From: an uncultured Clostridia bacterium
GTDB taxonomy: Bacteria; Bacillota; Clostridia; RGIG6154
DNA length: 32,003 nucleotides
Assembly: GCA_944388555.1 (NCBI GenBank)
Contig: CALXJH010000128.1
Coordinates: 1-32,003, forward strand
Direction of reading: 5' to 3'
Translations under genes and position numbers: made by a program
Notes under the pieces: model-generated
What the model saw: only the letters and a program-made list of their open reading frames with translations
Database searches by the model: none
What the model was told of the DNA's origin: nothing
In this document: piece after piece, positions 1 through 32,003 of the stretch
Layout: each line of letters starts with the position of its first letter
How positions within the stretch are numbered: the stretch's first letter is position 1

Positions 1-501
1 TATGCTACAAGCTTTGCGATTGCAGGTATTCCGCTCACACAACCGATTATGCCGGAAGCGGTTATTGCGCTCGGCTGCGTACCGATTGCAGAATACGGCA
101 CCCCTTCTACAAACGAAATTCCAGATGCTGTAGAAAAATATTTGCAGCACTATGACGCAGTACTTCTGGAAAACCATGGTGCTCTTTCCTATTCTGATTC
201 TCTCTTAAACGCTTATTTTAAAATGGAATCTCTTGAATTTTACGCAGAACTTTTATTCAAATCCAAGCAATTAGGCGGTCCGAAAGAATTGTCTGAAAGC
301 CAGGTTATGCGTCTTTATGAAATCAGAAGACAATTTGGTCTTTCCGGCAAGCATCCGGCTGATTTATGTCTCAATGCAAAAGCTGGAAAAGCAAGCTGTC
401 ATTCTTGCGGCGCATGCGGTAATACTGCGCAAAATTCTGGTGCAGATGCAGATTTAGTTGCTGAAATTACAAAACAGGTTTTAAAACAATTAGGAAAATA
501 A
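1..501 (+). CDS. Class II aldolase (fuculose/rhamnulose-phosphate type), BMC cargo, 5' partial
   Basis: The gene enters from outside the window, and frame 1 is open from base 1. The visible part is the C-terminal half of a class II aldolase: it begins with YATSFAIAG, a stretch typical of the family, and has the ENHGAL segment whose His is a zinc ligand. Family members cleave L-fuculose-1-P or L-rhamnulose-1-P to DHAP and L-lactaldehyde. The aldolase fold should end near LSGKHPADLC. After it comes a Cys-rich linker (CHSCGACG) and a terminal amphipathic helix, DADLVAEITKQVLKQLG, that resembles a BMC encapsulation peptide. Co-location with shell genes supports a role as lumen cargo that supplies lactaldehyde. 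The exact sugar phosphate cannot be told from this part. The Cys-rich linker is unusual. Confidence 0.87.
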   Translation, partial: YATSFAIAGIPLTQPIMPEAVIALGCVPIAEYGTPSTNEIPDAVEKYLQHYDAVLLENHGALSYSDSLLNAYFKMESLEFYAELLFKSKQLGGPKELSESQVMRLYEIRRQFGLSGKHPADLCLNAKAGKASCHSCGACGNTAQNSGADADLVAEITKQVLKQLGK

Positions 502-538
502 TTCAAATTATTTACATACTTAAAGAAAGGAGACTCTT

Positions 539-1012
539 ATGCGCGAACAAGACTTATCATCCATTGTCGCAGAAGTTATACAATCTGTTTCCTGCATAAA
601 AATGACCCTTTCTCTTGCCGAAAAAATTGCCGGTGCTGTGCAGCAGAAAGCATCCCAAATGGGCGTTAACGCGGTGATTGCTGTTTCAAATGAAGGCGCA
701 CGTCCTATTTTGGTGCATGCCATGGATAATGCTTATATTGCAAGCTATGATATCGCTTTAAACAAAGCGTATACCGCTGTTGCACTCAAGATGTCAACAA
801 AGGAACTGCAATCCTTGTCGCAGCCCGAAAAGCCGCTTTACGGCATTCAGCATACGAACAACGGACAGATTGTTGTTTTTGGCGGTGGTGAAGTGCTGGT
901 TTCTAACGGAAAGATGATTGGCGGCTTAGGTGTAAGCGGCGGAACAGAAGAACAGGATACCGCGCTTGCAGCATATGGCAAAGCGTTCTTTGACAAGGAG
1001 TTTGCCTTATGA
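539..1012 (+). CDS. GlcG/PduO C-terminal-domain-like protein (DUF336 family), BMC-associated
   Basis: A 157-residue protein. The body has the pattern of the GlcG/HbpS/PduO-C (DUF336) family: an N-terminal helix beginning TLSLAEKIAGAV, then KAYTAVALKMST, and a glycine-rich C-terminal GGLGVSGGTEEQD. Family members bind heme or corrinoid-type cofactors in some systems, but the function inside BMCs is not settled. The first 17 residues (MREQDLSSIVAEVIQSV) precede the domain and look like an encapsulation peptide. A good Shine-Dalgarno (AAAGGAG) lies just upstream. The stop overlaps the next start as ATGA at 1009-1012, which suggests translational coupling to the alcohol dehydrogenase gene. Confidence 0.8.
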   Translation: MREQDLSSIVAEVIQSVSCIKMTLSLAEKIAGAVQQKASQMGVNAVIAVSNEGARPILVHAMDNAYIASYDIALNKAYTAVALKMSTKELQSLSQPEKPLYGIQHTNNGQIVVFGGGEVLVSNGKMIGGLGVSGGTEEQDTALAAYGKAFFDKEFAL

Positions 1013-2505
1013 TAAACTCGTTTCAGGTTCCGGATGGCCTTCAGATTATACAAACACAAACACCGGAACTTCTATCCTTTGACCTAATTGAAAGGGGCGG
1101 CTACCTGCTCTCCGAAAAAGAACAGCAGCAATTGTTTTCATTTGCGGATAAGCCATGCACATTTTCAGTTGCCTTAGCGAAAATAAACGGCGTATCCGTA
1201 CAAAAACCGCAATTTTTTATTGCAAGGAATCTAACATCGGAAGAAAAAAACAAAAAAATTTATGTGCCGGTAATCGGCATACAAAAAATATTAGACAGGA
1301 GAATGACTATGGATATGAACGCAGACAAAATTCAAGAAATTGTCAAACAAGTTCTGTCTCAGATAGATGGCGCTCCTGCTGCTTCCAAAACATCCCGGGA
1401 TATTCCGAAAACCAGCCGCGCGGCTATGCTTACCAAGCTGGAACATTATGAAATCAAAGAATATCCAATCCCTGAAATTGGGGATGATGACATTTTGGTT
1501 AAAGTGGAAGGTTGCGGAATCTGTGGAACAGACGCACATGAATTCAAAAGAGATCCTTTTGGCTTAATTCCGCTGGTATTAGGACATGAGGGAACAGGCG
1601 AAATTGTAAAAATGGGTAAAAATGTCACCAAGGACAGTGCAGGAAATCCCTTAAATATCGGCGACAAAGTTGTCACCTGTATGATTTTTAAAGACAATCC
1701 TGATATTACCATGTTTGACCTGAACAAACAAAATGTCGGCGGTGCAGATGTTTATGGTTTGCTTCCCGACGACGATGTGCACCTCAACGGATGGTTTGCT
1801 GATTATTTGGTCGTACGCAAAGGTTCTACAATATTTAATGTAAGCGATTTATCGTTGGATTTAAGAATTTTAATCGAACCATGCGCCGTTTTAGTACATG
1901 CTGTTGAACGTGCAAAAACAACCAATATTCTTCGCTTTAACAGCCGCGTTGCTGTGCAAGGCTGCGGTCCCATCGGTTTGATCTGCATTGCGGTGCTGCG
2001 CACAATGGGTATTGAAAATATCGTTGCCATCGACGGTGAAGACAAACGTCTTGATTTTGCCAAAGAAATGGGCGCAAATGCAACCGTGAATTTTAAAAAC
2101 TACAGTGATCAGTCTTCTTTGGCAAACGCTGTCCAAGACGCTTTTGGCGGAAAATTGGCAGACTTTGCATTCCAGTGCACGGGCTCCCCTGTGGCACACA
2201 GCAATATTTATAAATTTATTCGCAATGGCGGCGGGCTTTGTGAACTTGGCTTCTTTATCAACGGCGGAGACGCAACCATCAATCCGCATTTTGATATCTG
2301 CGCGAAAGAAATCACAACGGTTGGCTCCTGGGTATATACCCTTAGGGATTACGCCACGACTTTTGACTTTTTAAAACGGGCAAAGGGCATCGGACTTCCA
2401 TTAGAAAAACTGATAACCCACAAATTCCCGCTTGAACAAATCAATGAAGCACATATTACAAACCTGAAAATGGAAGGTTTGAAAATTGCAATAATAAATG
2501 AATAA
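1009..2505 (+). CDS. Zinc-dependent alcohol dehydrogenase with unrecognised 98-residue N-terminal module and internal start
   Basis: The 498-residue reading frame starts in an ATGA overlap, with AAGGAG at about 995-1000. From about residue 130 it is a medium-chain zinc alcohol dehydrogenase: GCGICGTD (catalytic-zinc Cys), LGHEGTG (His-Glu), and the Rossmann motif GCGPIG. No four-Cys structural zinc lobe is visible. Residues 1-98 match no family I recognise. At 1309 there is an in-frame ATG with AGGAG (1297-1301) 7 nt upstream, and the product from it begins MDMNADKIQEIVKQVLSQID, a typical encapsulation-peptide helix followed by a linker. The ordinary enzyme is therefore probably the 398-residue form from 1309. 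The upstream 98 codons encode either a separate small protein that lost its stop codon or a true fusion. Likely role: NAD(P)H-dependent reduction of lactaldehyde or another aldehyde, recycling cofactor inside the BMC. Confidence 0.85.
   Translation: MINSFQVPDGLQIIQTQTPELLSFDLIERGGYLLSEKEQQQLFSFADKPCTFSVALAKINGVSVQKPQFFIARNLTSEEKNKKIYVPVIGIQKILDRRMTMDMNADKIQEIVKQVLSQIDGAPAASKTSRDIPKTSRAAMLTKLEHYEIKEYPIPEIGDDDILVKVEGCGICGTDAHEFKRDPFGLIPLVLGHEGTGEIVKMGKNVTKDSAGNPLNIGDKVVTCMIFKDNPDITMFDLNKQNVGGADVYGLLPDDDVHLNGWFADYLVVRKGSTIFNVSDLSLDLRILIEPCAVLVHAVERAKTTNILRFNSRVAVQGCGPIGLICIAVLRTMGIENIVAIDGEDKRLDFAKEMGANATVNFKNYSDQSSLANAVQDAFGGKLADFAFQCTGSPVAHSNIYKFIRNGGGLCELGFFINGGDATINPHFDICAKEITTVGSWVYTLRDYATTFDFLKRAKGIGLPLEKLITHKFPLEQINEAHITNLKMEGLKIAIINE
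1297..1311 (+). promoter_or_regulatory. Internal ribosome binding site and ATG within the alcohol dehydrogenase frame
   Basis: AGGAG at 1297-1301 is followed after 7 nt by ATG at 1309; another in-frame ATG lies at 1303. Starting at 1309 puts an encapsulation-peptide-like helix at the N-terminus, as in other BMC cargo enzymes. This is the main argument for a second translation start. Confidence 0.7.
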
Positions 2506-2519
2506 CGGAGGAATGAAAA

Positions 2520-2795
2520 ATGGCATTAGAAGCATTAGGTATGATTGAAACAAGAGGTTTAACCGCAGCAATTGAAGCGGCGGACGCAATGGTTAAAGCC
2601 GCAGAAGTTGTCCTCATCGGCACAGAGAAAATCGGATCCGGTTTGGTAAGCGTTATGGTTCGCGGCGATGTTGGCGCTGTTAAAGCAGCAACAGAAGCCG
2701 GCGCGAACTCTGCACAGCGTCTTGGCGAACTCATTGCCGTACATGTAATTCCAAGACCACACGCAGATGTAGAAAAGATTTTGCCGAAATTTTAA
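2520..2795 (+). CDS. BMC-H shell hexamer protein, PduA-type
   Basis: A 91-residue single-domain BMC shell protein. It opens [20 protein letters not shown] and contains [22 protein letters not shown] and [15 protein letters not shown], all very close to PduA. The KIGSGL segment lines the central pore of PduA hexamers, where the Ser faces the channel, so this hexamer probably passes small polar substrates. It has a GGAGG Shine-Dalgarno upstream. It is followed after 16 nt by a paralogue about 85% identical by eye, so the pair looks like a tandem duplication. Confidence 0.96.
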
Positions 2796-2811
2796 TAGGT
2801 AGGTGTTTTAA

Positions 2812-3177
2812 ATGGCTACTCCAAGAAAAACAACACAAATTGCTGAAGCAATCCAGGAAGCAAAACAAGAAGTTAAAAATATTAAGGAGGAAAAGAAAAT
2901 GGCATTAGAAGCATTAGGTATGGTAGAAACAAGAGGTTTGGTTGCTGCAATTGAAGCAGCAGACGCAATGTTAAAAGCCGCAAACGTACAGCTGATCGGT
3001 ACGGAGAAAATCGGATCCGGATTGGTAAGTGTTATGGTTCGCGGTGATGTTGGTGCTGTTAAAGCTGCTGTTGAAGCAGGCAACGCATCCGCACAAAAAC
3101 TGGGTGAAATCATTGCAACACATGTTATTCCCCGTCCTCATGGCGATGTGGAGAAAATTTTGCCTTCTTTGAAATAA
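2812..3177 (+). CDS. BMC-H shell hexamer protein, PduA-type, with charged N-terminal extension and internal start
   Basis: The frame encodes 121 residues. The shell domain starts at residue 30 ([14 protein letters not shown]) and is nearly the same as the preceding shell protein, including the KIGSGL pore and HVIPRPH. Residues 1-29 are a highly charged, helix-prone extension ([19 protein letters not shown]). A strong AAGGAGG at 2884-2890 sits 8 nt before the internal ATG at 2899, so an ordinary 92-residue form is very likely made. The upstream ATG at 2812 has only a weak AGGTG-type site. The long form could be a minor product that brings a helix to some hexamers; alternatively, the upstream part is a small leader ORF that happens to be in frame. 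Confidence 0.94.
2884..2901 (+). promoter_or_regulatory. Strong internal ribosome binding site for the short shell protein
   Basis: AAGGAGG at 2884-2890 lies 8 nt before the in-frame ATG at 2899. It is stronger than the site before the upstream ATG at 2812, so the 92-residue shell protein is probably the main product. Confidence 0.75.
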
Positions 3178-3190
3178 TACATACTAAAAT

Positions 3191-3224
3191 ACGGGAAACC
3201 GCATTTTCCATTGCGGTTTCCCGT
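3191..3224 (+). other. Intercistronic 13-bp hairpin between shell genes and eutN-like gene
   Basis: A perfect 13-bp inverted repeat (3191-3203 with 3212-3224) encloses an 8-nt loop. No U-run follows (the next bases are CTAAACC), so it is not a normal intrinsic terminator. Its place directly behind the two major shell genes suggests an mRNA 3' stabiliser, a processing site or a partial attenuator that sets shell hexamer output above that of vertex and cargo genes. Confidence 0.75.
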
Positions 3225-3251
3225 CTAAACCACAGAAAGGATGGCTAAGCA

Positions 3252-3515
3252 ATGCTGATAGGCAAAGTAATTGGAAGCGTTGTTTCCACACGAAAAAATG
3301 AGAATTTGGTGGGCAGTAAATTTATGATTGTTGAACCACTAAAAGAAATGAGTAAGCAGGCAGAAAAAATCATTGCCGTAGATAATGTGGGTGCCGGCAT
3401 CGGAGAAATTGTACTTGTCGCACTTGGAAGTGCTGCAAGAATCGGTTGTAACATGGACACAGCACCTGTTGATGCAGCGATTGTAGGTATCGTGGACGAA
3501 AAACCTCAATTATAA
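3252..3515 (+). CDS. EutN/CcmL-type BMC-P pentamer (vertex) protein
   Basis: An 87-residue protein of the EutN/CcmL/PduN family. MLIGKVIGSVVSTRKNENLV is the usual N-terminal strand, followed by GSKFMIVEPL, the central DNVGAGIGEIVLVALGSAAR and the C-terminal VDAAIVGIVDE. These proteins form pentamers that cap the twelve vertices of the icosahedral shell. It is the only pentamer gene in the window. The Shine-Dalgarno is AAAGGATGG about 10 nt upstream. It sits after the hairpin at 3191-3224, so it may be expressed below the hexamers, as expected from shell stoichiometry. Confidence 0.95.
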   Translation: MLIGKVIGSVVSTRKNENLVGSKFMIVEPLKEMSKQAEKIIAVDNVGAGIGEIVLVALGSAARIGCNMDTAPVDAAIVGIVDEKPQL

Positions 3516-3559
3516 TTTGGTGATTTAAAAAGTTAGAGAAAGGATGGCTTTATTTCGTT

Positions 3560-4900
3560 ATGACAATTGAAGAACTTGCTGAAATTATGAAAAACAACGG
3601 AATATCCGGCGCAGGCGGCGCGGGGTTCCCGGCATATGCCAAACTCAACCCGAACGCTGACACAATTTTGCTCAACTGTGCAGAATGCGAACCTTTGCTT
3701 AAAGTACATCGCCAGGTTTTAAAGACCTATACTTTTGAAATCCTGAGCGGTCTGAATCTTATTGCAAAAACAATCGGTGCAAAGCAGTGTATTGTTGCAA
3801 TCAAAAAATCCTATCGTTCAACTGTTGCCGCAATAGAAGCGCAGCTTCCCGCCTTTCCAAATATAAAAATAGGTATTTTACCTGAAATTTACCCTGCCGG
3901 CGACGAAGTTGTTACCATTTACGAAACGACAGGCAGAGTAGTTGCCCCCGGCAGCATTCCAATTTCTGAAGGTTGCATTGTCTACAATGTTGAAACCGTG
4001 TTAAACGTGTATAATGCTGTATTCCGGCAACAACCGGTAACGCATAAATACATAACCGTAACAGGTGAAGTACACACACCTGCTACATTTCGTGTTCCAA
4101 TCGGAACTTCATTTGAAGCACTGATTCAATTAGCCGGTGGTGCTTCAATAGATTCCTATGTCATTTTATGCGGTGGACCAATGACCGGGACACTTGCACA
4201 AAATACAGATGTTGTGACAAAAACGACCAACGCGCTGATCGTATTACCCAGTAATCATCCAGTCATTATCCAGAAACAAACCAACCAAACCATTAGTGAA
4301 AAAAGAGTGATGAGTGCATGCTGTCAATGCAGAGTATGCACGGATTTATGTTCCCGGCATTTGTTGGGGCATCCAATTGAGCCGCATGAAATTATGCGTG
4401 CAATGTCCAGCGGAAAAGTTGTAAAACCGCAGGCCATTTTAAATGCTGCTTTTTGCTCTGGCTGCGGCATTTGCGAAATGTTTGCCTGCCCGCAATCTCT
4501 GCACCCGAGGACACTGATCCTTGCCTTAAAAGCAGAACTCCGCAAAAACGGCATTGCGGTACCTAAACCAGAATATTCAGCCCCTGTGAACCCGCAGAGA
4601 GACTACCGAAAAGTAGCAAAGGAGCGATTAACTGCGCGGTTAGGGCTTACAAAATATAATACACCTGCCCCTTTGTCTGAAAAAGACTTTCATCCGAAGA
4701 AGGTTAAAATTCTTTTTTCTCAGCACACAGGCGCCCCTTCGATTCCGAATGTGCAGGCAGGTGACTCTGTTGCCGTGGGGCAAGTAATTGCTGTCCCTGC
4801 GGAAAATGCTTTAAGCAATACCATACACGCTTCCATAAACGGAAAAGTCTTATTAGTGAATAAGGAATTTGCCCTTATTGAAGAACAGAAGGAGGCATAA
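3560..4900 (+). CDS. PduS-like RnfC-type iron-sulfur flavoprotein
   Basis: A 446-residue protein matching the PduS/RnfC architecture. It has an N-terminal nucleotide/flavin-binding region with GAGGAGFPAYAKL (residues 16-28) and an SLBB-like segment around GEVHTPATFRVPIGTS. Two Cys clusters follow, suited to two [4Fe-4S] centres: C254-x2-C257-x2-C260-x3-C264, and C299-x2-C302-x2-C305-x4-C310. A C-terminal lipoyl-like/barrel segment is also present. In Pdu systems PduS reduces cobalamin and contacts the shell protein PduT. Here it is directly followed by a PduT-like gene 7 nt downstream. No B12 enzyme is visible, so an electron conduit or NADH re-oxidation role across the shell is more likely. 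This role is inference. Confidence 0.93.
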   Translation: MTIEELAEIMKNNGISGAGGAGFPAYAKLNPNADTILLNCAECEPLLKVHRQVLKTYTFEILSGLNLIAKTIGAKQCIVAIKKSYRSTVAAIEAQLPAFPNIKIGILPEIYPAGDEVVTIYETTGRVVAPGSIPISEGCIVYNVETVLNVYNAVFRQQPVTHKYITVTGEVHTPATFRVPIGTSFEALIQLAGGASIDSYVILCGGPMTGTLAQNTDVVTKTTNALIVLPSNHPVIIQKQTNQTISEKRVMSACCQCRVCTDLCSRHLLGHPIEPHEIMRAMSSGKVVKPQAILNAAFCSGCGICEMFACPQSLHPRTLILALKAELRKNGIAVPKPEYSAPVNPQRDYRKVAKERLTARLGLTKYNTPAPLSEKDFHPKKVKILFSQHTGAPSIPNVQAGDSVAVGQVIAVPAENALSNTIHASINGKVLLVNKEFALIEEQKEA

Positions 4901-4906
4901 GGATTT

Positions 4907-5455
4907 ATGAGCAAAGCAATCGGCATGGCAGAATATCAGACAGTATCTACCGGTATACATGCCGCTGATCTGATGGTCAAAACCGCTAATGTAGAAATCA
5001 TAGAAGCACAGACTGTTTGTCCGGGAAAATACATTGTTTTAATCACAGGAGAATTAAGTGCTGTCCGCGCTGCTGTAGATGCGACGCAAACGTTGTATGG
5101 AGATAAGCTGATCGATCATTTTGTACTTGGAAATCCAGATCCCTCCATATTCCCGGCAATATATGCCGCAAACAACATAGAAAACAAAAACGCTTTAGGT
5201 GTTTTGGAAACCTTTTCTGCCGCCTCTATTATTGTGGCAGCGGATATGGCTGCCAAAACAGCTGACGTTCAATTGATAGAACTGAGAATTGCAAAAGGCA
5301 TGTGCGGAAAATCCTACATGCTGCTGACCGGAGAAGTCGCAGCGGTACAGGCTGCGATTGACCGTGCACAGCAGGAAGTTGGCGCTGGCGGCATGTTCTT
5401 AGATAGTTCTGTGATTCCAAATCCCGACAATAAGCTGTGGGAAACGATACTTTAA
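4907..5455 (+). CDS. PduT-like tandem-BMC (BMC-T) shell trimer with Fe-S pore cysteine
   Basis: A 182-residue protein with two BMC domains (about 4-85 and 95-180). It follows PduT closely: AIGMAEYQTVSTGIHAADLM, then TVCPGKYIVLITGELSAV. Cys38 in VCPGK matches the PduT Cys that, three per trimer, holds a [4Fe-4S] cluster in the pore. The second domain has ALGVLETFSAASIIVAADMA and ends with SSVIPNPDNKLWE. It probably passes electrons between the lumen and the cytosol, paired with the PduS-like protein encoded immediately upstream. Confidence 0.94.
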   Translation: MSKAIGMAEYQTVSTGIHAADLMVKTANVEIIEAQTVCPGKYIVLITGELSAVRAAVDATQTLYGDKLIDHFVLGNPDPSIFPAIYAANNIENKNALGVLETFSAASIIVAADMAAKTADVQLIELRIAKGMCGKSYMLLTGEVAAVQAAIDRAQQEVGAGGMFLDSSVIPNPDNKLWETIL

Positions 5456-5472
5456 AGTAAGAGGTGTGTAAA

Positions 5473-6870
5473 ATGCAAATAAACGAAAAAATGGTACAGG
5501 AAATTGTTGCAAAAGTTGTTGAAAATGTAAACGCTAAAAACATTTCCTCTGCCCCCAGACAAAAAGGGGTATTTACCACCATGACAGAAGCACTTGCCGC
5601 AGTGGAAAAAGCTTATAAGCAATTCCGCGGCTACTCTGTCGCACAGCGCGAACAAATGATTAAAAACATTCGCAAACGCATTTTGGAAGAAGCAGAAACT
5701 TTAGCCGTTTTAGGCGTAGAAGAAACCGGAATGGGTCGCGTCTCTGATAAAATCATTAAACATCAGCTGGTCGCAAATAAAACGCCCGGAACAGAAGATT
5801 TATCTCCGCGTGTTATGACCGGCGACAGCGGTATGACGCTTATTGAAATGGCTCCTTACGGTGTTATTGGCAGCATTACGCCTTCTACCAATCCAAGTGA
5901 AACCGTACTTTGCAATTCTATTGGCATGATTGCAGCCGGAAACGCCGTTGTATTTAACCCACATCCTCACGCTTGCAAAACAGCAAACTATGCAGTAGAT
6001 TTAGTAAACCGCGCTGTTTTAGAAGCCGGCGGACCCGAAAACTTAGTGGTCTCTGTTCAAAAACCCACTATGGATACCTCTAATGAAATGGTAACTTCTC
6101 CTATTGTGCGTATGCTGGTTGCAACCGGCGGGCCGGGTGTAGTAAAAATGCTGCTTTCTTCGGGTAAAAAAGCAATTGGTGCGGGTGCAGGCAATCCTCC
6201 GGTTATTGTAGATGATACAGCCGATGTTGAAAAAGCAGGTGCAGATATCGTTGCTGGTGCAAGCTTTGACAATAATCTTCCTTGCATTGCAGAGAAAGAA
6301 TGTTTTGTTTTCGCATCGGTCGCAGACCGCCTGATTGATTCCATGTGCCGCAACGGTGCCTATTTGATTAAAGGTGCTGATGTTGAAAAACTATTAAAAA
6401 TAGCTTTAATTGAAAAAAATGGCAAGTATGTTATCAATAAAAAATGGGTTGGTAAAGACGCCAAAAAATTCCTAAAAGAACTTGGTATTGATGCTGAGCC
6501 ACGGCTGATTATTTGCGAAACAGAAAACAGCCATCCTTTTGTACAAGTGGAAATGATGATGCCTATTTTGCCTATTGTTCGGGTAGACAACATTGACGAA
6601 GCAATCCAATATGCTGTTGCAGCCGAGCACGGAAATCGTCATTCTGCGCATATTCACTCCAAAAACATTGACCACTTAACCCGCTTTGCGCGCGCTGTGG
6701 AAACCACAATTTTTGTTAAAAATGCACCATCATACGCCGGAATCGGTGCCGGCGGTGAAGGCTATACCACCTTTACCATCGCCGGTCCGACAGGCGAAGG
6801 CTTAACAGCCGCGCATTCCTTTACACGGCAAAGAAGATGTGTTTTGGTTGACGGATTGCATATTGTTTAA
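5473..6870 (+). CDS. CoA-acylating aldehyde dehydrogenase, PduP/EutE-like, BMC cargo
   Basis: A 465-residue enzyme that oxidises an aldehyde to acyl-CoA with NAD+ and CoA. Catalytic Cys271 sits in DNNLPCIAEKE, the usual PduP/EutE context. Other family segments are MAPYGVIGSITPSTNPSETV, NAVVFNPHPHACK, the glycine stretch GAGAGNPPV and the C-terminal GPTGEGLTAAHSFTRQRRCV. The N-terminal MQINEKMVQEIVAKVVENVN is an encapsulation-peptide-like helix followed by a linker. I chose ATG 5473 over GTG 5464 because AGAGGTG lies 6-7 nt upstream of the ATG. In this operon the substrate is probably lactaldehyde (to lactyl-CoA), or propionaldehyde if a diol dehydratase is encoded outside the window. Confidence 0.95.
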   Translation: MQINEKMVQEIVAKVVENVNAKNISSAPRQKGVFTTMTEALAAVEKAYKQFRGYSVAQREQMIKNIRKRILEEAETLAVLGVEETGMGRVSDKIIKHQLVANKTPGTEDLSPRVMTGDSGMTLIEMAPYGVIGSITPSTNPSETVLCNSIGMIAAGNAVVFNPHPHACKTANYAVDLVNRAVLEAGGPENLVVSVQKPTMDTSNEMVTSPIVRMLVATGGPGVVKMLLSSGKKAIGAGAGNPPVIVDDTADVEKAGADIVAGASFDNNLPCIAEKECFVFASVADRLIDSMCRNGAYLIKGADVEKLLKIALIEKNGKYVINKKWVGKDAKKFLKELGIDAEPRLIICETENSHPFVQVEMMMPILPIVRVDNIDEAIQYAVAAEHGNRHSAHIHSKNIDHLTRFARAVETTIFVKNAPSYAGIGAGGEGYTTFTIAGPTGEGLTAAHSFTRQRRCVLVDGLHIV

Positions 6871-6890
6871 AATTTAATTGAGGTGACAGA

Positions 6891-7247
6891 ATGAACGCAT
6901 TGGGCATGATAGAAGTCTACAGCTTTACAACTGCAGTCTGTGTTGCAGATGTGTGTGCAAAAGCTGCGGAAATAGAAGTGATTGCATTTGACCGAAACCG
7001 TCCGGTTTCTCCCGACGTGCCCGCGCCCTTGGTCATGATTGTAAAAATCAGCGGTGAAGTCGGAGCTGTACAAGCGGCTGTACAAGCCGGGGTTGCTTAC
7101 GCAAAATCCAAAGGAAAATATATCGTATCCCATATTATTGCAAATCCCGGAACGGATGTAGACAAAATGGCTTACTTAATGGATATAAACAAAGACAAAT
7201 TTAATAAAAAACTGCCCAAGACAATGCGAAAGGAGGCAGACGAATGA
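6891..7247 (+). CDS. BMC-H shell protein with long pore loop and basic C-terminal tail
   Basis: A 118-residue single BMC domain beginning MNALGMIEVYSFTTAVCVAD. Where PduA has a short KIGSGL pore loop, this protein has a longer Pro-rich one (FDRNRPVSPDVPAPLVMIV), a type I associate with glycyl-radical BMC loci. After the domain (IVSHIIANPGTDVDKM) comes a tail of about 30 residues rich in Lys (NKDKFNKKLPKTMRKEADE) that most hexamers lack. It overlaps the next gene as ATGA. The loop implies a differently sized or differently charged pore. The tail may contact cargo, nucleic acid or the cytosolic face. Confidence 0.93.
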   Translation: MNALGMIEVYSFTTAVCVADVCAKAAEIEVIAFDRNRPVSPDVPAPLVMIVKISGEVGAVQAAVQAGVAYAKSKGKYIVSHIIANPGTDVDKMAYLMDINKDKFNKKLPKTMRKEADE

Positions 7248-7522
7248 GTGCATCGATTGGTTTACTGGAAGTACAAGGCTTAGTTGCCTCTATCAACGCA
7301 CTGGACGCTATGTTAAAAACTGCCTCTGTTCGTTTGATCCATACCGAAAAGCGTCTGGGCGGCAGGTTGGTTACATTAGTCATTGCCGGAAAAGTGGACG
7401 CTGTAAGCGCAGCTATAGACGCAGGGAAAAAGCAGGCAGAAATTTTAGGAGCGGTATTTGGGGCAGAAGTCATTGCAAATCCCCATGATGAGGTTAAAAA
7501 ATTCTTTGATTTTGAAAGTTGA
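7244..7522 (+). CDS. BMC-H shell hexamer protein with RLGGR pore variant
   Basis: A 92-residue single BMC domain. SIGLLEVQGLVASINALDAM is the usual first strand and helix, followed by EKRLGGRLVTLVIAGKVDAV and AEVIANPHDEV. The pore segment reads RLGGRL instead of KIGSGL, so an Arg probably points at the channel and could favour anionic substrates or cofactors. It is the fourth single-domain hexamer gene of the operon and translationally coupled to the previous one (start in ATGA overlap, GGAGG upstream). Confidence 0.94.
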   Translation: MSASIGLLEVQGLVASINALDAMLKTASVRLIHTEKRLGGRLVTLVIAGKVDAVSAAIDAGKKQAEILGAVFGAEVIANPHDEVKKFFDFES

Positions 7523-7562
7523 TTCTTTGCCAAAAAAAAATAATAGAAACTTTCGAAATGCC

Positions 7563-7583
7563 GCAAACAAATTATTTGTTTGC
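7563..7583. other. Small perfect hairpin in the 154-nt gap before pduL
   Basis: A 9-bp stem (7563-7571 with 7575-7583) with a 3-nt loop. It is AT-rich with no U-run behind it. It lies in the only long gap inside the BMC operon (7523-7676) and might be an RNA processing point. I could not identify a convincing promoter in the gap. Confidence 0.4.
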
Positions 7584-7676
7584 CGTCCATTTTATCCTGT
7601 TTCGCATAGCATGATCTTTTTAAAATTATTGTATCGAATTTCAAAACTTTTCGCAACAACAGAAAGGTGAAATCAC

Positions 7677-8309
7677 ATGGATAGCAAAGCAATTGAAAAA
7701 GCAGTACAGGCTGCTGTTTCAGAATATAATAATGAAAAAAATGAACAAGTAAAGATTGGTGTCTCACAAAGACATGTCCATTTATCGCAGGAAGATTTAT
7801 ATACCCTTTTCGGCGATGGATATACCCTTACTAAAAAGAAAACCCTAATGGGTAGAGAATTTGCTGCCGAAGAAGTGGTTACACTGGTAGGACCTTCTTT
7901 AAAAGCTATTGAAAAAGTGCGTGTATTAGGTCCGGTACGCAAACATACGCAGGTGGAAATTTCAAGAACTGATACTTTTGTTTTAAAAGTCAGTCCACCG
8001 GTACGCCCATCCGGAAACATTGAAGGGTCTGAACGTATTGTTATCGTCGGGCCAAAGGGCAGCATTTATCTGAAAGAAGGCGTGATTATCGCAAATCGAC
8101 ACATTCATTTGACACCCTCTTACGCGCAAAAACATGGAATCAAAGACAACGACTATGTCGATGTATTGGTTGAAGGTATTAAACCCACCAAATTTTACGA
8201 TGTGCAGGTTCGTGTACGCGATGATTTTAACGTGGAAATGCACATTGATACAGATGATGCAAATTCGGCAGGTTTAAAAAATGGAGATATTGTTAAAATT
8301 TTAAAATAA
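7677..8309 (+). CDS. pduL: Phosphate acyltransferase PduL
   Basis: A 210-residue PduL-family phosphotransacylase that converts acyl-CoA plus Pi to acyl-phosphate and CoA, recycling CoA inside the BMC and allowing ATP formation outside. Two paired-His motifs are visible, SQRHVHLS (His33, His35) and ANRHIHLT (His142, His144); these are the PduL zinc ligands, in two repeated beta-barrel domains. RPSGNIEGSE is also a family signature. Residues 1-20 (MDSKAIEKAVQAAVSEYNNE) look like an N-terminal encapsulation peptide ahead of the domain. The start has AAAGGTG about 8 nt upstream. Substrate is probably lactyl-CoA or propionyl-CoA, depending on the upstream enzymes. Confidence 0.96.
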   Translation: MDSKAIEKAVQAAVSEYNNEKNEQVKIGVSQRHVHLSQEDLYTLFGDGYTLTKKKTLMGREFAAEEVVTLVGPSLKAIEKVRVLGPVRKHTQVEISRTDTFVLKVSPPVRPSGNIEGSERIVIVGPKGSIYLKEGVIIANRHIHLTPSYAQKHGIKDNDYVDVLVEGIKPTKFYDVQVRVRDDFNVEMHIDTDDANSAGLKNGDIVKILK

Positions 8310-8336
8310 ACAATTCACAGGTGAGGATGAAATAAA

Positions 8337-9098
8337 ATGTTTGCATTAGAACGGCAGAAAAAAATTTTAGAAATATTAAAAGAATCCGGCGCTGTCTGGG
8401 TCAGCAAGTTAAGTGATGAACTGGGTGTTACCGAAGAAACTGTGCGCCGGGATTTAGAAAAATTAGAAGCCAAAGAACTTTTAATTCGCACACACGGCGG
8501 CGCAATCCCGATTGAAGAAGCAAAGCTCGAGCTATCTCTGGAAAAACGAAAACACACCAACACAGATATTAAAGCAAAACTTGCAAAAGAAGCGGTCAAA
8601 TCCATTGTCCCCGGAGATACGGTTTTTTTAGACGCCTCTACCACAACTTTTTATTTGTCAAAGGAGTTAAAGGCGTTAAAGAATGTTACGATTATTACAA
8701 CATCGATTCGTATCATCGATGAACTGAAAGACCAAAAAAATCTTAAGGTAATTTCAGTTGGCGGGTATGTGAGCGAGAATCAATCCTTGGTAGGAAACTT
8801 AGCAGAACAAAATATCATTCATTATTTTTACGCGGATAAAATGTTTTTCAGCAGCCGAGGCATTACAAAAAACGGAGGTATTTTAGAGAGCAACGAACAG
8901 GAATGTTCCATCAAACAAAAAATGCTCAAAAATTCAACCGAAAAGTTTTATTTATGCGACAGTTCTAAAATTGGAAGAATCGGCTTTGCCAAGCTTGCGC
9001 AGCTAAATGAGATCGACCATATTATTACAGACAGTGAACTGGATGAAGATTGGCATGCCTTATGCGCGGAAAATCAAGTGCAGTTAACAAAGATTTAA
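8337..9098 (+). CDS. DeoR-family transcriptional regulator
   Basis: A 253-residue DeoR-type regulator. The N-terminal winged helix-turn-helix is typical (ERQKKILEILKESG, then LSDELGVTEETVRRDLEKLE, then RTHGGAI). The C-terminal sugar-phosphate sensor domain has the ISOCOT-like pattern with FLDASTTTFYLSKEL and LCDSSKIGRIGFAKL. Such proteins usually repress sugar catabolic operons and respond to a phosphorylated intermediate. It is the last gene before a strong terminator, so it most likely controls the BMC operon in response to a fuculose/rhamnulose-phosphate-type metabolite. The effector is inference. Confidence 0.94.
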   Translation: MFALERQKKILEILKESGAVWVSKLSDELGVTEETVRRDLEKLEAKELLIRTHGGAIPIEEAKLELSLEKRKHTNTDIKAKLAKEAVKSIVPGDTVFLDASTTTFYLSKELKALKNVTIITTSIRIIDELKDQKNLKVISVGGYVSENQSLVGNLAEQNIIHYFYADKMFFSSRGITKNGGILESNEQECSIKQKMLKNSTEKFYLCDSSKIGRIGFAKLAQLNEIDHIITDSELDEDWHALCAENQVQLTKI

Positions 9099-9111
9099 TT
9101 GAGAATATAAG

Positions 9112-9139
9112 AACCTCTTGTTTGGACAAGAGGTTTTTT
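9112..9139 (+). terminator. Intrinsic terminator of the BMC operon
   Basis: A 10-bp perfect stem (9112-9121 with 9126-9135) with a TTGG loop and a run of six T (9134-9139), just after the DeoR stop. It ends the BMC transcript. Confidence 0.93.
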
Positions 9140-9190
9140 ATACCCATTTATTCTATCTGTCAATGTTTTTTCTTCTCCTACTCATATTTT

Positions 9191-9235
9191 AAAAAATAAA
9201 AAAAGGAACAAGCAATATAAACAAAAGCTTGTTCC
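9191..9235 (-). terminator. Intrinsic terminator of the aldo/keto reductase gene
   Basis: The stem GGAACAAGC (9205-9213) pairs with GCTTGTTCC (9227-9235). On the minus strand the hairpin is followed by a U-rich tract (A-tract 9191-9204 on +). It faces the convergent BMC terminator. Confidence 0.87.
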
Positions 9236-9280
9236 GTGCCTGTTAAACATCGTACTATCCTATAAACTACGGTCTGAAAA

Positions 9281-10198
9281 TTACGGAAGTTTATATCCTG
9301 CCGCTAAATAGATTTTATACCAGTCTTCCGCTGATAATTCTATATCGCTCGCTTTGGCTATCTGTTTGAGTCTATCTATATTTGTGCTTCCAACCACCGG
9401 CTGCATTTTCTCAGGCAAACGTAATAGCCAGGCAATCGCCATTCCTGTATCTGTAACGTCATATTTTTCAGCCATTTCTGTAATAATTTTGTTTGTTTTA
9501 TCAAAAATCGGGTTGTTTAAAAACGGACCTTCAATAAAGCCGTGTTGAAGCGGCGACCAGGGTTGAATGGTTATATCCTTTATTCTGCAATAATCTCTCA
9601 CATAACCATCTCTGTTCACGCCGTCTGTATTATCTATATTTACATTAGCACCACTGCTTATCATTCCGGCATTTACAACACTTAATTGGAGCTGATTGAT
9701 TTTTAAATCCTGCTTTACGTATTTTTTAAGCAGCTCTATTTGCATCGGACTATGGTTGGAAACACCAAAAGCAACCACCTTGCCGCTTTGTTCCAGCTCG
9801 TCAAACGCCTCTGCAACTTCAGCAGGATCCATAAGAAGATCTGGGCGGTGCAACAACAGTACATCAATTTTTTCGCAGGATAAACGCTTTAAAGATTGAT
9901 CAACAGAAGAAACAATATGTTCTTTGCTGAAATCATACATGCCTTTTTTTATTCCACATTTCGTTTGAATAACCATTTTATCCCGCAAGGATGGATCGCG
10001 TTTTAACGCACCACCGAAAACTTCTTCACATTTTCCGCCACCATAAATATCCGCATGGTCGAAGTAGTTATACCCCAATTCCAAAGCTGTATTTATATAC
10101 ATGTCTATCTGATGCTCTGTCATACTGCCGATCCGCATACACCCAAGTGCCACCTGCGAAACCGGCGTATGCTTTAAAACTGTTTTGATATATTTCAT
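9281..10198 (-). CDS. Aldo/keto reductase (YdhF-like)
   Basis: A 305-residue TIM-barrel NADPH-dependent oxidoreductase. The catalytic tetrad is visible: Asp47 (YFDHAD), Tyr52 (IYGGG), Lys80 (QTKCG) and His117 (LLLHRPD). The cofactor region near the C-terminus (VVGSTNIDRLKQI) is also typical. Overall it resembles the YdhF group of general aldehyde and ketone reductases. A sigma-A-type promoter and a GGAGG site 8 nt before the ATG show it is transcribed alone. Physical closeness to the BMC operon could hint at lactaldehyde handling, but separate regulation and opposite strand make that weak. Confidence 0.92.
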   Translation of the reverse strand: MKYIKTVLKHTPVSQVALGCMRIGSMTEHQIDMYINTALELGYNYFDHADIYGGGKCEEVFGGALKRDPSLRDKMVIQTKCGIKKGMYDFSKEHIVSSVDQSLKRLSCEKIDVLLLHRPDLLMDPAEVAEAFDELEQSGKVVAFGVSNHSPMQIELLKKYVKQDLKINQLQLSVVNAGMISSGANVNIDNTDGVNRDGYVRDYCRIKDITIQPWSPLQHGFIEGPFLNNPIFDKTNKIITEMAEKYDVTDTGMAIAWLLRLPEKMQPVVGSTNIDRLKQIAKASDIELSAEDWYKIYLAAGYKLP

Positions 10199-10223
10199 AT
10201 TCCCTGCCTCCTTATTTTTTTAC

Positions 10224-10252
10224 ATTGTATCACAGAACTACCTTTTGCGCAA
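10224..10252 (-). promoter_or_regulatory. Sigma-A-type promoter of the aldo/keto reductase gene
   Basis: Read on the minus strand: -35 TTGCGC (10252-10247), a 17-nt spacer, -10 TACAAT (10229-10224). It lies about 25 nt upstream of the start codon. Confidence 0.75.
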
Positions 10253-10453
10253 TAAAAATGCTGCTTCTTTTTTACAAAAACAAATCTCCTATAACTCAAG
10301 ATAGTTTGGCTTTGTTTGAAAAAAGTAAATAAAAAAGCACCGCACATTATTTGGATCAATGGTCTTGCGGCGTTCAAAGCATCGCACCGCTTAGAATTCA
10401 CACCATACTTGCTAGCCATTGCTTATTTCTTTAACTTGCTGCATGAAAAATTA
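10253..10453. other. Intergenic stretch with no gene recognised
   Basis: Between the reductase promoter and the next terminator I see no credible gene. A 74-codon minus-strand frame here lacks a ribosome binding site, has no domain pattern, and overlaps the reductase start and promoter. No repeat or RNA structure stands out. Confidence 0.6.
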
Positions 10454-10487
10454 AAATCGGCAAGGTTCTAAACACTCTTGCCGATTT
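10446..10487 (-). terminator. Intrinsic terminator of the HsdR-N-like gene
   Basis: An 11-bp perfect stem (10454-10464 with 10477-10487) with a 12-nt loop. On the minus strand it is followed by a TTAATTTTT tract. It lies about 70 nt behind the stop of the minus-strand gene at 10559. Confidence 0.83.
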
Positions 10488-10558
10488 GTGGTAAACGATA
10501 TTAACAAAAAACGCTTTTTTAATTATAATATTTATCCTTCTTTAAACACGCATGTCTG

Positions 10559-11626
10559 TTATGAAATAGACTTTGCCCGTTCTTTTAAAACAGTTGCAAG
10601 TCCATATATATCATTTATAGATTCAATAACATATTTTTTTAATTCATCACCTTCGGGTATCACAAGATATTTGATATGCTCTTTGAGATATATGCGACTT
10701 ATCCATCTTGTAACCTTTCCATCAAGAAAAACAGTGAAGTAACTGGCCGTATCTTTATATGTAATTCGGTTTAAATCCAGCTCGTTGCCTAATATAGATT
10801 TTATGATATAAAATGACTGTAATTCTTCGGCAGTCGTAACGATACCAGATATATCATTTTCCGGGCTATCTGCCTCGTTATTTGGAGCATTAACATTAGG
10901 TTCAGACTTGCTCGTATCTAAGTTTAATGCATTTTTAATTTTATCGTTAACCAGATCATTCAGATATAGCGAAATAGATTTTCTAACTATAGGCTTAAAT
11001 TTATCCAAAATTGCTTGCGTAAAACGACCTTCATATATGTCCGAGGATAAGACTAATTTGACAAAATCATCAGAAGGATTTGAAAACTGATCTTTAAGAA
11101 ATTGCTTTATTAAGCTGCAGTATTTCAAATCTGACGCAGTATTTATTATATTTTCAATATCAAAAGATGCTTTTTCAAATTTTTTCAATTCGACAATGTC
11201 ACTGTCTCGTAAATTGCATAAATCTATTGTCATAAAAGGCGTTATATCCATTTTATTAGGTTCTTCCAAATCCGTATAAAATTTGTAAATTATTCCATTT
11301 GTAAGTATGGCAAATTTAGCAGTGGAAACACCAAAATATCGAAACAGTTGCGAATCATGTTTTTCAAGTTGCTGATTTACACTTTTGGCTTCAACCAAGA
11401 TTGTTGGCTGACCGTTAATCACAATTGCATAATCCACTTTTTCTCCTTTTTTGATCCCAACGTCGGCAACATATTCCGGAACGAACTCAGTTGGGTTAAA
11501 AACATCATAGCCTAGCAACGAGAAAAAGGGCATAATTAAAGAAGTTTTTGTTGCTTCTTCAGTAAATATACTGTCGCGCATTGTATCAATGCGTTCTACA
11601 AAAGATTTAATTTTTTCTTCAAACAT
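10559..11626 (-). CDS. Orphan HsdR N-terminal-like protein with PD-(D/E)XK nuclease domain
   Basis: A 355-residue protein. Residues 20-150 follow the HsdR N-terminal / COG4748 pattern: TEEATKTSLIMPFFSLLGYD, then KVDYAIVINGQPTILVEAKS and FAILTNGIIYKFYTD. Asp65 and Glu79-x-Lys81 form a complete PD-(D/E)XK core, so nuclease activity is plausible. The C-terminal half (about 150-355) is helical with an acidic, Asn-rich linker near residue 240 and no motif I recognise. No helicase, HsdM or HsdS gene is next to it, so it is not a complete type I restriction system. Single-gene unit with AT-rich flanks suggests acquired DNA. It could be a small defence gene or a remnant with unknown role. Confidence 0.8.
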   Translation of the reverse strand: MFEEKIKSFVERIDTMRDSIFTEEATKTSLIMPFFSLLGYDVFNPTEFVPEYVADVGIKKGEKVDYAIVINGQPTILVEAKSVNQQLEKHDSQLFRYFGVSTAKFAILTNGIIYKFYTDLEEPNKMDITPFMTIDLCNLRDSDIVELKKFEKASFDIENIINTASDLKYCSLIKQFLKDQFSNPSDDFVKLVLSSDIYEGRFTQAILDKFKPIVRKSISLYLNDLVNDKIKNALNLDTSKSEPNVNAPNNEADSPENDISGIVTTAEELQSFYIIKSILGNELDLNRITYKDTASYFTVFLDGKVTRWISRIYLKEHIKYLVIPEGDELKKYVIESINDIYGLATVLKERAKSIS

Positions 11627-11639
11627 ACTACTTTCCCCT

Positions 11640-12125
11640 TTATTTTTTTTATTTTGTTTTTATTATTTTTTATATACCCATATAAATTATTGTTTTATCA
11701 AAAGTACCCATCTATCTGATTTTCTCTTTTTTAATAGTTTTAAAGTATACCAATTGTAACTCATAATAATTTGCATAGTTATGCCATGCTTTTTAGGTGC
11801 TTCGTTCCATCGAGTTAATTTCTAAGGATTGGAAAGTTTTATGGGTTTAATTCTGCGTATATTAAAACATAAAAATTGCCTCTATTGTTGTTACAAGTTA
11901 ATTATATCTCATCAAATGACACAATGCAACACTTTTTTAGAGAATTTTAAAAAGTTGCTTTTCTGCTAAAAACAAACACGACATTACATCAAAATTACAC
12001 AAATCACAAAATAAAACCCTTCATGCAAACACAGAAAAAGTAAAAATACATAGATAGAATTATTTAAAAAGTATAGCATAAATACGTTATCTAAACATGG
12101 GGAAAGCAACAAAATATATTTTTCT
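11640..12125. other. AT-rich intergenic region, no gene recognised
   Basis: About 490 bases without a convincing gene. A 77-codon minus-strand frame overlaps the tRNA and is spurious. The part next to 11626 has TTGATA and TATATA boxes for the minus-strand gene, but with a 19-nt spacer, so the promoter is uncertain. A weak inverted repeat (GCAAC 11926-11930 with GTTGC 11954-11958, inner T5/A5) is present. I see nothing else. Confidence 0.6.
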
Positions 12126-12133
12126 GCAAAGAA

Positions 12134-12165
12134 AAATCGGAACGGAGAAAAATCCGTTCCGATTT
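12134..12165 (-). terminator. Intrinsic terminator of tRNA-Arg
   Basis: A 13-bp perfect stem (12134-12146 with 12153-12165) directly at the 3' end of the tRNA. On the minus strand it is followed by TTTTTC. Confidence 0.87.
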
Positions 12166-12241
12166 GGCACGCCCGGAGGGATTCGAACCCCCGACCTTTT
12201 GGTTCGTAGCCAAACACTCTATCCAGCTGAGCTACGGGCGC
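12165..12241 (-). tRNA. tRNA-Arg, anticodon ACG
   Basis: Read on the minus strand: acceptor GCGCCCG pairs with CGGGCGT, with one G-U at the end pair. The D arm is GCTCAGCTGGATAGAGT. The anticodon arm is TTTGG-CTACGAA-CCAAA with anticodon ACG. The T arm contains GGTTCGAATCC, and CCA is encoded in the gene (12165-12167 on +). ACG is read as ICG after A34 deamination and decodes CGN arginine codons. Confidence 0.97.
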
Positions 12242-12265
12242 ATATTCATTTTTAACAGCTTTATT

Positions 12266-12294
12266 ATTGTATCACAATCTTTTCCAAAAATCAA
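12266..12294 (-). promoter_or_regulatory. Sigma-A promoter of tRNA-Arg
   Basis: On the minus strand: -35 TTGATT (12294-12289), a 17-nt spacer, -10 TACAAT (12271-12266), about 25 nt before the mature tRNA 5' end. Confidence 0.82.
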
Positions 12295-12334
12295 GTCTAT
12301 TTTTAAAATTTTTATTTTTTTTGCGAAAAAGGTG

Positions 12335-12363
12335 TTGATATCCATGCGTAAATGTGATAAAAT
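12335..12363 (+). promoter_or_regulatory. Sigma-A promoter of the yebC-led operon
   Basis: -35 TTGATA (12335-12340), a 17-nt spacer, -10 TAAAAT (12358-12363), 47 nt before the yebC ATG. It is divergent from the tRNA promoter. Confidence 0.83.
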
Positions 12364-12410
12364 GTATGCTGTTATAGAATGTATATTTATTTTGAAAGGA
12401 TGAAAACCAC

Positions 12411-13139
12411 ATGTCAGGACATTCCAAATGGAATAATATTAAAAACAAAAAGGAAAAAAGTGACAGCCAGAGAGCCAAAATCTTTACAAAATTCGGCAGA
12501 GAAATTGCTGTTGCTGTAAAAGAAGGCGGTCCGGACCCTGACGCAAATTCAAAATTAAGAGATGTCATTGCAAAAGCAAAGGCACAAAATGTGCCTAATG
12601 AAAATATTATGCGCAGTATTAAAAAAGCTGCCGGCGATAACGGCGGCGCTGACTATGAAAGCATCATTTACGAAGGCTACGGTCCGAGCGGCGTAGCAGT
12701 GATTGTTGAGACTTTGACCGAAAATAGAAATCGTACTGCTTCAGACGTTCGCCATTGTTTTGATAAATGCGGCGGCAATTTGGGAACCGTTGGCTGCGTT
12801 AGCTTTATGTTCGATAAAAAGGGCGTTATCATTATTGATAATGAAGACGGCGAACTGGACGAAGATACCGTTATGATGGACGCCTTAGACGCCGGTGCAA
12901 GTGATTTTTCAGCAGAAGATGGTTATTTTGAAATCTTGACTGAACCGGAAGAATTTGGCGTCATTTGCGATGCACTGGAACAGAAAGGCTATGCGTTTTC
13001 GCAGGCAGAAGTAGAATATGTACCGCAGACCACTGTACAGCTTACCGATGAAACCGCTATAAAAAATATGAATAAACTCATTGATATGCTGGAAGACAGT
13101 GATGATGTGCAAAACATTTCCCATAACTGGGAGGAATAA
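12411..13139 (+). CDS. yebC: YebC/PmpR/TACO1-family protein
   Basis: A 242-residue protein with the invariant start MSGHSKWNNIKNKKEKSDSQ and the family segments GGPDPDANSKLRDVIAKAKA and YEGYGPSGVAVIVE. Members were described as transcription regulators (PmpR) and more recently as ribosome-associated factors that help translate difficult proline stretches. Length is normal. The start has GAAAGGATG upstream. First gene of a + strand operon with trmL 3 nt downstream, which fits a translation-related role. Confidence 0.97.
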   Translation: MSGHSKWNNIKNKKEKSDSQRAKIFTKFGREIAVAVKEGGPDPDANSKLRDVIAKAKAQNVPNENIMRSIKKAAGDNGGADYESIIYEGYGPSGVAVIVETLTENRNRTASDVRHCFDKCGGNLGTVGCVSFMFDKKGVIIIDNEDGELDEDTVMMDALDAGASDFSAEDGYFEILTEPEEFGVICDALEQKGYAFSQAEVEYVPQTTVQLTDETAIKNMNKLIDMLEDSDDVQNISHNWEE

Positions 13140-13142
13140 TGC

Positions 13143-13640
13143 ATGTCCAGACTCAATATTGTGCTGATTGAACCGCAGATTCCTCAAAACACCGGAAATA
13201 TTGCAAGAACTTGCGCCGCTACAAACGCGGTACTGCATCTTGTTGGTCCGATGGGCTTTAAAATTGACGATAAAAAACTAAAAAGAGCAGGTTTAGATTA
13301 CTGGCATCTCATGGAGATTCATACGTATGAGAATACAGAAACTTTTTTCAATCAGCATCCGCACGATACGTTTTTTTACTATACCACAAAAGGATTAAAC
13401 CGCCATACGGATATACAGTATCCGGATAATTGTTACCTGGTTTTTGGAAGAGAAGACGCCGGATTGCCCGAAGCGCTCTTATATGCAAATAAAGAACATT
13501 GCGTCCGGGTCCCAATGCAGAACGACGCCCGCAGCTTAAATCTTTCCAACACCGTTGCCATCGCGGTTTATGAAACTCTGCGACAATGGAATTATCCAGA
13601 ATTAAAAACAGAAGGAAAATTAACGAAATATAACTGGTAA
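13143..13640 (+). CDS. trmL: tRNA (cytidine/uridine-34 2'-O)-methyltransferase TrmL
   Basis: A 165-residue SPOUT methyltransferase. It has NIVLIEPQIPQNTGNIARTC at the N-terminus and the knot motifs YLVFGREDAGLPEALL and NLSNTVAIAVYETLRQ. The enzyme uses SAM to methylate the wobble ribose of tRNA-Leu isoacceptors. Length and start are normal for the minimal SPOUT form, and GGGAGG precedes the ATG at good spacing. It is only 3 nt after yebC. Confidence 0.96.
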   Translation: MSRLNIVLIEPQIPQNTGNIARTCAATNAVLHLVGPMGFKIDDKKLKRAGLDYWHLMEIHTYENTETFFNQHPHDTFFYYTTKGLNRHTDIQYPDNCYLVFGREDAGLPEALLYANKEHCVRVPMQNDARSLNLSNTVAIAVYETLRQWNYPELKTEGKLTKYNW

Positions 13641-13656
13641 ATAAGGAGCGTTCAAA

Positions 13657-14448
13657 ATGAAATTTGGTGTTTGCGCCGGCGTTACACCCGACACAATAGA
13701 AACAGCAAAAAAAATCATAGATATCGGTTATGATTTTATTGAAACAAATATTGGATGCGTAGTTTCCATGACAGATGACGAGATTGAGTACTGTGCGGAG
13801 CTGCAGAAAATAAACGGAATTACAACGCCTTGTGCGAATCTCCTGTTCCCCGGCTGGAAATTGAATCGAACCATTCATTTAACAGGCCCCGAACGGGATA
13901 TTGAATGGGAAAATACATATATGAATATGCTTATGCCGCGCTGTGCAAAACTTGGACTTAAAGTCTTAGTTTTCGGATCAGGCGGCGCGCGGAATATGCC
14001 GGATGGATATGATCCTGGCATCGCTTTTTCTGAACTTACAGATTTATGCCGGCGGTTAGGAGAATGTGCCGCAAAATACGATATAACCATTGCGATTGAA
14101 CCCTTGCGCAAACAAGAATGTAATATTATTCAAACGGTACAGGACGGTTTTAAACTTGTAAATAGTGTGCAGCATCCAAACGTACGGCTTCTTGCAGATA
14201 TCTACCATATTTATAATAATAAAGAAACTATAGACTATCCCCAGGCATTGGTCGATTCGCTGACACACGTACACTGGGCAGACCCTTCTACACGTGCTTA
14301 TCCGACCATATCTACACCGGAAATGCAAAGCTTGGCGGATGTCTTAAACCAAAAAGGATATAATAAAACAATCAGCATAGAAGGCGAAGCAAAAAATCTT
14401 TTAGATGACGCCGTTCTTGCTTTAAATACTCTAAAAAAACTTTTTTAA
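13657..14448 (+). CDS. Sugar phosphate isomerase/epimerase-like TIM-barrel protein
   Basis: A 263-residue AP-endonuclease-2/xylose-isomerase-like TIM barrel. Metal-ligand positions can be seen: Glu148 (IAIEPLR), Asp181 and His184 (LADIYHIYN), His in VHWADPSTR, and a Glu near residue 242 (ISIEGEA). Proteins of this fold interconvert keto sugars or sugar phosphates, and the exact substrate cannot be read from the sequence. It lies between trmL and rapZ with short gaps (16 and 19 nt), so it is co-transcribed with housekeeping genes, an odd place for a sugar enzyme. Confidence 0.88.
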   Translation: MKFGVCAGVTPDTIETAKKIIDIGYDFIETNIGCVVSMTDDEIEYCAELQKINGITTPCANLLFPGWKLNRTIHLTGPERDIEWENTYMNMLMPRCAKLGLKVLVFGSGGARNMPDGYDPGIAFSELTDLCRRLGECAAKYDITIAIEPLRKQECNIIQTVQDGFKLVNSVQHPNVRLLADIYHIYNNKETIDYPQALVDSLTHVHWADPSTRAYPTISTPEMQSLADVLNQKGYNKTISIEGEAKNLLDDAVLALNTLKKLF

Positions 14449-14467
14449 AAAACAAAGGAGGCATTGC

Positions 14468-15331
14468 ATGAAAATCGTTATCGTTACCGGAATGTCCGGC
14501 GCAGGAAAATCCAGCGCCATGAAATGTCTGGAAGATTTTGGGTATTACTGTATTGATAATATGCCTCCTGTTCTGATTCCTAAGTTTGTTGAAATATCTA
14601 TGAACGCCGGAGGTACCATCGACAAAGTTGCCCTAGTTACTGATATTCGCAGCAGAACCCTATTCTCGGACTTAATTAAAACATTAGACGAGATGGACGC
14701 GGGGGAACATAAATGCGAAGTTCTTTTCTTAGATGCTTCTGATGATGTTTTGATCAAGCGATATAAAGAAACAAGACGTCAGCATCCATTGTCAACGGAC
14801 GGGAAAATTATTGATGGAATCAACAAAGAACGTGAACTAATGGCCGCAGTACGGCAAAGAGCCGATCACATCATCAATACAACCAGCATGCTCACAAGAG
14901 ACTTACGGGAAGAGCTTGCTAATATTTATGTCGCCGGCGGGAGCTATGACGGACTTATACTCGACGTTATGTCTTTTGGTTACAAATATGGCATCCCAAA
15001 TGACGCTGATTTGGTTTTAGATGTACGTTTTCTGCCAAATCCTTTCTATGTTGCCGAACTCAAACACCAGACCGGTTTAAACAAATCTGTACAAGATTTT
15101 GTTTTAAACCATGAACAGACACAGACTTTTTTAAATAAAATCATTGATTTATTAGAGTATCTTATTCCCTATTACAAAGAAGAAGGGAAAAACCAATTGG
15201 TTATCGCAATCGGCTGTACCGGCGGCAAGCACCGCTCGGTTACAATTGCCGAAGTCATCAGTAAACGTTTAAAAAACTTAAACCACCGTGTGCTTACCCA
15301 TCATCGTGACATTGAAAAAGATAGCAAATAA
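14468..15331 (+). CDS. rapZ: RNase adapter / nucleotide-binding protein RapZ (YvcJ)
   Basis: A 287-residue RapZ/YvcJ protein. The Walker A is VTGMSGAGKSS (Gly8-Ser15), followed by LEDFGYYCIDNMPPVLIPKF. The C-terminal part has AIGCTGGKHRSVTIAE and ends LTHHRDIEK, both diagnostic. The Gram-negative protein controls GlmZ/GlmS and senses GlcN6P; in Firmicutes YvcJ is linked to competence and cell-wall metabolism. Usually yvcK stands between rapZ and whiA, but here it is missing and a terminator is found instead. Start has AAAGGAGG upstream. Confidence 0.97.
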   Translation: MKIVIVTGMSGAGKSSAMKCLEDFGYYCIDNMPPVLIPKFVEISMNAGGTIDKVALVTDIRSRTLFSDLIKTLDEMDAGEHKCEVLFLDASDDVLIKRYKETRRQHPLSTDGKIIDGINKERELMAAVRQRADHIINTTSMLTRDLREELANIYVAGGSYDGLILDVMSFGYKYGIPNDADLVLDVRFLPNPFYVAELKHQTGLNKSVQDFVLNHEQTQTFLNKIIDLLEYLIPYYKEEGKNQLVIAIGCTGGKHRSVTIAEVISKRLKNLNHRVLTHHRDIEKDSK

Positions 15332-15338
15332 ACAAATA

Positions 15339-15377
15339 ACGCCTTATATTTTTTCGCAAAAATAAGGCGTCTTTTTT
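15339..15377 (+). terminator. Intrinsic terminator/attenuator between rapZ and whiA
   Basis: The stem ACGCCTTAT (15339-15347) pairs with ATAAGGCGT (15362-15370), with further inner T/A pairing, and is followed by six T (15372-15377). whiA starts only 19 nt later and no promoter is visible in between, so partial read-through (attenuation) is probable unless a promoter lies inside rapZ. Confidence 0.87.
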
Positions 15378-15395
15378 CAAGAAGAAGGTGCAAAC

Positions 15396-16325
15396 ATGTC
15401 CTTTTCAACTGATATAAAAAATGAATTGTGTGCACTCAACATACATAAATCGTGCTGTATGCGTGCTGAGCTTTGCGCAATTATTTGTTTTGGCACCCAT
15501 ATACGTGACAATTGCTTGGTTTTACGCACTGAAAATCACGCATTTGCCGAAAGAATTGCCTATTTGACCGAAAAAATATTCCATTTTTCCCCAGTTATTA
15601 TTCACAAAACAACCCCCGGCCTTTTAGAAGTGCAGATTGCAGATGAAACTACGCTTTCTTCTGTCCTGACAACTTTTGATCTTGTAAAAAATTCACGGGA
15701 TATGAAAAACTTTGTTTCTTTTCATTTTCCTGATTTTATTTTACAAAATTCCTGTTGTCTGCACGCAGTTTTGCGCGGGGCTTTTTTAACGAGCGGTTCT
15801 TGCGCTGAACCCGAAAAGCGGTATCATTTGGAAATCTCCACCAACCATTTCAAGTTAAGCCGTGAATTTTTGAAAATTATGCAATCATTAGATATACAAG
15901 GCAAAATCATTGCCCGAAAAGCAAATTATGTCATATATCTCAAAGGCGCCGATTATATACATGATTTCTTAGGTTATGCCGGCGCTATGAAATCTGTTGT
16001 AGCATTAGAAGAAACCCGGGTGACAAAAGAATTTAAAAATACCATCAACCGTAAAACAAATTTTGAAGTTGCCAATCTTACAAAGACGGTATACGCGGGC
16101 AATGCCCAGATTGAGGCAATTGAGAAAATACAGCACACCATTGGACTTTCCTCTTTAGATGACAGTTTGCAGGAAGTAGCACTTTTACGCTTAGACCATC
16201 CGGACGCCTCTTTAAAAGATTTAAGCAAAATGCTGTCCATGCCTATCAGCAAATCAGGTATCAACCATCGTTTAAAAAAGCTGGTGGAAATTGCCGAAAA
16301 TTTACGAGGAGGTAAGCGGCTATGA
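15396..16325 (+). CDS. whiA: DNA-binding protein WhiA
   Basis: A 309-residue WhiA protein: an N-terminal LAGLIDADG-homing-endonuclease-like region (MSFSTDIKNELCALNIHKSC, then CCLHAVLRGAFLTSGSCAEP, then YHLEISTNHFKLSREFLKIM) and a C-terminal helix-turn-helix near LRLDHPDASLKDLSKMLSMP followed by KSGINHRLKKLVEIA. In Gram-positives it affects cell division and chromosome segregation. Its stop overlaps the dnaE start as ATGA at 16322-16325, indicating coupled translation. Confidence 0.96.
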   Translation: MSFSTDIKNELCALNIHKSCCMRAELCAIICFGTHIRDNCLVLRTENHAFAERIAYLTEKIFHFSPVIIHKTTPGLLEVQIADETTLSSVLTTFDLVKNSRDMKNFVSFHFPDFILQNSCCLHAVLRGAFLTSGSCAEPEKRYHLEISTNHFKLSREFLKIMQSLDIQGKIIARKANYVIYLKGADYIHDFLGYAGAMKSVVALEETRVTKEFKNTINRKTNFEVANLTKTVYAGNAQIEAIEKIQHTIGLSSLDDSLQEVALLRLDHPDASLKDLSKMLSMPISKSGINHRLKKLVEIAENLRGGKRL

Positions 16326-19300
16326 GTTTTGTACATTTGCATGTTCACTCAGAATACAGTTTATTAGACGGCGCCTGCCGCGTGACAGAATTAGTGGACT
16401 ATGCCCTTTCCTTAGGTCAAAAAGCTGTTGCTATTACAGATCACGGTGCGATGTTTGCCGCCGTTGATTTTTATAAGTATGCATTACAAAAAGGAATCAA
16501 ACCCATTATCGGATGTGAAGTATATACCGCCATTGGCTCTATGACGGATCAAACCGCCACCGATGAAAGCAGATATGGACATTTGGTTTTGCTTGCTGAA
16601 ACAAACGAAGGCTATCATAACTTAATGAAAATTGTTTCTGAAGGTTATGTAAACGGCTTTTATTATAAACCGCGGGTAGACAAAGCCTGTCTGAAAAAAT
16701 ACGCAAAAGGAATTATTGCGCTTTCTGCTTGTCTTGCGGGAGATATCCCACGTCACTTGCTTGCGGGTGACTACGCCGGTGCTAAAAACGAGGCGCTTTC
16801 TTTTGCAGAAATCTTTGGAAAAAATAACTTTTTCTTAGAGCTGCAAAACCATGGCCTTGCCGAACAGGCAAGCGTTAATGCTTATCTTTTGCGTTTAAGC
16901 AAAGAACTCGATCTTCCCTTGGTTGCAACAAATGACGTACATTATCTCAAACAGGAAGATGCAAAGCTGCAGGATCTTTTAATGTGCATACAAATGGGAA
17001 AAACCATAGACGAACCGAACCGGATGAAGTTTGAAACCGATCAGTTCTTCTTTAAAACGGAAGAACAAATGCGCGCATTATTTCCTGACTTGCCTGAAGC
17101 AATTGAGAATACATGTAAAATTGCCGAACGCTGCTGTGTTGCGCTGGATTTTGAACACCGCCACCTTCCCGACTTTCCCCTGCAGGATAATCTGTCACAT
17201 AGTCATTTTCTTAAAGATTTATGCTTATCCGGGCTGAAAGAGCGGTATCCAGACTATGAAAAGTATGTACCCCAGCTGGAATACGAACTTTCCGTAATTG
17301 AACGAATGGGCTTTGTAGACTACTTTTTAATTGTGTGGGATGTGATTCATTTTGCCAGAACAAAAGGCATTCCTGTAGGTCCGGGCAGAGGATCTGCCGC
17401 CGGAAGCTTGGTGTCTTATTGCTTAAAAATCACCGATATTGATCCGGTAAAATACAATTTGTTTTTTGAGCGTTTTCTGAATCCCGAACGCGTAAGCATG
17501 CCGGATATTGACATGGACTTCTGCTACGTCCGCAGGCAAGAGGTTATTGACTATGTTACTGAAAAGTACGGACATGACCACGTCGCTCAAATTATAACCT
17601 TCGGAACCATGGCTGCACGCGCAGCGCTTCGGGACGTCGGACGTGCCATGGGCTTGCCTTACGGCACAGTAGACGCCATTGCCAAAATGGTTCCTCGTAC
17701 ACTCAACATAACTATGAAAGAAGCGCTTGCTTTAAATCCGGAACTATCCGCTGCCGGGCGGCAAAATCCGCAAATTGCCGATTTGATTCAAATGACGCAA
17801 AAAATTGAAGGAATGCCGCGGCACGCTTCTACACACGCTGCCGGTGTTGTCATTACCGCAAAACCGACAAACGAATATGTACCTTTATACAGAAACCGGG
17901 ATGCCATTACTACCCAATACACCATGACGCGCTTAGAAGAATTGGGATTGTTAAAAATGGATTTTTTAGGATTGCGCACCTTAACCGTTATCGCCGATAC
18001 AATTAAGCTGCTTAAAAGAAAACACATATCCTTAGATATTGAACATATCTCTTTTTCCGACCCACCTGTTTACCGCATGCTTTCAGAAGGTGAAACAGAC
18101 GGCGTTTTTCAGCTTGAAAGCGGCGGAATGCGTCAGTTTATGCGTGAACTGATGCCAAATTCGTTGGAAGACATTATTGCCGGCATTGCGCTTTACCGTC
18201 CCGGTCCCATGGATTCTATTCCAACCTATATCAAAAACAAAAACCATCCTGAAAGCATTACCTATCTGCATCCTGAATTGGAAAAAATTTTAAATGTAAC
18301 CTACGGATGTATTGTATATCAAGAACAAGTTATGCAAATCGTGCAAAAACTTGGCGGTTTCTCTATGGGCGGTGCGGATCAAGTTCGCCGCGCTATGTCC
18401 AAGAAAAAAGGCGATGTCATGGATCAGGCGCGTCAAGACTTTATTTTCGGATCTGCCGAAAAGCATATTGACGGCGCTATTGCCAAAGGCATTCCTGAAA
18501 AAACGGCGGTGGCAATTTTTGACCAGATGATGGATTTTGCTAAATACGCCTTTAATAAATCCCATGCGGCCGCCTATGCCGTTGTTGCCTATCGCACAGC
18601 TTACCTTAAAGCACACTACCCCGTTGAATTTTTTGCTGCGCTTATGTCCAGCTTTTTAGATAATATCAGCAAGATTGCAGAATACATGCAGGTTTGCCGA
18701 AAGAATGGCATTTTGGTAAAAGTTCCGGATGTCAACAGCAGTTTTTCCAGCTTTTCTGTAGAAGATAACGCCATACGATTTGGTCTTGCGGCTATAAAAA
18801 ACGTTGGCCGGACTTTTATATCCGATTTGGTGTCTGAGCGAGAAAAAAACGGTCGGTTTTTAACGTTTTCTGATTTCTGTGTACGTATGACCAAATATCA
18901 GAGTCTGAATAAACGTGCCGTAGAAGGCATGATCAAAAGCGGCGCGTTCGATACCTTAGACCTAAATCGCGCACAGCTTCTGCTCCTATATGAACAAGAA
19001 TTGGAACAAGCAAGCGCAGAAAAAAAATCTACAATTGAAGGCCAGATATCTTTCTTTTCCATGGATGCGGATTTACCACAGCCAAAAACACCGCCGCCCG
19101 ATGTAAAAGAGCTGGATTTATCTATACGTCTTGCGCAGGAAAAAGAATTTATGGGTATTTACATCTCCGGTCATCCGTTAGATCAATTTAAAGAACAGCT
19201 GGCAGGAAAAACCAATGCGGACATCTTAAAAATCAGAGCATCCGCAGAAGATGAAACGGATAAACAAGCATTACACGATGGTGCAAAAATAACCATTGCA

Positions 19301-19762
19301 GGGATCATTGAAGAGATCAAAGTAAAAATAACGCGACGCAATGAGAAGATGGCAATTCTTTCCATCTCAGACGCCTATGGCATGATGGATGTTTTAATCT
19401 TCGCCCGTTTATACGATACATTTTCAGCTGTACTCAATAAAGGAAACGCGATTGTTATCAGCGGCAGACTCAGCATTCAGGAAGAAAAAGAGCCTTCTGT
19501 GGTATGTGAAAACCTCTATTCTGTACAAAATGCACCTATTATTACTAAACTTTATCTAAAAATTACGGAAAATACTGAACAGCAACTGCCGCAAATTCTA
19601 AATGTTTTAAAAGAAAATCACGGCAATATACCCGTTATTCTATATTTTTCGCATATAAATGAAAAAAGAAAAGCTCCGGAAAAATACAATGTACATTTAA
19701 CGGAATCGTTATTTGATGCGCTTTCTTCATTTTTTAATGCGTCAGAAATACGGGTTTTATGA
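16322..19762 (+). CDS. dnaE: DNA polymerase III alpha subunit DnaE
   Basis: A 1146-residue C-family polymerase. Domains in order: PHP (FVHLHVHSEYSLLDGACR, with GHLVLLAETNEGY following), polymerase palm with GPGRGSAAGSLVSYCLKITD near residue 355 and the catalytic PDIDMDFCYVRR near 395, fingers with YQEQVMQIVQKLGGFSMGGA, helix-hairpin-helix around 810-890, and an OB fold near 990-1030 (TIAGIIEEIKVKITRRNEKM). It lacks an integrated 3'-5' exonuclease, so it is DnaE, not PolC. GAGGAGG precedes the start. Many Firmicutes carry both DnaE and PolC, and the window does not show which is the main replicase here. Confidence 0.98.
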   Translation: MSFVHLHVHSEYSLLDGACRVTELVDYALSLGQKAVAITDHGAMFAAVDFYKYALQKGIKPIIGCEVYTAIGSMTDQTATDESRYGHLVLLAETNEGYHNLMKIVSEGYVNGFYYKPRVDKACLKKYAKGIIALSACLAGDIPRHLLAGDYAGAKNEALSFAEIFGKNNFFLELQNHGLAEQASVNAYLLRLSKELDLPLVATNDVHYLKQEDAKLQDLLMCIQMGKTIDEPNRMKFETDQFFFKTEEQMRALFPDLPEAIENTCKIAERCCVALDFEHRHLPDFPLQDNLSHSHFLKDLCLSGLKERYPDYEKYVPQLEYELSVIERMGFVDYFLIVWDVIHFARTKGIPVGPGRGSAAGSLVSYCLKITDIDPVKYNLFFERFLNPERVSMPDIDMDFCYVRRQEVIDYVTEKYGHDHVAQIITFGTMAARAALRDVGRAMGLPYGTVDAIAKMVPRTLNITMKEALALNPELSAAGRQNPQIADLIQMTQKIEGMPRHASTHAAGVVITAKPTNEYVPLYRNRDAITTQYTMTRLEELGLLKMDFLGLRTLTVIADTIKLLKRKHISLDIEHISFSDPPVYRMLSEGETDGVFQLESGGMRQFMRELMPNSLEDIIAGIALYRPGPMDSIPTYIKNKNHPESITYLHPELEKILNVTYGCIVYQEQVMQIVQKLGGFSMGGADQVRRAMSKKKGDVMDQARQDFIFGSAEKHIDGAIAKGIPEKTAVAIFDQMMDFAKYAFNKSHAAAYAVVAYRTAYLKAHYPVEFFAALMSSFLDNISKIAEYMQVCRKNGILVKVPDVNSSFSSFSVEDNAIRFGLAAIKNVGRTFISDLVSEREKNGRFLTFSDFCVRMTKYQSLNKRAVEGMIKSGAFDTLDLNRAQLLLLYEQELEQASAEKKSTIEGQISFFSMDADLPQPKTPPPDVKELDLSIRLAQEKEFMGIYISGHPLDQFKEQLAGKTNADILKIRASAEDETDKQALHDGAKITIAGIIEEIKVKITRRNEKMAILSISDAYGMMDVLIFARLYDTFSAVLNKGNAIVISGRLSIQEEKEPSVVCENLYSVQNAPIITKLYLKITENTEQQLPQILNVLKENHGNIPVILYFSHINEKRKAPEKYNVHLTESLFDALSSFFNASEIRVL

Positions 19763-19791
19763 ATTAAAATTTATTATGAAAGGCTAAAAAA

Positions 19792-20280
19792 ATGACCGTT
19801 TGTTTTACAGGACATCGTCCGCAGAGCTTTGTTTTTGGCTTTAATGAACAGCATCCTGATTGTATACAAATAAAGCAAGATCTACAGGAAGAAATCCAGC
19901 GCCTGATTGGTGCAGGAACGAACCATTTTTTGTGTGGAATGGCGCAGGGCGTGGATACATGGGCAGCTGAAATCGTTCTATATTTTAAACAAATTTACCC
20001 TAATATTCATTTAACCGCAGTAATTCCCTGTCCGGATCAACCAAAAAAATGGAGTTTGAAAAGTGTTGAGCGATATCATAAGATTCTTGCCGCATGTGAT
20101 CATCAAATCATGATCAGTCCTTTTTATTATAGAGGCTGTATGCATGCACGAAATAAATATATGGTTGACCATGCGGACATTGTATTGGCAATATATAATA
20201 ACGCAGGAAGCGGTGGTACAGCCTCTACCATTCTGTATGCCAAAAAACAAAATAAAACAGTCATCGAGCTTTTGGTTTAA
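19792..20280 (+). CDS. SLOG/YpsA-like (DUF1273) nucleotide-binding protein
   Basis: A 162-residue Rossmann-like SLOG protein. It opens TVCFTGHRPQSF and has FLCGMAQGVDTWAAEIV, which follows the YpsA G-motif pattern, and near the end GSGGTASTILYAKKQNKTV. B. subtilis YpsA affects cell division, and the SLOG fold binds nucleotide-derived ligands. It follows dnaE by 29 nt and precedes the MATE gene by 31 nt, so it is probably in the same transcript. Confidence 0.87.
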   Translation: MTVCFTGHRPQSFVFGFNEQHPDCIQIKQDLQEEIQRLIGAGTNHFLCGMAQGVDTWAAEIVLYFKQIYPNIHLTAVIPCPDQPKKWSLKSVERYHKILAACDHQIMISPFYYRGCMHARNKYMVDHADIVLAIYNNAGSGGTASTILYAKKQNKTVIELLV

Positions 20281-20311
20281 TTGCAAAACTTTGAAAGGAG
20301 ATGCCCCTAAA

Positions 20312-21673
20312 ATGTTTAAACATTCCACAACCCATGAAGTGGATATGTGTAATGGACCTTTATTTTCTAAGATCGTCGTATTTTTTATACCTGTTATGTT
20401 ATCAAATATATTGCAGCTATTGTATAACGCCGCAGACCAACTGATTGTTGGCAGATTTGCAGGCAGCCGCTATTTAGCAGCTGTCGGAGCAACCGGCTCT
20501 TTAATCAACCTAATCATCTGTCTGCTGATGGGACTATCGGTTGGTACCACTTCGGTTGTATCCAGATACTTTGGCGCGGGCAATCAAAAAAGTTTGTACC
20601 GTTCTGTACATACCTCAATGGCAGTAAGTTTAGTTTGCGGTGTTGTGTTAGGTCTTTTGGGATATTTGTTCTGTAAACCCCTCCTAAGACTTATGGAAAC
20701 ACCGGATAACGTGATTGACCTTGCTACCTTATATATGAAAATCTATTTTGCAGGTCTTCCTGCCGTTGCCGTATATAACTTCGGTTCCGCTATTTTAAGA
20801 GCAGTCGGCGATACAAAACGCCCTATGCTGTTCCTGATTTTATCCGGCATGATCAATATCATCCTTAACTTGGTATTGGTTATTTATTTCCGTCTGAATG
20901 TTGCAGGTGTTGCAATTGCGACAGTTATTTCCCAGCTGATTTCTGCAGTTCTTATAATTATTTGTTTGGTAAGAACCCGAGAAAGCTATCAGCTAATTAT
21001 AAAGCAAATCCGGTTTTATAAAAACGAACTGCTGCAAATGATCCACGTCGGCATTCCGGCAGGTATACAAGGCGCTAGTTTCTCGTTATCGAATGTTTTT
21101 ATACAGTCGGCAATCAATACTTTCGGGGAAAACGCCATGGCCGGCTGCACAGCTGCTGCAAATATTGATAACTTGATTTATCAGGCGCTTAATTCGCTTT
21201 ATCACACCGTTCTCACATTCAGTAGTCAGAATTTTGGTGCGGGAAAGAAAGATCGTATTGTTAAATCTATTTTGTACTGCAGCTCCATTGTAATTGTGCT
21301 GGGCCTGATTATCGGCGGTGTTTGCTATGTACTAAGCCCTGTATTTTTGTCCTTCTTCCTGGACAATACGGAAGCTGCCGCTTTTGGTATGGAAAGATTA
21401 AAGTTAACTTGTCTTACCTATTTTACCTGTGGTTTGATGGAAGTAGGCGCTGGTGCACTGCGCGGCATTAACAAATCTGTCATTTCTATGGTTGGGTCTA
21501 TTGTGGGTGCATGTTTGCTTAGAATTGTCTGGATTTATACCATATTTGCCGCAGATCCTACTATTTATACCCTGTTTTTATCCTACCCGGCAACCTGGAT
21601 TATTACTGCACTCTTCCATTATAGTATGCTGGCTCTGTTCCTTAGGAAAATACCGCAGAGGCGCCTGGCATAA
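20312..21673 (+). CDS. MATE-family multidrug/toxin efflux transporter
   Basis: A 453-residue polytopic membrane protein with about twelve hydrophobic segments. It begins with MFKHSTTHEVDMCNGPLFSK and continues FFIPVMLSNILQLLYNAADQ, the usual MATE first helix, then GRFAGSRYLAAVGATGSL. The second half repeats this pattern (GIPAGIQGASFSLSNVFIQS, GENAMAGCTAAANIDNLIYQ). MATE carriers export cationic compounds by Na+ or H+ antiport. I chose ATG 20312 because GAAAGGAG lies upstream; a longer frame from 20144 overlaps the SLOG gene and adds non-membrane residues. Confidence 0.94.
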   Translation: MFKHSTTHEVDMCNGPLFSKIVVFFIPVMLSNILQLLYNAADQLIVGRFAGSRYLAAVGATGSLINLIICLLMGLSVGTTSVVSRYFGAGNQKSLYRSVHTSMAVSLVCGVVLGLLGYLFCKPLLRLMETPDNVIDLATLYMKIYFAGLPAVAVYNFGSAILRAVGDTKRPMLFLILSGMINIILNLVLVIYFRLNVAGVAIATVISQLISAVLIIICLVRTRESYQLIIKQIRFYKNELLQMIHVGIPAGIQGASFSLSNVFIQSAINTFGENAMAGCTAAANIDNLIYQALNSLYHTVLTFSSQNFGAGKKDRIVKSILYCSSIVIVLGLIIGGVCYVLSPVFLSFFLDNTEAAAFGMERLKLTCLTYFTCGLMEVGAGALRGINKSVISMVGSIVGACLLRIVWIYTIFAADPTIYTLFLSYPATWIITALFHYSMLALFLRKIPQRRLA

Positions 21674-21775
21674 CTTAAACCGCCGCCTCTGTTCCTTATT
21701 ACCAGCAATATTTCTTTACTTGTTGAAAAACCACCTGCATATTACTTAAACCTATAAAAAAGGAGGAATTTGAAT

Positions 21776-22945
21776 ATGAAAAAATATTTATTACATTTTT
21801 TAGCTCTTGTTATTTGTATCGTGAACGTCCAGATCGCAGCTTCTGCTGAACAGGCATACGATACAGAGCAATTACCTTCGTTCACGACATTTCAAGATGT
21901 CCTCCATATCGACGATATAACCGCCATTCAATACGGCGTTATTGTAAACAGCATCACGAAAAAATGCGCCGACATTGACTATGAAGATTTAAGAAAATGG
22001 CTGGACACCTACTGGAACTTTCATTATGACCGCGTTATCGCGCCTATGGAAGCATTCAGTCTGGACGGAGAGTATATTAAATTGTGGAATGAAGATAAGA
22101 GTCAAGCATTTATTGTTTATCCCGGCGGCGGCATTATTGCAGGAAAATACGGAGAGCCATATGAATTAAACGGAGTCGTCAAGCAGAATTATGTTTGGTA
22201 TCTTCCCTATATTGGTAACGCAAGAAACGCATTGAACACGGCGAACGGTACATTAAAATATACCTACATAACCCAAGTAAACGAAATGGAATTTAAAGCG
22301 CAAAACCAAAGAGAATTTACGAAAGACGATGACATAGAAATCCCACAGGCTGATTTGCTCATCACGCATAATGCAAGCTCGTGGGCTGTTGACGAAATTA
22401 AAAAAGCGGCTGCCTGTAATTTAATGGTCTATGATTTATCTGCCAAATATACGCAGCCTATTACAAGGTATGAATTTTGCAGACTGGTATATCGCTTGAT
22501 TGCAACAGAGTTTGAACCAAATACAGATTCAAGACTGGGCATTGAAATGACAATCCGGGATGTATTATCTCAAAGAGGCATTACAGACCGCGTTACATTC
22601 TCTGATTGCTCATATTTGGAGGTTGAATATTTAGCCTCAATGGATATAATCCAAGGAATGGGTGATGGAACGTTTGCACCTGATGCATATATTACCCGTG
22701 AACAAGCCGCAGCACTTTTATACAGAACCGCTGCATTTTTGGGAAACAAAACGCTCGTTGCTCCAACCAATAATGGAATATACGATGACCAAGCTTTCAT
22801 CTCTAATTGGGCATTAGACGCTGTTGCAAGCATGAAAGCCATGGGAATTATGCAAGGTGTTTCAGAAACAGAGTTCGCACCGCAAGATACCTACACCACA
22901 GAACAAGCCATTGCAACCATGTTAAGATTATATGAGTGCAATTAA
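21776..22945 (+). CDS. Secreted SLH-domain protein of unknown function
   Basis: A 389-residue protein with a signal peptide (MKKYLLHFLALVICIVNVQI, cleavage near AASA). Residues 25-190 form a domain I do not recognise, with aromatic-rich stretches (WLDTYWNFHYDRV, VKQNYVWYLPYIG). The C-terminal part has three SLH repeats: SWAVDEIKKAAACNLM, YLASMDIIQGMGDGTFAPD and WALDAVASMKAMGIMQGV. SLH repeats hold proteins to pyruvylated cell-wall polymers. ATG 21776 has AGGAGG 9 nt upstream, so the TTG at 21770 is not used. It converges with the large beta-helix SLH gene. Confidence 0.88.
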   Translation: MKKYLLHFLALVICIVNVQIAASAEQAYDTEQLPSFTTFQDVLHIDDITAIQYGVIVNSITKKCADIDYEDLRKWLDTYWNFHYDRVIAPMEAFSLDGEYIKLWNEDKSQAFIVYPGGGIIAGKYGEPYELNGVVKQNYVWYLPYIGNARNALNTANGTLKYTYITQVNEMEFKAQNQREFTKDDDIEIPQADLLITHNASSWAVDEIKKAAACNLMVYDLSAKYTQPITRYEFCRLVYRLIATEFEPNTDSRLGIEMTIRDVLSQRGITDRVTFSDCSYLEVEYLASMDIIQGMGDGTFAPDAYITREQAAALLYRTAAFLGNKTLVAPTNNGIYDDQAFISNWALDAVASMKAMGIMQGVSETEFAPQDTYTTEQAIATMLRLYECN

Positions 22946-23000
22946 AATCGGCATATTTTTGTTTTGTATCTCTGATTTTTGCCAACGAAAATAAACGGAT

Positions 23001-23033
23001 AAAACAAAAGGCACGAATTTAAAAGTTCGTGCC
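23001..23033 (-). terminator. Minus-strand intrinsic terminator for the beta-helix SLH gene
   Basis: GGCACGAA (23010-23017) pairs with TTCGTGCC (23026-23033). On the minus strand the hairpin is followed by TTTTGTTTT. It lies about 310 nt behind the stop of the minus-strand gene. Confidence 0.65.
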
Positions 23034-23276
23034 CCGGACTGTCGAAAAAGTCGTTATACCGCAAGATAGACGCTAAAAACAAAATACGCTTCTTTTTTAT
23101 AAACTTTATGTTTTCGCAGTAAATGACGCCGGATTCATCGAGAAACCGGCATCATTGCTTGCTTTTTCCGCAATTGCTCTCTACCGTACCTTTGTACGCC
23201 GACGAAAGCAATTGCGAAAAATCTAACTTTCTTTTTCGTCATCTGCCAGCGTGTCGATGATTGATCGACACGCTGA

Positions 23277-23306
23277 GGCACGAACTTAAAAGTTCGTGCC
23301 TTTTTT
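23277..23306 (+). terminator. Plus-strand intrinsic terminator for the SLH gene at 21776
   Basis: An 11-bp stem (23277-23287 with 23290-23300) followed by six T (23301-23306). It is nearly the same palindrome as the one at 23010-23033 but has its U-run on the other strand. Confidence 0.78.
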
Positions 23307-23342
23307 GCTGCATTTTCTCAACAGATGAATGAATCTGTTATT

Positions 23343-26300
23343 TTATAAATCCAAAAAGCGTTTGAGCAAAACGGTCGCTTCTGCACGTGTTGCTGTATTT
23401 TTTGGTGCAAGCGTTGTGTCACTCTTGCCTTTCAGCATTCCCATTTTTACCATTTTTTCCATCGCGCTTTTTGCAAAATCAGATATATCGTTATAATCTG
23501 AAAAAGCTGCCGGATTTATCGTTTCATCTACTTTTGCAGAAATATCTATCTGTTTATATGCAATGGCATTATCTAATAACAAAGCAATTTCTTCTCTGGT
23601 TATTGGCTGATTCGGTAAAAATCCGCTTTCTGTCGGCAAAGAGTCTAATAAACCTGCTTTATATCCGCCTGCAACATACCCATAAAACCAATCTGCTGGT
23701 TTAACATCCCCATAAACATCTTCATTCTGATTGGCAATATTTAAAATTCTGTTTAGTATAGTTAAAAATTCTGCGCGTGTTATCGTATCTTCCGGCGCAA
23801 ATATGCCAACATCTTTTCCTTGCACATGTCCTTGCTGTGCCATATATGTAACATCTTCTTTTGCCCAGTGTCCTTCCAAATCAGTAAATACTTTCACATC
23901 CTGTGCAATTTCAATTTCTTCTTTTCTCAGAGCGCCGTCCGACATTCCGCCTTCAACCGGCGTAACAAGCTGTATTTGATCCCCCTGCACGAATTTTACA
24001 GTGGAAGCTCTTGTTGTAATAGTCTGTAAAGGTACATCTTTTAAAATCAGTTTTACATATTCATCTCCCGTTGCTGCAAAATCGTAGCTGCCAGCATCAA
24101 TCCAGATGCCTTCCGTACAATCTTTTTGATTCACAACAAATGTATCGGTTTTGCCATTGTGTACAATTTCATATACTACACTTTCATTCTGATTCACATT
24201 CCAGTATGGACAGTAAATATAAACCTGTACATCTCCGGATGCTTCAAGCAACATATCATATTTTACAAATGCGCGATCATCCTGTCCGGAAATCCACATG
24301 GTATTTGAGCCGTCTTCTTCCGGTCCCTTAACCGATCCACTCCAAGCCCAAGCGCCTCTGAACGAAAAACCGTTGATCGGATCTGTGCCCTCATCCTCAA
24401 TCTCTTCGGCTGACTTAGTAGAATAAGATATCCCCTTTAAATTTTCATCCAGGAAACGTATATTTTTAACGCCCAGGAAATTACTGTTGGTTTGTGCTAA
24501 CGCAGTAAGCGGTTCATCTAAAACATAATTATCTACAAACGAAATATTTTCAGCGCCCTGTAGATCTATAAGCACCGTCTGCTTATCCTCAAATGTATTA
24601 TTGCGTATCAACACATTTTTTGTTCCCACTGACAACGCCATACCACCCGCACGTTTTTCTATATTGAAAGATATAACGCCTAATGTATCCGATCTTTTAG
24701 CCCCTTTTTTAAAGGTATTATTCTGTATAATGAGCTGGTCGGAATATAAACCGTTCGGATATTGGGTTTCATTTAATACTTTTATTTCGTTGGATGTCAC
24801 GCCCTCATAAGTATTATTTTCAATCACGCCTCTATGTGAGCGGGAAACATTTCCATACCGGCGTACATTCTTAAATGTATTATTCCGAATCACAAAATCT
24901 CCCGAAGACATAGAACGATTCCATATCTGCAAGCTATCTAAAATTTTATCTCCTAAATTGGTAAGTTCCGGCAGTTCCTCTTGTACCGTTACCTTATAAT
25001 AAGGCTCTGCTTTTACAGCCGTAGCTACTGTACATTCTTGTATAATTTCACCGGTTGACGGCTCAAACAAAACAAAAGTATCTCCAGGATTCAAAGTGAA
25101 ATAAGCCGGCGTATCTGCGGCAACCAAAATTGTTTTGGTATCTATCTGATCCATAACCGTCATTGGTCTTGTAAACAGAGCAACTGCGTCATCGCCAATA
25201 CCATTTACGGAACAATTCTCAATCCACGGACCAATTTTATTTGCTCTTAAATGGAATCCATCCCCGCCGCCGGCAAACCAATAACCATCCTGAATCTTGG
25301 CATTAAAATCTAAATATACGATCTGACTGCAGTCATTGGCGATATTATGCAATCCGCCATGTACATAACTGTCAAAGTTATAGATGGTTATGTGTTCTGA
25401 AAATTTAAATTCGGTTAGTGTGGGGCTGTTATCTCTGCATAAGTGTATAAATCGATCTCCAACACTAAAATCAGCTGTATGCGCTTTTGATTTTAGCTCT
25501 AAATAATAAATATCCCCTTCTTTTCTATAATTGCCAGTAAAGAAATATGTACCTATCGTTTCAGGTTTCGTTTTTCCATTTTCTTCCGGATCTAATATAA
25601 TGCCCCAGGATGCTAAGAAATATTTGCCCAACGGACCGTCATATGTTGGAAAACCTTCCTCTACCTTTACGCCGACCTCACCTGTATCCGGCTTAACATC
25701 TGCAACTCTTGACTGTATAAACGGAATTTCATCCACGTGTTCTGTGGTTAGATTCATCAAGGACATATTCTTTGCATAATCTGCTACAAATACTCTTGTT
25801 TTCAGTTTATGCAAATATAATGTTGAATCGTTGCAGTTTATATCAATATTTGCGTACCCTTCGTTTGCAAAGTTGAATATCGGTCCTTCTTTGTAAAAAT
25901 GATACTCACCTTGCTCAAGGTTAATTAAAACTCTCTTTCCCTGTTTAGAAAGCTGTTTTGCCTGCGCGACAGCTTCATCTACAATCTGGCTGTAATCTGT
26001 GCCGGCATTATCCGGTTTTACTGTAATGATTTCATCATAGCCGGCAACGGTAAAGGGTACCACGCTGTACGCACCTGCCGCGCCGGAATCCATCTTCGCC
26101 CGTACTCTGAAATAATACTGTCCCGGTTCTAACGGAAAATCAGCAACATAGCGATTTAACGCAGTCACATCCTCATCAATGATCTGATTAAATTCTTGAT
26201 CCTTTGCAATTGCCACATCATAAGATACCGGTTTTTCTAATACTTCAAAAGCTTCTGTGGGTTCTTGCCATAAAAAGCTCGGAAAAGAATTTACTTCTTC

Positions 26301-26969
26301 ATTCTCAGAAGGTGCTATAATATATGGTGCTTCTGTAAAACTTTTTTCGTCCGGCAGAGGGCCGTAATCGGTAAAATATGGATCATCTAACGCGGTTTCA
26401 GTTCCCGCTGTCGGTATTGTTTGCTCTGGCTTGGAAGGTGCAGCGGTGGATGCGCCTTCCAATGCATCTGTTACTGCCTTGTCTGTTTTAATTAACTTGA
26501 TACCGCCGGCTCTTAAATTTCCTAACGGTGAAGATTTTTCATATAGATTGGTAACAAACCCTTCGGTGCCTTTATTAAACTTAAATACACCTAAATAATT
26601 CCAGTCACTCATCTGATTGAAATTATAAGTGCCGCTTAACGTGCCATCCGCGGTCTGAACGGTTACAAGACATTCTTCCACATTTCTGGCATCCGGTTTA
26701 TTCGGATTCGGAACTACATACAGATAAAGTTCATAGTTCCCGGTTTCCGGAATCTCCGGTGTGTAGCGGATTTCCGAAGGAAGCGCACTTGAAAATCTTC
26801 CTTTTTGTTCTGCTGCCGCTTTTAAACCGGAATCTTTAAACTCTCCCTGTACTTCTTTGTAGCCGGGACTGTTGGTTGAAACAATGATTTCTTCTGCTCC
26901 CAATACATGCATAGGCAGTAAAGAAAAAATCAACATTCCTACCAACAAATAGGCCAGACATCTTTTCAT
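23343..26969 (-). CDS. Large SLH-anchored right-handed beta-helix protein, probable polysaccharide-active surface protein
   Basis: A 1208-residue secreted protein. It has a signal peptide (MKRCLAYLLVGMLIFSLLPM, cleavage near VLGA), then a beta-sandwich module resembling golvesin/CBM domains (about 25-165), a Pro/Thr linker, a fibronectin-type module (about 215-315), a long parallel beta-helix (about 320-890) with repeated N-N-T-F/Y turns (VIRNNTFKNV, VIENNTYEG, IIQNNTFKKG, LIRNNTFEDK), a second beta-sandwich (about 900-1015), and three SLH repeats from about 1027 to the end (FTDLEGHWAKEDV, VKPADWFYGYVAGG, ISDFAKSAMEKMVKMG). GGGDGFHLRANKIGPWIENC followed by GIGDDAVAL carries clustered Asp as in beta-helix glycosidases (GH28/GH110-like) and is the likely active region. 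Family assignment to a CAZy class is not possible by eye. Confidence 0.87.
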   Translation of the reverse strand: MKRCLAYLLVGMLIFSLLPMHVLGAEEIIVSTNSPGYKEVQGEFKDSGLKAAAEQKGRFSSALPSEIRYTPEIPETGNYELYLYVVPNPNKPDARNVEECLVTVQTADGTLSGTYNFNQMSDWNYLGVFKFNKGTEGFVTNLYEKSSPLGNLRAGGIKLIKTDKAVTDALEGASTAAPSKPEQTIPTAGTETALDDPYFTDYGPLPDEKSFTEAPYIIAPSENEEVNSFPSFLWQEPTEAFEVLEKPVSYDVAIAKDQEFNQIIDEDVTALNRYVADFPLEPGQYYFRVRAKMDSGAAGAYSVVPFTVAGYDEIITVKPDNAGTDYSQIVDEAVAQAKQLSKQGKRVLINLEQGEYHFYKEGPIFNFANEGYANIDINCNDSTLYLHKLKTRVFVADYAKNMSLMNLTTEHVDEIPFIQSRVADVKPDTGEVGVKVEEGFPTYDGPLGKYFLASWGIILDPEENGKTKPETIGTYFFTGNYRKEGDIYYLELKSKAHTADFSVGDRFIHLCRDNSPTLTEFKFSEHITIYNFDSYVHGGLHNIANDCSQIVYLDFNAKIQDGYWFAGGGDGFHLRANKIGPWIENCSVNGIGDDAVALFTRPMTVMDQIDTKTILVAADTPAYFTLNPGDTFVLFEPSTGEIIQECTVATAVKAEPYYKVTVQEELPELTNLGDKILDSLQIWNRSMSSGDFVIRNNTFKNVRRYGNVSRSHRGVIENNTYEGVTSNEIKVLNETQYPNGLYSDQLIIQNNTFKKGAKRSDTLGVISFNIEKRAGGMALSVGTKNVLIRNNTFEDKQTVLIDLQGAENISFVDNYVLDEPLTALAQTNSNFLGVKNIRFLDENLKGISYSTKSAEEIEDEGTDPINGFSFRGAWAWSGSVKGPEEDGSNTMWISGQDDRAFVKYDMLLEASGDVQVYIYCPYWNVNQNESVVYEIVHNGKTDTFVVNQKDCTEGIWIDAGSYDFAATGDEYVKLILKDVPLQTITTRASTVKFVQGDQIQLVTPVEGGMSDGALRKEEIEIAQDVKVFTDLEGHWAKEDVTYMAQQGHVQGKDVGIFAPEDTITRAEFLTILNRILNIANQNEDVYGDVKPADWFYGYVAGGYKAGLLDSLPTESGFLPNQPITREEIALLLDNAIAYKQIDISAKVDETINPAAFSDYNDISDFAKSAMEKMVKMGMLKGKSDTTLAPKNTATRAEATVLLKRFLDL

Positions 26970-26990
26970 TTTTCATTCCTCCTTTTTTTC

Positions 26991-27019
26991 AGTATAACAC
27001 GCCCTATATTTCTTATCAA
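26991..27019 (-). promoter_or_regulatory. Sigma-A promoter of the beta-helix SLH gene
   Basis: On the minus strand: -35 TTGATA (27019-27014), a 17-nt spacer, -10 TATACT (26996-26991). AGGAGG follows ahead of the start. Confidence 0.83.
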
Positions 27020-27040
27020 CATTTTGACTTTTTTTTATTT

Positions 27041-27076
27041 AAAAAAAAAACGAAATTCGCAATATGCAAATTTCGT
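27041..27076 (-). terminator. Intrinsic terminator of serS
   Basis: ACGAAATT (27050-27057) pairs with AATTTCGT (27069-27076), with an inner GCA/TGC pair block. On the minus strand a run of ten U follows (A-tract 27041-27050). Confidence 0.87.
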
Positions 27077-27137
27077 TTGTGTTTAAATTATGCAGTAAAT
27101 AAGGCGTATTTCAAGCATTTTATGGTTTTAATTCCCA

Positions 27138-28427
27138 TTATTGCACCGGAACCAGCTTTTCTTTTCCGCCCATATACATTCTGAGTTTTTCCGGTATAGA
27201 TACTGTACCGTCTGCCTGCAAATTATTTTCTAAAAATGCAATCAACATTCTTGGCGGCGCAACGACTGTATTGTTTAATGTATGTGCAAAATACTTCTTG
27301 CCATCTGCTCCCAGTACTTTAATATTTAGGCGCCGCGCTTGCGCATCTCCAAGGTTAGAACAAGAACCTACTTCAAAATACTTTTTCTGCCGCGGCGACC
27401 ACGCCTCAACATCTAAAGATTTAACTTTCAAATCTGCTAAATCCCCGGAACAACATTCCAAAGTCCGCACCGGTATATCCAGCGTACGGAAGAAATCTAC
27501 GGTATTTTTCCACAAAACATCAAAATATTTCGGACTTTCTTCCGGTTTGCACACAACAATCATTTCTTGTTTTTCAAATTGGTGAATACGATATACACCA
27601 CGCTCTTCAATACCATGTGCCCCTTTTTCCTTACGGAAACACGGTGAGTAAGATGTTAGGCATTTCGGCAGCTGATCCTCCGGCGTAAATGTGCCAATAA
27701 ACTTACCAATCATAGAGTGTTCGCTGGTGCCGATTAAATATAAATCCTCCCCCTCTATTTTATACATCATGGCGTCCATTTCTTCAAAGCTCATTACGCC
27801 TTCCACAACACTTCTGCGAATCATATACGGCGGAACACAATAGGTAAAACCTCTATCAATCATAAAATCCCGCGCATAGGATAAAATTGCCGAATGCAGC
27901 CGTGCAATATCTCCCATCAAATAGTAAAATCCATTGCCGGCAACCGATCCTGCCGCATCTAAATCAATGCCGTTGAATGATTTCATAATATCGGTATGAT
28001 AAGGAATTTCAAAATCCGGAACAACCGGTTCGCCGAATTTTTCAACTTCCACATTTTTGCTGTCATCTTCTCCGATGGGTACAGAAGGATCAATGATATT
28101 GGGAATCACCATCATGATTTCTTTAATCTTTGCAGCATACTCGCCTTCCAGCTTCTCACATTCTGCAAGCCGCTGAGAATACTCTGAAACCTTTGATTTT
28201 TCGGCTTCTGCCTCCTCTTTTTTTCCCTGCGCCATAAAATATCCTATATTCTTAGAAACCTTATTCCGCATCGCGCGTAAATTATCTGCTTCCGATTTAT
28301 TGGCACGGGAAGCTTCATCTAATCGAATCACTTCATCGACCAACGGTAATTTTTTATCTTGAAACTTCTTCCTGATATTCTCTTTTACTACATCCGGATT
28401 TTCTCTCAAAAACTTTATGTCTATCAT
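27138..28427 (-). CDS. serS: Seryl-tRNA synthetase
   Basis: A 429-residue class II synthetase that charges tRNA-Ser (and tRNA-Sec where present). The N-terminal long antiparallel coiled coil is seen (MIDIKFLRENPDVVKENI; helices about 25-105). Motif 2 lies around SYSPCFRKEKGAHGIEERGV followed by RIHQFEKQE, and motif 3 around NNTVVAPPRMLIAFLENN. The C-terminus has GTSEHSMIG before motif 2, part of the serine-binding TxE region, here TSEH. I chose the ATG giving MIDIKF (28427), with AGAGGTG upstream, over the GTG three codons before. No T-box leader fits in the short upstream gap. Confidence 0.98.
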   Translation of the reverse strand: MIDIKFLRENPDVVKENIRKKFQDKKLPLVDEVIRLDEASRANKSEADNLRAMRNKVSKNIGYFMAQGKKEEAEAEKSKVSEYSQRLAECEKLEGEYAAKIKEIMMVIPNIIDPSVPIGEDDSKNVEVEKFGEPVVPDFEIPYHTDIMKSFNGIDLDAAGSVAGNGFYYLMGDIARLHSAILSYARDFMIDRGFTYCVPPYMIRRSVVEGVMSFEEMDAMMYKIEGEDLYLIGTSEHSMIGKFIGTFTPEDQLPKCLTSYSPCFRKEKGAHGIEERGVYRIHQFEKQEMIVVCKPEESPKYFDVLWKNTVDFFRTLDIPVRTLECCSGDLADLKVKSLDVEAWSPRQKKYFEVGSCSNLGDAQARRLNIKVLGADGKKYFAHTLNNTVVAPPRMLIAFLENNLQADGTVSIPEKLRMYMGGKEKLVPVQ

Positions 28428-28459
28428 TACAAACACCTCTTCTGTGATTTATGTAAAAA

Positions 28460-28488
28460 ATTATATCATGTTTTATTGTTTTTTTCAA
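28460..28488 (-). promoter_or_regulatory. Sigma-A promoter of serS
   Basis: On the minus strand: -35 TTGAAA (28488-28483), a 17-nt spacer, a perfect -10 TATAAT (28465-28460). It gives serS its own promoter despite the gene lying directly behind another minus-strand gene. Confidence 0.87.
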
Positions 28489-28499
28489 GTATTTAGCTA

Positions 28500-29606
28500 T
28501 CATTTCTCGCCAAATACACGTTTTACTGCCTGAAGGTATCCGTAACCATAAACATTATCCGGTTCTAAGTAACTGCTTTCGGTCCACTCATTCCAGCTGT
28601 TGATGGTAATCATCGGCACATTATGTCCCTCTGCATACGCCTTGGCTAATTGCAGTGCTTTTTCAAAATTTTCCGGCGTATTGTTTTTTAAAACCGCCCC
28701 ATGTGGCAATTTGAATCTGGGGTTATTGTCCCACCCGATAGATACATGCGGAAAATAAGGAATTTTGAAGGTTGCCGCAATTTTTTCATATTCTTTTTGT
28801 ACATCTTCTACAACCTTTAAATAGTCCTGGCTTATATCTGTAAAGTGTACAAACTGATAATGCGTCAGCGACAAAAAGCCCATGTCTTCTGCAATTTGTG
28901 GTGTAACCTCTTTTATTTTACTGTCCACACCTGAAAGATTCAGCGGATTATGCCCCCATTTCACAAACTGGAAATGTACACCCGGTAATCCATTCTGTCT
29001 GGCTTCTTCATTGAGCCATGCCATTTCCATTTTGGCTTGTTCCGGTCCGCCAAGTCCGTTTGTAAAATTTTGCATATCGTATATACTGATGATCGGTTTT
29101 CCGTCTATACAGTAGTAGTTGGGAAGCTTAAAATATTTTTCAATCCACCGTTTGCCGATTTTTCTGAATTGCTCCGGCGTAACAGAACCTTGCCAAACCA
29201 CAGGTTCGTTTCGATGTGAGTTTCGAATATCCCATGTGTAATTTGCATCGTGGTTTGCCCACATCAGATAAAATTTCATTTTTTGATTATTTTTTGCATT
29301 TAAAAATCCATCGTTCAAACAATTTTCTAAAAACGGACGATCGTCAAACCAGTACCAATCGTAAATAAATACATTCACCCCGTGGTCCACTGCGGCTTCA
29401 ATCTGCATTTCCATAACATACGGATCTGCTTCGTTTACATATCCCCAAACCGGTTTTCTTCCCCAATCATAGCCGTCAACTTTGCGAACGCTGTTTTTTA
29501 CACTCTGCCATTCGCCGATACCTTCTTCCCAAAAGATCCATGACCGTGGCTCATCCCCCGTATACGCCGGCCAAATATAGGCTGCTACATCAAATTTTTG
29601 CTGCAT
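28500..29606 (-). CDS. GH99/WbsX-like glycosidase-fold protein
   Basis: A 368-residue protein with the pattern of WbsX / glycosyl hydrolase 99-like proteins: VAAYIWPAYTGDEPRSW near the start, VNVFIYDWYWFDDRPFLENC, FYLMWANHDANYTW, and the C-terminal ITINSWNEWTESSYLEPD. The GH99 fold acts on mannose-containing glycans, while WbsX proteins are often tied to surface-polysaccharide synthesis. No signal peptide, so it should be cytosolic. ATG 29606 lies 8 nt after GGAG; the GTG and ATG before it overlap or crowd the ribosome binding site. It precedes serS by 72 nt and probably has its own promoter at 29691-29719. Confidence 0.85.
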   Translation of the reverse strand: MQQKFDVAAYIWPAYTGDEPRSWIFWEEGIGEWQSVKNSVRKVDGYDWGRKPVWGYVNEADPYVMEMQIEAAVDHGVNVFIYDWYWFDDRPFLENCLNDGFLNAKNNQKMKFYLMWANHDANYTWDIRNSHRNEPVVWQGSVTPEQFRKIGKRWIEKYFKLPNYYCIDGKPIISIYDMQNFTNGLGGPEQAKMEMAWLNEEARQNGLPGVHFQFVKWGHNPLNLSGVDSKIKEVTPQIAEDMGFLSLTHYQFVHFTDISQDYLKVVEDVQKEYEKIAATFKIPYFPHVSIGWDNNPRFKLPHGAVLKNNTPENFEKALQLAKAYAEGHNVPMITINSWNEWTESSYLEPDNVYGYGYLQAVKRVFGEK

Positions 29607-29690
29607 ATTCATCACTCCTTTTTATTATAGCTTTTTTCAGATAAAGACATTCTTTACCTATCAGCTTTCCCGATAAATTGAATATTTTTT

Positions 29691-29719
29691 ATTATATCTA
29701 TTTTTTGTTAAAAATGCAA
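29691..29719 (-). promoter_or_regulatory. Sigma-A promoter of the GH99/WbsX-like gene
   Basis: On the minus strand: -35 TTGCAT (29719-29714), a 17-nt spacer, -10 TATAAT (29696-29691). It begins directly behind the terminator of the upstream RNA candidate. Confidence 0.8.
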
Positions 29720-29725
29720 TCTTTT

Positions 29726-29757
29726 AAAAAAAAAAAACGACCACTTTCGTGGCCGCC
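29726..29757 (-). terminator. Strong minus-strand terminator of the structured RNA candidate
   Basis: On the minus strand CGGCCAC-GAAA-GTGGTCG (29755-29738) has a GNRA loop and one G-U pair, then twelve U (29737-29726). The matching position on the plus strand is an A/C mismatch, so the minus strand is the functional one. No protein gene on the minus strand lies upstream that needs it. Confidence 0.87.
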
Positions 29758-29906
29758 AAAAAGGGAGTGTTTGAAATGAAAAACTATACAGTTCCTCTGC
29801 AGAAATGTATAAGACGTAAGGCTACCCGGGGGATTCGCTCTTTTAGCAAAGAACGGAATAAGGATTTGAGGAGTTTTCGGATAGCCTTGCCTTATTACCT
29901 TCTACA
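29726..29906 (-). ncRNA. Structured non-coding RNA candidate (6S-like architecture), about 180 nt
   Basis: A perfect minus-strand -10 TATAAT (29918-29913) predicts a start near 29906. From that base the RNA folds on itself: 29906-29879 pairs with 29825-29795 in about 27-28 pairs with small bulges. Inside is an asymmetric bubble (about 23 nt on the 5' side, 8 nt on the 3' side) and an 8-bp hairpin CGTTCTTT-GCTA-AAAGAGCG (29854-29835). A 40-nt tail and the terminator follow. Several pairs are G-U on this strand and would be A/C mismatches on the other, so the RNA is on the minus strand. Rod with central bubble and length fit 6S RNA, but I cannot confirm that family. No clear -35 box. Confidence 0.6.
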
Positions 29907-29912
29907 CTTATT

Positions 29913-29918
29913 ATTATA
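29913..29918 (-). promoter_or_regulatory. -10 box of the structured RNA candidate
   Basis: TATAAT on the minus strand, 7 nt before the first base of the long RNA stem. The sequence 17 nt further upstream (CATAGG) is a poor -35, so strength is uncertain. Confidence 0.5.
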
Positions 29919-30030
29919 CATATTGTTATGGAAAACCTATGATAAGAATGTGAAATTTTTTTGAAAACTCCCCCTCCCCCTCATTTCCTCTATTACCAGA
30001 AATTGTGGCTTGATTTTTGATGACTTATCC

Positions 30031-30059
30031 TTTACAATCGTAGATGTGGTTGACATAAT
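30031..30059 (+). promoter_or_regulatory. Sigma-A promoter of the S-layer gene
   Basis: -35 TTTACA (30031-30036), a 17-nt spacer, -10 CATAAT (30054-30059). The predicted leader is about 120 nt, longer than needed for translation start. Confidence 0.7.
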
Positions 30060-30131
30060 CTAAAAAATGTTTAGCTGGTTGTGTTTTGTTTTCGAGCATT
30101 TTTTAAATTTTTCAAAATTATGGTAAACCAA

Positions 30132-30162
30132 ATTTGACAGCCTGCCGTGGGGCAAATCACGG
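30132..30162 (+). promoter_or_regulatory. Possible pseudoknot in the S-layer gene leader
   Basis: Hairpin CCGTG (30145-30149) with CACGG (30158-30162) has the loop GGGCAAAT, of which CAAAT (30153-30157) can pair with upstream ATTTG (30132-30136). The two stems would stack with no spacer, as in an H-type pseudoknot, 12 nt before the ribosome binding site (30175-30181). Possible role in translation or mRNA stability. No known riboswitch motif recognised. Confidence 0.35.
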
Positions 30163-30188
30163 ACTAAAATCATTAAGGAGGAAAAAAC

Positions 30189-32003
30189 ATGTCAAAATTC
30201 AAAAGAATTATATCCCTCGCTGTTGGTACAGTGATGGCATTGGGAATCGCAAGCCCGGCAGCCGCATTTAATATTGCTGATGACGTTGCAGGCACAAAAT
30301 ATGCAGAAGCTGCGACTGTGCTAGGTGCATTGGGCATCATGGTTGGTGATGACAACGGAGCATTTCGTCCTGATGACAATATAAGCCGCGCTGAATTTGC
30401 GAAAATTGCAGTTCATGCACTGGGTATTGAAAATATTGCTTCTTCAAACCAGGGTGTTTCGGTTTTCCCGGACGTTTCTACAAGCCACTGGGCAAACGGT
30501 TATATCAACGTTGCTTCTTCTCAGGGGTTGATCGTTGGTGATGATACGGGTACTTTCAGACCTGAAGACAATATTTCTTACCAAGAAGCTGCAACCATTT
30601 TAATCCGTGTATTAGGTCATGAACCTGCGGCAAAATCCAAAGGAGGCTATCCTTCCGGTTATTTGGTACAGGCTGAACAAATCGGTGTTACAAAAGACGT
30701 TAGTTCCACATCTACTGCTGCAGCATCCAGAGGTATGGTTGCACAGATGACTTTTAATTCTCTGACCGTAAACCTGATGGAACAAACCGGTTTTGGCAAT
30801 AACTTAAACTACGAAGTAGTAGACAAAACATTATTAGAAGATAAGTTGGATGTTTTCTACGATACAGGCGTTATCACAGGAAACGTACACACCAAAATCA
30901 ACGGCGCAAGTGCGTTGAAAGATGGTCAGGTTGAAATTGGAAACGGTAACGTTTTTGAAGTTGGAAACTCTGACGCAGACAAGCTTTTAGGCTACAACGT
31001 AAATTACTATTACAAAGAAAACAAAAATGATGATAATGAAATCATTTTGGCACAACCCACAAAAAGAAACAGTGAAGTTAAAATTGATGTAAATAATCTT
31101 GCGGAGGAATTGATAGAGGGAGCAAACAGCATATCTTACTATGCCGATGAAAATGACAGCAGAGCGACCAAAGCAAATCTCGCGGACAAGTATACTGTTA
31201 TTTATAACCAAAAATATCAGGATGCGCTTCAGAATCCTGAAACAGGTAATGTTACACTCTTAGACAATGACGGCGACAGCATCTATGACATCGTATTTAT
31301 CAATGAGCACGTAAATTACGTTATAGATGATATCTCCACATTCGCAATGAAAATTTATGACAAATATGACAACGAACCGTTAAACTTAGACACAACAGCC
31401 AACAAGAATTTAAAAGTTTTCATTCAGGACACAGAAGGAAATGAACTTGCATTCGAAGATTTAAAAGAATGGGACGTTCTGAGTGTTTATAAAAACACAG
31501 ATTATGTAAATATGATTGTTTCCAGAAACAGCGTTCAAGGCGCGATTGAAGAAAGCGGAGACAAAGGCGAAAAAGTAATTGCAGGAAAAGAATATGAAGT
31601 TGCAGGCAACCTGAATGCAAATGATTTGGAACTTGAAATGGAAGGTACCTTCTATTTGGATTTCGAAGGAAAAATCGCAGGTTATGACGCAACTGCAAGA
31701 CAAACATCCAACTACGCATATTTGCTGGATGCTGCTATGACTTCTGGTTTAAACCCTGTTCTTTCTGTAAAATTATTTGATGCAAAAGGCAATGAAGTGA
31801 TTTATAACGCACCTGATAAACTCCGTTTCAACGGAACATCCGGCGTACAATCTGCTACCGTTTTAGAATCTTTAAAAGATGACGGCACTGTAAAACCGCA
31901 GCTCATCACTTATGAATTAAACTCCGACGGTAAAATTGCAGAAATCGTTACAGCGGAAGATAAAACAGAAAACTTCCCCAGCAGCTTCTTAAAATCCACT
32001 TTT
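30189..32003 (+). CDS. Probable main S-layer protein with N-terminal SLH domains, 3' partial
   Basis: The frame is open for 605 codons to the window end. A Sec signal peptide (MSKFKRIISLAVGTVMALGI, cleavage after SPAAA) precedes three SLH repeats in residues 28-200: ATVLGALGIMVGDDNGAFRP, then SHWANGYINVASSQGLIVGD with TFRPEDNISYQEAA, then a weaker one around VQAEQIGVTKDV. The rest (200 onward) is acidic, Asp/Asn/Lys-rich, with NYEVVDKTLLEDKLDVFYDT and repeated strands, and almost no Cys, as in S-layer crystalline domains. Perfect AAGGAGG 7 nt before ATG and a dedicated promoter with a long leader fit a highly expressed surface-layer gene. Confidence 0.92.
   Translation, partial: MSKFKRIISLAVGTVMALGIASPAAAFNIADDVAGTKYAEAATVLGALGIMVGDDNGAFRPDDNISRAEFAKIAVHALGIENIASSNQGVSVFPDVSTSHWANGYINVASSQGLIVGDDTGTFRPEDNISYQEAATILIRVLGHEPAAKSKGGYPSGYLVQAEQIGVTKDVSSTSTAAASRGMVAQMTFNSLTVNLMEQTGFGNNLNYEVVDKTLLEDKLDVFYDTGVITGNVHTKINGASALKDGQVEIGNGNVFEVGNSDADKLLGYNVNYYYKENKNDDNEIILAQPTKRNSEVKIDVNNLAEELIEGANSISYYADENDSRATKANLADKYTVIYNQKYQDALQNPETGNVTLLDNDGDSIYDIVFINEHVNYVIDDISTFAMKIYDKYDNEPLNLDTTANKNLKVFIQDTEGNELAFEDLKEWDVLSVYKNTDYVNMIVSRNSVQGAIEESGDKGEKVIAGKEYEVAGNLNANDLELEMEGTFYLDFEGKIAGYDATARQTSNYAYLLDAAMTSGLNPVLSVKLFDAKGNEVIYNAPDKLRFNGTSGVQSATVLESLKDDGTVKPQLITYELNSDGKIAEIVTAEDKTENFPSSFLKSTF

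Follow-up and report, generated by a model that had tools for sequence, protein, structure and literature searches.

The window analysed here, a 32,003-nt stretch of a contig from an uncultured Clostridia bacterium, carries between a WbsX/GH99-like gene and an S-layer gene a segment that folds on its minus strand into a long rod with a central bubble. What does this segment encode and, if an RNA, on what would that RNA act? The initial annotation described an independent structured RNA and hesitated between a divergent 6S RNA and a new small RNA (sRNA). The structure and strand of the RNA, its homologues, its conserved linker, its promoter boxes and its independence from neighbouring genes are established here at the level of sequence; its transcription, the identity of its regulator, the inducing signal and repression itself we infer.

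A structured RNA on the minus strand

The predicted sRNA occupies positions 29908-29726 of the minus strand, a transcript of ~183 nt delimited from sequence and folds and supported by a shuffle test and homologues. Its predicted start, ~29908-29906, lies downstream of a -10 box, TATAAT (29913-29918, minus strand), that aligns in the homologous loci of G001 and G003; a good -35 hexamer is absent 17 bases upstream of this box. In the MFE fold, the 5' arm (29878-29906) and the 3' arm (29798-29828) form a rod of 28 pairs, in line with the ~27-28 estimated initially. The 5' side of the bubble carries a conserved C-rich 12-mer, ACUCCUCAAAUC (29863-29874), identical in G001 and unpaired in both folds, and the rod is closed by an apical 8-bp hairpin (29834-29853) that is kept in G001 with a different sequence. 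Below the rod, a linker, GUUUUUCAUUUCAAACACUCCCUUUUU (29758-29784), leads to a terminator hairpin with a GAAA loop (29738-29757), matched by a terminator at the corresponding position in G001 and G003, and to a U12 tract (29726-29737). The rod, bubble, 8-bp tip, GNRA-capped terminator, U12 tract and dedicated -10 box that had been read from the letters were thus all recovered on the minus strand. A folding energy of -59 kcal/mol was obtained for the full segment (z = -4.4), a value that none of 200 shuffles equalled. In the same kind of shuffle test, the rod alone gave z = -5.6 for the minus strand versus -1.8 for the plus strand; the corresponding values for the G001 homologue were -4.6 and -2.2.

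A BLAST search of the locus against 99 related genomes, in which G000 is the window's own genome, revealed a homologue matching at both ends in the congeneric G001 (C24:11377-11557, minus strand) and a short match in G003, a member of the same family (C7:150371). None was found in G002, G004 or G005, of which G002 and G004 are incomplete genomes; three sequences of this RNA are known. The window RNA and its G001 homologue adopt the same architecture when each is folded on its own. As MFE folds pick paired bases by construction, the real evidence lies in the common register of the sequence-divergent arms: all 24 shared rod pairs are kept between the two, six of them changed on both sides (compensatory) and six on one side. 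Random placement of the 3' changes kept a mean of 12.7 pairs and never kept all of them in 200,000 trials. On the plus strand, standard pairs number only 20 of 24 in the window and 19 of 24 in G001 because of G-U pairs, in agreement with the earlier remark that several wobble pairs work only on the minus strand. The G003 copy has a short hairpin where the other two have the long rod, and no ACUCCUC bubble. The covariation anticipated in homologues is thus present and, together with a promoter and terminator conserved on the minus strand and an overlapping plus-strand frame that is not conserved, bears out the reading as an independent structured RNA; we are highly confident that the locus encodes a standalone minus-strand sRNA.

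The conserved linker and its predicted targets

Across the three copies, conservation peaks not in the rod but in the 27-nt linker (29784-29758). Window and G001 are identical over all 27 nt, the G003 linker is split by one inserted U, and the form common to all three genomes is GUUUUUCAUUUCA(U)AACACUCCCUUUU. Of 391 genomes searched across the class, only three (G000, G001 and G003) contain the pattern TTTCA-N(0-2)-AACACTCCCTTTT, and all three belong to the family of the window. The linker is antisense to a Shine-Dalgarno (SD) sequence, a spacer and AUG-AAA-AAC, the three-genome form covering a ribosome-binding site and AUG-AAA-AA. The RNA thus shares with trans-acting, SD-blocking C-rich sRNAs a conserved C-rich segment that is left unpaired in the fold and is complementary to SD regions, and the linker is its presumed target-pairing region.

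Pairing was scanned in genome samples of 758, 793 and 224 kb, with gene starts called by an SD-based heuristic on part of each genome and signal-peptide-like N-termini called by a simple hydropathy rule. In G001 (606 genes, 758 kb), the linker forms duplexes of -20 kcal/mol or better with 20 ribosome-binding regions. Shuffled motifs averaged 4.2 such sites (maximum 16) and shuffles keeping ACUCCCU averaged 5.1 (maximum 19), with none of 50 reaching 20 in either set; the interiors of the same genes contained no site at -20 kcal/mol. Among the top 44 G001 genes, 34% have signal-peptide-like N-termini, versus 18% of all sampled genes and 19 +/- 6% when the shuffles keep the core. The best G001 duplexes involve a gene for a two-domain, cysteine-rich DUF1540 protein (G001:C15:17733-17757; -28.6 kcal/mol) and a lipoprotein gene (-26.4 kcal/mol). 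In G003, 33 genes pass -18 kcal/mol versus 9.8-13.6 for shuffles (0 of 30 as high), a modest excess that fades at stricter cut-offs, and the 180 genes sampled in G000 show no significant excess. An excess of linker pairing with ribosome-binding sites is thus statistically supported in G001 only.

Several individual candidates were set aside. DUF1540 was rejected as a conserved target, since the gene is present in all six genomes while full extended pairing occurs only in G001, and the linker has a less complete match at its G000 ribosome-binding site. The neighbouring S-layer gene forms a weak duplex (-6.7 kcal/mol). An antisense search allowing up to three mismatches over 21 nt returned the RNA's own locus alone and hence, by that measure, no individual target in trans with near-perfect pairing. 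The bubble motif, considered as a second pairing site, gave no clear target enrichment.

We tentatively suggest, as a rather doubtful refinement, that the linker is tuned to a class of mRNAs, those in which SD, AUG and lysine codons form the gene start typical of signal-peptide and lipoprotein genes; if so, a single stress-induced sRNA would simultaneously reduce the entry of many proteins into the secretion pathway. A competing reading holds that the C-rich segments mainly bind a protein or another RNA, as a sponge, rather than block ribosome sites. The C-rich bubble and linker could indeed bind protein, and the weaker DUF1540 pairing in G000 fits this reading; however, the linker follows SD-spacer-AUG spacing along its whole length, beyond the CUCCC core, and G001 pairing exceeds that of core-kept shuffles, which makes a sponge unlikely. 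Occlusion of ribosome-binding sites remains the preferred function of the linker.

Independence from neighbouring genes

A gene on the same strand begins ~85-115 bases past the sRNA terminator in each of the three genomes, an arrangement expected if the RNA were the 5' leader or attenuator of that gene, its terminator opened by ligand or antisense pairing. The downstream genes are, however, unrelated: a WbsX/GH99-like gene in the window (PF14307, 29615-28500), eda in G001 and thrC in G003, the latter two presumably encoding KDPG aldolase and threonine synthase, as named from reading their translations. A sigma70-like promoter lies between the sRNA terminator and the start codon of each (TTGCAT-N17-TATAAT at 29691-29719, minus strand, for the WbsX/GH99-like gene; TTGACA-N17-TATACT in G001), and no conserved antiterminator was seen, so that a leader is very improbable. 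With its own promoter and intrinsic terminator, the sRNA appears, as far as sequence can tell, to depend on no adjacent gene. Two SLH-domain surface proteins are encoded near the RNA, at 23343-26969 (minus strand) and 30189-32003 (plus strand); the one of 1208 aa also carries beta-helix and golvesin-C domains. Plasmid and phage blastn searches and a viral-contig pattern scan gave no match.

The opposite strand holds a 62-codon open reading frame (29777-29964, plus strand) with a perfect ribosome-binding site (SD GGGAG, 8-nt spacing, ATG-AAA-AAC) and a hydrophobic C-terminal stretch, which could specify a small protein or the toxin of a type I pair with the minus-strand RNA as antitoxin. Its counterparts comprise only 18 codons in G001 and 20 in G003, the shared peptide is limited to MK(N/K), and no Pfam or NCBIfam match was obtained. 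The rod's G-U pairs fail on this strand, and the conserved promoter and terminator lie on the other. A plus-strand protein, the finding that would have contradicted the RNA reading, is accordingly highly unlikely, and we judge the frame a by-product of the antisense motif.

Least probable is a second, divergent 6S RNA or another polymerase-binding rod that sequesters RNA polymerase: some Firmicutes carry two 6S RNAs, and a length of ~180 nt, a long rod and an asymmetric bubble are 6S-like, but the RF00013 model found nothing in 1 kb of sequence at E<=10 and nothing at gathering in the window, a genuine 6S RNA lies elsewhere in the genome (G000:C65:6095-6284, 75.7 bits to RF00013), and conservation is highest in the linker, outside the rod, with G003 retaining this linker but not the rod. 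The 6S proposal of the initial annotation is thereby abandoned and its alternative, a new small RNA, upheld: a search of 4227 Rfam families with the window, its flank and the G001 homologue returned nothing above the gathering score for this RNA. A tRNA gene (12168-12241, minus strand) is the sole Rfam match at the gathering threshold in the window. The sRNA is best read as new, lineage-specific and previously undescribed.

Promoter boxes, proposed mechanism and known systems

Upstream of the -10 box, motif scoring and comparison of homologue promoters revealed four 11-bp-phased, TTTTCACA-like boxes (29927-29967, minus strand), a putative response-regulator site overlapping the -35 position. 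The array reads TTTTCAAA-aaa-ATTTCACA-ttc-TTATCATA-ggt-TTTCCATA, with the last box ending 8 nt before the -10 box, a gap that we take to fit PhoB/OmpR-type activation. Phased direct-repeat boxes upstream of a -10 box, as in a CssR-type or OmpR/PhoB-type regulon, are thus present. The pattern AAATTTCACA-N(26-34)-TATAAT occurs once per genome sample, each time at this sRNA. A slightly looser pattern, applied order-wide, also picks out the gene of an OmpR-type regulator in G004 and that of an LCP glycopolymer transferase in G005 (G005:C32:68916), which has the same box upstream, with some further matches inside or near unrelated genes.

All six genomes encode an orthologue of the regulator, at 71-76% identity. 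Of the five upstream regions compared, those in G001, G002 and G005 show TTTTCACA-like boxes in 11-bp phase that deviate at 2-3 positions over two boxes, and the G004 region has boxes with 5 mismatches; no promoter lies directly in front of the G003 gene. For comparison, the three sRNA promoters (G000, G001 and G003) score 2, 3 and 3 mismatches over two boxes, and a score of 3 or less is reached by 0.9% of 698 AT-rich 100-bp stretches. As the G001, G002 and G005 orthologues were not selected by motif, they provide an independent test of the boxes. Orthologues with boxes lie at G001:C45, G002:C201, G005:C61 and G004:C54, and a sensor-kinase-like gene follows in G004. Boxes at the regulator's own promoters likely mean that an uncharacterised two-component system regulates its own expression. 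When the G001 sample was scanned with three boxes, the sole match was a MacA-like adaptor gene, whose G000 counterpart is preceded by TTTTCACA-CAG-TTTTCACA. Repeats of the form TTTTCACA-N3-TTTTCACA or similar lie upstream of this MacA/HlyD-like gene on G000:C15 and G001:C5, and the gene is likely a member of the same regulon. The regulator itself is a generic OmpR/PhoB-type protein by NCBIfam, falling below every curated cut-off shown, and its link to the boxes is putative, with the shared motif as its sole basis.

These elements suggest a mechanism. A sensor kinase would perceive envelope or secretion stress, and an OmpR/PhoB-type response regulator would then probably activate the sRNA by binding the 11-bp-phased boxes that replace the -35 element. 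The 5' rod would stabilise the RNA and present the C-rich bubble (ACUCCUC), and the terminator would end it independently of the next gene. In several mRNAs, the single-stranded, 27-nt linker would pair from the SD across the spacer and the start codon into the first lysine codons and would thereby block ribosome loading; many of these mRNAs are predicted to start Met-Lys-Lys and to encode secreted proteins or lipoproteins. We consider this composite reading, a trans-acting, LhrC-like, regulator-activated sRNA that blocks ribosome sites, reasonably likely; under envelope stress, such an sRNA would probably reduce the translation of many mRNAs, often those of secreted proteins.

The RNA described here is thus an sRNA whose structure is supported by covariation and whose promoter code and target rule are predicted; it comes from an order of little-studied Clostridia represented here by six genomes and with no such RNA listed in Rfam. 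Among known systems, the ~180-nt 6S RNA (RF00013) differs in that no covariance-model match was obtained and that a conserved antisense linker and a 3' terminator module are present here. RoxS/RsaE and other UCCC-type SD-blocking sRNAs of low-GC bacteria also base-pair with the SD through C-rich regions (PMC5419742), but show no Rfam sequence or structure match to this RNA and have another fold and promoter control. On the promoter side, the boxes resemble those of the CssRS secretion-stress regulon of Bacillus, in which the canonical CssR box, TTTTCACA, lies just upstream of, or overlaps, the -35 region (PMC6749698); the regulator here, in contrast, is assigned by NCBIfam to the OmpR/PhoB type in general.

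The closest likeness is to LhrC1-5 of Listeria monocytogenes, whose unpaired CUCCC...UUUU motifs, including one in the single-stranded stretch before the terminator, pair with the SD of surface-protein mRNAs, blocking the lapB SD, and which are induced under envelope stress via LisRK (PMC4132741). In Listeria an upstream element is read by an envelope-stress two-component system, LisRK, and the boxes here would be read by a predicted regulator of such a system. LhrC is multicopy, however, with CUCCC in two loops and a single-stranded stretch, whereas the present RNA is single-copy, has a long rod and bubble and different promoter boxes, and carries a longer linker that crosses the AUG into the coding region. 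LhrC was not among the Rfam matches at E<=10, and no Rfam match joins the two RNAs. By this analogy, the sRNA is best read as working like LhrC without being a member of its family. If this is right, it would represent an independently arisen counterpart of LisRK-LhrC, in which an envelope-stress regulator drives an RNA that blocks the ribosome sites of exported proteins.
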